Positions 1 through 64,000 of a stretch of 64,000 bases of DNA are shown piece by piece (position 1 is the stretch's first letter; each line of letters starts with the position of its first letter). The notes under the pieces are model-generated. The model did no database searches. It saw only the letters and a list, made by a program, of their open reading frames with translations, and was not told where the DNA came from. Origin of the DNA: Acephala macrosclerotiorum (lineage: Eukaryota; Ascomycota; Leotiomycetes; Helotiales; Mollisiaceae); contig MU119486.1 of NCBI GenBank assembly GCA_014904845.1, positions 1 to 64,000 on the forward strand. The letters are read 5' to 3'. The position numbers were made by a program, and so were the translations under genes.

Positions 1-270
1 CCTAATGACTTCAAGAATGAGCATAAGATCAAGCAATTGAAGCCTAGGCACCCTGCTAACTCTCCAGACCTCAATCCTATTGAGAGGATCTGGCGCAAAT
101 TCAAGCAACGAGTCAAGAAGAGGAAGCCTACTAATCAGGCTGATTTAAGGCGCTATATTGAAGAGGAGTGGGAGAAGATCACTGTGCAGGACATCAATAA
201 GGAGATTGAGAAGATGGTAGAAGCTGTGAGCGAGTGTATTGATAGAGATGGAGATATAACCTCATTTTGA
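1..270 (+). mobile_element. Tc1/mariner-type transposase, C-terminal fragment (cut by window edge)
   Basis: The reading frame is open from base 1 to a stop at 270, so the gene starts outside the window. The residues S-P-D-L-N-P-I-E-R-I-W followed by a basic helix are the signature around the last catalytic acidic residue of DDE transposases of the Tc1/mariner superfamily (DDE_3-type). The product would cut and paste the element's DNA. Only this C-terminal piece is visible, so I cannot tell whether the full copy is intact. No stop interrupts the visible part, unlike the copy at 19-20 kb. I see no convincing terminal inverted repeat just downstream. Confidence 0.8.
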
Positions 271-361
271 TGGGTAGGAGGGGTTGTTTTTGTAGCCTAA
301 ATTGGCATAGCAACGTTAGTTTCACGGTCATAAATTTTATCCGCCTCGTCAGGTCTTCATC

Positions 362-1747
362 ATGGACCGAAAAGACGCGTCGAATGCTCTCTTTGAGCAA
401 GAAAGCAACGCAACAACCAGTGTATTTCACATTTACCACACAGGTTGTAAGAAGCACAACTTCTCCATACACACAATCAGCGACTCTCGGACGACGCTCA
501 AGCTTGACGACGCCCCTCTCGTCCGCAACACTACAGGAAAGAGTCAACATCCTCTCAATGACCGTACCCTCTTTCAACGACGAAACACTTGGTCAAGCAT
601 CCCGACCAAAGCAAAACGAGGCAAATACCTCGACAAACGCGAATATGATCCTCGAACTGAAACTTCCCCCTACTACCTCTATCTACCGACACTCTACGGC
701 CACATGCCTCCCTACACTCTCCGCCACGGTGGTACAAAGAGAGCCCCTCCAGCCTGCTTGATGGAATCTTCCTGGTTCTGGCGGAAGTGGACGATGCAGT
801 TCGGCGACGTGCTGGCACAAGATGGAGTCATTGATGGAAGAGGAGTGGTCAACATCAAGTACGGTACCAAGAAAGGAGAAGATGGGACATTGAAGGGATA
901 TGCCGTACGAGCGAAGCGATACATGGGAGAGTCAGGCAAGCAATGGTTCAGGACGCAGAAGGCACTTCAAGAGCATAACACGGAGCTAGTCCAGAAAATG
1001 AAGCCCAACGAGGCCGTTCAGCTGGCATGGGCATCGCCTTTCTCAACCCGTACTCGAGAGTATCACTTCAAATGGAGGGACTTCAAATTTAAATGGAAGG
1101 GGACCAAGAGTGTTCGACGGAGCGAGAATTTCTTTCAGCCATTCCTACGCTACAACCATCTTAAGCTTGTGGTCGCTGTACCAAGCAAGGTTGTGGGCAC
1201 ACACGAGGAGGAAGTTCTTCTGGCTACCTACACATCTGTTCCCGCAAGCCGCAAAGCAGGTCGACTAGAATTATACCAAGACGCCATCGACGATTTCCTG
1301 TCGGAGCACATCCATGATACCTTTGGATTGAAGGCGGATACATTCGGAGCGAAAGTGGACACGTTTGGAGCGAAAGACGATACATTCCAAATGCGAGGCG
1401 ATCCATTTCACCTGCAAGGCGATACCTTCCAGCAGCAGAGTGATCCATTTCGACTTCAAGGAGATACATTTCAACAGAATGGCGACCCGTTCCATCTTGA
1501 AGGAGATACATTTCATCTGCAAGGCGATATCTTCCAACTGAAAAATGATACATCTCAATCGAAGGATAGGACACCAGACGAGAAGAAAGCACCTACTCGG
1601 GCTCAAGGATCCCACACCGATACGAATGCCGATCAGAGATTGAGAGATGTATTAGTTGCTTCCGCTATGTGTATGGTCATCAGCGAGTATCAGAAACGCC
1701 AGGTCATTATTCAAATTATTCTGGCGGCACTAAATGCCACTGGCTGA
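362..1747 (+). CDS. Unknown fungal protein with a 12-unit heptad tandem repeat
   Basis: A single uninterrupted frame of 461 codons. I do not recognise the family. Residues 1-150 are basic and Ser/Thr-rich. Residues 150-310 look globular, with a W/F/K-rich stretch (HFKWRDFKFKWKG) and a hydrophobic strand segment near LKLVVAVPSKVVG. Residues 319-402 are twelve head-to-tail 7-residue repeats with consensus D-T/P-F-x-L-x-G, and the last 35 residues form a hydrophobic, probably helical tail. There is no signal peptide or clear membrane span. The gene converges on the Zn2Cys6 gene, with 23 bases between the stop codons. Length and codon-level repeat structure support real coding; function is unknown. 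Confidence 0.7.
   Translation: MDRKDASNALFEQESNATTSVFHIYHTGCKKHNFSIHTISDSRTTLKLDDAPLVRNTTGKSQHPLNDRTLFQRRNTWSSIPTKAKRGKYLDKREYDPRTETSPYYLYLPTLYGHMPPYTLRHGGTKRAPPACLMESSWFWRKWTMQFGDVLAQDGVIDGRGVVNIKYGTKKGEDGTLKGYAVRAKRYMGESGKQWFRTQKALQEHNTELVQKMKPNEAVQLAWASPFSTRTREYHFKWRDFKFKWKGTKSVRRSENFFQPFLRYNHLKLVVAVPSKVVGTHEEEVLLATYTSVPASRKAGRLELYQDAIDDFLSEHIHDTFGLKADTFGAKVDTFGAKDDTFQMRGDPFHLQGDTFQQQSDPFRLQGDTFQQNGDPFHLEGDTFHLQGDIFQLKNDTSQSKDRTPDEKKAPTRAQGSHTDTNADQRLRDVLVASAMCMVISEYQKRQVIIQIILAALNATG
1316..1567 (+). repeat. In-frame 21-bp coding minisatellite, 12 units
   Basis: Twelve consecutive 21-base units, each starting with GAT, sit in frame inside the gene at 362-1747. Each encodes seven residues of the type D-T-F-x-L-x-G. 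Units 4-10 alternate between DTFQxxx and DPFHLxG forms, which suggests duplication of a 42-base dimer. The last unit (DTSQSKD) is the most diverged. Confidence 0.9.
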
Positions 1748-1770
1748 GTATCGCTTCATTGTAGGACACC

Positions 1771-3300
1771 CTACAAGGACAGAGGCAATCCGACAGACGT
1801 TAGTGGAATCCTCATCAATACTTGCCACTCTGCTGGTAACTCTCGCCGTATTCCCTCGATCTCTCTTCGCGCCACTTTTCCTATCCACCAGATATCTTCC
1901 ATATTCGAAAGCAGGGCAAAGAAGTGAGCGAGTACCACCAATGCCCTCGGACGTTGTTCTTCAACAAAATCGAAAAATCTCTTCGGACTCAGCACCGCAA
2001 ATGCCATTGCTCTTCTACAGATTGCGAGCCGATGCTCCCCTGCTTCAATAGCCTTTTGAACGCTTCCAATATAACTGAGGGCTTTCTCGTAGACCTGCCG
2101 TGTCTCTTCATCCCACACTTCACTGGAAAATCCTTGTCCCAGCAATTGTTCGAGCCCGCGCCGGTTACCGTCAGCGAAGAGGACAGTCGCATTCGTCAAC
2201 ATCGACGCCGCCTCGACAAGAGGCATAATCTTGGCTGTTTGAATGTTGTTTATCTTGTCGAATGCAGCGCCGAAGACGGAGCCAGAACCTCGTGCTATTT
2301 GTATCCATTGTATTGGCGGTGCCCAAGGGTAAAGAGGCCGTTCTTGCAAGCATGCAAATGCATCAATCAAGACCAATGTTGAGGCATAGCATACAGGATC
2401 AGCGTTACCGGAACTCAGCAACGCAATGGCCCGACGATGTTCTCGTAACGCCAGTCCTATGTATGCCTGTCGAGCGTACATCAATTCTTCGTTGTCAGGC
2501 TCAGACTTGAGAAGGTGCAAGGTCGACAGGGCGAGCATCCCGTATAGGACATTGTCGTTCAGTAACCCCAACTTCGGAACCTCTACTGCCCAGGCATTTC
2601 TGACCTTGGGGTTGTGACATGCGGAAAGTGTTAGACTTGTTCTCTCGATGAAGTTTTGTTGAAGTCGAAGCTCGAGCATCCGTCTTTGTTTGCTTTCGGA
2701 CATCTCGAATATGCTTTCATCCTCGCTTCCAATACTTGATAGTAAGTGCTGAAGAGCTACATCATCAATTGGAGGAGGCAAGCAGGTTGGGCGGTAATCT
2801 GCGAGGAGGTCTTTTTCCTTGCAAGGGTCGGGCGGTGGGAAGGACTCATTTAGGCTCGCTGGCTTAGCAGAAGTCTGTGGTGTAGTGTTGTATACGCAAG
2901 AAACCTCATGTCTATGGCAATTGGCGCAGGTTGGACGAGTCTCGTTGCACTATCAATATATTAGCATGCCATTAGCCAACGTCCCCGATGCAGTGGCCAC
3001 ATTTGAACGGGCATGTTCCTTCTTCGATTCGGGCTCAACAGCTCTTCCGTCTCTCACATCCACGAGCATTTAAGCTTAAATGAGGATGCAGCCACCCAGT
3101 TCTTTCTCGAAGATGACAAACGAGGAATCAAGCCACTAGGCAGTCCTCTACATGGGGAGGAGTTCTTATTCTTGTTCACTTACTTTAACCCTGCGAGCTC
3201 GACATCGCTGACACCCATTCCGAGACTTTGTATGATACAACCGCGGCGCCTTTACCTTCAGCAGCGTTTCCGCAGAAGGACTCCTGCTTCCAGAAGACAT
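1771..3300 (-). CDS. Zn2Cys6 transcription factor with fungal-specific C-terminal domain
   Basis: Predicted nuclear DNA-binding regulator, 431 aa. My model joins exon 3300..3184 to exon 2949..1771 across a 234-nt intron with donor GTAAGT. The join restores a complete binuclear zinc cluster with cysteines at residues 30, 33, 40, 47, 50 and 57 (spacing 2-6-6-2-6). The first two come from exon 1 (GCQRCRARRVK) and the rest from exon 2. The long alpha-helical C-terminal part (LYGMLALSTLHLL, YARQAYIGLALREHRRAIALL) resembles the ligand-responsive domain of UPC2/ECM22-like sterol-uptake regulators. That subfamily is an inference; the zinc cluster is directly visible. The ATG at 3300 is chosen because it opens the frame directly into the cluster. 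Confidence 0.88.
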
Positions 3301-4011
3301 TTCAACGACCCAGTTGCGTCAACGGTAGAGATACCCAATGACTCTAACACACTCTCACATATCAAGCGATATCAACATGCCAAACGATCCCGAGCGGCAT
3401 CGTCCACATAGATATGTGTATCTAGCGTTGATGCGGGTGAGGCGCAGCAAAGTAAGCAGCCTCGGACCGGCAGGGATCCTCGGTTTCGCTCAGACCGGGA
3501 TACTCGTTCACTCGCTTAGCGCCGAGACCAATCAGCGAGCCTTCCTCTAAATGACCCTGGACATCAACAACATTCTCTCCTTTAGCTCCCAAGGGTCAGC
3601 TTCAAACAATCGTTCCCGAGCGTCTCTTCGATCCTGGATAGCTTCAAGAATCGGTATCGGTTACGCTGCGCCTTGATACTTCCTTTCTCGAATTGCGTAT
3701 CGTTTAAGGCAGTGCCGCTCATCATGTGTGCCTCACGGCTCTGCTTTTGGCTTTCCGCACTTGTTCCTTCCTTACATTAACATTGATTTCGTCATCCAGA
3801 AAGTCGTATTCATATATCATGAGAGCTCTCCTCATGATCATTTCCTCAATCACTCTCTGCTGCTTCTTCAAATCAAGATCAAACTCAGACCAGACGCCCC
3901 TTCAAAACTACAGACCAGAGACTCCTGCAGAGGAAAACTCTTCTCTGTCAACGACTACGACAGTTATCCTCCTTCAGTCAACACAGAATCTCCCCCACCT
4001 TACCCCTCAAA

Positions 4012-4973
4012 ATGAGCAACGACCATAATCTCAACGTTGCCCAACTCGCCATCTATGCCATCCTCATCCTCCCTGTCCTGTACATCGTCATTCAGCGTCG
4101 CCTCCCAGGTCTTCTGGGCTGGTTCTACCTCTCTGCTTTCTGTATGCTGAGAATTGTGGGGGCGAAGCTAGCATTGAGCAGTGGGCCGACGGACAAGACT
4201 GCTGCGATCATATCAAGCATTGGATTGAGTCCGCTGCTTCTGGCTGTGAGCGGGGTGTTGCATGAAGCGTACGTCCTTATTGCCTCACCCTTCCCTCATT
4301 TTCAAGCTGACGAGAACCATTCGGCGACATTACCGCAACCCCTCTCTCGCAAGAAAAGCCGAACTGATCCTCATCCTTCTCTACCACATCCTTGTCACAA
4401 CGGGCCTCGCACTCGTCGCATCTGGCTCTTCTGCTTTCGACACCTCCAACTCGAACTCAAACAAGCACGACGAGAACCTTTTGAAGGTGGGGATTGTGAT
4501 TCTATTGCTTTCGTGGCTGGTGGTTTGTATTTGGGCTCTGTTTTCGCTCCTGTCAAACCAGGGGAGGAATGATGGGAGTGCGTATTGGGATGGGACGAAA
4601 GTGAGTGGTTCTCCCTGTACAAATCTAGTCACTCGTCGCTGATGACGAAAAGCTTCTCTATGCGACTCTTTTCGCTCTCCCTTTCGTCGGTGTGCGGATG
4701 ATGTACAGTACGGTCTCGATCCTCGCGCCTTCAAAAAGCCTCAGCCCGGTCAACGCATCGGTAGGATTGAGAGTTGGGTTGAGTTTTATCCCAGAGTTAA
4801 TTGTTGTGATTGGGTTCGTAGTTGCTGGGATACTTACAAGACACGTTAGGAGAGTAGCAACGGGCGAGAGAACGAGGGAGGTAGATTTGGGGATGGTGAA
4901 GATAGAGAGCGGGAGAGGCAAGGATGGGGAGGTATCAGGAAGACTGATGGGATCGGGCTCCGGTGATGTGTGA
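4012..4973 (+). CDS. Fungal multi-pass membrane protein (DUF7702-like)
   Basis: Three exons, 4012..4268, 4315..4600 and 4653..4973, give a 287-residue protein. Both introns have GT..AG ends, and the first has a CTGAC branch sequence. It is dominated by hydrophobic spans: VAQLAIYAILILPVLYIVI, GLLGWFYLSAFCMLRIVG, IISSIGLSPLLLAVSGV, LILILLYHILVTTGLALV, VGIVILLLSWLVVCIWALF, LLYATLFALPFVGVRMM and ELIVVIGFVVAGIL. That makes about seven helices, with a charged cytoplasmic tail. The pattern and the F-x-M-L-R-I-V-G motif fit the uncharacterised DUF7702 family of filamentous fungi. The biochemical role is unknown. Confidence 0.85.
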
Positions 4974-5294
4974 TGAGCGACATTCCTCCGGTACTGTCGT
5001 AGATTTGAGATTAAAAAGGGGGGTATTTTAGCCAAATTAAGCGTTGGATCTGTCGAAGTCACATCGTTCACCTATAGTATCTTGGAACAAATGATGCATG
5101 AATGTAATTTTATTCTGGCTCATTGCAGTCTTGTTTTCTCTATCCAAAAAGCATATCATTGCACCAGAATCTGCCATCATCAACAAAAGCAAGGAAAGAA
5201 GAGAAAGAGAAAAAAATCAGTATATTATACACATCCTCCATACAACTCTCGCTCTTTTTCATCCCCCCTCCAGTCCTCCTCCCTTCTCAACTCA

Positions 5295-6420
5295 TCACTT
5301 ACAAGAAAGCAAAAGCAATAAAAAAAACCAACCCCATACATCCAACCTCCACCGCCGAAGCACCACCAGTGAACCCAGGCGTAGAAGGCGAAGTCCCAGT
5401 AGCAGTCTGCTGAACAGGTGTAGTAGCGGACGAGGTAGCGAGCGTAGTCTTGGCAGTCGACTGAGCTGGGTGAGTCGCAGCTGGGGAAGTAGCTGGCGCA
5501 GAAGATATGGTGCTGGAGCCGCCCCTGCAAGCGGCGAATTGAACGGCGCAGACAGCCTCGTTACGGTCACCGGTGCTTCGGCACTTGTTGAGTTGATCTT
5601 AGCAGTAGTCGACAGTGGTGCTAGATGGGTCAGGTGCGGAGGTCTTGGAGCAGCCACCATTGCAGGAGGTGACGGTGGAGGTGGTGATGTAGACTGAAGT
5701 GTGGGCCTCGGTTCCGGAAGTGTAGGTGGAAGTAGCAGGGCAGACGGTGGTGTAGATGGTGGTCTCTTGAGTTATCTCCGCTGGGGGCTTGTTCAAGCCG
5801 CTTGTTGTACCGGCACATTGGACGTAGAGAGCAACGCAAACTCCTTGATTGGCGTCGGGCTTAGATTGGCAGTCAGAACGAACTTTATCGCAATCTGGGG
5901 TGGCGGAGCTGGTGGGAGCTGAAGAAGTGGTTGATGGGCAACCTCGCTTGCAAGATGTGGTGGTTGAGGTGGTTGTGTAGACTCTGGTGGGTCTTGGCGC
6001 CTTGGGTCCATGTGGAGGTTGCAGGGCAAACAGTGGTATAGACAGTGATGTCTTGAGTTATTGCCGCAGGAGGCTCGTTCAAACCACTGGTAGTGCTGGA
6101 TCACTTGGAATATAGGGCAGCACACCCGGCTTGGTTGGCATCAGGCTTGGACTGGCAGTCTGATCGGACCTTGTCACAATCCTGGGTGGCGGTGCTGTTT
6201 GGAGCAGAAGAAGTTGCAGAGGGAGCTGGGTGGTTGAGACCGCTGGTGGTTCCAGCACATTAGACGCGCAGAGCGGCACAAGTAGCTTGATTGGAATCTG
6301 GCTTGGACTGGCAGTGAGGGCGAGGGCAGCCCAGAGGCTGACAGAACGTGCGACTATTTTGGAAAGTGAATGTGAAATATTCTTGGAATGAAAGAATGTA
6401 TGATACAAGATCAAGCATGT
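5295..6420 (-). pseudogene. Broken Ser/Thr-rich cell-wall-type gene with internal cysteine repeats
   Basis: Read on the minus strand, the segment encodes repeated modules: C-D-K-V-R-S-D-C-Q-S-K-P-D-A-N-Q, then C-A-G-T-T-S-G-L-N, then I-T-x-x-x-T-V-Y-T-T-V-C-P-A-T-S-T, a stretch common in fungal surface proteins. It ends in a Ser/Thr-rich stalk and a hydrophobic tail (GLVFLLLLLS) that looks like a GPI-attachment signal. In-frame stops occur at 6260-6262, 6101-6103 and 5599-5601. The frame also shifts near 5990 and again between the signal-peptide-like start (SLWAALALTA) and the first repeat. By comparison with sister modules, at least one stop is a CAA-to-TAA change. I see no intron model that rescues it. 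Confidence 0.7.
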
Positions 6421-6510
6421 TGCTCTTTTTGTGAGGAGGACAAGATCATGGAGAAGGAGCGAATACTTATACAAACATAGGACAAGAATCACGAGAGCGA
6501 GAATCAACAA

Positions 6511-8436
6511 GGCAAAACACCAGGACTTAGGGTTTTCTAGAAATAAACACGTACAAAGCCGGGATTTTAGGTCCTGCCAGCTAGAAAGAAGCTTAAAAGG
6601 TTTATTTTAGTCTTAGTGGTTCCTGTCCTGAATGAGCCGAAGCTACTCATAGCTTCGTGGGGAACACGAGGAGAATTTAAACCGAAAAGGGAAGGCTTTC
6701 GAAGCGAAGTTTGGTAACAAACAGCAGCCGTTTCTAAGTTTCTGACTGATCTACCAGCCGCTGGGCCTATATCACAATGTTGTGGAGCTTGGTACAACTG
6801 TTTATTGGAGCGCATGAGGACCAGTCTTAAGGGAATGGCAAATGATGTCATCTTTCCACTACCTTTTCAAAGCCTGAGCTATCAGTACCTGAACATCTTT
6901 TGCCCTATGAACTTAAGGAGGATAGTGATGAGGCTGAGCATACTCTTTTGTCGCTCTCGAGGGGCGAAGAAGAGAAAAATCTAAAGTTTGGTCTACTAAT
7001 TTCGAAGTTTCGATCAAACCGCAGCAAGCTGCTAGAGACAGATTTTGCCGGCAGATATCAAAGCCAAGTCCTGGTATGAAGGAAATGCATGTAGATCTTT
7101 CGAGAAATAAAAGAAGGCCATAAGTTCGGGAACTTAGAGTAGCCTGCGTTCTCAAATTCTCAATACGTGGTGGGGTAGTTTTCTCAGACGATGTCGGTGG
7201 CTCCTTGCCAAGGTTGCAACCAACACTTGGGCGGTTCTATCCGCCGTTCACTCTACTACCCGGCCTTATTCTACGGACCTACGGACGTGACCAAGTTTAT
7301 TTCAACGGCTCGAGGATCGTGCAACCTCGTTTCCGTCCACATGGGATGAAATTGGGAGGGTCGCCCGCGACGCCCACGCTACGGATCGTGTTCGTGTCCC
7401 ACACTTCTGTGCAAGTGCGAAATTTCATTCGCACCTCTCATGAACAAACATAACTTTTAGTTCAGCCAGAACCGTCCAAGAGTAGACGGGAAGCGATAGT
7501 GTTTCTGAATGAGAAGCAGTTCAGCCGATAGGTTATGGCTTTGTCTTGGCGTGCTGAACACGAGCAGCGAGCTTCTAAGGGAGGGGAATGGAACTTGTGA
7601 CTCGAATGTCGAAGATTTTGCACTGCTTGAGAAATTGGATGCCATAAAGCAAGAGTAAGGGCAAGAACTACATTTCCAGTAAAATCACACCTCTGCCCTG
7701 ATAAAAAGGGGTTGCAAACCTCAGAGGAAGTCCTCGTAGTTCCCGCCCGAAGTTGAAGAATCTGCTCCACTATTCCCTGTTCTAGAAAGAAACGGCGCGG
7801 ATGGGTACAGAATAATATGCGGCTCTTTGTGTTAGTTAATTTCTTGTAATATGGTGGTATTGAGGGTCATGCACTGAAACATCGTGCTATGTTGGCATGA
7901 AGCCGCATGCTTGATCACGCATCGGCTCATATAGACGGTCTGGCCCAGTCTAGATGCGCCGGTGAGAGCACTATATTAAGGGAGCATTCCCACTTAGCTA
8001 GAAGGGTAGATTAGACATCAATACTACTCTTTTTGCCTTCTCAACTGATACTTATTTTCGGCTCTCTACTGTGAAGCCCACTTAACACTTCGTAGTATAT
8101 GAGCTAGAGGTTGGTTGTAGAGACTTTTAAGCGCTCTTCGACCGAGTCCATACCAAGGTCTTTCAAAGACTGCAAATTTTTACATAGTGCCAACCTCGCA
8201 CTGCCGGATGCGTGAATGTCTCGGTGCTCTTTGATGACTTCATCGTCCGGTGATACCGAAAATAATTTTCAAAGACGATTTGTCCGATGCCTCGAAGGCT
8301 AAAAGGAAGCGAGGTGGAAAGGGGCGTCACCTGGATTTAGCCCTTTTCAATACAGCGAAGCTCGATATCTCGATTATTATGCAATCCTTTGATCAAACGA
8401 TCCATTTACGTTTTTATTAAGTAAACAGTTTTAGCG
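6511..8436. other. No supportable gene; intergenic or decayed DNA
   Basis: About 1.9 kb with only short random frames on both strands. Nothing resembles a known domain and no exon chain with good splice sites could be assembled. Confidence 0.6.
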
Positions 8437-8645
8437 CGAACTAGTATAATTATTTATATTATTTTAAATCAATTTTAAATTTTTTTTATTTTGAAATTAT
8501 AAAAATTATTTATAAAAAATAAAAATAAATTTTTTTTATTTAATATATAATTAAAAATAATTATATAATTAAATAATTTTATATTTCGAAATTATTTTTT
8601 TATTTTTAAATATTAAAATCAAAAAATATATATATCCATTTAATA
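8437..8645. other. AT-rich tract (likely mutated repeat DNA)
   Basis: Roughly 200 bases almost entirely A and T, with very few G or C, embedded in balanced sequence. Abrupt tracts like this are what repeat-induced point mutation leaves in Pezizomycotina; the mechanism is inferred from composition only. Confidence 0.7.
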
Positions 8646-9170
8646 AATAACCAATGCCCACGCTATGACTTCGTATATTAATAAGTAAAACGATATTCCG
8701 GTCCAAATAATTCATGAACTAAAAACCCCAAATAATATACTAAAAGTTGATATAATAACCGTATTCCTTCAAAAAGTCGTTCTGTGCTTATTAGCAAAAG
8801 GTATTCCAAAAGGGTATAGAATTTACCGTGATGCTTGTGGGAATATCGAGGAAGAAGTTATCATGTTTAAGCTATAGTTTAGTTTGTTAGATCGGCAGAG
8901 AATAAAAATGAATAATTCTTCGAAAATACCTTTACACGAAAATTCTCTCCAAATTCGTCCCTCAAAAATTGAACCAGCGTTTGCTGGTCAATATCTGATG
9001 CAGATATCGAATAATTGTACTTGGCTTTTTCCCGTTTCCTCTGTGCTACATCCATTGAGCCCAGCTGCTTTTGCGTAGACTTTCCACTAGATTGATTTCG
9101 GTGGCTTGACGGGGACATATGATCGAAGCGCGGAATAGGATGCTCAAAAATTAAAGAAACAGAACCCGGG

Positions 9171-9246
9171 AATGCTGATTGAGGAGGGGAATGCTGATTG
9201 AGGAGGGAGATGCTGATTGAGGAGGGAAATGCCGATTGAGGAGGGG
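9171..9246 (+). repeat. 19-bp minisatellite, four units
   Basis: Four tandem copies of a 19-base unit (AATGCTGATTGAGGAGGGN) with one to two differences each. A unit length not divisible by three argues against coding. The minus-strand frame crossing it (8879-9253) is therefore doubtful at its start. Confidence 0.9.
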
Positions 9247-9738
9247 AATTCATTATGGACGCCCAGTATTTTCGCCGAGTAAGGAAACGCCCATTTTATA
9301 TGTAATTTTGGTACATTGTACCACCACCACCCACGCTTGGAAACGAGGTGCAATTATCAATGAGCACAGCAGGTCCGATGGTGCATAGCCACCGATACGG
9401 TCAATCCGGTTCTGGTGAGACGACCAAATGCTTTCGCTAAACGGCACCGGAACCGGCATATCACAAACATCAACCAGGTTTCCCAGTCGGTAAAGGGCTT
9501 TCTTTGGCTTCTTTTCCACGAAACCCTAGTTTCTTGTCTAGGCCACAGTTTCGCAATCCAAACTCCTTGCCTTAACCTGCTGGAATTAAGGGTACATCCT
9601 CGAGTTGACTCGCCGGGTTCAAGTAATGTCTTGCTGTATTATATCCTCCAAGGCTTATTGCTCGCACCAGCCTCATTCGCTTGACCGAGAATACTGTCTT
9701 AGCATAACGGAACCAAGCTTCCATCGCCGCCACACAAA

Positions 9739-10012
9739 TATGGGTGTCATGCGAAAGACTGCCATAACATCGATGCTGGTCGTATCATTTGAGCTCGCAC
9801 TTCATCTTGCATATGCATGGCCACATGGCGATGTGCAACGGGAGCACTATTACAAGGCTGTCGATGCGGTTGGGTTTGCAACCACCCTATCCCCAATCCC
9901 AATTTTTGATTTTAACCTTCCGGTAGCCACACCGCTGCGGGAACATCCAAAAGAGGATCTTTCATTCTCAGGATACAATCCAGAATGCATTATGTTCATC
10001 CCTTATTTTTAA
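9739..10012 (+). CDS. Possible small secreted protein or gene fragment
   Basis: The ATG at 9739 opens a 90-codon frame beginning with a plausible signal peptide (hydrophobic stretch SMLVVSFELALHLAYA, then WPHGD). The remainder is proline-rich with a single cysteine (NPECIMF). Short secreted or membrane fungal proteins often begin this way, but I do not recognise the rest, and the frame may be a truncated relic. There is no neighbouring gene within 1 kb to give context. Confidence 0.25.
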
Positions 10013-11272
10013 AAGGCCAGCGGAAGAAATGTTGGCATAGTATTATTAATCTCTTACGCTTCAATGCGCAAAGCGATTTCACTCGCAAAGGTAGCATTCG
10101 TTTCACACCAAGCGCTATAGATGCAAGCAACCATTATTGTGGTGGGTGGACCGGCTGATAAGCTTTGAGAAAAGAGTGTGAGCGTAGATGATGTGTTGCC
10201 AACGGGTTGATGATTAGTACGCCCACCCTCTTAACAACCGAATGTGCAAGGCATGATATCTAGTAGCTCATTGGTGACAGTGTTTTATTCGTTCATTTAA
10301 CGATTGTAGAATAATTGGCTCTAGCCTTGTACTCACGAGCTTTTCCCAGTACACGATACCCCTCAATTCAACAGTTTGAACAATTAGGGTTCTTTCTCGT
10401 CCATTATTGGCGGGTGGTAAGGGAAGCTACAGTGAACTTCAACTCGTCCATCGTACTACTATTTCTACGTGTAAGGGAGGGAGTTTTGTTGTCCCGCTTG
10501 ACAAGCATATGAGCAAGAGTGTGATCAACTTGCAGTATCCTTACCATAACCATTCATGATCGGGGCCTGAAATATGCCTGCTATCCAACGCCCGACTAGT
10601 AAATTGTTCATATTTGCTTCAACGGATGCCCTACTCAAGCCATACCCCGCAGGTCGTATTGACAGCCCTATATCAGGTGTGGCGTAGTTTTCTAATGAGC
10701 CTCAAATCGGTCAGGCTTTTCTGAGAGAGACTCGCCGGAAAGTCCGAGCCACAACATAAGGATCAATAAACCATAAAACCCTTGTAATCAAATAGACTGT
10801 GATTTGCCGTCTCATCTGCCTCGCCGTTGAGAAATAGAAAATACAAGACCCATCAGTCAAGCGAATCGCCGCAGCACCCTAGCGTTCCGTCTCGAAGAGT
10901 CGAAGCATCCGAGCCGCCCTTGGAAGGCCTCACAACATATAAGCAACTGCCAAGCTCCACACAATAAGCTACGGTCAGGCATTTTCAATGGCATATTAAG
11001 TTCAAACCCTAAGTTTCGAGGGCTAAGCGTGTCCAGCTAGCTTGCCCAGATCATCTCTAAAGACGTGTTTCAAGCCGAACCAGGAAATACTAAAAGATCC
11101 AGAGCATATGCATCGGTTAGTCCACCTCAGAGGAGTGCATCCCATTTGATGTCATAAGCTAGGTATTTGACCTAACCATCTTTTGGGATAGACTTTTACC
11201 AAGAGACGTCAAGCAAAGCCTAGACCTACATCCATTTCTCCCAAAGGCATCACATTCTCTTGCAAAGACGCA
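10013..11272. other. No supportable gene
   Basis: Only short unrelated frames are present. The last part presumably holds the promoter of the protein kinase gene that starts at 11273. Confidence 0.5.
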
Positions 11273-13107
11273 ATGACTTCGCGACTAGAAGTCATGGAAG
11301 CTAACCTGGATTGTTGCCTTGACCGCGGCCAGGAGTATCTCAACGAGGCAAATAATAAAGGATTGTGGCACAAGAGGCTCCAAGATATTGACATATCGCT
11401 TGATGCTATCAATCGGAGATTTTCTACAGAAAAACAAACCGAGGAGTCTGCAGAAAGTAGAATGATCGAGAGGATCGCAGCCACAGAGTCCACAACCATA
11501 AACGACAAGTCCATAATACACCTGCAAGCTTTACGCAGAGCCATTACACCCGATCTAGTCCAAGAATTGCTGGCGCTATACAAATCCTACGCTGGAGAGG
11601 CCCAACTAATGGAAGCGGCGTTGAAGATATGCTCCTCGTATTGCAAAGTCTTTGCAATTCTGCTCCAATTCAGCAAGGGCAAATCCATCGCAAGTTTCCT
11701 GGATCAAAATATAGAGGACTCGAACCTCCCGCTACAAGGCGGATCCAGAGATGGGAAATGTGGTGTCTCTTTGAAGAACGGTCTCTTCATTACTATAGAA
11801 GGTTGGCGCAAGAATGAATGGCAGAATTTCTTCAATTGGCAATGGAACTTTTTGACGCCATTCTTCGCACGTCCTGATGGGAAAGTTCTGCATTACCGTC
11901 TAATGAGCGATGATATCTTGCCTATCATTGCCAGAGGGGACTGCGAAAGGGAGGAAAAAGATTATCGAGAATACGACAGTAGTTCAAAGACACAGAAGCC
12001 GCTTCGGATTAAGCGGAAGCCTGCTGCCTATGGCGGGCATAGCACTGTCTCAAAAGTAAAATTGGATCCGTTAAGTTGTGACTTTGGAGATTTTCGGGTA
12101 AGAAGCTCAATATCCGACTTTCACTGCTTGCTCACAAGATATAGTTCCAAAACCGAGATGGATGGTATGCATTGAAACAGTTAACAGGACAAGTTACGCG
12201 ACAAGACTTCCTTTCAGAAGTATACGTCTGGAAACTATTCAACGGCAAAGTCGATAAGCTACACATAAGTCCGTTACTATGCACCTTTGAGAAGTCCCAC
12301 GATGACAAGACGGAATATTTCCTACTCTTCCCTTGGGCTTCGGGTGACCTTAGGCAACTTTGGGAGAATATACCAAGTGGGCACTGTCAACATACTTCGT
12401 GTTGGATGGCCGAGCAATGCCTGAGAATTGCGGAGGCTCTTTCAGTCATCCACCAAGACCAGGAGGAAAAGAATCCAACAAGAGCTGACGAAGACGGGGA
12501 GCAGCTTTACGGACGCCATGGGGACATTAAGCCTGACAACATATTATGGTTTGGCGAGCATATTGAATGCAAGAATGCGGGTACGCTGGTGCTTGCGGAC
12601 TTCGGTATTGCAAAAGCCCACAGGTCCATGACAAAGTCACTGTCAGATCCAGAGAAAGCAAAAAACTCGCCAACTTACAAATCTCCTGAATTTGAATCCA
12701 ACGGTCATTTAAAAATTGGAAGGAAGTCCGACATATGGGGTCTTGCGTGTACGTGGATCGAATTTATTACATGGTATCTTAAGGGCTGGCAAGCTGTAGA
12801 CGTTGAATTTCCCAATCGCCGAGACGAAACCGACCCTAAAGATGAAAATATCAGTCGAGATACGTATTTCAGTATCGTAAACGGAGAAGCGATCGTCAAA
12901 CCTGGAGTCATCGACTGGATAGAAGAACTGCACCAAGACAACAATTGTAGCGCTTTTATTCACGAATTTCTCTCCTTCATCCAGGAGAAAATGTTATTGG
13001 TAAACCCTTCTGATCGAGCTACTGCTTACGAAGTCTCGCAGCAAATGGAGAAGTTCTTTGAACGGACTAGGAATGATAGCGCATACTCCAATTTCTCATC
13101 AAAATAG
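11273..13107 (+). CDS. Protein kinase with a novel N-terminal helical domain
   Basis: Exons 11273..12097 and 12145..13107 (47-nt intron, GTAAGA donor) give 595 residues. Residues 1-250 are mostly helical and unfamiliar; fungal kinases of this layout often carry HET-like or signalling N-termini, but none is recognisable here. The kinase core is complete: glycine-rich loop Y-G-G-H-S-T-V near 255, ATP-binding lysine in YALKQL (about 286), catalytic HGDIKPDN (Asp about 402), metal-binding DFG (about 427), SPE in the activation segment and DIWG in helix F. All key residues are present, so it should be active. It is isolated in a gene-poor, AT-rich part of the window. Target unknown. Confidence 0.88.
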
Positions 13108-14820
13108 CGTATAGCAAGCTCCCAAGATCACAGGCGGGGCCACAATTTCAGCATCATTAGTTACCTCGAAGACTTGATGAGCACTCTAACTAGTGGTACG
13201 TCAACTACCACACTCACTGCATACGCAAAAGACGGAAAAGAGGTAATTTGATCTGGAGGGATCCTTCGTATTGAATCGATCCAAAATAACCCCTTCTGGT
13301 ACGACAGGCTCTAGCGAGAATTCTCGCAATAAATTGAAGAAAGAGTTACTGCATGCGGAGGAAACTATTCAGGAAGACTCAGGAATGAAGGAAGGAAGGA
13401 GAGGAAGGAGAGGAAGGAAGAAAGGAAAGGAAGGAGAAGAGCGGGTTGTAAAGAGAGAACTATAGAGAGTTTTAACGTCGCATAATCAACAGCATCGTAC
13501 AGCTAGGCATTGGATTAGGAGGCGATTCAGAGATGAACAATGTGTGAGCATTAGACAACTGTCATTGAATAGGTGGGTCAGTTCGCTCAGCCTGAAGATG
13601 ATACATTTATTGACCAAAGACACTTTAAAGTCTAGATGTTATCGAATTCGCCCTGCCCACTAAGCTCCGGATGATTGGAGAGGGGAAATGGTAGAGAGGT
13701 AAATTCAAGGGTTGCGTGAAGAATAGTTTTGAGAGCCGATTGTACAGTACAGTGGTGTGGCGATGTGGCACTGGCTAGGTTGACAGTAGAGCTTTTACAA
13801 TACCCCTATGTTCACAATTTGTGGCCATATTCTTGACGAGTAAAATATGTCATATTAAGTATGCGTGGGTTTGGAGTTGGGAGTGATCAATTTTGACATT
13901 GTTCTCTGCCAGTTGGATCTCCCGCTGCATCAATCGCCGTCTACTACTTATAATGTTGATACATGTTTCTCTCCAGCTCTTGCATCTCTTCCTACCATGG
14001 TTAGACGGTTTGATTAAGAGACTAAATAGGCAAACTTTCTTACATCAGTTAGAGGCCGCTGTGCAGAGACTATGAATCGATCTAATCGAGTCTGCTAGAC
14101 TATCAGCGCAGCCATTCGAGGAACGTGACGTCGGTTTTACTTGCTCGTAATTTGTATTGCCCATGGCCGTAGATCTTGTTAAGTCCTTCCTGGAGTGTTG
14201 CCATGTCGTTATATTTCATACGTAAGACTTGCTCTGTCTGCGGTCGAGGCGATAGGGATGATAGCTGATCAGCTGACCCCATAATTTCTGACGTTTCAGT
14301 AAGCATCAAAAGGAAGATTTGACGTTAGGAAGGTTTTCACTTGATCCTTCCCGCCAACTGATTTATGTCTTTGCCCGAGAAGGCATCAAACACCCTGTTC
14401 TGGGGCCACTACGAAATGTTTGGCTCGACCAACCCAGCGTGGCTTGTGTATCCGCTTGGAGTTATGCATTAGTGTGCCCACCATATCTCGCCCGATTAAG
14501 GCATCCAAGGACTGCAGATGCCGCACACCGAGTAACGTTCAGTGTATGCTGACAGTAAAGCCTTATGCATCTCTGCCCAGTTTCGAATATTTATAGGCGA
14601 ATCACTCAAGCAGGTTTCCCAGCAAGGCTCCTGTCTGACGACACCTGCATAACATGATTGTAATTTGTCCGGGTATTTGCTGATGGTGTGCACCGTGAGA
14701 ACTAAAATATACTCAGTCATCACAGGGCACCGAAGCAATACTTATCTGGCTCCCCGAACCACCCAAAATTAGGTCATGAGACCGATGCTCTCGGGTACGT
14801 ACCCGTTCGTTTACAGACCT
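13108..14820. other. No supportable gene; polypurine tract at about 13385-13440
   Basis: Short frames only. A GGAAGGA-type polypurine stretch lies at about 13385-13440. A minus-strand fragment at 14103-14309 (QEGLNKIYGHGQYKLRASK) looks like a decayed piece of a small domain but cannot be extended. Confidence 0.5.
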
Positions 14821-15148
14821 GTGTGCAATGGATTGGCCGACACTTGATCTTGAGCTACCAGAGTCGACTTTCGGCTATTTCAGATATGGACAGGGACAAT
14901 GTAAAATTGTGCGGAAACTTGTGACAGACGAGGTATCATGGAATAAATCAATTTACAATACAAGGCCACAGATTAGCTCATACTATGCAGAGGCTCCAGT
15001 CTTGGAACTTGCGCACCGAAACTGAGTGGGAATCCTGGCTTGGAGAGGCAAGTCTTCGGAACTCAGACTGCCATTGGGTCCTTAATTAATTAAGTTAATT
15101 CAGGACCGATTCCTTTGCCAAGGAAAGCAAACAGGCGGTCTTTGTGTA

Positions 15149-16511
15149 TTGTCAGCTATGAAGGCTCCGTGGCTGATTTTTGAAGAAGTACTCATTTGTA
15201 AAATTAGACTCTGCTCTCGTGCACCAGTTGCCAACGGGCAATCCCAACCAGTATCTTATCTACCTTTCTCAAGAAGACTATTTCAGATGATCGCACTCAA
15301 ATTTCGAGTCCATCGAATGACTACGCGCACTATTGCCCGTGGGGTAGCCCATTTCTCCAGGACAATTGTTCGATATAATGAGTGCGATGAGGATAGAATT
15401 GGTTTGTCTCTCGTTCACCGAGCTTGTCTTCGATCCAATATCTGACATGTTAAATAGTGTATACTTCTAGAATGTCTCATTCTTGGCGAGATGATCTTGC
15501 GCTATCTGCAACTCATCTCTCCGAAACCGGTCTCACTGTCGCAATCATCTACGGCTGTAACGAAAAACAGACGAAAGATGTCATACATCGTATCGAAAAC
15601 TCCGGAGAAGCTGTGCGCTATCCATTGCTCATAGCAGGCATATTCGCTGAACTTGAACGAGAGCGTCTGCTCGACCATGTTGAGGGACTTGTCGACAGAT
15701 TTCTTCTACGTACCGAAGCACTTGGCAGTGAAACACGGAGCTGGAGGCAAATAATGAATTGCCAAGGCGGGAAGACAAGTGACCTTTTGCAGCTCTATAA
15801 TGACAGCAGAACCTTGGCAAATGGACTTGGTGCTGTGAAAGCCCAGCTGTTGAAAATGGTTGAACATATCCAGGAGCTTGAAAGCTTTCTTGGACAGGAT
15901 CGCCACCTTGGGAAGTGTGAAAATCTAGTGCCAAACATTGACGAGCAGGGAAGGAGAAGAATCAAGCAAACTGGGAGCCGTATGCGTGAAAGGCTTCTCG
16001 AGATTTCCGAGGAATATGATCGCAAGATAGATGACTGTAAAATGGTTATGGAAGACCTTACAGTGACTGCAAAGTTGGTAAGTGCATATTTACACGATTC
16101 TCTACCATTTCTATAGGAATAGCATCACTAATAATCTAGGTCACGGGTGACATCGCAAGGCGAGAGAGTGAAGTTAGCAACTCGATTGCATTGGAGACAA
16201 AACGGGACAATGCACAGATGAGGTCCATCGCCACCTTGACAATGGTTTATTTGCCACTGACGTCTGTCGCGGTAAGATACTCTGCGGGAATTTCGTACTT
16301 ATATACTAATTAAAACAAGTCAATATTCTCCATGGGAGTATTTAACTGGAATGCTGAAGAGGGGCAAAGCGTTATCACTGCTTACTTCTGGGTATTCTTG
16401 GGAGTTGCTAGTGGCTTGACACTCGTAACTATTGCCGTATGGTTATTAGTTACATTGCCTAAATACAAGTTTAAGGGCATAAGTGAAAGAGAAGTCTTAG
16501 AATTCGCATAA
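15149..16511 (+). CDS. Fungal CorA-like metal-ion transporter domain protein (5' end incomplete)
   Basis: Supported exons run to 15401, then 15458..16077, 16140..16271 and 16320..16511, all joined in phase with good GT..AG introns of 48-62 nt. The C-terminus has the hallmark of the fungal CorA-like family: a long coiled region (KRDNAQMRSIATLTMVYLPLTSVA), SMGVFNW in place of the GMN loop of bona fide CorA, and two membrane helices (TAYFWVFLGVASGLTLV and TIAVWLLVTL). Upstream sequence at about 14980-15080 encodes WNLRTETEWESWLGEASLRN, typical of the family's N-terminus, so one or two further 5' exons exist that I could not join cleanly. Ion specificity is unproven; many family members lack transport data. 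Confidence 0.75.
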
Positions 16512-17744
16512 TATATTACTTTTCGTCGCCAGCGTAATAGCGGTCAAATCCTTTGCTACTCAAATTTAATAATGCGGGACAGGATGATCTCCTTTGTACT
16601 TTATCGTAGGACTCTCCAGAGTATGCTGTTTTGGATCATCCAAATCAATTAAATTTCTTAGTTTCTCCCAACACCACAATAACTAGTGTCTCTTGGGTCA
16701 TTCAGTAGCAGCATCCTCTCTTATCCAGAGATATTGCACATAATAAAAAATCCGCCAACTCGTGAGCTGCATCTTCTTTCGTTAAGATACTTCCTATTCG
16801 TTTTAGACCTTCCAACCTCCTATACTCACCTCTCCAGCCTCCCAAGTATTCAAACTATGCTAAATTTGGCATAATCTTCCAAATCTGGATCCGTAGCAGG
16901 CTGATCCTCAAGCCTAGTCCCGACTTATCTGCTTTACTATAGTTGGTATTCAACCGTTTTTCCATAACGTTTCCGACTTCTCGGGTTCGAGAACTGGATA
17001 AAGTGCACCGTAAGCAGTGATATTCCGACTGTGGTTTGCGTTGATCTGCGTTCAAGCACCTTCAACCGTGGACCATTGGAACTAAGTCGAAGCACCAATC
17101 TTCGTTTTTTTAATTGTCGACCCCGACATCGTTTAGAGTTGGAGAGCATTTTAAAGGTCGCCATGTCAAAGGCCAGACTCAACTTATCGATTGAGAATCT
17201 CCTTCGTGCGGTACAGGACTCCTCTTCAAATTGAAGAGCGGGACGTCTTGCTTATGATCTGCAAACCCGCAAAGTCCATTTTAATGTCAAAGCATGCATC
17301 CACCCATCAGCTTAGTTAGAAAAGCCGCAAGTACAAAGGCCCTGCCTACTAGTCTACGCATCTTCCCAAATTTGCGAACAGGAGCCAAAACCTTGCTATC
17401 TTTCGAGGTCTATACAATATCCCCAGATTTGATATTGCCTGGAGCGATTCTTATTATTCCCCGTGGTCCGAGGAATAGCGAGTAATGTTTTTGTGTGACT
17501 TGTTTCAGTTAGATCTGAGTAACTAGAGAAAGCAATTCAGATAGGGTATCCATGTCGCGTAACATTCTGGGTACCCGACTCGTGGCGACCGACAACTTGA
17601 TAAGTGAGTAATAAATAGGCCCAGGCAATGAACTGGGCTAACTTGGACGTACGACGTTGCCGTTAACAGTATTTGTTATCATTCCACGCCCAAAAGCTAG
17701 GGGTTGTCTGTGGTTACAAAAGTGTACTAGATTGGAGAGCTTCC
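16512..17744. other. No supportable gene
   Basis: Short frames at 16855-17055, 17031-17234 and 17294-17485 show no recognisable domains and do not chain into an exon model. Confidence 0.5.
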
Positions 17745-18010
17745 CGGGGATTTTTATTTTTTATAATTATTAATAATTATTAAAAAAACGGTTTTAATAT
17801 TTATTAAATATTATAAAAAAATAATCCAATTTTTATTTATATTATTAATATTTTATTTTTTTTCTAAATCCGGTAATTGGAAAACTAAGTTTTCAAATTC
17901 GTAAATATTATAAAAAAAAATTCTATTTTTAATTTTTTTAATAAAAAAAATAGTATTTTATTTATTTATTTAAAAACGAGTTTTTTTTTTTTTTTTTTTT
18001 TTTTGAATAA
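17745..18010. other. AT-rich tract ending in a poly-T run
   Basis: About 260 bases composed mostly of A and T, ending in a run of about 22 T. It has the same character as the tracts at 8.4 and 23.2 kb. The following 500 bases (to about 18540) are also A-rich and gene-free. Confidence 0.7.
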
Positions 18011-19118
18011 AAACGACTTAAAAAGACTTAAAACTGCTTTGATTAAATAAGTTCTCTATTTAATTCTCTAAGAGCCGTATTACTAGTTAATAATATATTT
18101 ACAAGTTTTCGACACTGATAATAATCGGAGCTAGAGTAACGAAGATTTGAGTACCAAACCCATGCAATGCTTTTAGAGAATTTCGAAGTTTAGAAAATTT
18201 GTTTAAAGATAAGAAAGCGAAGCAAAGGATAAAGAAAAAAGAGAGGCAAAAGAAGAAATTGACAAAACAAGCCAAGTATAGAAATGTATAATAAAATATA
18301 ATATATTCGAGATAAGAAAAAAAAAACTAAATATTACTTTTTTAAAGAATTAATAATTGAAGCCTCTCGCTTTCGTTATATCGCTCGCTCTATCTCGCTC
18401 AGATTTGCTACCTTTTCGAAGAAACGGGATATAAGTAATAGGGCGACTATGTTTAAAGTGATTATAAAGTAAAGCTCGGAAATATACGAGGCTGCAAAAA
18501 CAGGAATTTCGCGAGGCGAGAGTTTATTCGATAATGCTTACTTAATCAATGTTCATTGCCGCTGGTGCAGCGTAAGGAAGGTTATAGCGGGCCCGAAGAT
18601 CTACCAGAGGTGGTGACCTGTTGTTTGCGTTCCGTTATTACTATGCAATCTGCTTATATTTGATCGACACCGAGCGAAATACCCCAGAAACTTGAAGCTT
18701 GGAGCTCTGTTTTATTAAGGGGTTTCGTTTTGCGCTTAATGAAGCGACGCGAATGCAAAAGTAATAAAAAGCTCGGTATTATTTTCAATTTTGAAAAGAG
18801 GGAACGATGTATTCCCCGAACAGCAGCAAAAAAGAGATATTTGTAGTGTGTTTCGGCGTTAATTGCTGCTACAGTACTAAACAAAAATTATTCGCTACTG
18901 CATTTTTACCCCGCACCCCACCATTTACCCTCCCCCCTTCATTTGACAATAACTCTACCATTATCCGTCCAAATCAAGTTCTGATTGAAGCATTAGAAAG
19001 GCCTAAAGCTAGACTACAAGATGATTAAATTACATTGTGATTGCACTACAAACTGAGCTCAGTATTTAGTATGCCATCCTTTTGCCTGGATTACAGCCTC
19101 TATTCTGTCTGGCATACT

Positions 19119-20162
19119 CTAATATAAATTGTCAAACAAGCTTTGAAGTAAACAGTCCCAGACTGCTTGTAAACATGATTCCAGCCTTTGTCTTGCATGC
19201 TCACTCTTAGATTTATCTGTAAGAAACTCTGGAAACATCTCATTAACCATGCATTTCAGCTCATGCCAGACGTGCTCAATAAAATTGAGGTCAAGGGAGT
19301 AAAGGGGCCAATTCATGAGCTGTGTGATCCCATGGTCTGCAAACCAGTCTTTAACCTTATGAGCTGTGTGGATAGAAGCATTGTCTTGCATAAACTCATA
19401 GCCTGGCTCCAAGTTTGCATACTGTGGCTCTAGTTCTGCGTCCAAGACCTCAATATATGAGTTGGCAGAATACTCATGCTTTTTACTCTCAAAATCCCTA
19501 TTTATGATATAGAGGTTAGACCTTCCAGTATCCCAAAAGCACCCTCAGACCATAACCTTCATAGTCTTACCAGTTGAGTAGGTTTGAACCATTTCTGGGT
19601 GCCATTTTTGCAAAAGCGTGCGAAAGCACTATTCCCTTCTCTGGCCCGTGCCCTTCTCCACAGAACACTTATCACTTCACATGATCATACTCCATTCTTC
19701 TGCATTCCTGCCCTTAAATTTAAGGGCCCAAGCAAGCCTTTGGGCTGCATATGCTGGTGTAAAGTAAGGACGGCGTTTAGCTATTCAATTCTGGATGCCA
19801 TGTTTCCTGAGGATGGCCTTGACAGTATTCTTATGGCAAGAGAGACTACAAGCTTTTATGAGCTCTGCATAGATCTGCCTTGGGTTTGCTCTCACATGCC
19901 TTAGCACTTTGCGTTCCTCTGATGGTGTATAACAAACGTGCCTCTCAAGTCTTGGCAAAGAGGCCCCTTCTGTGCGTTGATTTTGGACATTAAGGGTGGA
20001 GGTGATAGTGGAATATGGCAGCTCATATTCACGTGATATTTCTGTAGGTGTAGAGTCTGCAGTCTTAGCCCCAGAGATCTGACTTCTTTGATATGGAGTG
20101 AGTTCTGGACCCTTTCTTGAATTCCCAGAGGTGGAGCGTAGAGGAGTGCGTTGAGGAGGCAT
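19119..20162 (-). mobile_element. Inactivated Tc1/mariner-type transposon (transposase pseudogene)
   Basis: On the minus strand a single frame runs from an ATG at 20162 to 19119. It begins with a helix-turn-helix DNA-binding region (GPELTPYQRSQISGAK, then a second HTH with KNTVKAILRKHGI). It ends with the DDE catalytic core (EFMQDNASIHTAHKVKDWF, then LYSLDLNFIEHVWHELK). Four in-frame stops interrupt it, at 19785-19787, 19677-19679, 19629-19631 and 19545-19547. Each sits where the family normally has tryptophan, so TGG became TGA or TAG by G-to-A change. The element cannot make its own transposase. I could not identify terminal inverted repeats with confidence. Confidence 0.85.
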
Positions 20163-20823
20163 AATGTGGTTGTTTATGAAGGAAGGATGGAGGGGAACGC
20201 GTCCAAAACGCGCTTTTACGCGATTTTAGCGAATATTTTTTGGCGCTAACTGTAGGCTGCGGTAGTCTTGTTAGCTTGATACTGCGCATCCCTAAATAGC
20301 TTCATTTTCAAGACCACTCTCTTAAAGTCGCCATGCCCACGTTGCAAATAAAGCGTCAACCGAGATCCAAGAAACAACAAAGAAAAGTTTCTATTTCGTC
20401 TCGAAACAGGTCTACAAGAGTCGGGAAGGCCTACTCGGCTACACCCCCGCCGCCCCTCGCCTGGGCCCGGCTCTGGCGAAACACCTTTCTTCCGGAAACA
20501 AGTTTCATCACGAAAAGCAAGTTACCTACAAATTAAATACGCAAGGAATAAAAGGTCCTTTTATGATATATCTTAGAAAAGCAACCTGCGATAATTGTAA
20601 CAAAACTGGAGTTTAAACTGCGAATAATAACCTCAAAATGAGGTCTAATATCGATAAACCAAACCGTCAAAGTTGTATACTAAAATAAAATAAAATAAAA
20701 TAAACTAGACTGGACTGTCAAACCGTATCAATATTGCGAGACCGCCAAACCATTAGTAACACTGCTGATACTTCAGTTTACAGTTGTCATAGTCTAACTT
20801 ACTCAGGGCAGTTTATCTACCCT

Positions 20824-23036
20824 TTACAAGTAGTTTCTTAGTGTGAAGATGCAAGAGAAAGGTACTGGATGACTAGAATAAAGCAAATGTGTTAGCCTTA
20901 TTAATTTTATTAGTCGTCAATTTGGCCATGATAACATAGGTGTAACCCCAAAGAAGTTTCAGATCATACCTAGTAATACCAGCCGTGAATTCCATTTTAG
21001 GTATGATATCTTTCCCATCCTTGTCCTTCGCCGGTGAGATACTAAACTTTGCCAGTATCGTTGCAACAACTATCCAGACACTGGCGAATCCGAGATGTTG
21101 TCCTGGGCAGACTCTTTCCACTTGTTAGTAATCCCCTATTAAACACACTCGAAGATCTCTTACCTTCGACCAAACCCAAAATGACCCACGGGGATTGGCT
21201 CACCAGCACCACTTTCTGAAGTTGGTAGAAAACGGTCTGGGTTGAATTTGACAGGATCTTTGTAAACATCTGGATCATGGAGCATTGCCCAGGCATTAGC
21301 TATCACCACCGAACTACAAACGGTAAGCAAGAAAATCCCTTCGTTTGCCAATTATATACCCTAGAACTTATTTAGCTCATTCGTTCACTATCGCGTGCCA
21401 AACCCCAGATATAACGTACTCTTTGGAATGTACATGTCACAATAGACATCTTCCTTCGAAGTTCTGTGAGGAACACCTACGCGATTAGTTTGATAAGTAA
21501 GTTGAAGATAATTGTGGGATACAAAGCTAACCATTTGGAACAGCGGGATGGAATCTGATAAACCATCAGCTCGTTTCTATAAGATTATCGCTATTCTTAC
21601 TAACCTCAAAGTCTCGTAGACTATCCTCTCCACAATCGGTAATGCCTTCCAGTCGTCAAAAGTAGGCAATCGTGTCCCCCCAGTCACAGCATCGATCTCT
21701 TTCTGCGCTCGGGTCTGCACGTTGGGGGCCAGCACCATAGCCATAACAAATATTATCTCCGTTGAGTACGTTGTGTCCTGTCCAGCCGAATACAGCGATC
21801 CACCAGTCCCCCTGAGGTCAGCATTCGTGAAGCTCCTGATGGCTTCCTCCTCGTCCGCCTCGTGCGTTTCTCTTGCCTCGATCAAGCGTCCTATGAATGA
21901 CGGCTTCAATGTTCCTTCTTTCTGTAGCACATGAGATACACTCTAACCTGTGGTTCATCCGGACAACTCACAAAACTTCTCATCACTGCGTCGAAGGGTC
22001 GCTGGTGGAATTCCTCAATGGTAGGGGCGTAATTGTGGACGTACTTAACGGAAGGGATGAACGTCCCAATCCAACGTGGAACATGCTCGACTACAGTAAC
22101 GGGCCTCATTAGTCTGTACTTCCCGGCAAGCCACAGCGAGATTGTACTTACGCCAGGGCGCGATATCCAGAACAGTGATACCATTATTACCCATGTTGCT
22201 GATAATCCACCCCATCTTATCTGCAAGTTTGAAATAAGGATCATCCTCGTCCGCAACGTCAATGGCAAAGGCCATACTGAAAATCACTCTAGTTGCAAAT
22301 CTAGAAAAGTCATCAGTCGCCTTTTCTGCGAAATCTTATTCCTTGGAACCGCACCGCGAGAGGTAACTGTGCCACTTCTCTGGACATTTCTCAATTTCGT
22401 CCGCCATCACGCGAGCATGCTTCAGCTGGGCATCTCGGTACGCTAAACTGCTACGCGCAGAGAGGAAATTGCCGTACGCTTTCCGGAGCTTGCGGAATTG
22501 GACGCCGTCACCGGTGAGGGCTATGTTATTTCTAAAGCCGAGACTAGAGATACTAATAAGCAAGCATGTTTGAAAGTGGGGCAGGTATTGCAATACGCTT
22601 CTAGCAGGACAAAAGGTGGTCTATCACTGTAAATTGCTCCTTTTTTATCGAGAAGATCAACAGCCGATTTCACGCTGTTCAGGACGATAACAGGTTGTCC
22701 GAGGAGATTGACGTAGATGATGTAGGACTCTGTATCTGCATCAAAAATAATGTACTTTACTGTCAAAGCTATCTCTCAGGCAAACCCACTGTATTCTTTT
22801 GCCCATTTTGCGAACTGCACATCCGATCTCTCCGCAGGCACTTCTCGAATATTGCCAAGGATGGGCAACCCTCTAGGACCTGGTGGGAGCGGATACTTCG
22901 ACTTCGAACTTCGCGAGTACAACCCAAACCCAGCAGCAAGCACTATCACCACACCTCCCAAGACGGCAAAACCCCAGCTGCCACTTTTGTTGAGAAGAAC
23001 CTCGGGAAATAAATTCACCATGTCTGTTCTAAGCAT
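20824..23036 (-). CDS. Cytochrome P450 monooxygenase
   Basis: Eleven exons keep one frame to give 539 aa: 23036..22790, 22735..22597, 22552..22355, 22300..22152, 22090..21948, 21921..21605, 21554..21532, 21476..21416, 21313..21164, 21113..20970 and 20872..20824. Features in order are an N-terminal membrane anchor (GFAVLGGVVIVLAAGFGLY), the PPGPRGLPILGN proline hinge, the oxygen-activating I-helix (SAGQDTT), the K-helix ETLR, FNPDRF, and the heme loop FGFGRRVCPGQ (Cys about 478). It would hydroxylate or otherwise oxidise a small molecule at the ER membrane; the substrate is unknown. The splice site after exon 8 uses a weak GTTATA donor, chosen because it alone restores the frame. No other biosynthetic genes lie beside it. 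Confidence 0.88.
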
Positions 23037-23189
23037 TCCTTTTCTTGATAGACCCTTATCTGAATACCGTGTCGGAGCTTTGCTACGAACATCCTGGAGT
23101 TATATGCATATCACCAAGACAGTCTGGTGACGGTTAAAAGAGATCCCTGGTTAACTATTTACTTTACGGGCTTTTAATATAAATCCGTG

Positions 23190-23420
23190 TTTTTACAACC
23201 CTTTTGATAATTTTATTAATTTAAAAAATTTATGAAAAATAAAAATATAATATATAAATTATATAATTAATAATTGAAAAAGTTAATATATAATATATAT
23301 AAAAAAAATAAAAATCGTATAAATTATATTTTTTTTTATATTACGATTATAATCCGTATAATATTGTTTAAAATAAAACTTATTTTGATATATAAATGCC
23401 TATTTGCAAGCCTCGATATA
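23190..23420. other. AT-rich tract
   Basis: About 230 bases of nearly pure A/T upstream of the P450 gene. A 78-codon frame crossing it (23274-23510) is Lys/Ile/Tyr/Asn-rich, as expected from composition, and is not credible coding. Confidence 0.7.
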
Positions 23421-23510
23421 ATGTATTCGAAATGGGAATATCAATATCAATATTTTCTAATTCCGTTTTTAGATGTAAGGAATTACTGCTTTAGTTTGAG
23501 CTGCGGGTAA

Positions 23511-24326
23511 GCAGACCGGCCAGGCTAAGCAAGTGAGTTCCAAAGAGATGCGGCAGTTGACCTATTTGGGCTCCTTAGCTCATTTTCTGCTATAAATGGC
23601 TACTTGCAGTCAATTTTCAGGTGGCGGCTGTAGAGTTGTGATAATGGAGGAGAGAGTGCGTAGAGCCCTCCCGTGTTCATATGTGGCTTAGAGCGATGAT
23701 TGTCGTCACAGACAACCAGGAGCATCGAAAGCTAGAATGGTAGATTGAGAGTTCTGGCTTCAACCCGGCTGTCGCTAGGAGTTATTAGCTATAGTGAGGT
23801 ACTCGAAAGGAAGCATTCGGTGCGGGTCTCAGGTTCTAAGGATAGTCTTTACAGAAATATCTCTAGGTCCGAATCCTTACACTATAAAAGCCTCCTCGAA
23901 CTGATAATAATCGCTTTTAAATACCTCACCAGTCATAACACCATGCACATAGCATTCCCCAATCAAAATTCCGGGGCCATTACAATACATGTTGGAGAAC
24001 GGGCCTCCACTCATTACTAAACCAGATGTTAGTGACAACTTGGCGTTAGGAGGACTCTACCGAAGAATATCATCCATGCATAGCTCGAGAATAGGCTAGG
24101 TCTGGTAGGGCTTCCGAGCCCTCCGGAGACACCTACAAGCCCCAGCAGATGACGGACAATCATCTGATCAAGGAAAGACGAGGAGCAGAATAACCCATGA
24201 AGCAGATTAGGAAATCAGATCAGAAAATCAGATCAGATTCAAAAACCTGTAAAATTTCCCTTATCTTGCTGTACTTTGTGCTTTCAAGACCTCAAAGGAG
24301 CAGCACTCCTAGACCTGTGTACCTGC
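23511..24326. other. No supportable gene
   Basis: No frame with recognisable content. The right end is presumably the 3' untranslated region of the minus-strand methyltransferase. Confidence 0.5.
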
Positions 24327-25188
24327 TCAAAGTTTAGACCCCCTCGCAAAGAAAACACTCCTCTCAACCTTCTCCTGTCCCTCTCCAAAAGTAATCTTCC
24401 CCTTCCCAACCTGTAAATACTTGAAATCCCCACCAACACCCGCCTCCTCAAACATCGTCTTAACTTCCTCCTCCGAGAACCCCATATGCGTAACCGTCTT
24501 TGCTGCATTATAACCACTATTCCATTCAGCCCCATCAGCAACCCACTCCAAAATAAACCAAATATTAACAAAAGCTTAGCAACAAACAAAGCAAAACGGA
24601 TCACAAACTGAAAATGTTCATGCGGTAAAAAATCCACAATCATCAACACGCCACCCTTCTTCAACCTCTCCGCCAATCTCTTCGCAGCCAGTCCCGGGTT
24701 ATCAAAATGATGGAACCCCAGACCTACGACCGCAATGTCGAAGTCGAAGAATTCGGGTCCGGAGAAGGAAATTGGGGAGGGGTCGTCGGGTGAGATTAGG
24801 TTTCCTTGGTAGGCGGCCATTTCGGTCTCGGGAATTCCTTGGTTGAGGGCTGAGATGTTGTATTCTTTTACCATGCCTTCTGTTAGGTCGATTCCGATGC
24901 ATTGGGTTACGTATGGTGCGAGGGCCTGTTAGTTCGTTAGTCTGATTGATGAATGGGGAGGAGGAGGATGGGGCGTACGCGTGACACGAGTCCTGTTCCG
25001 CAGGCGTAGTCAAGGAGTCTGACTGTCTTCTTTGGGATGGAAGCGGCGGCATCTTCGGTGTCGGGTATGTCTTCAGCCCAGTCGACGCCGATCCAGTCTT
25101 TGCGCTTTTGGATCTCTGAGATGATTTGCTGGATGGTTTTGCTGAATTTGGTGTTGTAGGTTGAGGCAGCCTCGCTATGGTTTGTCAT
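24327..25188 (-). CDS. SAM-dependent methyltransferase (class I)
   Basis: Exons 25188..24979, 24925..24605 and 24545..24327 give 249 aa. The SAM-binding motif I is LLDYACGTGLVSR (residues 58-70). The next strand ends in the acidic GIDLTEGM, followed by FDFDIAVVGLGFHHF (motif II region) and GGVLMIVDFLPHEH (motif III region). This is the UbiE/Methyltransf_11-type fold; it transfers a methyl group from S-adenosylmethionine to an unknown acceptor in the cytosol. The last intron uses a GTGATC donor, which is weaker than usual; the join keeps frame and restores the family's C-terminus (GFSEEEVKTMFEEAG). It lies tail-to-tail with no obvious partner. Confidence 0.88.
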
Positions 25189-25864
25189 TGGTGGAACTGA
25201 ACAGATTCATTTTGAGATGGATAAAGGTGAAGTAATAGGTTCATCTGGTAAAACTTGGGGAGCAATGAGGCTTGAAGAGCAGCGAGCTTTGAGGGTAGAT
25301 GATAACTTCATGGCACGGCTCCATACTCAGAAGGCTATCGTTAAAGCGAATGGTGAACTCACTTCCAATGTGATTGGTTCTTCTCAGTATTGCTAGCCAT
25401 CTTGAGTTTTGTCTGTCGTGAATGATCAAGGAAAATACATTGAGGAGGAGAAGCAGACCTATATGTCGATGAAGTCTTGGCCAACCCTCGCTTAGCCGGA
25501 TACTTTTCGCCCACTTTTCAAAAGCCCCTTTTGGGGCGGCCAATGGAAGTCTGCAGGACGCGAGTCACTTGGTTCGAATCTTTAGGTAGCTCGGATACAT
25601 TCATAATTTTGACTTCTCAATTCAGCATACAACCAATCTCGGGACGGTCACGCTGCTCGAATCTCGGGGACATTACTTCAGCACAAGGCCTAGATGGATA
25701 CATTTCACAGGGGAAGATAGGAAGACGAGTCAAGGTCTATCATTGCTGTGCATGCAAATCCCTCCAAGCATCTATTTCTCAATAATGCATTGCGCGCTTT
25801 TAGGCGCAGCCAGCCAGCCACCAGCAGAAAGCTAATCAACGCCCATTCCATGCATATATCCCAT

Positions 25865-27682
25865 TCATACAGTGCCATAGTTTCCTTCAGCATCTGGGAG
25901 AGGGATGGCCTTGTAGAGAAGGATCAAAGCAGAATGAGACTCGCCACCACCAGACAATGACAAAAGCTTATCCGGCTCAACCTCAGAAACCTTGTCATCG
26001 TTGAACCACCACCAGTTTCCATCTTCCTCTCCACGCTTGCCAGTCTTTGGGTCGAGTGGGCCAAGTTTCTTGACATACGATGTGTAGTGACCGCTGTCGG
26101 CACTGGCACCTTGATGGGTGATGATACCTCGAAGCTCGTAAAGGCCTGACTTGTTGGCACCTTCGTCGTTGAGAAGCTCAGGGCTGATCATGGCATGCAA
26201 CTCCTTCTTCGCTGCCAAAACTGCAGCAGCTTGCTCCGCCTCGACCTCAGCATCTGTCTTGTAGACAACATCCTCCATTGGGGTATCAGCATCTGCCGCC
26301 TTGCCATCCATCTTATCCTTCTTGTCGTCTCTCTTCTCACTCGCCTTCACGGACTCGGAAACAGAATCGACGATACCAGCCTTCTCGTCAGCGATTGCTT
26401 TGTCGTGGATGCGCTTCTGACGCTTGCGAGCACGCTCAACATCTTCCTCATCCTTTCGTACCTCGCGAACTTTGTCACGGACAGGAATCAACAGCTTCCT
26501 GAGGTCATCGGTGCAAAACTCAACAACGTCCAACTCGTCTGGGAAGGTGACCTTTCGCATGATCTTTGCTTTCTTCCCTGCCTCTCGCTTCCAGAAGAAT
26601 CGGATGAAGTGAACGGTGAGGTATTTCGGCAGCCGTGAGATCTTCGACTTCTTAGTGTACATCGCATCTCTGCCAAGAACCTCGGAGTTCTTCTCAATCT
26701 TCTCTTCCAAGCCAGCTAAAATACCATCTCTGAGGTGATTCGTAGCAGCGGTGATATGGCAGTCGAGCTTTAGGAATGGGTCTTCGCTCTTAACAGGCTC
26801 CTCGCCACCCTCGCGTGCAGCCTCCTCGTCGCACTCTAACACAGAGGAGAACGAACCAGCCATGTATTTGTCGATGAATGATATCTCTTTGGGTTCTGAG
26901 CTACCCTCGGCTGTCTCCTTAATCTTCAACTTTTGTCGTAATTGCTGCACAATCTCTGTCCATGCTTCCTCTGCATCCTGTTGTGCATATCCGTGACCAG
27001 ACTTTGACTTCTCAGCAAATCGTGGGAAAGCGGTTCGGAGGGCGTTAAGGAAAACGAGTGGAGGGAAACCTTCTTGAGTCTCTCCCATCTGCTTGAACAA
27101 ATCTCGCAACGAAGCAGTCAAGTCCGTAGCTGATCCAAGACCACCAAGCCCGAACATGCTAAGATCTCCTAACGTTGAACCAGAAGCACCGCTTGGTCCA
27201 GGCGCGGCGGTGTACTTGCCCAACTCTGTTTGCAACTCTGGGATTGCGCGCAGAGTCTGCAAAGATGAATTCATATAGCAAGTGTTCCCTAGATTCTGCA
27301 GACCAGCCGGCGTCGCACCAACTTGTTGGGCAGCCTCTGCTTCGGTCATGTCCTCCACAAATTTGACGGCCTCCTTTGGTCGCTGGAGCTCGTTGGCGCC
27401 GGATGGTGTGCCCATCATCATAAATGTCTGCCCAGGCTTTGCCCCGATCTTAGAGAGCTCCGTATCATCTTTGAGTTGGCCACCCTTCACCAAAATCTTC
27501 TGTCGGTCTGGCTCGACGCCAGTCAAGGAGTAAAGCTGGTATTTCAAAACTTCGCCGGTCGAGGTAGGATCGATTTCGACATCGTACTTCTTGCCCGAAT
27601 GCTTGATGATCACTGAAACTATATTAGCAGATGCTCAAATTGTCTCCCAAAGGCTTCGAGACAAACCTGGTATGCTTGCCAT
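25865..27682 (-). CDS. UBP6: Ubiquitin carboxyl-terminal hydrolase 6 (proteasome-associated deubiquitinase)
   Basis: Exon 27682..27667 (encoding MASIP plus one base) joins 27612..25865 across a 54-nt intron to give 587 aa, the usual size for Ubp6/USP14. Residues 5-75 form a ubiquitin-like domain that docks on the proteasome base. The peptidase domain follows, with the cysteine box GLQNLGNTCYMNSSLQTL (Cys about 117) and the histidine box ITHQGASADSGHYTSYV near the C-terminus, then WWWFNDDKV. A charged Lys/Glu insertion around residues 395-470 is typical of the family. It removes ubiquitin from proteasome substrates. It is divergent from the ARPC4 gene, with 311 bases between start codons. Confidence 0.96.
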
Positions 27683-27993
27683 ATCGGTGGCGGGGTTGGA
27701 AAAGCGGTGGAGGATGTATTAAAGGTATCGAGGTCGCGATGATAGGAAAGAAATAGTTCAGAGAGCTCTAGGACATTGAAGACCAAATCTTAGGAGATCG
27801 CAAGTCGAGAATCAAATCCAAGACGTCAAACAGGAGGAAGCCCAGAAACAAATACTTTAAAATCGCCAGAAGGCGGCTCAATCCACTAGCGCGTTACGTA
27901 TTGTGGGCAGCCTTTCGACCCCACCAAAGCATCTTATTGAGAGACAAACAACGACAACAGCAGCGGGGAGTGTGCACAACTCACGTAGACAAG

Positions 27994-28718
27994 ATGGTAC
28001 GTACTCTTCGACGTTTCTATTCTTCTGGGACATCTACAACATACTGACTCCTCTCCAGTCTCAATCGCTACGCCCGTACCTCCAATGCGTACGCTCAAGC
28101 CTAACCTCCGCCCTCTGCCTCTCCAACTTCGCATCCCAAACCTCCGAACGCCATAACGTCCCCGAAATCGAAGCCCAAACCTCCCCCGAAGTTCTCTTGA
28201 ACCCTCTAACCGTCGCGCGAAACGAGAACGAGCGAGTCCTCATCGAGCCGAGCATAAACAGTGTACGAATCAGCATCAAGATCAAGCAGGCAGATGAGAT
28301 TGAGAATATCCTGGTACACAAGTTTACGAGATTCTTGACCCAGAGAGCGGAGGCATTCTTTATTTTACGGAGAAAGCCGATTAAGGTGGGTTTTATTGTG
28401 TTGGGAAAGTAGGTGGCGCTGACGGTGATAGGGATATGATATTTCGTTCTTAATTACCAATTTCCATACAGAGGAGATGTTGAAGCATAAGCTGGTGGAC
28501 TTCATTATACAATTCATGGAGGAAGTGGACAAGGAGATTTCGGAAATGAAGCTCTTCGTGAGTTGACCAGGGATGCATCTATTGGATATCATACTGATTA
28601 ATCCTACAGCTGAATGCTCGTGCAAGATTCGTGGCAGAATCGTTCTTGACTCCTGTGAGTATTCTTAGGAACGCCCTGCGATAGAAATCAGCTAACATTC
28701 GCTGTGTAGTTCGATTAA
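27994..28718 (+). CDS. ARC20: Arp2/3 complex subunit 4 (ARPC4, 20 kDa)
   Basis: Five exons, 27994..27996 (just the ATG), 28059..28385, 28432..28557, 28610..28654 and 28710..28718, encode exactly 169 residues, the family's normal length. The sequence is extremely conserved: [75 protein letters not shown] and the C-terminal [13 protein letters not shown]. It is a core structural subunit of the complex that nucleates branched actin filaments at endocytic sites. The first exon holds only the start codon and the last only Phe-Asp-stop, so standard gene finders may misplace both ends. Confidence 0.97.
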
Positions 28719-29172
28719 GCATAGCATTGCGTGGAAAAGTATAAGTGATGGGTGGCTATCATACTTCTTGGCATCGACGGACAAGAGGCGTTAGGGAGGT
28801 TGAGAAAATGAACAAATGATATCACACGACAGGCCCTTTTGTCACTGTCGAATTGGTCGCAATTCTTTGTTGGGGGATAAGTTTCACAGTCCTTTTCCTG
28901 CCCGCTATTTCATTCGGGTTCATGTCTTTCAAGTGAACAGAGGCCACATTCAAATGAATCGAGGAGTCAAGGATCTTCTATGGCAGTCACAAAAGTTATG
29001 GATTCATTACACAGCACTGTGCTTTCAGTACCGTCTCTCAATGGAAGTAAACAATAACCTCAGCCCTGAAAATCCCACGATGGATTCGTCGGCTGACACC
29101 CGAAAGCAAATATTTCCCCAATAATGCCGTCCGAACTGCAAGTATTGCTGCCCAGTGCCTCACGCACGCCTC
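28719..29172. other. Intergenic; no gene seen
   Basis: Presumed 3' regions of two convergent genes (ARPC4 and the hydrophobin-like gene). Confidence 0.5.
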
Positions 29173-29714
29173 TTATTCATCGTACCAGGTATCATCATCG
29201 TCGGCCCAGCTGATCTCATCCGTGTCTGAATTGTAGGTGAACAACCTCATCTCGGGTGGCAGGCAATCGAATGTTTCCATATTTGGGGTCGTGGAAGATG
29301 GTTTCTGCACAGATCAGTACACTGAAAACTGCTAACGTATAGCGGACTTACGCTCTTGCAGCAGAGAGGAGTTTTAGCAACCTTCATCTTCTCATGGGTT
29401 GATCCCGTGGAGTTTGTCTTGTAACACGCAGACGCAAATGCGGACATATCAACGGGAGAGCCGGTATCGTCTTGGCTGATGTTGAGCATAGTGTAGACGT
29501 TCTCGAGGAGAGCAGGTTGGCCTGGTTAAGCTAAGTTAACTTGAGCCTGCGAACAAGGTCAAGGACACTTACAATTGACACCGATACCAGTGGTGGTAGC
29601 GTAGTGGCAGCAGTGAGGCTCTGGCTCGATGCAAGTGAAGACCTCAGCGACATAAGCAAGTGCCGGGACAGCGCAAACCGCGACAGAGAAGATCGTGGTG
29701 AGAGTGACACGCAT
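29173..29714 (-). CDS. Hydrophobin-like small secreted cysteine-rich protein
   Basis: Exons 29714..29573, 29521..29352 and 29304..29173 give 147 aa, starting with a signal peptide (MRVTLTTIFSVAVCAVPALA). The mature part has eight cysteines in the order C, CC, C, C, CC, C (TCIEPEPHCC, GVNC, SACYK, PLCCKS, FDCLPP). That order is the arrangement of hydrophobins, which coat aerial structures and spores. Spacing between cysteines 4 and 5 and between 5 and 6 does not fit class II. A Ser/Thr/Asn-rich middle and a strongly acidic C-terminal tail (WADDDDTWYDE) are unusual. I call it hydrophobin-like rather than hydrophobin. The next gene on the same strand is a secreted-type lipase. Confidence 0.75.
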
Positions 29715-30023
29715 GTTGACGTCCTTGAAGTGTTTCTTCAAGTGATGCAAGTATGCGATATAATGGATAGCTGAATTTGTGCTGTTTTGAAGCGCTGATA
29801 TATCGAATGCGAGCGTTTCCAAGAGATGAAGATGGAGTTGTAGAAGAGAAGAAGATCTCGAGTTCAGCAGGAAGTTTTATGTTGCTGCTTAGTGGATGGG
29901 GAAGGTGCGTGGTGTACGTTGACAGCAAGCAGTTGCGGTGAGGCCGTCCCTTCCTCGAACAAGGAGCAGCACAGCTGCATGCCCAATCTCTATAGCTTGA
30001 TTGGACAAATGGCCCTGGGATTC

Positions 30024-31560
30024 TCAGTCTTCATGAACAGCTTTTGCAATTCCGCTTTTTGCTCTGGAGGTTGCTGTTGCAGAGGCAGCAGTCGTCTTGT
30101 CCCAGCACCCACCAAACCACCCAGGCGTCCGACATGTTGCTGTGGAAGTTGACGTCGCCGTGGTCGAAGACACAGAAGTTGTAGTCTCATTTCTCGAGAC
30201 CTCCTTCCAACTTGAACAATCCGTGCAGTCCGGAACAGCTTTGCATTCTGGCACCGTCTCGTATCTCAGTAGCACATCATAGATCACAGAAGTGATTCCA
30301 TGACTGAGAATCGAGCTATGCCAACCAAAGTCTTTCATGACATCGTAGACACACTTCTTTCCAGTATGGCACATGCTCTCAAATGAGTATCCAGCCAACG
30401 CACATGAAGCAGTTAGCCCTGTGCATGTTCCAGTGAAGATCGGATCTGAAGTGACTCCGAAATGGAATGTTCCAGTGTTGTTCCGGGATTGTGGGGTTCC
30501 TGATCCTGGCGGTGCTGGGAGACTGAGTCTGCTGACAGGCAGTGCATCTCCTGGAGTCTCGAAAGTGATTGCTGGCAGTCCATAAGTCAGGCCAAGTAAA
30601 GAGCTCATGGTACCTCCAAGTGAATGTCCCGTAAGCCAGATCTGAGCATCCGAATACAGAGCTGTGATGTTCGAGTAAATTTGTTGGGCAGCAGCATAGT
30701 ACTTCTCTTCTCTCCTCAAGCAGCCACCCACGCAGGAAATATCGCAAGTGTTTCCTTTCGCACAGTTGCATACCCGATGATAGAAGAATGATCCTTGGCC
30801 ACAGCAGCAGCCGAACAGCATATTGACGTTCTCTTTGTCCTGCCATGCTGTGTCCCATGGATTCCAGAACCTCGCGCTTCCTCCCTTGAAGGAGATCACG
30901 ATTGTTGATTCATCTTCGTTAGAATAGACATAGCCTCGGACACCTTCTTTCTCCCAGCCAAATCCTTCCGTCTCATTGAACCCGCCACCAACGTCCTTCC
31001 AGTCACCTTTGTTAGGTTCGGGTTCATAGGCATTGGCTCCCATGTAGGCAAAAGTAAGGATAGTATCCTTGTCGGTCACATTTGGACCGGAGATAGTATC
31101 TAAAACCCATTGGTTCGATGTAGACTCCCAAATCTTGGCTCCTTCTTGAGCTGCAGCGATCAGAGGTTCGAGAACAGATGGTCTTCTGTCCTGAAGTCGT
31201 TCAATCTCCACAGGAGCACTTTGAGCAACCAGAGGCCTTGTGATCTCAATCTTTGGCCCTATATCTAGGTCAAGTTCTGATGCTATCCATACCGTTGACC
31301 TCGAGTCTGATATATCAAAGCGCTTGTGAATATTTGGGTTTGCATGGGTGCCGTGATGGAAGATGTGACGAAGGGACTGACGAAAGTTTAAGTATGGACA
31401 GATACCGATTCGGAATGAAACTTACGAAAACACCACCCGTATTCTCTGATAATGAATGTGCATCAGAAGTAAAGAGAGGTGCTTGGTGCTGCTGCCCACC
31501 ATCTTCCCTCTTCGCTACAGCAAGATGAGAGAGTATCAACACAGCCAAAGAATACCTCAT
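30024..31560 (-). CDS. ATG15: Atg15-like lipase/phospholipase (class 3 lipase fold)
   Basis: Exons 31560..31426 and 31376..30024 give 495 aa. An N-terminal hydrophobic segment (YSLAVLILSHLAVA) acts as signal or anchor. The conserved LRHIFHHGTHANPNIHKRFDI block follows, then the cysteine-rich FGCCCGQGSFFYHRVCNC region, and the nucleophile elbow IWLTGHSLGGTMSSLLGL (Ser about 297) with GLPAITFETPGDAL. These match Atg15, which degrades autophagic-body membranes in the vacuole. It is somewhat shorter than many Atg15 proteins and ends in a short Thr/Ser stalk, so a secreted relative is possible. The lipase identity is firm; the Atg15 orthology is likely. Confidence 0.85.
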
Positions 31561-33361
31561 GGTGCCTGACTTGTCAAAGAAAGAATATCTGAATCAAAGA
31601 AGTCAAAGAAAAAGACTATACTTCGAATTCTGAGATCGTCCTCAATTTGTTGTTGAGGATCATAGCCTCGAGATAAGAGCATCGGAGTCAGGTGTTCCTA
31701 GCGCTTATGAAGCGTGGCCTTCCTTGGCCTGGTGATTGGTGCTAAGCGAGCTCGAAGGGCCCCTTTCTTCCACCTCCCATTTCTTGACTTTGGCTGATAG
31801 AACCAGCAAAAGAGCATTCTTTATGAAAAGGCTTGTGATTGTTTTTATTCGCCCAATTTCTCTCCGAATCAAGTTTCTGTATAATCGAGAGTTCGGTGTC
31901 AACCAAGGCCAAAGAGAGAAGCGTTCACGTAAACGCGGCGCAGCTTGCAAACCCGGAGAACATATGGCAGATTTCGAATTTGACTATCAAAGCTCAAGCA
32001 AGGAGAGGAATCTTCACTTTCAAAAACGCGTTCCGGTATCAAAGGTAAGTTCTGGAATAACAAAAAACGACCAGCTCAACATCACAGCGCGGAGCGACCA
32101 ACTTCAAGGTAGTTAAACCAGCCTATCATAACGACGACCTACGCAATGCCTTGCCTATGAAATTTAGCATGACTACTCAGATAGACCTATCAATTGCCCA
32201 CCCAAACCTTTTGGTCATTTAAATCTATACAAGAGCTGCGACGGAGTCATGAAAGCGGGGCCGCGAAGCGAGAGGCTCTCCCGCCCCCCCTTTTCCGCCT
32301 TGGGAGCACGGAAATTCCGAAAGTAATTGACAATATATGAACATTTAAGGATGATCCATCCAAGTAAAATCTATGTAAAATTCTCATGATGAAGTTTTGC
32401 TTCGAATTCTGGTAAATCTCGTGATCGAATTCAATATCTTCCCATTTCCAAGTCCCCTCTTCTCGTAAAATCAAGCCACTGGAAGTCTTTCACGCATCAA
32501 GATTCTTGTCCCAATATGCATTCCGAAATAGGTTTGGCCATCCAAGATTCGGGCAATACTTGCCTCAGCACCAACGTCCAAATCATCGCAAGGCGTACGT
32601 ACGTCGACTTGACCCAATACCAGGTACCAAGGTATTCGTTCACTCGCGTACTCGGATACACGCCCAAAACCAGCATAACAAGAATCACTCCCAACCTAAC
32701 AACCCATCCACCAACACCAACACCAACACCAACAACACCCCTCCCACAGCTCATCTCCAACCCTCAAAGCTCGCCGTCAACTCACGTCCTCGCGTAAACC
32801 TCCCTCCATCATCTCATAGCCGAGAGCTCGGCACGACCTCCCCTCCCCAAATCCCCTCATCAATCTCGCGTAGTTTCACCATTGCGAACACCACATCCCC
32901 TCATCCAAAAGCGGAAACTCGAAACGGATGCTTTTTGCGACTTGCAACAAATTACCCTCTTACTTCAAATTGGCAACTTTAGGAATTTATGGAAATTAAC
33001 TAGGTCATGCTCACTCGGGGCACAGACTTGATGTAATTAGAATATTAGCTGGCAAGTTGTTGGAAATATTAAACGAGGAGAGGAGGCGAGGGGAAACGGA
33101 AGAAGGGCAAGTGCAAGCGGGAAGAGTATGATATTTCGTTTTCGTGCTGCAGAGACAATGGTTTGCCAAAAAAAAGAGTATCCTAGCAGAGCAGCATGAA
33201 TGCATCAATCTGACTCCCGAGATAATATACCTATCGATCGATCAGACCCGATAAAACATGCCCATCAAGCTTCTCTCTCAAATGTCCTCCCTACCCTCCT
33301 CCTACCATTGGTCTCACTCCATACTCAACTCGGACAGAACAGAAGAAGAGTGAGGTCAGAA
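31561..33361. other. No supportable gene
   Basis: Frames at 31736-32116 and 32506-32982 lack recognisable domains. The second is driven by a low-complexity ACCAAC-rich stretch near 32700-32750. The right end is the 3' region of the glucokinase gene. Confidence 0.5.
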
Positions 33362-35155
33362 TCACGAAGTAGCCTGCTCATTCTCCTCGTCCCCTACAAG
33401 CGCCAACTTTGCCCTTAAATCCCCCAAATAATCATTCTTAGCCTCCATCTTCGCCGCCACAAGCGCAATCAATGCGGCTCCAACACCTGATCCATCCTTC
33501 GCGATACCGATTCTAATCCTCCTCTCGCCAGCTGCTCCAATCTGCGGCAACGCTCTCAGAGCATCACGCATATAATCTTCGAATCCGGGGTAGAATTCTA
33601 CAAGACTGCCGTCTACACCAATATCCACAATCTCGTCTTCGTTGACAGCCAAACCTGCAGTGTCGGCAAGCTTGTTAGCGATATCCGAGGCAGCTTCTCC
33701 GATCTTGAGGCTCTTGATATCTTCCGTGATAGCAGCTGTAGATTTCGGACCTGGAACATCTGATGCTCCGGGCTTGAGACGCTCAGTATGGATTACAATG
33801 GCGCCGATAGCGGCACCAGAGAGTCTCGCCGCACGCTTAGCGATCGCGTGGGCAATTTCCTTAACGGCTTGTGCGTCTTCAATAGACGCTGCTGAGACGC
33901 CGAGAGATTTCTCGATTTCCTGTCGTAGAGCACGGAGACCGACACTGTTGTCTGCTTCGGCAATAGAGAGGATGCTGCTGTCGACTGCCCATTGGGTGTG
34001 TAGGGGTGAGGTCTCGTCGATGGTTGTGGTGGAGCGGTAGTCGTTTTGGGAGGAGTTGGCGTCTGCAAAGAGGGAGACTTCTGGTTTCTTCATCATGGAG
34101 GTGAGAGCGATGCGGAGGATCTCGCCCAGGAACATGCCTGAGATGCGCTTTTCGAACATTTGGATGCCGGGGTTGATGCTGTCTTTGTCGAGTTGGGCGT
34201 CGTAGGGAGTGGTGGGGAGGACTTTAAGGTTGTTGTCGAAAGACCCCCATTCGGTGTTGATGACCATTTCACCGGTCGACTTGTCGAATTCTCCCTCCAT
34301 GGTCTTTGTGACAGCTGAGAGCTTCTCAACATAGGCACCATTGGTACCAGTTCCAAAAATTGCACCAAGGAGAGTGCCAGTCTTGCCAGGTGAAGTGTAG
34401 GAACGTGCCATAAGGGTTCCAACTGTATCGTTGACAAGGGCTGCAACCCTGACTGGCAGGTGAAGGGCGTCAATCTCTTTCTGCAGCAGGGCACAGACAT
34501 CTTGGCCAATTGCATCTGGGATATCGAATCCCTTGGTCCATCTCATCAATGTGCCCTTGTTGATACCAATTTGGTGGATAGGGAAGCTGAAGGTAAATCC
34601 AAGTCGGAAGATGTGCTCGTCCCGATATCCTTCAGGTGTGCTAGCTGTCTGACGTCTTCTGATATGCGCCGCAAATCGGTCTTCGTGGTGTGTCTTCAAA
34701 AACAGCTCGATTTGCTGGGCCAAAAATGCGAAGAGTTCTTTGGCAGTTTTCGCTACCATAAGCTCTCGGGGTATCGCTACCTTCGATTGTATGAGGTTGA
34801 ACGTGGTGTCTCCGTTCAGCTGGATTGAGCAGACACGAAAATTGGTTCCTCCCAAATCAACAGCCAGGTAAAGTCCCTATATGCGATCAGTCCCAGGCTT
34901 CCCGAGTTGAATTGATCTGCCTACCTTTTCTGTGCCATTCGGTACTCCAGTGACGTAGGTTGGAATCTGGCTCATGGTGGTTGCATTCTTTTCCAATCCC
35001 TCCTCTATGCTCCGTCAAAATCATGTCTTGTATAGCTGGTGGCATTGGTTGTACGCACTCATTTCGTCAAGGAACTCTACCACCACTTTCTGCACATCGT
35101 CGTCTGTGAGCTCAAACTCAGCAGCTACCCGCTTTGCTTCCGTCAACAATGCCAT
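33362..35155 (-). CDS. glkA: Glucokinase (hexokinase family)
   Basis: Exons 35155..35059, 35004..34925 and 34876..33362 give 563 aa from the canonical ATG (MALLTEAKRVAAEF matches the start of fungal glucokinases). It phosphorylates glucose to glucose-6-phosphate in the cytosol. Visible motifs are the phosphate loop LAVDLGGTNFRVCSIQL, the sugar-binding region RLGFTFSFPIHQIGINKG, the catalytic-base region LVNDTVGTLMA, GAIFGTGTNGAYVE, and the C-terminal VDIGVDGSLVEFYPGFED with GSGVGAALIAL. All active-site elements are intact. The frame stays open upstream through another exon that encodes a membrane span; see the separate entry. Confidence 0.95.
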
Positions 35156-35642
35156 TGTGTGCGGTTTCGAGACTGGAGGTTCGGTGGGGAATGGAGGCGG
35201 GGTCTCGCAGATGCCACCCTCAGCGAGGTTCGCAGCAGGGGAGAAAGAAGTAGGGGAGTAGGATTTCGGATATCTAGAGTAGCTCGTAGGTGAATCGGCG
35301 AAGAGGAATTGTACAATCTGTCAACATGCAATTAGCGCTAGTGTTGAAAATTATGTTGTTGTGTGGTCGTATACTAACTATGACGATGGCTAGTGCAGCG
35401 ATGGAAACGATATGGACAAGGCTGATAGGGTTTGGCGTCGACACCTTGTGGCCTTTGTAAAGACTCGACTCGTCAATGATTGCAGGTGGGCGAGAAGGAG
35501 TGCGAGAAGGAGAAGACCTGGGCGGATGGGCCCGTCTTTGTAGTTTGGACGACGTTTTGGTGATGTGGAGTCCAAAAGCCAGAATTGGCGGGGCAGGAGA
35601 TTGAGGCGGGAGGAAGGTCGAGGGGCAGCTGATTCCCCTCAA
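35156..35642 (-). other. Possible alternative N-terminal extension of glucokinase with a membrane anchor
   Basis: Upstream of the canonical start the frame stays open without a stop for 54 codons, back to a good splice acceptor (exon edge 35317). A 61-nt intron (donor GTTAGT, branch GCTAAT, acceptor GACAG) links it to an exon at 35642..35379. That exon is also open and starts with an ATG. The joined product would add 142 residues: a basic, Pro/Ser-rich head, then one hydrophobic helix (ISLVHIVSIAALAIVI running into IVQFLFA), then a proline-rich linker. The result would be a 705-residue membrane-anchored glucokinase. Whether it is transcribed is unknown. Confidence 0.45.
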
Positions 35643-38640
35643 CCATTCGCCGCCGGAGCAGTGCCAGTGTGGTGTGCAGCGTGGGCTAGGGATTTAGGGA
35701 TTGGAGTAGGGCCGTTACGCCGTACGACTCGCCCACGAAAAGAATCAATCAGTTCATGGGAGGGCCGCTGGGGACGCGGTGCTGGGCTGACGCAGGAAAC
35801 CCAGAAGAGCGAAGACCAAGGGAATTTGTCGGCAGGATAAACGTAAAGGAAAGTCAATTAATTTGCACCGCGCACCAGGGAATAGCTGGGTTGGGCGGGA
35901 GAGCGGGAGCTCTAGCAAGGAGACCTAGAGACTCGAATTGGAGAGGTCTGCTCCTGGTCTTGCTTCTGCTTCTGCTTCTGCTTCTGCTTCTGCTTCTGTG
36001 TGGACTCTGCGGCGCTGATGTCGTCAGGCTGCACTTAGTAGATCTCATGCATGCAGAAATGCAAGCTGGGAACCGCAAGAACTGCAATCAGGGTCAGCGT
36101 CGAGGACACCCGGCGAAGTTCTGCAGATGCTCGGCCAAATTGTCACGCTGAATAACGGCGAAAGCACGACGAGAGATCCGCAATTGACGTCGTTTGACGG
36201 TCTTGACACAGCGCCGGACTTCGAGATGGAGCAGGAGAACGAGAGGAGGGGCCGACAATGACCGAGAGATAGCGAGATCTTTAGTGCGTGAGTGTAAGGT
36301 TAGGTTCTAGGCGAGAAGAATGGGATGTCAAAAGTGAAGATGTTTCTTAGAGTTTGGTCTCGATTTTCACTATGTATGTAACCTTATATATAAGAGAACG
36401 GCACCCGATCCATTCACAGGGCGGGCCAGCATTCTTATGTGTTTCAACACTGGCACGCTGCCGTGCAGTGACCTTTGGTGAAGAGGGTTAGTGTACGATC
36501 TGTGTTCCACCGCAAACTCCGCCAAAAGTTTCCACCCGATGTTTGTGAACAACCTGGCATTTTCTATATTCACGGAGTACTGCACACCGGCAAGCCCATG
36601 CATGGAGTTTTAAAGAAGTTCTATGGGGAAGGAGGAGGATGCGCGGGATACGATAAGAGTGGTTTTTGCTATCTATATTTCTTCCGAATCCACCCTCATC
36701 GCTTCATTCAGGCAATTTGAAATTCTTATTAATGCGCCATTAAAAGTTGTTGAGGACGAAATATCTTAGCTCTCTGTAATAGTGTCTCAGATACCGCGGC
36801 GAGACAGTTTTCAAATTCAGTATTGCAACTGCAGAAATGTACTTTCCCGTATTTGTGTCCTGCCTGTCTGGGCTGGATCAAAGATGAGATCTGAGTATTT
36901 CCTGTATCCGAGAACCCTTGCTTCACAACCTTATTTTCACATCAGATCTTCCCCTGTAAGGAGTTCCTGAAAACTTTCCCGGCTGTGTAACCGAATTACG
37001 TACCTGTTCTCCAGAAGTCATCTCCTGGATCACGCAGGAGCCGCTTCACTTCAGTTCTTTTCGGAAATCAACGAAGATGCTGCCAGAGAAGGATGAGGAG
37101 AAACAGCCCTCACCGCTTCCTCGATTTCGACAACTCGCCTATGTCCTAAGGTTAACTCTTGCAAAGTGTTGGGGCAGGATTCCGGAGAAGCACCACCCGT
37201 GGGCTTTCAAGTCGTTTCTTGTCGACCTCTTCATGCTCTGAGCTGTGGAGATGCTGAGAGTGGCGACAGATCAGACCACCAGGTTGTTCGTTTGTGGTAT
37301 AGTCCACCTTGGTGCAAGGACAGAAGGAGAATCATAGCCACTTCTTCTCATAACGACTAAGCCACTGAAGCGCCACAACCGTCTTGAAGAAAGTCCTCGA
37401 ACCAGTGGGACATGATTCCTCAGCGTTGCCTGTTGCCATCCTTCAAAGGCAATATCAACCACGTGACCGACCCCGCCATCAACCTGTCGATTTGCCATCC
37501 CAGCTGAAAGTCTTCATCTCAGAAGGTGGGGCGTTGCTGTTCTTATCTAGTAAATGCTCTAGAGCCGACAGATCTTCGAGCTGCTGAATTGGTCGATTAC
37601 TCAGTGTTGCTGACGGGCGACCAAGAAGGAAGACACGTTGCAAAAAGCATTTCCGAATGTCATGTTGGGGGCTGATATTGTGGTGCATTGGGCGTCGGAA
37701 GTCAGGACTTTTTCAGGACTTATGAGTGAAATTGGAAGGACTCGCGACTCGCTTCTTGCTGACCGCTCACACTCTCGAGATTCCAGATGGTGCATGTCCC
37801 TCTATTTATGGCCACTTGGAAGAAGGCATCTTTGTCTCGTAGGGCAGAAGTGCGTGGGAGGGGCAGCCTGACTGCGGGGCTGGTTGGCCCTACCCACCCT
37901 AGAGAATTGATGGAGGGGAACAACTGGAATGAGGCTGAGCAAATTCAATTCGCAGCAGCCACCAGAGCCACCGCATGCATCTGATGAAGAGTCAGCACGA
38001 CGAGAGACCCAAGCCAGCACTCCCCTCACGTCCCACATCGTAGCGTCGTGGGTTTCTACGAGTAAGAACGCCTGCAGAGTCCTGCGCCGCATTGCTCACA
38101 TCCGCCAGATTGGCTGTGTTCCCCGCCGTTCAGTCGTATGTTGATGGTCCTGAACAGTAAATAGTAACCATATCGTGCAGTGCAGTCCTCTTTCTCGGTG
38201 TCCTTGTCCAGCAAAATCTCCAACAAATATTGTGCTTTGATAATTCTTGTGGCGTCTTCACTCCGACCGTCGACAGACTGCATCTGGAACAAAGCGAGAA
38301 GGATCTCCGTCAGCTCCTCGCCCAATTCCACACCCCAACCCCAAGCAACAACCTTTTCTTGCAGAAACCGCACAGAACCGACGGAAAAAGTCTGCACGGC
38401 GAGTCCTACCCTAGGCAAATTGTTCATACTCTTCCTGCAGTATCCATATGTCGCCGAGTCCTCGTTCCTTCAGCCAAAAGTTCGATTTGTATGAAGCTCC
38501 CTGGTCCACCTCGTGAACGTTAACTCAGCCCCGGCTGCACAAGCGCCTCCAGGTGAAGCTGACAGGCGGCGGCGACTCGAACACAATAATCCCTTCCGAC
38601 TCCTCTTCTTCTTCGCATTGATTACACCTCCTTCGACCTT
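35643..38640. other. Long intergenic region; no supportable gene
   Basis: About 3 kb with scattered short frames on both strands (for example 38056-38427 minus), none with a recognisable domain or good exon chain. It may hold promoters of the flanking genes and non-coding transcripts; nothing in the sequence shows this directly. Confidence 0.5.
35961..35998 (+). repeat. TTCTGC hexanucleotide microsatellite
   Basis: Six perfect TTCTGC-type units in a row upstream of the glucokinase region, giving Leu-Leu or Ser-Arg frames that are not credible coding. Confidence 0.9.
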
Positions 38641-40994
38641 ATGAGTTCTATGAACTCCCGCTTTAAAGGCCTTGGATTCGGCTCCAAACGCAAATCGAGC
38701 GCCAACACTCCTACCATCGCCCAGAACCCCACCTCCTCAGCGCCGCAGCTACCTGGCAGACCCATTATCCCCTCAACAGCCTCGTCGTCGACGACAAGTC
38801 TCCCTATGAACCATCCCGGTCCTGGTGGGCGACCACCGAGTTATACAAACAACTACGCTCCCGCTCCTGCGGCGGTTGGGCGCACTCAGAGTCCGATGGC
38901 TGGGAATCCTCGTACACCGCCGTCACAAGTAATGGGCGGACCCCCTCCGATCAACACTGCTGCTGCTGGTTATCCTCCTGGACATCCAGCAGGAATGGGT
39001 GCACCTCCTCCAGCAGGCGGACCACCTCAGTACGGCCCTCCGCAATATGGCGCTCCCGTCCCATCTAGTAACAGTATGGCTGCACAACAATACGCCAACC
39101 GCAACAATGCAGTCGAAGTCGAGGGAGCTGGCAGAAGTAAAGCACAACTCATTGTTGGTATCGACTTTGTAAGTAATTCCTTATCGCAGAAAGAGACAAT
39201 GTCTGACCCCGCTATAGGGAACCACCTTCTCCGGAGTCGCTTTTGCCTTCGCAACAAACACAGAAGCAAAGGAAGATATCATCACAGAATGGCCTGGAGC
39301 TGGATCATACACGAAGCAGAAGGTGAGGATGGATTATTTGCCAGAGACTGTTCTTGAGCTGACAAATGTAGATTCCCACTGTATTATACTACGATCAATA
39401 CCAGAAGGTTGTAGGATGGGGGCCTGATATCGCTGATGCTTTAGCACCCACTGGTTATCCAAAGCCAGGTGTGCAAAAGGTTGAGTGGTTCAAGCTCCAA
39501 CTTATGCTTTCCGGAAACACATATATCGACCCTATTAACCTTCCACCTCTTCCACCCGGAAAGTCAGAAATCGATGTGGCGGCAGATTATCTCTTCAAGC
39601 TTCGACAAGCCATGCGAAGTCAGCTACAAAAGACTCTTGGAGAGGTGTTCAACAGAGAAGAGCGGAACATCAGATACTACCTCACAGTCCCTGCCATCTG
39701 GAACGATGCTGGAAAAGCTGCAACTCGTGCTGCGGCTATTCAAGCTGGTTTCTTGCGCGACGAGAACGACAACAGACTGACGCTCATCACCGAACCCGAA
39801 GCCGCTGCTTTGTTCTGTTCAAAAGCTGGTCTCCTGAATCTCAAGGTCCATGATGCGGTGCTGATTGTCGATTGTGGTGGTGGAACGGTCGATTTGATTG
39901 CTTACGAAGTTGAAGAAGAATCTCCTTTCACAGTTTCCGAGTGCACAGCAGGGTCTGGTGACTCTTGTGGATCAACGGCTCTGAACCGAAATTTCAGCAA
40001 CATTCTCCGAACCAAGATCCGAAAAATGAAGCTGCCAGATGGATCAAAAACCGCTGGCAGAGTCTACGCGAAATGTATCATGGATTTCGAGAACAGAATC
40101 AAGGCCGATTTCCGGAACAACAACCAGAAGTGGGCTGTTGATGTTGGTATTGAAGCAGAGTTCCCAGAGGCTGGTATCGAGGAAGGTTACATGACTTTCA
40201 CCAACGAGGAGATTCTGCAATGTTTCGAGCCAGTCGTGAACAGAATTTTGGAATTGGTCAGGAACCAGATCATCGCTATCCAGGCACAGAACCGGACACT
40301 ACAAAACGTTCTGGTTGTCGGTGGTTTTGGTGCTTCCGAGTATCTCTTCCAACAGATCAAGCTTCACGTACCTCCTCAATTCCAGGCCAAGGTTGTCAGA
40401 CCTATGGACTCCGTCGCTGCTATCGTCAAGGGAGCTGTCACTGCTGGTATCACCGAACGGGTTGTTACTTCTCGTGTTGCTCGTCGTCACTATCTCATGG
40501 CCACTCTCCAGCCTTTCAAGGAGGGCCACCACCCAGAGGCTTACCGTGTTCCGTCTCTGGATGGTAAGGATCGATGCAAGTTCACCCGACAGATCTTCGT
40601 GCAGAAGGGTCAAAGAGTCAAGATTGGAGAGCCTGTGAAGGTTTCATTCTTCAGACAAGTTGCTCCTGGTGCTACTCTGATGTACGAGGATATCCTGTAC
40701 GCTTGCGATGACGATGTTTGCCCCGAATACACGAAAGATCCTCGTAAGTTCTCTTACTTCGCTCTCCAAACTCCAGAAGCTAATATATTTCTAGGCGTCA
40801 AGGAAGTTGTCACACTCACCTCGGATCTCTCACGCAAGAACCTCGAGAAAGACTTCGAGAGGATGGACACCCCACAAGGAACCTTCTACCGTGTATACTT
40901 CGACATCTACTTGACACTTGACGGATCCGAATTCAACGCAGAGCTCGTATGCCAGGGCGAAGTTATGGGACGCTGCACATCAAGATTCAAGTAA
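38641..40994 (+). CDS. Hsp70-like actin-fold ATPase with disordered N-terminal region
   Basis: Exons 38641..39168, 39218..39322, 39372..40743 and 40795..40994 give 734 aa. Residues 1-165 are Pro/Gly/Ser/Ala-rich and probably disordered (PPPAGGPPQYGPPQYG). The ATPase domain starts with phosphate-1 IVGIDFGTTFSGVAFAF, then phosphate-2 VLIVDCGGGTVDLIAYEV and the adenosine motif VLVVGGFGASEYL. This is the HSPA12-type branch of Hsp70: the C-terminal part is not a classical substrate-binding domain and no EEVD-type tail exists. The role of the fungal members is unknown. The last intron (40744..40794, 51 nt) has no stop and keeps frame, so retention would add 17 residues. The ATG at 38641 precedes a basic S-rich start. 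Confidence 0.93.
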
Positions 40995-42182
40995 TCGCAC
41001 CAAAATGATACCACCAAACGAATTTCTTTCTTGCGTCGAAGATGGCGAGAGATAGCTGTGAACGAGTACTTAGTATGGAGGTGTGTAGGCATTTGAAGCA
41101 TCTCCTGGTATATGAAGAGAAGTGGACGAGATGAGATGAGGTTTGGTAGCGATTTGATTCGATTGGGGAGATAACAATGGCCGGCGTGGATAAATGCTCA
41201 TGGACGTTACATAGGGCAATGGAATCCGTTGATTCATAGTCTAGAGACTTGATAAATGTTTAGCCTTGGAATTTCAAAAGATTCGTTGATTCATCAAGTA
41301 CGGATTCCAGATGCGGTGTCCGAAGCGGGAGTTGGGAGCTTTTGAGTAAGATGGTATATAGTTTATTTTCAAGTTATTCGATGTTTATTAAATCAAGGAA
41401 TCTGATCTGCCATTTTATGTCTGCCAACTCACTTCAAGGAAGTCCACGATCCCAAGTCAAAATCAAGGTACCAAGGCTAGGATGGTTCCTTCCACGTTGT
41501 CAACCTTAACCCCACTTCGGATGCAGCCGAAGATCCACCACTCAGCGAAGGGAAGCCCCTCGCACCTGCGTCATCGAGAGAGTTCGTGAATGTTTCTCGA
41601 GGTCCGTTGTCCAAACGATGCATGAATAATTCTCTACATGAAACACCAAACATTCTTTCAGTCTTCCTATACTCGTACTTTCTTTCGACGCCCACATGGC
41701 ATTCACACTCACTTGAACATCATCGCTCACTTCTCGAAGGTCTCTTATCTGGTTGCCTGCACGCGAATCCTCACCACAAGGTTCAGCGGTGACAGGGATA
41801 TTGCCCTGCTTCAACCTCACTCCTTCAAACCCCCAGCTCGACCGCTCAACGGCCCGCGACGACAACTCCACGTCATTGGAGATGCAGGTCGTCTCCCACT
41901 TTGGCTGATCCTCTGGGGCACTGGGTCAGAGGATGCTGATTGCTTAGTCTTCACCCCTCCAGCAAGGCTGTGCTAGAAGCTGTTCACCTTCCTCCTTGGT
42001 TCCTTGGGCCACCAGGGCCTCCCGCGAACTTGATCTTGGATAGATCTTGGCTGGCTGCGGGGGGCGATTTGGTTTGATGCCTTCAGGGGACCTTGTCTAT
42101 ACTTTTGTATACCTGTGTCAAGGCCCTCCCCCTTCGATATCGATCCTTAGAAACGAAACAGCTATCACGACTTGAGGACTGA
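40995..42182. other. Intergenic; no supportable gene
   Basis: Short frames only; presumably the 3' region of the Hsp70-like gene and the promoter of the thaumatin-like gene. Confidence 0.5.
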
Positions 42183-43524
42183 ATGGTAGAGATGCGATCA
42201 ACGAACACGCGCACAGAGCGCATTCCCTCGCGATTACGACTACTCCTCCTCGCCTTCTTCCTTCTAGACTTTACCTCCATAGCTTCTGCCTATACCACGA
42301 ATCGATTCTTTGCGCAGAACCCCAATCCGAAACCAAGGCCTGCTAGATGGGGTCCTCCAGAGAAGAGAGATGGCTCTATACCTCTTGTCATCAGCAATGG
42401 GTGTGAGGCAACTATCTGGCCGGGAATTGGAACGCAGGCTGGCACAGGCGCTGGCACTGGTGGATTTGAGTTAGCCGCTGGTAGCAGCAAGTCCTTGACT
42501 GTTAGTCCAGACTGGCAAGGCAGAGTCTGGGGAAGGACGAATTGCAGTTTCAATGCTGCTGGTACGGGAGCAAGCAATTTGAATGGTAACAATGGCGCAG
42601 GTGCTGCTTGCACTACTGGCGATTGTGGTGGAGTATTGGACTGTGTCATGACTGTATGTGTTTCCTTCATTGAGGGAAAGTCCAAGTACTAACACATTCC
42701 AGGGTGCAACTCCTGTTACTCTCTTCGAAGTCGATCTTGCAGGCGGAAGCGCAGGCACCCAAACATTCTACGATATCTCTCTTGTCGACGGCTACAACAT
42801 CCCTTTGGGAATAACCTACATTCCAAGTAGTGATCCTTCATCTCAGGATATTCCACCAAACCTCACCAATGCCGCTTGCATAGGAACCGCAGGCTGGCTC
42901 GCAGACCCAGCAACCTCTGGAGAAAATGGTAATGCCACTAATACAACTTTCCCAGTACCCTGGGAAGGCACAGAAACCAATGCCCAAGTCGCCTCCTGGT
43001 GTCCTTGGGATTTACAAGTCACACAACCTACCAAACCAGGTGATGGAGTCTATCCATACCCAGACGATAATATCCAACGTCCAATTTTTGATCCTTGTCT
43101 CTCCGCTTGCTCGAAAACCAATTCTCCCTCTGACTGCTGCACTGGCGAGTATGATGATCCTAAGAAATGCACGCCAAACCTCTACGCCACCTCCGCAAAG
43201 GCAGTTTGTCCAGACGCCTATTCTTACGCCTTCGATGACCAAACATCAACTTTCATCATTCCTTCGGGTGGGGGATGGGAAATCACATTCTGTCCAGCAG
43301 GAAGGAGTACGAATATCCTAGCGACGTTCAAACAGCAGTTGCAGGCGTTGAGTCAGGGTGGTGGGAAGATCAGCAAGAGTATTTTGGCGGATTGTATGAA
43401 TATTACTATCATCAACGAGGGTGCGAAGAATAGTGGGGAGAGGACGAGGGGGGAGCCGGGTGGTACTTTTGGTGGGAGTTTTGGGGCATTGGTTGTGGTT
43501 GTTGCTTGGGCTGTTCTTTGGTAG
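42183..43524 (+). CDS. Thaumatin/osmotin-like cell-surface protein, probably GPI-anchored
   Basis: Exons 42183..42653 and 42703..43524 give 430 aa (or 427 from the ATG at 42192). An N-terminal signal peptide (LRLLLLAFFLLDFTSIASA) is followed by a thaumatin fold: IPLVISNGCEATIWPGI, then WQGRVWGRTNCSFN, GDCGGVLDCV, FYDISLVDGYNIPLGI, FDPCLSACSKTNSPSDCCTGEYDDP and CPDAYSYAFDDQTSTF. The many cysteines would form the fold's disulphides. The C-terminus is a Gly-rich stretch ending in a hydrophobic tail (FGALVVVVAWAVLW), typical of GPI attachment. It would act at the cell wall; some family members bind or cleave beta-glucan. The intron has strong signals including an ACTAAC branch. Confidence 0.93.
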
Positions 43525-45143
43525 AAGGCCGTTGGATGGTTTATGATAGATAAAAAGAGTCTGAGACATGGATTGTAGAGATGGAAGTTGGAGAGCTGGC
43601 TCGAACAGAAAGTGTAAGTGATGCATGGTTGGAGGTAGATGTGTTTTGATACCCACGTGACGCGAGATGATACCCCTATTAGCATAGCAGTTCCTAGACT
43701 TTCTTTGTTAGACGAATGAATGCATTTTATGACTGATATTGAATGTCCGAAATTCAGAAAGCGAATCAGAGCTTTTCAGGCGGATGGGTAAATTTAGGCA
43801 GCTAGTGTTTTTTTTTTTTTTGACTTTCGTAGTAGGACAACTCTCACAACCTAAGATTGGGGATAGGCTTCATTCTTCAGATAGAGATTCTTTGCTCAAT
43901 AGCTATGCTGATATCCATGCGAGTTGAGAGCGGCGAAGTTGTAACATCTTGCCTTGCCTTGCCTTGCTAGGAGAATGTCTAAAGTCCGGAAGACCTTGAT
44001 TGGAGCTGATTATATATCAAATACCAGTTCCTCGTCTCAAACATCCAAGAGGTGAATTTTCTTCCCTCTATTTGTGGGAGACAATTGCAACTTAGGCTGC
44101 TGGGCTGCTGATATATATATACCTTTAAAGCGTAATTTTTCTGTCGTATAATGTTGAAGTAGGTAAGTGTTGATGAAGCAGACGTGTAGCAGCGGGCGGT
44201 ACTTTGTGTGTAGAAGAGGGGGAGGGGGTTAGTTGGTCCCTTGTTTTGATGGATTTGTGCACCAGGTTGCTCGCAATTACTTAATTCTAGATGAAAGTAA
44301 TGCGCATGATTTGGTTGATAGCAGGTAAATAAGGAGATAGGACGAACGAGAAGTGACAGCGGGCGGTGCACTTGACAGCATGTTAGGACAAGGTTTTAAT
44401 TAAATTTTTAAAGAAAGTCTCTTGACTACAATGAGTTAACGACATTGAGCTGGAAGAGAACAAAGTTTTTCACGTCTGGCTTCTCAGGAGTCTCAAGATC
44501 GAGATCGAGAATACCTTCCTTGTCTTCAACCTTTGGCTTGCATGGTTGTGGATGAGCAAATTAAAGGGTGCAAGAGGGGTATTTGAACCCAGGGACTAGA
44601 TTCCGTAGCCCTTGAGTGGAGGTTCTGACTCGAGGAGGCAGTCGGTTGGCGCTAGCCAGATGTCCAAGGTTGGGTTTGATAGTAATCACTAATAGCGCAA
44701 CGGCCATTAACCAACAAAAGAGATGCCCCCACTATTGAGAAGCAGAAAGGGCTTGAGGTCTGAAAAAGGCTAAAGACCTAAGGTTCAAATCTTCGATTCG
44801 TGCTGAATGCTCTCTATCAGTCGAGCTCAAGTGACCAAAACATATGTAAAACAAGAACACCTTTTCTTACGCCTCTATCTCACCCATGCATCCATCCTTG
44901 CGTATCGATCCTGTAGTTTCGCTCCATGAACTGTCTGTCGTTGTACGGTAATACCTTTGAGATGGCAAGGTAGCGAGTTGAGACCAGATCAAGGAAATGG
45001 CAGAAACGAGGGAAACTGACCCGCTATGCAAGTAATTCCCGAAGACCCAATCCAACCCACATTCTCCTCCATCATATCAACACGCGGAACCCAAATATGC
45101 TTTCTCCGAGTCAAGTCTCATCTAACCGCGAGCTACGTCTCGC
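43525..45143. other. Intergenic; no protein gene; degraded tRNA-like sequence near 44570-44660
   Basis: Only short frames. On the minus strand a T-arm-like block (GGGTTCAAATACCCCTC) and a CTCTTGCA end occur near 44570-44595, but the matching acceptor strand is missing. Confidence 0.45.
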
Positions 45144-46072
45144 TCAAGCACCACCATTCTCCCTCTTCGCCTTATCCCTCCGCTCCTTCTCCCTCCTATA
45201 CTCCTCCGGATCAAAATCACTATCACTCGCACTCCCCACATCTCCATCCTCCTCCCCCCCAATTTCCTCATCATACTCATCCCTCGTCTCAATATAATCG
45301 CCCCTCATAGTCTCAACATCAATTGCATCCTGAATCTGCTGTCTCAATTTCTCATTTCTCGGATCCACCAACTGATATGGAGTCAAATTTGCCTTGTTTT
45401 TTAACTTAGGATCGGATCCGGCTTCGATCATCATGGATATTAGTTCCGAGGCGAAGGTTTGGATGTCAGGGTTTGAGGGGGATTCGGAGAAAAGGGTGTT
45501 GATGTAGCGGATTGCGGAGTGAAGGGGGGTGTCACCTTCGATGCGGGAGATAGGGTCGCATTCGAAGCCAGGGTGGTCGAGAAGGGCGTCTATGATTTCG
45601 TCTTTGTGGGAGGATTAGCTCTTACTCTTGTTCAAACTCAAATTCCCAAACCAAACTCCCCCTCTGTCTCCCCAAAATAATGCTCATGACAGTATTCTGA
45701 GACGAGAAAGAGTTTCGGGAGGGGGATATGGATGGTAGACGTACAATTTCCCCGTAGAGCAGCTTCATGATAAACATAGTTCCCCAACACAGTCTTCGTC
45801 TCATTCAACAGCTTGGCAGCTTCTTCTTCGCTCTTGCAGCCGTCGATTACTTCTTTTAGAAGGTCGGTGTTGTTTCGGCGGGCAGCTTCGATGAGGAGTT
45901 CTCCTGGGGATGCACCCTATTCCTAATAATCAGCATCATAATACAGAGTTTCATGGAGAGTGAGGCAGGAAAGGCAGGATGGTGGGGCAAAGTTTGAAAG
46001 GATGGCGGAAGAGAAGGAAAGACAAACCTCATGCTCCTCGTCTTGCTCGGGGTGCGATCTGATATCTGCCAT
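45144..46072 (-). CDS. Small ankyrin-repeat protein with acidic C-terminal tail
   Basis: Exons 46072..46028, 45916..45745 and 45601..45144 give 224 aa. The ankyrin repeats are visible as PGELLIEAARRNNTDLLKEV, NYVYHEAALRGNYEIIDALLDH, GDTPLHSAIRYIN and a final ELISMMIEAGSDPKLKNKANLTPYQL. The C-terminal 60 residues are highly acidic, then basic (EEDGDVGSASDSDFDPEEYRR onward). The gene matches a small conserved ascomycete ankyrin protein of unknown function; the repeats imply protein binding. It is divergent from the RPC11 gene with 456 bases between start codons. The second intron is longer than its neighbours (143 nt). Confidence 0.9.
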
Positions 46073-46528
46073 CTTGTGCGAACCTTCCTGTCTGCTCTTC
46101 TTCTGAAGTTGGATCTGTTCTCAGCGCTTGCGCGGACTCGTATGCGCGTGCCTGGTTGACGTAGCAGGTTTCAGCACTTGAAAACTGCTTTCTCGTTGAA
46201 ATTTGCAGAAGTTGAGAAGAGGAACGGTATAGCTGGAATTTTGTGAGCGAGAAGAAGGGGATATGGAGTGAATGGAGAAGAGAACAGGGCTGTGTGAACA
46301 AGATGAAGCTTCATGCTGAGGCGCTTCGATGTCCAGATTCGGGACGAAGCGAGGGGTCGGATCGGTGTTTCATTTCCCCGTGATTTTGATATATTTTGGG
46401 GGTTGGAGAAACTTTTGAGTCAGGATTCGGAAATTTTTTGTCTTTCATGAGAGGAATGATCTGAAACAAACGAATTATTACGCAAATTTAATTTCAAGTT
46501 CCTCTACGTCTCGAAAACTAAAGTCAAG

Positions 46529-47013
46529 ATGTTACTCTGTACCTCCCCTCCCCGTTCTTCTCCAAAAGTACAACAACTAACACCCCGCAGTCTGCCCCTC
46601 CTGCAGCAACGTCCTAACCGTATCTCAAACCGCCTCTCCAGAAGACAACTCCCCGGTCAACCGTCTCGAATGCCAAACATGTCCGTACCAATACATCATC
46701 ACAAAACGCTACTTCGAGCGCAAGACTTTCGTAAGAAAGGAGAGGGAGGACGTTTTTGGTGGACCCGGGGCGTGGGACAATGCGGATAAGATGCAGATTC
46801 AGTGTCCGAAGGAGGGGTGTGATGGAATGGAGGCGGCATTTTTCCAGGTGCAGATTAGGAGTGCTGATGAGCCTATGACGGGGTTTTATAAGGTGAGCTT
46901 TTGTTCTTTTGGGGATGGGCATAGGGACGGGGAGGCGGAGTTGGGAAGGTGTGTAAGAGAGGCTAATTATTGAACAGTGTATGACTTGTGGGAATCGTTG
47001 GAGAGAGAATTGA
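46529..47013 (+). CDS. RPC11: DNA-directed RNA polymerase III subunit RPC10 (Rpc11, C11)
   Basis: Exons 46529..46538, 46591..46892 and 46978..47013 give 115 aa, the normal family size. The N-terminal zinc ribbon is CPSCSNVL plus LECQTCPYQYII. The linker is YFERKTFVRKEREDVFGGP. The C-terminal TFIIS-like zinc ribbon is CPKEGCDGMEAAFFQVQIRSADEPMTGFYKC with CMTCGNRWREN, including the adjacent acidic pair Asp-Glu in RSADEP that is needed for RNA cleavage. The subunit gives Pol III its transcript-cleavage and termination functions in the nucleus. Exon 1 holds only MLL plus one base, so a gene finder could miss the start. Confidence 0.97.
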
Positions 47014-47385
47014 TGCTCGGTCGAGTGGAGGATCTGCGGATTATGTGGGAGCTAGGGGGGTTAGAGAATAGAGGACTATTGAACGAGGGAGAGAGGGAGA
47101 AGCTTTGCTTTTGTTTGCTTGCGATTCAGCGAGGCGTATGGGAGATATCCATGGACATCACTTGACAGGCAAAATACTATAGATCTTCGAGATAAGAAAC
47201 GGCTCGAGTACATTGTGGGTAAAAGAATGTCCAATATATTGAAGACTCCACCCTGCCTTTCCACTGTCCGTAAACGCCAAGTACCTTGGTATCATAAAGT
47301 TCATCCTCCGTCAAAAGCATCCAGCAGGCTGCTCCGACCATGTGTGCCTTTGCAAACGCTGGTTGTATTGCTTCTCCGCTATTCC

Positions 47386-47848
47386 TCAGCTTCCTGGTCC
47401 CTCTGTTCCTTTCTTCACGCCCTCCTCGAATAATCTTGCCACAACATCCGGGCTGATGATGTCCCGCCTGAATTCCTTTTGTTGCAGCAGTTCCAGGTTT
47501 CTGAGTGTTGGTCCAGGATACAGCAAATATTTAGAGTATGGAGGATGGGACCAATATTGTAGATATCTGAGGTACTCAACGAAGGCTTCGTGTTCGAAAT
47601 ATTTCATCGCGGCGAGGTGATTGAGGTAGAGAGGTGAGGCGAGAGATTGGACGAACTAGCAGATTGGTTAGTCTGGGTTTGAGGCAGCAGTTACAGGCGC
47701 AAAGATCATGCTACAATGTCTATGGAAGTAGGGGATGCACCTCGAGCTCAATCTCGAATCTGGTAAACCCTCCATACTTGAGCTCCTCTGATGGGATTGG
47801 CGGTGGCGTCTGATTGCCTGTCATATCGACATCATCTGAAGATGCCAT
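47386..47848 (-). CDS. MED31: Mediator complex subunit 31 (Soh1)
   Basis: Exons 47848..47741 and 47655..47386 (85-nt intron) give 125 aa. The family core is nearly perfect: RFEIELEFVQSLASPLYLNHLA, KYFEHEAFVEYLRYLQYW, PPYSKYLLYPGPTLRNLELLQ and FRRDIISPDVVARLFEEG. It is a small helical subunit of the Mediator middle module, which links activators to RNA polymerase II. It converges on the RPC11 gene; the stop codons are 372 bases apart. Confidence 0.97.
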
Positions 47849-49812
47849 TTTAGATACTCCTTCGTTCAATAGTCCAGAAACTAGAAGAGCTTGGGTTGAG
47901 ACTGAGTTTTGAGTTTTAGAAAGAGTTGTGATGTTTTGGGAACGGACAAGGCTGAGGGTCGGGTGCAGATCATTGGCTCGGCGTAAAACAGCTTAAATCT
48001 TCCAACAACACCAACCACCCACGTGCTTTCCACCAATAGTTGCAGCAAATTCATAGGCCGGTCTGATATACGCAGGTACACGAGGGCGATAAGGTTCAGC
48101 AGATTCCAGGAGCAAAGCTCCGGATAAGGCGATGTGACGTTTTGCGGATACACAATCGATGGAGGGGAATTCTCGCAAGTTTCGCAACTTCGCAAGCGCT
48201 CCGTACATTTACAACTGCTATATGTTTCAAGATTGCTCGGGTCGTTTGGGTCACCGTGTACTAGAGCTGATTAATTCAATATACTGCATCGTCCCATCGC
48301 CAGTGCTAGCCAAGATCTAGAACCCTGGTGTACCCCTATCACATCCTCAGTAACCACGGGATCATGCACGCAAATGATGTACCTCACCGCCATCTCCTCG
48401 TACAAATATCGGTCGAGTCAGAAGCCGTGAAGATCGAGAGAGAATGGTATCCACCCCAGCCGTTTGATGCTCCCAAGCAAGTGCATACGAAATTACAATT
48501 GTCCAGGAGATTGGCAGTGCTGAAGACGAGACAAGACTTCCCCACGTAGGCGCCGAAGCAGCAAACCCTACCTACCAAAAGAAAGCCCACGAGACTTTTA
48601 CTGCGTCAAGCGCAACTCGTCCGCTATCAAGCAAAGGAATACAGAACATCTTCATGTGTAACCAGCCGGCTCACGACATGCAAGTCAGGAGGTGGGTTTA
48701 TTAACCATTTAGGCTCAGGATTGACTCGCTGTCGACCCCTCCCCAGCGGCATCTCGTCCCCACCAAGGGCTCGCCGTCCATTTGCCAGGAAAGGAGAAGA
48801 GTGGCTTCACCCCCCTCTCAGGGGCAAGTGTGACCACCAATAATATAGCATCGACAGGATTATTCACGAGTAAAATTGCACAGTTATGCAAAATAATGCA
48901 GTGATATCCACACAATTCACGCCGTCAACAAGGTTCCCCGTAAAAATGGGACAGGAACGGCATGGCTTGCTGTGCCAGTGGCTCCTTCCCAGATCAGATT
49001 TAGCATCAGGGTCTTGCCATGGGATGGGAGAGGGCATGAAGAAATCCTTTGGTTCCTTCGTTGTTCTGATGAAAGCATCCCAGATAGAATTCAACTCCGC
49101 GTCTCGTCTCCTCCTCTGTACCACTTCCAATCGTTAGTTCTATCTACCTAGGAATCGCACTTCTTACGGCATCGTATGTCATATTCCGCAATTTGGATAC
49201 ACAGAAGTACAGCAGCAGCAGCAGCAGCAGCACTCTGATCACCTGGGACCACGACCACGACCACGGAGACTTCTGCCAAGGCGCAACCGATCCCCGCTTC
49301 GAGTGCCATCCCATCATCAGCTGGACGTACAGACTTCTAGCACTGTGCAAACGGAACACTTGGTCCAAACCTCTCTCCAGAGTTCGAACTCTAAACACCT
49401 CCAGTCCCAAGCTGCGCATCGAATCTAGACTTCCAATCCAATACAACTAGGCGCTGTACACCACACGTTGAGGTCGAATTGGGCAAATAATATTCAGGAG
49501 TCGAGGACAACCAGCATCAGGCGTTCCCCACCAGCGATCTGCTAGCACTTGGCCTCGGTCGCTAAGGAATTTACTACGGCTGCCGTCCCTACGCCGCCGC
49601 CGCTCGACTTCGTGTTCACGGGTTCGTCCTTGACAAAGCAGACCTCGTTCGACTCGTTCGAGCTCTTCTTTCAATTCTACAAACAACTCGAAACCTCTCG
49701 CGCATTGGGCCTGTCTGCGAACATCTTATCAACGCATATTACAGCATCGACATCCGCTGGACGATCCCATTACGACGCCAAATCTTAATCCTAGGAGAGC
49801 GAGCGTTGCACA
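47849..49812. other. Intergenic; no supportable gene
   Basis: Short frames at 47881-48195, 48328-48549 and 48864-49137 have no recognisable domains. The right part presumably includes the Pal1 5' untranslated region and promoter. Confidence 0.5.
49210..49230 (+). repeat. CAG trinucleotide repeat, 7 units
   Basis: Seven perfect CAG units about 580 bases upstream of the Pal1 start. No supported exon includes them. Confidence 0.9.
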
Positions 49813-51825
49813 ATGTCGCTCGCCCAACCAGGTCAAGCAGGTCAGTTTCCTTGTCCATTCAAGCAATAATCCCATGGGCGCGCTTCGACATCACCGACCC
49901 CCTCCCCACTTCTCACCAGGTTGGGCGTATCAAGTTGGCAATCGCCCTGTTTCAAAGTCCCTAATTCACCGTCATGGACATGCATGAACCCGCCGGCTAA
50001 CAAGAAGATCCTGTTTGTACTTTAGACTCGCAACCTCCCCCAGGCCTCACACTTAATCTTTCTTCCAACAATCCCTTTCGCAATCGAGCAGCTTCTCCTG
50101 CAAACTCGAACGGCAACCGATCTCCCTTTGAAGCGCCTCCACGACCGGTATCACGAAACCCTTTTCTTGACGCCGGTTCGCAAGACACATTCAGTCGACC
50201 CGCCTCTTCACCAGACAAGATGTCATTCGCAACAGACGCTGCTGCACCGCCAAGGCCTGCATTGACGGGCAATGCAGCCGATCTATTTGTACGTCATACT
50301 ATTTTGAGTCGAAATATTCATCACTCTTTCTTGATTCGAGACCTGCTCTAGTCTTGAACCGCTCTCGTCAATTGAATTATGTCTCGGAAAACAGACAATG
50401 GCAACCAAATATTCATCGCTGACTATGACCGTGCAGGATAACCTAACTCTGAACGATAAGCCCCCTTCTTCCAAGAATGGCATGCGACCACCTCCTCGAT
50501 CCAACACCAGCGACAAGCCGCCTCCCCCATACACACTAAGCTCTCGTTCCGAGAATGTTCCGCCTCGAGGACCCCCAGGCCACCGCCCATCTCGATCTCA
50601 AGAGGAGGCTATGCGTGCCCGCAGACATGCCAACCAGAGTTCGTCTAGCAGACCACGCCCAAGCCAGGAACTCGACATCTTCGCCGATCCTGTTGAGGTT
50701 TCGACGAAGGGAGGACCTAAATTGCGAAGAAACTCTGATTCGTCGGTTATGAGCGGACATCGCAAGCCATTAGATACCGAGGAAGAGAAGAAGAAGCACG
50801 AGAGACGTCGACGTGAGCGTAAGGAGCGCAGAGAGCGTGAAGCAAAGGACCCGAAGTCGAGAAAGCCACCCAAGAACTTGGATCTTATCGATAAATTAGA
50901 TGTTACCAGTATTTACGGCACAGGATGTAAGTTGATCCTCAAGGCACGAAAGAATTGCGATTGACATTGATTAGTATTCCACCATGACGGACCATTTGAT
51001 GCCTGCAACCCTCACCGCAATCGACAAGGAAGCAGACGCGCACCGATGCAAGCATTTCCAAAGGATTCTTTGAACAATGTGCTAGGAGGAGGAGGACCAA
51101 TCAACAAGAGACCTGATCACGCTACCTTCTTGGGACAGCAAGACGAGGAGGCTTTCAAGGACTATTCCAAGGGTGGACAAGGATTCAATGGATACGAACC
51201 TTACGACAATGGAGCTATCCGACCTGGACCATCCAAGGCGGAGATCAATGTCTTAAGTGCTACTACGAGAGTAGAACCAATTCACGGTGAAGAAACTCTT
51301 GGTTTGGGCACGTCTACGTTCCTCGAAGGTGCACCAGCATCACGAGCAGCCTTGCAACGACGAGAAAGTGAGCAAACTTCACCAACTGAAGGAGGTCTTG
51401 GGCGAAAGAAGTCACTGGCCCAGAGAATCCGAGGTGTCAACACCAGACGTGACTATGGTCCGTCCGGCCGAATCACAAGCCCCGAGGGTGTTTATTCTCC
51501 TGAGGCTCGCACACCGGGAGGTACCAAGGCCGAGTCGAACCCATTCTTCGAAGAGTTTTCCAAGGGCGACGATAGCATTAAGAAGGACGGTGGTATCACG
51601 ATCGCTGAGCCGGAGAGAACTGGTCGAGCCCGTGCTCCTAGCAGTCCTAGACGAGGTTTCGGTGAGCGCCTTGAGAGACGTGTTACGAGCGATGGCAATG
51701 GCGACATGCCACCTTCCGTTGCTCCCAAGACCGGTGGTGGCTTCTTATCAAGAGTCAAATCTTTGAAGGGTGGACCACGAAAGCCAAGAGCCGAGAAGCC
51801 CTTCCCACAAGCTCAAGACGCTTGA
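49813..51825 (+). CDS. PAL1: Pal1 family cell-morphology/endocytosis protein
   Basis: Exons 49813..49840, 50026..50288, 50437..50926 and 50975..51825 give 543 aa. The signature Pal1 block spans the last junction: LDLIDKLDVTSIYGTGLFHH, then DGPFDACNPHRNRQGSRRAP, MQAFPKDSLNN and NKRPDHATFLGQ. N-terminal NPF motifs (SSNNPFRN, VSRNPFLD) would bind EH-domain endocytic partners. A highly charged helical stretch (EEEKKKHERRRRERKERRER) precedes the core, and the C-terminal third is disordered and Arg/Ser-rich. Pal1 acts at sites of growth and endocytosis at the plasma membrane. The first and second introns (185 and 149 nt) are longer than the rest, so those joins are slightly less certain. Confidence 0.92.
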
Positions 51826-52592
51826 GTCAACGCGTTCATTATCGGCGGATTGTACCAGCACAAATTTCGAGAAAGTTAACGAGCACGAGCACACAGACGG
51901 CTGATAGCCAACGAACGATTTCTTTTCGAATTCACGCTTCCTGCTTTGATTCCTCGCTGTATTGATGGTCTGGATAGCGAAGATTTCCAATAACGGGCTG
52001 AACATACATTAAGCTTGCAATTTTCTTTCTAGAAGACATTCGGGAGGGCATGGGGAGGGATACATGGAGTAATTTCTTTGATGAGGGGCCCACCTCTTGC
52101 ATATAGGGCGTTGGTCTGGGTGGGCTTTTTATCTCCTTTGTGAGAGTAGCAGAACAGCAGAAAGCAGAGTCTGGGCGGAGATGAGGCAATAGCAATTGGG
52201 GGATGATATACGGCGATGAGATGAGGGCAGATGTCTTCAAAGGCAGCATGTATTGTGAGTGGATGGTGGGAAGGAGAGACAAGGTGGTGGCAAATTGACT
52301 CTGGACTGAAGTGAATGGAATGGAGCGAAATGAATTGATGAATGAAACCTTCTATCCTCCCTGCCTTTATGATATGTACACGTTGAGGATCTTCTAGTCC
52401 GTGTTCGCAGTGAATGGAGTCTTGAAACATTGTAGCATTTCGCGTCTAGACTTGTCTTTGGCCCTTCGACAGCGGACATCTAGATTGCATTTAAGACCTG
52501 ACCTTCGGATCTGTTCCTGGATTCACAATGCAATCCAGACTCAATCACTCATCTAAATTCAATCATAGGAAGTACTTGCATTTATACAGCAT
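51826..52592. other. 3' region of Pal1 and spacer; no gene seen
   Basis: Minus-strand frames here (for example 51932-52282) have no recognisable content. Confidence 0.5.
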
Positions 52593-55500
52593 TGTTGCGC
52601 ATCGTAAGGTGGCTAGACCTACTTTCCCCCTTCGGTTGTCGACACCTGGACTCTGTCCCAAACCACAACATCCATTCTCAATCTTCCTCCTGTGATCTTC
52701 CCTACGATCACAACCCATCTCAGACTTAATCAATCCAGAATGAGAGTCCGTAACAGAAGCGTATTTCTATTGCTGCACATCGCAAAGTGGCTAGGCTTTC
52801 CTTTGCCCCTCTTATTGACATCCCGACTACTTCGTCGCCATATCCAAGGAATAAATTTAATTTACAATGCATGGAATCTCCACGCGAGAGAGGGGGTATT
52901 TGTATCTTCGGTCTAGAATTTTGGGTTTGGATAAGGCTTTTTCTCGGGACGAAGTGGGAAGGAGAGGAGGGAAGGAAGCATGCATCCATTGTTGCACATC
53001 GCAAGTGGTGCCGAGGATTGACCAAGAATTCCCATCCAGCCTTCGATGTCCCCCTTTCACGGCGGGAAAGTCTAGAATAAATTCTGCGCCTCGACTTCTC
53101 CAAGACCGAGTAGGGAATTGTTCCTTGGGAAAGGGCAAGAGTACTTGGAGAGGTGAAAGAAAGGAAGGCGGTGTTCCGGCTTAGTTGTTCATGCCTCGTC
53201 GTGTGCGGTGTTTTGAAACGGTGAGGGAGGTTCTAGATTGGGGTTGGAAGCTTGGGGAAAGCCCGGCGGGGGTGCGATGTGCAACAGTGGACGTTTGTTT
53301 CTTGATGTGTGAAAGTAATTTAAGTTAGTATTTGGGTTGGAAGTATTTGGTGGGTTTGAGGGATATATATCACTTCTGGATGAGGCCATTCACTCTGGAA
53401 TCAATGGCGAATATGCATTGAGAAAGTTGAAGAGGAGGTTATGTCCTTTCGTTTGAGGGTTAATAAAGTAGACTGAAGACAGCTTAGCTATTATTGAAGT
53501 GGATTGGTCAATTGAGGAATTTCTGAATGGTGGACACTTGAGAATCCAGGGTTCTAGAATGGAACTACGTTTAAATGGGTTGAGAAACGATGAAAGAGAA
53601 GGATATTCGTCCATATCGTTGAGAATCTGGGTTTCTCAACATTGTGAGCTTAGTTTTAGAAGAAGTGAAAGTCTCTGGGGTCTTCCCAAATTGATGAAAC
53701 TTCTCCAAACAGAATAAGCTTCACTCAAAGTTTCCAACACACCAATCGAATACGTTCTCAGTACTCTAAACGTTCAAAGAAGGACCGAGACGACCGTGCT
53801 GCGAAAGAAACAAACAAACCTCCGGATCCTCAGAATCCGGTTGAGTTCACGGGCCGCTCCCGTTCATAGCGCCAAGCCATCTCGTTCCGGTACAGGTTGA
53901 TACCGGAACTTTCTTCTTCTGGATCTCACCCTTTCAAACCACTGCTTTCTTGCTAAAAATCTCAGTTTAAATGATTCGAGGACTAGAGGTATGTTACACA
54001 TCGAGAAAAGTACCCAGAGGCTAAGGTAGGTGAGGGTTTGGACATAACATGGATTGCAGATGCCGCGCCGAGATGCTTAGAGTCTCGAGCTTTGGCTTGA
54101 ACAAATTCGATTTGAATGTTCGATGTTTTGTTGCATATCTATAAAAGTGCCCAGAAGCTAAGAGACACCGAAGAGTTGGTAAGTTCTTGAATGAACTGAT
54201 GTTGGCTTTGGGTAAGGGTGCTAGGATCTATTGCTGGGTCCGGGATTTTGACGTGCGTCGTCCTGCGACGCTCCGACGGAGGTAGAACGGATGGGTAATT
54301 AATGTGAATTAATGTGAAGGTTGAATAGTTTGTTGCATGTCGACCAAAGTGCCTAGAGGCTAAGTGTTCCGACGTTCTGGCAAAGGTCTTGCTTGGTGTT
54401 GAGAGTGTCGAGTGCGGACGGAAATATTCTTCCTCTCTCTGCATGAATAGTTTGTTGCACGTCTGAATTTCTCGCCCAGGAGCTAAGGAATCCAAAGGTC
54501 TGGAACGTTGTCTAGACGTGTAATATGGACTGATGTTGAAAGTTGAGGTGGGGTGTTGTCGTTGAGTGAGTGCTGAGTTGTATTGAAGGTCTAGATACCG
54601 GGAGGGGTTAGTACCTTGTATTGCTGCATTTGAGTCTGAGAACAACAGAAATTCCTCGAATGAACATTCTTCCATTAGAAGTATCCGTGTCATCAAATGT
54701 CTCTCTGTCACCCTCTGTGGCCATAACATGAAGACGTTGACAAAATTCGGAAGAGCCAAGACCTCTTGGCTCTCGAATTTCTCCAGCCCCATCTCAAGTT
54801 CCACGCAACCTCCAAAAGAAAATCACACTGGAGACAGACAATTGTTGCACATCGCGCCCCTCGCCGAGGCACCAAGATTTCTTTTATTGGTTCTCTCGGG
54901 GTCTCTTCACATCAAAAGACAGAAAAAACGGCCTTATGTCGGGCCTTGGTATGGAGACAAGACGAGGGCGTCGGTTCTGTCGTGTGCCGAGTCGGTACGG
55001 ACGGCGTTGGCGCGGAAGAAGTCTTCCTTTTTGAGTTTCCTTGACGTCGAGACTTTTGGGTTACAGGACAAGAAATATGAGGAACGGAGGGAATTGGGGG
55101 TTTGTTGCATATCGTAGATGCAGCCAAGTTGCACGGGCGGAGCCTGGGATGGATGTAGTATGGGCTGGTGGGTTATGAGGTCAGTTGGCGAGCTCGACGG
55201 GTGTAGTCTTTAGTCTTGACCTACAAATCCAGTACGAAAGCAGTGGATATAGAGCAGAGGAAAGATTTCTTGTTGCAAATCGCACATGCAGCCAGGCTGA
55301 TGGGTATTGGGCTAGATTATTATGAACTTATAGCATGCCACGCGTCGGCGAGGTCTTGCTTCAAGCATGCGGCTTCTTAGACCTTGAGTCACAAGAGCAT
55401 GATACCCAATCTATTCAGCATGAAGGACAGGAAAGAAGTTCTTGTTGCATGTCGGAGATGCAGCCAAGTTCGTGGCAGTTGGTCTAGATGTGCTGTTGGT

Positions 55501-58500
55501 GGACTAAGGTGCTGGCAAGAGGGTCTTTACCGTGAACGCGCCGATGCGGTTATGGTCTTCCTTCTTGGATCTCTTGGTTTACCGGGATAATTGAATATGA
55601 GCGTCGGATAATGAGATCTCGCTACCCGTCGGAGAATATGCCAAGTTCACGGGCGTCAATCCGGAATGGCCGTTGTGGAGTGATGTTGAGGATTTTTGAA
55701 GGTGTTATAGAATGTGCTGGCGAGATCGTTCTGCGAAAAGATTAGGGGTCGGTCGGTGTACGATGCCCTGTTGCCGATGTTGGTGGAAGAATTCTCATTT
55801 TTGAGAAGGAAGCCGACCTCAGAGATGGTTAATATAAAGACGAGAATTGAATTGCATCAGAATGAAAGATCAATAGAGAGGCTCCATCTATGTTCATGGT
55901 CCTCCTGTCTTCGAAAAGGGGAAAGTTCAACAAGTCTTGGCTTAAGCGAACGGCCTTTGCCCAGTTGACTTGACTTCTTCCTCCCGCTACTATCATCCAA
56001 GACATCCAGAAGGTCCTCTCCATGCCACAATTCACCCCAAATAGATCTTTGCTGCACGTCGAACTTCTCGCCCAGCAATTATTACCGGAGGAAAGCTGCA
56101 AGAAAACCGGCGTCTGACGGCATTATATGAAAGGGGCAGCTGCTTGACTGCCGCCGAGCTTCGCCCAGCGGTTCGGAACCGACGGCAATGCCCCGGGTGT
56201 AGAATGGGAATGTCTCTCGACGACGACGACAACAACGACGCAAGCTGTTGACGAATTTGGCTGAGACTTAACTTTTTATGAGGGATATGTGCGTTTTGTT
56301 GCATGTCGAGTTTTGTGCCCAGAGATTTAGTGTTGGAGTTGGCGTGAGGGCGGTCTGCTGGGTGAACTTCGTGAAGTGCAGATAGGGCTGGAGGGTCTGG
56401 ATAAGATGTGGAGGCGTGATGTTCACCGACTTCTGGGCGTTCGATACCGAGTGGGAAACGTCGGGCTGGCACTTCCTTCAGAATTCCTGCTGGTAGTGAG
56501 ATCGTAGCAAGAGGGGACCAGAATTCAAAAGGGGTGTCTTGGCTTTAGCGAGCACATGGCAACACTTTTCGAGGCTGTTCTCAAGACAACATCCTCATGC
56601 CAGACATGACAACCTATGAGGAACCTCTTTCCAAATGTTCTGTTGCACATCGACATTTTCGCCCAGCATTGACCAGCAGCTCACCGGCCCCAAAGTTCGA
56701 CGAAAACGGTTTGGATGATCCCCAAGCAGCGAGCGGTCTTCGCTCGGAGATGAGGTCACGATAGACGGTGCTCAGAAAATCCCCGAAGCTAGAAGGGATC
56801 ATAGGATTAATCTTTAGTGCAGGAAGGACACTTTAGTATGCTTTCAAAGGTTTTGTTGCATTTCGCAAATGTTATGCAGGAGAGTGGATTTCCTTCATGT
56901 CGAGAATGGGAAAGTGGGGAGGGTTTCGGCTTCTGTCCCCCTTTATGCTCAGCTTGGTTGGGATATTTGTTTGTTTTGGTACGCCATGACGAGATGTTTC
57001 TGGGCATATCCCGAGACCTTTTCAGCTCTCATAAACCTGTCTAAGGAGGTATTTCCGTCCATTCGGCTGAGATAATATCGATTTGTTGCATATCGTAGAT
57101 TGATAATCGACGTCCCCGGATCTCACGAGTCTGTCATGCGGCTATTCTGGATTTGGATTTTAACCTCCGAAGTCATGCAGGAATGCACTTCCTAAGATCT
57201 CACGGAATCCTTCGACTCATTAGCCAGTGGGATAAATAGGAAGAAACATTTGTTGCAGATCGCAGTTTTAACCCAGCTGTCCAAGGGTCCATAGGATGCA
57301 TTTTGGCGTCTTCGAGATTGACGCACGTCAACATATATAAACGGGGGACCTAGGCGCTGGATAGATGAGGTTCCGGACGTTGAAGTACCAGCCACCAGGA
57401 TCTCTGAGGAAGATACCACGAGAAGTTGAGGAGGCTTATGTTGCATGTCGCGAAAAATGGATCATCGCGGGCGTGAATGGCCCAGAATGTACTGTGCTTT
57501 GAGGCTGTCACGAGTGGCTTATTCCTTCGCTCTCCTCCACTTACCCCACATTTGCTACCGGTCCACAATGTAACCCTGGGCTGGATATGTTGGATTGGAC
57601 TCCACGATTACCTTCGTAGGAAGTTAGTAGAGCCGTGAAATGACTGTTCAATACCTCTCTGTTGCACATCGCAAGGGGATCGCCGGATCCTGGAGCGCTC
57701 CAGATTCGCGGTTGAAGGTTGAGATCGTCAACTTCTTGACCCTCGCACGGCCATGTGCATCAACTTCATAGAAGATCATCCAGACCTCACTCCGAAAGGC
57801 CTAAAAAAGAGATGTACAGATTATGTTGCACATCGTACAAAGACTGTCCACATTTGGAGCATTCGAGAAGTCTATCTACGGGTTTCTCCAAGTTCTTGTG
57901 TGGCCTTCGCTTTTGTTCTTTGCCCGTCCCCGTCTCACGCCACGAGACATGTCCGTTGCAGAAACACGGTACAGCCTAATGCCAACGAACCCAGATAGTT
58001 AACGTAGCTGCAGTTGAAATTATCTCTCTTTGTCTATCCGGTTTCTGTTGCACGTCGTATAAGATCGTCCACAATTAGAGTATTCGAGAAGCCGTTCTGG
58101 GGGAATCCAACCCATCTCAGGCCACGAGACATATCCAAAGTCACCTGCAGAAGCGTGGAACAGCACCAGCAAAACGGGACACTTGAAGAAAATCCGTCCA
58201 AACGGACCTGTCTCTCAGAGTTTTCAAAATACTGTTGCACATCGTAAATGATCGCCCAGCTCCGCCAAGAGGGCCAGACCGTCCAGGAAGGTTGAGGTTG
58301 ACGATCTCGATTCACCACCAAGATTCATCCATGTAAAGCAGGATGATCTCATATCCGCAGGATGCGCTGAAACAGCAGAACTTCACTTCCGTTGAAGAGC
58401 ATCTACTTTCTGTTGCAAATCGCAGAAAAGGATCGCCCAGCGCATTGCCCACATTCGGATGATTTGGAGCAGTCGAGACCGTGGGAAATGGCGCGAGGCG

Positions 58501-59002
58501 TCAACCCCTTGACCCCACGATCCAAGCCAACAAACGGGCTTCGCCGTATTGGAAACCTTTAATTGTCAATAGAAGCAGGTTTAAGAGAGAACATAATCTG
58601 CAGGAAATGGATTTGTTGCACATCGTAAAATCTGAGATCGACATGTTGAAGGCTTGACAAGCAGGTCTAGACCTAGGACTTTGCCTTAATTAACTTTCAC
58701 GATCCATGATCAAGTTGAAGCCAGCAGACCTTTTTCCAGCCAGCCGTATCTGCCGGAGAACTTGAGAAGGCAATCAGACTCTTGAAAGTCGACTTTGTTG
58801 CACATCGTAAAATCTGTGATCTACGCGCTGATGGCTTGACGAGCAGTCTGGATCTCGGAAGCGCCTTGGTCGAGGGCTTCACGATGGTTGTGTAACTTCG
58901 GTTCGAGTTGAAGCCACCGGGAACTCTGGAGAAAGACTTTATCCAACCAGCTGTGTCAGAAAAAGTGAATCGACTCTTGAAGGTTGACTTTGTTGCACAT
59001 CG
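52593..59002 (+). repeat. Diverged tandem array with a near-invariant 12-bp core (about 27 copies)
   Basis: The core TGTTGCAYRTCG or a one-to-two-base variant starts at 52593, 52771, 52990, 53992, 54129, 54331, 54453, 54843, 55103, 55271, 55443, 56050, 56297, 56641, 56854, 57084, 57252, 57439, 57660, 57824, 58046, 58233, 58411, 58614, 58796 and 58991. One copy at 53275-53286 is inverted, and decayed copies lie near 54622 and 55619. About ten copies carry a second box (GCCCAG or similar) 15-19 bases downstream. Neighbouring intervals are related: 58614/58796, 57824/58046 and 55103/55271/55443 share many blocks. The units are therefore diverged tandem duplicates of about 170-220 bp. I do not recognise the family; no long credible frame crosses it. 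Confidence 0.85.
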
Positions 59003-59533
59003 CAATGGGATCGACAGCTGCCTTATTTGGAAAGTTGAAGTTGATACAGGATGTGCATTTTGGGCCGGTCTAGACCTCGAGATCGTCCAAGCGTGCCCCA
59101 AAGCGGGCTTCACGTGAGGAAGTTTATTTTGGGGGACAGAAATGTTGGAAACTGGGCTCCGAGATCACTTGATCATTGACGTTGAGGTATATACAAGAGT
59201 TTGGGATATGCAGCTTCATGACTTGGATGGAAATCTAGTTATATTAGTTGGCAGAAAGCGTTTGAAAAAGGCAGGCTCGCTTCGGACTTGACGACACTAG
59301 TCTCATCATGAACTTCATCTTCATCTACTGCAGCACAACTTCAACAATGTGATTTCTCGAAGCTGGTCGTCACTTGATTGCAAATCCGTTGTCTCTTCCT
59401 TATTGACTGCTGTGGTCTCCTTCGTTTTACGCCATGCACCGCGTCCTCTCCCTTCAAATTTGAATCGGCAGGCACCACTTTCGTTCTCATCTGATATGTT
59501 GTCTCCCAAAGTCTCACTACAATATCAGACGAA

Positions 59534-61191
59534 ATGGTCGAAATTGAACCTGAGCAAGAACCCGCAACCCCTATGTTAGCGTCGACCCTCCTTGAACTTG
59601 AAGAGAAGCAGAGAACCAGGTTCACCAGACATGGTCGACCAGAACGATTGAGCTCTGGTTGTGAGGAGGTTGATGAAATTCTTGGAGGCGGGGTCGAAAG
59701 GGGCATTGTGATGGGCATCAGTGCGGAAGGTACAGAGGGACGAATGGTAAGTCGCGTCAAGGAATACATGCTGGGATCAAAGTCGATCTCGGTTGAGGGC
59801 TCCTGGCATGTTCCAATTTGTGGTTTTTATCTCTCTTATCATCATTTCCATCACTTGAGTCGATACTGTCACTAACATAAGAACCTAGATCTCACTTCAT
59901 CTCCTGACCTCAATTCTCCTCTCGCACCTGTCAGCTCACGCCTCTCACTCTCCTCAAAAGTCTAACACCAAAGCAACAATCATCGACACCACCGGATCCT
60001 TTCCCCTACCACTCCTCGCCCAAATCCTCAAATCACGCATCACCACCTCTCACGCCCTCCAGTCCCGAAACGCAATCCAGACAGCCAACCATGCCGTCTC
60101 TCGCCCAGACCAAACCTTTGAAGACCCACTCGTGACGGAAAGGATCGAAAGAGACGTCCAACGATGTCTAGAAATGGTAGATATCAGCCGAGTCTTCGAT
60201 ATCGAGGGTCTATGGGAAGTACTTGGTGAAGTGGGGCGAAATGATACTGCGCCTCTCACCGACCTATCGGAAGAAGGAGAAGAAACGACGAAGACAGATG
60301 ACCGTAGTCCTGTATGGCCAGCTCCAGAGCCAGAAATAAACGATAGCCAGGAAGACCTCGCATCGATTGAGGAGTACCCAGCTCGCGTGTCTAATGTCTC
60401 TGTTGCCGAAGTAATTGACAGCGATGAAGAAGATCTTTCACCTATCGATGAGAAGGCCCCGAAAGTTCCAAAACAGAAGGAGAAGGAGGAAGAAGACGAC
60501 GGAGATGGCGGAGTAGAGATAGTGATCATCGACAACATGACACGCATCCTCAACGACCTCTTTTCTCGTAGGGAGAAAAATGACGGTCAGTCTTCCCCTT
60601 TTTCTCCCTTCCCTCCTCTTCACCCTTCAAATCAAGCTAACGCTTCCCGCAGCTCTCAACCTAGCAACTCTGCTCTCCCACCAAATCCACACCCTCTCCC
60701 ACACCCTCAACCACCTCACCATCCTCCACAACTCAACAACGCTCTCCCGAACCCCCTCCTCCTCCACCTACCCCCAAAATCCCCTAAAGCAACCATCCCT
60801 AAAATCAATCTTCGCTTCCAACCCCTTAAAACCCTCTCTCGGAAGCCTCTTCTCTCAATTCCCGAGTTTACACGTTCTTTGTTCGAGCTTGCCAAAAACG
60901 AGGGAGGATGCCGAATTACTTTTTGTACGAGATGATCAAGATGGGCCGCTGGAGCCGGGAAAGGTGGGCTATTGTTGTGTGGTTGAGGTTTTGAAGGATG
61001 AGGCACCTAACCTTGGTGGTCTTTCCCGAGCCAAATCTGGCGGTAATGATGAGAAGGGTAAAGGCGAGGAAAAGGGCAATGAAGAGGGAGAGGGACAGAG
61101 GTTCGGATACAGAGAGCAAAGATGGACAGCAGTTGAGATTCGAGATGATGGGTTGGGATTGAAGTGTGCTTTTGAGATGGGGGTGGGATGA
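59534..61191 (+). CDS. RecA/Rad51-family recombination paralogue with abnormal Walker A motif
   Basis: Exons 59534..59746, 59889..60585 and 60653..61191 give 482 aa. The entry to the RecA core is RLSSGCEEVDEILGGGVERG, the usual lead-in of Rad51/Rad55/Rad57/XRCC-type proteins. The P-loop that follows reads GISAEGTEGRM before exon 2 (ISLHLLTSILL); the usual GK[S/T] lysine is missing. A Walker B-like strand VEIVIIDNMTRIL is present. Between them lies a long acidic insertion (residues about 170-225, many Glu/Asp). The family helps load or stabilise Rad51 during homologous recombination in the nucleus. The exact orthologue (Rad55-, Rad57- or XRCC2-like) cannot be settled by eye. Confidence 0.75.
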
Positions 61192-61685
61192 GGGGGATGG
61201 GGTTGGAGAGGAGGGGTATTGGGCAGGGGATTACGGGGACGGAAACGGAGGTTGGGAATGTGGCGAAGATTTGGGGGTTTGGTAGGAGGAGGGTCTGAGT
61301 TCAGAGCCCGTGAGGTAGAAGATGGTGTGTGGGAGACGAAAGCATTATTTGTCTGTCATAGTATGTCTGTATGGCTAGAGAACTGGCGGCAAGAGTAAAT
61401 GTTAGCATCGCCAATGATGGAGACTTCATCATTTGCACAATTTTTCATTTCTCCTTCCCCATCTGCCATTGTATTTATCTCACAAACCACCGAGTCCCAG
61501 CCCCAGGACCAAAAGGTAAACGCAAAATCCCCAACGCCATGCTTGCTGTATGCTTCCCTGCCAGCTTTGTGTGCAACCGAAGCCCCTTTATGACCGCTTT
61601 GTATTTCTTCATTCAGTATCGATACAAGACCGCCACTTATGTACTTGACAAATGAAAATCGATTGCCAGAAATGAAAACTCAAGT
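61192..61685. other. Intergenic; convergent 3' regions
   Basis: No gene seen between the Rad51-type gene and the minus-strand transporter. Confidence 0.5.
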
Positions 61686-63582
61686 TCAGACGGCGTTTGC
61701 CGCTTGTGCCCACTCGACGACTTCGAGCGCGCACATTACGAGGATGAGTGTTGAGGGTAGAATCCTATTCAGCGGTTAGCGATTGTCAGGAGAAAGGAAA
61801 GAGTAGGCGACAAACCAAATGACATAGCTCTGGAAAAGCAGTTTGCTCATCACACCCTCGTACACACCATTGATCTGGCAGATCTGCGCCAATTGCAACG
61901 CACTCGGTGCACCTGTAAGCAAGAAGCAGACAATGACGAAAATTGGATCATCAAGAATGCTGACTGGGACGTATCTCGCGGCGAGAGCGAGAATAGGAGC
62001 CATGATCAGTGTTGGGAGGAGCATGCGAGAGATGAGAGATGCAACCAAGAGTTTTGTGCCAATCTGGTTCTCTTCGGAGTTCTCGTCGTGTGCTTCCTGA
62101 GGAAGGGTGTTACGAGCTAAATTGGCACCCAGAACGACCAAGATCAAGGGAACGGCGACACCGCCAGATTGACCAATAGCTCGGGTAACGGAGTTGGCGA
62201 TGAATGAACCATCTGCGAAGAAGAGGTGTTGGAGCTTGGGGATCGAGGCAACGATTATGGCGATCAACATGGCCCACAGAGGTGGGTTCATAAACTCCCA
62301 GAGGCCTGCGAGGAATCGTGAAAGACCGGCGTAGATCTTGCTCAAGACAGTCTGGCAGGGAGAAGGCAGACCGTGGAAAGCATTTTGAGAAGTCTCCTGA
62401 ACCTTCTGGTTCACGAAACGGACCCCGCGTCTCGTCTTGAGCCTAATCGTGGGAATCACACCTTTGATGCCCTCTGGAATGTCCCACTCGTCGTCTGCGG
62501 ATAGTGTGCGAATGCTTGGGAAGGAGGTGATGTTGCCATTCGAGCGATCGTTGGGGAAGACGTTTCCGTTGGTTGGTGTAGGGAGTAAGTCAGGGATCTT
62601 TCTGGGTTCTTCCTCATCTGAATCCATTGAGCCTGCGTACTGAGCACTAGTGACGGGGGTCCTACCACCAGACTCGAAAGAATTTGATGACGCCGTCCCA
62701 TTTCCATTTACTTGCTCGTACGGTTCACACTCTCCATCCAAACCAGGAATCAACTCGGGCTCATCTCGGTATCTGCCTCCCTCGATATCTGAGGCGTCGC
62801 TCCCGTTCTCGTACTTCTCGGCCGGTGCCAGCAGAACGTGGTAACCCCAGCTCCATCGTACGAGCTGTCCAAGCTGCTGGAAGATCAACAAGTAGAGAAT
62901 CCCTCGTGCCGCCACCTCATCATCGTTATCTCCCGGTATATTGTCCCAATGTAATCCGCTGATCGTCTGCGACAAAGAAATGACGAGGGAAATGGGTAGA
63001 GAGTTCGAATTTCCGAAAACCTGTAAATGTTAGCAGATAGTCATGCCACTAAATGAATGTACCTACTCCCATGGCAGTGACAAAGTTCGCAGGTCTCTTG
63101 CCAAATCCAAAAAGTCTAGAAACAACAATAGAGACCAAATATGATACCATCGTCTGCACAACAAAGATGACTGGAATTACAGCCAGTTCCAGCAACTTAT
63201 CCGCAGTCAATTGCGACGCCAACTTCGTGAAGACTGTTTCCAATTAGAATTTCCTTCTGCCATAACGGTGGAAGCTGTACGTACTCAGACATGGCGTGAA
63301 TAGAGCCACGTTCAAATTGGCCACAAACTTCTGATTGTCCGCATCGAACATGCCCTGCCTCGCAACAATATAACCTGGCAGACTAACACACACAACCTCC
63401 ATCACCGCCTCGAACACCAACAGAATCAAATGTCCCAGCGGTGGATGCGAATCATGGTTATTTCCTCTGGCCGAGATATTCGAGAAGAGCTTGAGAGAGC
63501 GCGTGGCAATGGATGGAGCAGCCTCGTTGCCTGCAACAATGGCGTTGAGCCGGAACGACGTTGGGTTGGAGAAGATACCCAT
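61686..63582 (-). CDS. Auxin efflux carrier family membrane transporter (ECM3-like)
   Basis: Exons 63582..63285, 63233..63067, 63020..61816 and 61764..61686 give 582 aa. N-terminal spans: LGHLILLVFEAVMEVVCVSLPGYIV, ANLNVALFTPCLIFTKLASQL, ELAVIPVIFVVQTMVSYLVSI and ANFVTAMGVFGNSNSLPISLVI, the last with the N-S-N-S-L-P signature. A long hydrophilic loop (residues about 190-320, Ser/Glu-rich) follows. C-terminal spans include PLWAMLIAIIVASIPKLQHLFF, VAVPLILVVLGANLA, LVASLISRMLLPTLIMAPIL and IFVIVCFLLTGAPSALQLAQI. The last short exon restores the family end LPSTLILVMCALEVVEW. It resembles the yeast Ecm3/YNL095C group; substrate unknown, probably an ER or vacuolar membrane. Confidence 0.92.
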
Positions 63583-64000
63583 TGTGCGACCAGGACGATG
63601 ATAAACGGGGATTTGACGGCCTCCTTCCGATGTGGTGAGTGTGCGACGAGGGATTGAGGGTGCACCCTCTGGTTATGTTGTACGAAGGGTTCAGTCCAGC
63701 AAGGTACGGTACGCAATGCAGTGATGGGTCGGCGTTTGCAAATTGCGAGATCTGCTGTTATCAACCCGCGGGCAGCCGGAAAAGCAAGGCGCGAGCGAGC
63801 GGCGATCTGAGGTGGCTGGCAGAGATTTTTATTTTATTTTCTGCAAACAGAACGATGAGAAAGATTGATAAAAGAGTTTTCGATGTCTCAGATGAGGAGA
63901 AGATTCGAGCAGTCGGGCAAAATCTTCTCTCGCGTGGGTGATTCGAAGAGGCTTTTCACTGGTCATTTCTTGGCCAGTCTGCTGTCAAAACGCGTGTCTG
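63583..64000. other. Presumed promoter region of the transporter gene; no gene seen
   Basis: A plus-strand frame at 63639-63941 has no recognisable content. Confidence 0.4.

Follow-up and report, generated by a model that had tools for sequence, protein, structure and literature searches.

A 12-bp core that marks a diverged 6.4-kb array is present in hundreds of copies throughout the genome of Acephala macrosclerotiorum, and its conservation suggests that it may be the centre of an approximately 17-bp recognition sequence for one putative sequence-specific DNA-binding protein, a reading to which we give an even chance. The window analysed here, a stretch of 64,000 nucleotides, is part of contig C285 in an assembly of 69.66 Mb and 778 contigs. 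A genome-wide search for the core, proposed in a first-pass annotation of the window, returned 205 instances of TGTTGCACATCG (101 forward and 104 reverse) compared with 0 for the reversed pattern. The recurrence of the core turns the question from one of a local array to one of a genome-wide site.

Genome-wide counts and consensus

Further search forms exceed their reversed-pattern controls across the genome: TGTTGCAYRTCG occurs 433 times against 11, TGTTGCANNTCGCA 277 times against 0, TGTTGCAYRTCGCA with at most one mismatch 625 times against 23, and TTGTTGCAYRTCGCA with at most two mismatches 1202 times against 214. At three mismatches to TTGTTGCAYRTCGCA the counts are 5823 and 2977, an excess that we leave uninterpreted because the reversed word differs in dinucleotide make-up; it may reflect a tail of decayed copies or a control that is imperfect at this level. 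A strict bimodality of intact and decayed sites was considered, but the three-mismatch count did not support it and the idea was dropped.

The full site of about 17 bp reads TTTTGTTGCA[C/T][A/G]TCGCA and spans positions −3 to +13, comprising T T T, TGTTGCA, C or T, A or G, TCG, C and A. Across 177 sites down-weighted by locus, these positions carry 0.22–2.1 bits of information and all others at most 0.10 bits; the column values are upper bounds because exact or near-exact hits guided the choice of loci, and for the same reason we read conservation inside the loci as partly an effect of that selection, whereas the genome counts are independent of locus choice. The tolerated pyrimidine–purine step at the centre would fit indirect readout of a bendable step. 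We know of no protein that recognizes this sequence. In the literature, exact 12-mers of the site strings occur but no title among the matches listed concerns such a site, the sole match to degenerate forms concerns a virus, and a search by concept found no such element among the matches listed.

A diverged tandem array with conserved cores

The array in the window and its neighbours comprise the following features:

52593–59002, +: tandem array of units with cores, from core 1 to core 27
50971–51825, +: left neighbour, Pal1 ORF (PF08316, E = 2.2e-43)
59534–60935, +: right neighbour, weak Rad51-like match; two modelled exons giving 419 aa, 3′ end provisional
52593–52604, +: core 1, TGTTGCGCATCG, 1 mismatch
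52771–52782, +: core 2, 1 mismatch
52990–53001, +: core 3, TGTTGCACATCG
53275–53286, −: core 4, the sole − strand core; inverted repeat partner of core 3 (29 nt, 83%)
53992–54003, +: core 5, 1 mismatch
54129–54140, +: core 6, 1 mismatch
54331–54342, +: core 7
54453–54464, +: core 8, 1 mismatch
54622–54633, +: decayed core, 4 mismatches by eye, outside the 27
54843–54854, +: core 9
55103–55114, +: core 10
55271–55282, +: core 11, 1 mismatch
55443–55454, +: core 12
55629–55647, +: downstream block (family D12) of an in-register unit 177 bp past the previous one, core lost
56050–56061, +: core 13, 1 mismatch
56297–56308, +: core 14
56641–56652, +: core 15
56854–56865, +: core 16, 1 mismatch
57084–57095, +: core 17
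57251–57262, +: core 18, 1 mismatch
57439–57450, +: core 19
57660–57671, +: core 20
57824–57835, +: core 21
58046–58057, +: core 22
58233–58244, +: core 23
58411–58422, +: core 24, 1 mismatch
58614–58625, +: core 25
58796–58807, +: core 26
58991–59002, +: core 27

With at most one mismatch to TGTTGCAYRTCG, the array holds 27 cores, 26 on the + strand and one on the − strand at 53275, and the rest of the window holds 3; exact TGTTGCAYRTCG cores number 17 in the array (16 on the + strand) and 0 elsewhere in the window. At up to two mismatches the window contains 41 matches, compared with a mean of 13.3 in 100 window shuffles (sd 3.2, maximum 20). As in a homotypic cluster, many copies of one motif, 27 in 6.4 kb, are thus packed beyond chance into a short region. 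Intervals of 160–260 bp separate 19 of the 25 pairs of neighbouring + strand cores. These data bear out the first-pass annotation, which had described about 27 copies, 26 in one orientation and mostly spaced 160–260 bp. Its placement of the array between Pal1 and the next gene also holds, but not its statement that the array fills the whole gap: the array takes up 6.4 kb of a 7.7-kb interval between the end of the Pal1 ORF at 51825 and a gene start near 59534. The likeness to Rad51 of the neighbour that it called Rad51-type is weak (Pfam E = 0.006, under the cut-off).

Comparison of flanks supports the proposal that the array grew by tandem duplication. Between neighbouring units at most 400 bp apart (23 pairs), downstream flanks align with a mean z of 2.26, compared with 0.60 for 276 pairs at least three units apart (upstream flanks, 0.76 and 0.22, respectively), the relationship expected of head-to-tail satellite monomers of common descent. 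The accompanying claim that adjacent units can still be aligned applies to about a third of pairs (8 of 23 with z above 3). Alignable blocks include 58612/58794 (53 nt, 87%), 57840/58061 (43 nt, 77%) and a series at 55112, 55280, 55452 and 55629 in steps of 168–177 bp. Tandem Repeats Finder (score 40, longest period 500) reported a single 10-bp repeat in the array, at 54297–54318, presumably because the units have diverged too far for this program to recognize.

The cores have been preserved beyond these flanks. Ungapped identity between neighbouring units is 0.88 in the core, a value biased upwards since cores served to find the units, and falls to 0.42 at +14 to +35, 0.27 at +36 to +119 and 0.29 at −40 to −4, where random identity is about 25%. 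A half-seed test leaves the tested part of the core free of selection in choosing sites: NNTCG follows TGTTGCA in 20 of 22 cases on the + strand of the array, compared with 0 of 3 (+) and 1 of 3 (−) in the window outside it. Both measures show a motif conserved beyond its flanks, as in homotypic clusters, and agree with the earlier view of decayed intervals around a preserved core; an alignment in which the core was no better conserved than its flanks would have spoken against that view, and the core columns are instead far more conserved. Core loss does occur, as in the unit at 55629 and in the core with four mismatches at 54622.

Arrangement of sites and adjacent boxes

Sites in the loci that we read lie on both strands and occur singly, in same-strand clusters or as inverted pairs. 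Duplication of the surrounding units has been both tandem and inverted. Outside the window, 75 neighbour pairs within 600 bp (loci up to L049) divide into 58 same-strand, 10 convergent and 7 divergent pairs, with 13 of the 58 contributed by L014, a locus of 15 sites of which 14 share one strand. Further unidirectional clusters are found at L044, L047, L049 and L051. Same-strand spacing, array included, peaks at about 150–230 bp and rises again near 375–400 bp.

Short boxes accompany subsets of sites. The GCCCAG box noted in the first-pass annotation is real, following the core in 7 of 27 array units (0.5 expected); CCCAG follows it in 9 of 27 (0.7 expected). Outside the array, GCCCAG is absent from the listed words enriched at sites. 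One GCCCAG copy was seen by eye at the equivalent place in L055. In several clusters a cluster-specific box directly follows the core, seen by eye and without a statistic except for GCCCAG in the window:

L051 and, on another contig, L082: post-core box AAAAGGGCATT, by eye
L047: post-core box AACTGTCCAC, by eye
L012: post-core box CTCGTCGGCT, by eye
L044: post-core box GTTACATAAG, by eye

Upstream, ACATTSA occurs at −20 to −11 of 15 of 180 sites (11 loci) and is absent from the window array, and AATGTCC with at most one mismatch occurs at −40 to −31 of 21 sites (14 loci); in the window array it stands there once in 27. Single sites have ACATY at −26 to −7 in 7 of 35 cases, where two control windows further downstream gave 0 and 1, and CCAAT lies at −38 to −23 of 13 of 134 sites (2.6 expected). 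A common upstream leader was rejected: AATGTCC and ACATTSA at fixed spacing were found at 7 sites (5 loci), compared with 4 in two shifted controls. The stretch directly upstream (−20 to 0) is AT-rich: its GC content is 0.46 in L014 and 0.38–0.41 in the other three groups of sites (array, palindromic loci and remainder). A common GC-rich downstream body was likewise rejected, being absent from single sites and from L014.

Placement and alternative explanations

In the loci that we read, sites lie apart from coding sequence. In 24 loci of 6–10 kb that have coding calls, 1 of 90 sites falls inside a call. Sites have a median distance of 1217 bp to coding sequence, and non-coding positions drawn at random from those loci one of 808 bp (a count without L019, which has 7 sites and zero coding calls; L029 holds no site). 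By an identical method and threshold, a coding call was obtained in 1 of 20 site loci of 1–2.2 kb and in 173 of 269 1-kb pieces drawn at random from the window outside the array; 4 of 43 shorter site loci (0.5–3 kb) have one. Pfam left 16 of 33 ORFs from site loci unmatched at E 0.01, and the others are mutually unrelated: ATG14/VPS38, HLH, prenylcysteine lyase, GST, biotin-protein ligase, a weak polyketide-cyclase match, TPR, chromodomain, CoA-transferase, MFS, acetyl-CoA transporter, HET, response regulator, DUF2427, ankyrin, GNL3L and aldehyde dehydrogenase. Genes such as Pal1 and HET would suit a filamentous ascomycete. A preference for convergent genes was considered and dropped, gene orientations around sites being mixed.

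This placement makes it unlikely, and in our estimate very unlikely, that the sites are promoter-proximal transcription-factor sites regulating adjacent genes. Such a role would suit clustered intergenic sites on both strands, the CCAAT enrichment and the few single sites with a coding call starting 0.4–0.8 kb away (L007 and L027), but sites are farther from coding than random non-coding positions, some lie between convergent coding calls (L016, L025 and L028), and their neighbours share no gene type. Chance, or old coding or satellite sequence without function, is scarcely credible: the weak alignment of neighbouring units is what an old satellite would give, but the genome-wide count of 205 against 0 and the retention of the core amid decay speak against it. 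A gene model with exons over the cores would also have undermined the first-pass annotation; the five ORFs overlapping the array gave zero Pfam matches, which makes coding unlikely. A rather unlikely alternative is that the units are small non-coding RNA genes, each with the core as promoter or conserved 5′ part, on the model of the Ruby motif that marks piRNA loci in nematodes. The asymmetric site with AT-rich sequence directly upstream, the boxes ACATTSA, AATGTCC and ACATY at part of the loci, and a unit length of about 190 bp that suits small genes are in keeping with this idea, as is a mild shift in folding outside the array, where 130-nt windows at −10 to +120 of 138 sites have a mean z of −0.61 compared with −0.06 at −280. 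The inverted pairs L024 and L053, with four sites between them, account for about a third of that shift, which we do not read as a fold common to the sites. Windows of 60 nt give no peak at sites, and in the array neither 60-nt nor 130-nt windows carry a fold signal; moreover, no other downstream position is strongly conserved, T-runs are absent from the listed enriched words, and the window array has no ACATTSA and a single AATGTCC in place. An Rfam scan of 13 loci at gathering score returned no match, the best Rfam match in the array region (E = 0.07) is far below gathering score, and a search for tRNAs found none. Structured RNA is therefore unlikely in the array and less firmly unlikely elsewhere. 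Of the functions first suggested for the core (a protein-binding site, a promoter or processing element of small RNAs, or a chromatin or replication element), binding by a protein fits best, and the promoter or processing element of structured RNAs finds no support in the array.

Mobile elements offer a possible, though less probable, explanation in which the core is a terminal or subterminal transposase-binding sequence of short non-autonomous elements resembling MITEs or foldback elements, subfamilies share only this end, and the arrays are amplified relics. Part of the sites do travel in short dispersed repeats. Core-masked flanks of 181 sites gave 41 cross-locus matches at E 0.01 (some being second cores within the flank) and 0 with reversed flanks; L050, of a palindromic subfamily, has 8 further genome matches (7 places on six contigs, 69–85% identity); L024 and L053 are long inverted pairs with fold z of −5.7 to −9.2; and L055 has cores of alternating orientation, with a spacing of about 184 bp on one strand and 200 bp on the other. 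Distance from genes and an excess of opposite-strand partners about 80–140 bp downstream of some sites also favour this explanation. A search of the genome found no further relative of L053. Terminal inverted repeats, expected on each copy of a MITE, are lacking from most: outside the window array and L014 a convergent partner occurs at a minority of sites. Downstream opposite-strand partners are not in excess in the window array (mean best score 2.8 compared with 2.4 upstream) or in L014 (2.9 compared with 3.6). Neutral relics would lose the core at the pace of the flanks, and the array cores do not; by eye, target-site duplications were not seen at the two isolated inverted pairs (L024 and L053), and homology in the palindromic subfamily runs on outside the core. 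None of 132 clusters (162 sites listed) comes within 5 kb of any of 136 matches to DDE_1 or hAT, the two transposase superfamilies covered, where about 2.6 would be expected if the genome were uniform; in a second set of 71 clusters (from 100 TGTTGCAYRTCG sites listed), one, at C12:560656, is 3.9 kb from a DDE_1 match.

We lean towards a host binding site over a transposon end because the oriented arrays lack an excess of second ends and because selective retention of the core is not what relics should show. Under this protein-site reading, the candidate site would have been spread by short duplications and palindromic repeats, and the window array would be one large group of them, in which the flanks drifted and the cores remained close to consensus. 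A protein would bind the site, and selection on binding, not on copying, would keep the cores. Rather than acting as a promoter for neighbouring genes, the site would probably have an architectural or regulatory effect at a distance, by way of chromatin, replication or silencing. The two leading explanations are compatible, as a mobile repeat may have spread the site and the host then kept it. Three observations strain a pure protein site: 27 kept cores sit oddly with the weak individual selection expected at redundant array sites, part of the sites, those of palindromic subfamilies, look like short mobile repeats, and the slight 130-nt fold excess outside the array is not something that such a site predicts.

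Comparison with known systems

A strict site of about 17 bp, kept in hundreds of copies amid decay, would imply a dedicated recognizing protein. Homotypic clusters of transcription-factor or architectural-protein sites resemble the arrangement described here in their many copies of one asymmetric site, local duplication and a kept core between free flanks; the sites here differ in lying mostly far from coding and in their strong same-strand bias within clusters, and fungal binding sites are usually shorter and less strict. MITEs and foldback elements are likewise short, dispersed and distant from genes, with inverted ends on some copies, but most copies here have no second end, the core is conserved beyond the body, and no target-site duplication was seen by eye at the two inverted pairs L024 and L053; if the site is nonetheless the end of a mobile element, it would define a dispersed family and show how oriented arrays grow. 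The array also recalls CENP-B-box satellites, whose near-nucleosomal monomers diverge except for the protein-binding box. The box here is unlike that of CENP-B, and the clusters are small, dispersed in gene-bearing contigs and differently flanked at most places. RFX X-boxes consist of two inverted half-sites, GTTGCY and RGCAAC, of which the site shares GTTGC; no conserved second GCAAC half-site is present, positions beyond +13 carrying at most 0.10 bits, and a literature search for an RFX1 binding motif GTTGCC in filamentous fungi found none.

Sites of the animal protein CTCF provide a further parallel, being asymmetric, about 14–17 bp long, present in hundreds of copies, clustered with an orientation bias and in part carried by dispersed repeats, as are part of the sites here. 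By analogy, and in our view quite improbably, a fungal architectural protein could work like CTCF, with oriented site clusters marking loop or domain borders or halting replication forks that arrive from one side; its asymmetric sites would then number several hundred to a thousand and stand in gene-free stretches, with the window array among the largest clusters. Passages of one review describe CTCF as restricted to metazoans and fungal boundary elements as not fully characterised, and hold that the precise nature of fungal boundary or insulator regions still needs detailed examination (PMC10246852). If the sites are architectural as those of CTCF are, they would give a direct handle on this question.

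Sequences accompanying the core

Within window 52500–59100, the array of 12-bp cores contains another over-represented 8-mer, GGTCTAGA, in five copies. By eye, the palindromic locus L055 is built at 200–640 of units with alternating cores and a period of about 190 bp, and AATACGGCAGA-like blocks from this stretch also occur, again by eye, in loci on several other contigs. The box AAAAGGGCATT lies immediately 3′ of the core in both L051, a unidirectional cluster, and L082, a core locus on a different contig, and GAGGGCGAA is common to L051 and a further core locus, L016. At L019, a locus of seven sites, positions 1545–2982 form a contig end in which no ORFs of at least 150 aa were found. Some cores in this stretch are altered to TATTGCA and TGTTGTA, sequence changes of the kind that repeat-induced point mutation would be expected to give.

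Genes and other repeats in the window

Two short, very AT-rich stretches (8476–8614 and 17758–18034) contain overlapping simple repeats, and a 475-aa ORF at 320–1747 contains a 21-bp coding repeat (1374–1537) that encodes heptads of the DTF...G type. Two minus-strand ORFs at 19119–20225 look, by our reading, like a Tc1-type transposase; a search with the upstream ORF returned a match to HTH_Tnp_Tc3_2 below the cut-off. The neighbouring gene to the right of the array is the following:

59534–60935, right-hand gene of the array, weak Rad51-like match

The Rad51-like match falls below the Pfam cut-off (E = 0.006), and comparison with a RadA chain gave E = 0.022; the gene is perhaps a diverged Rad51 paralogue.
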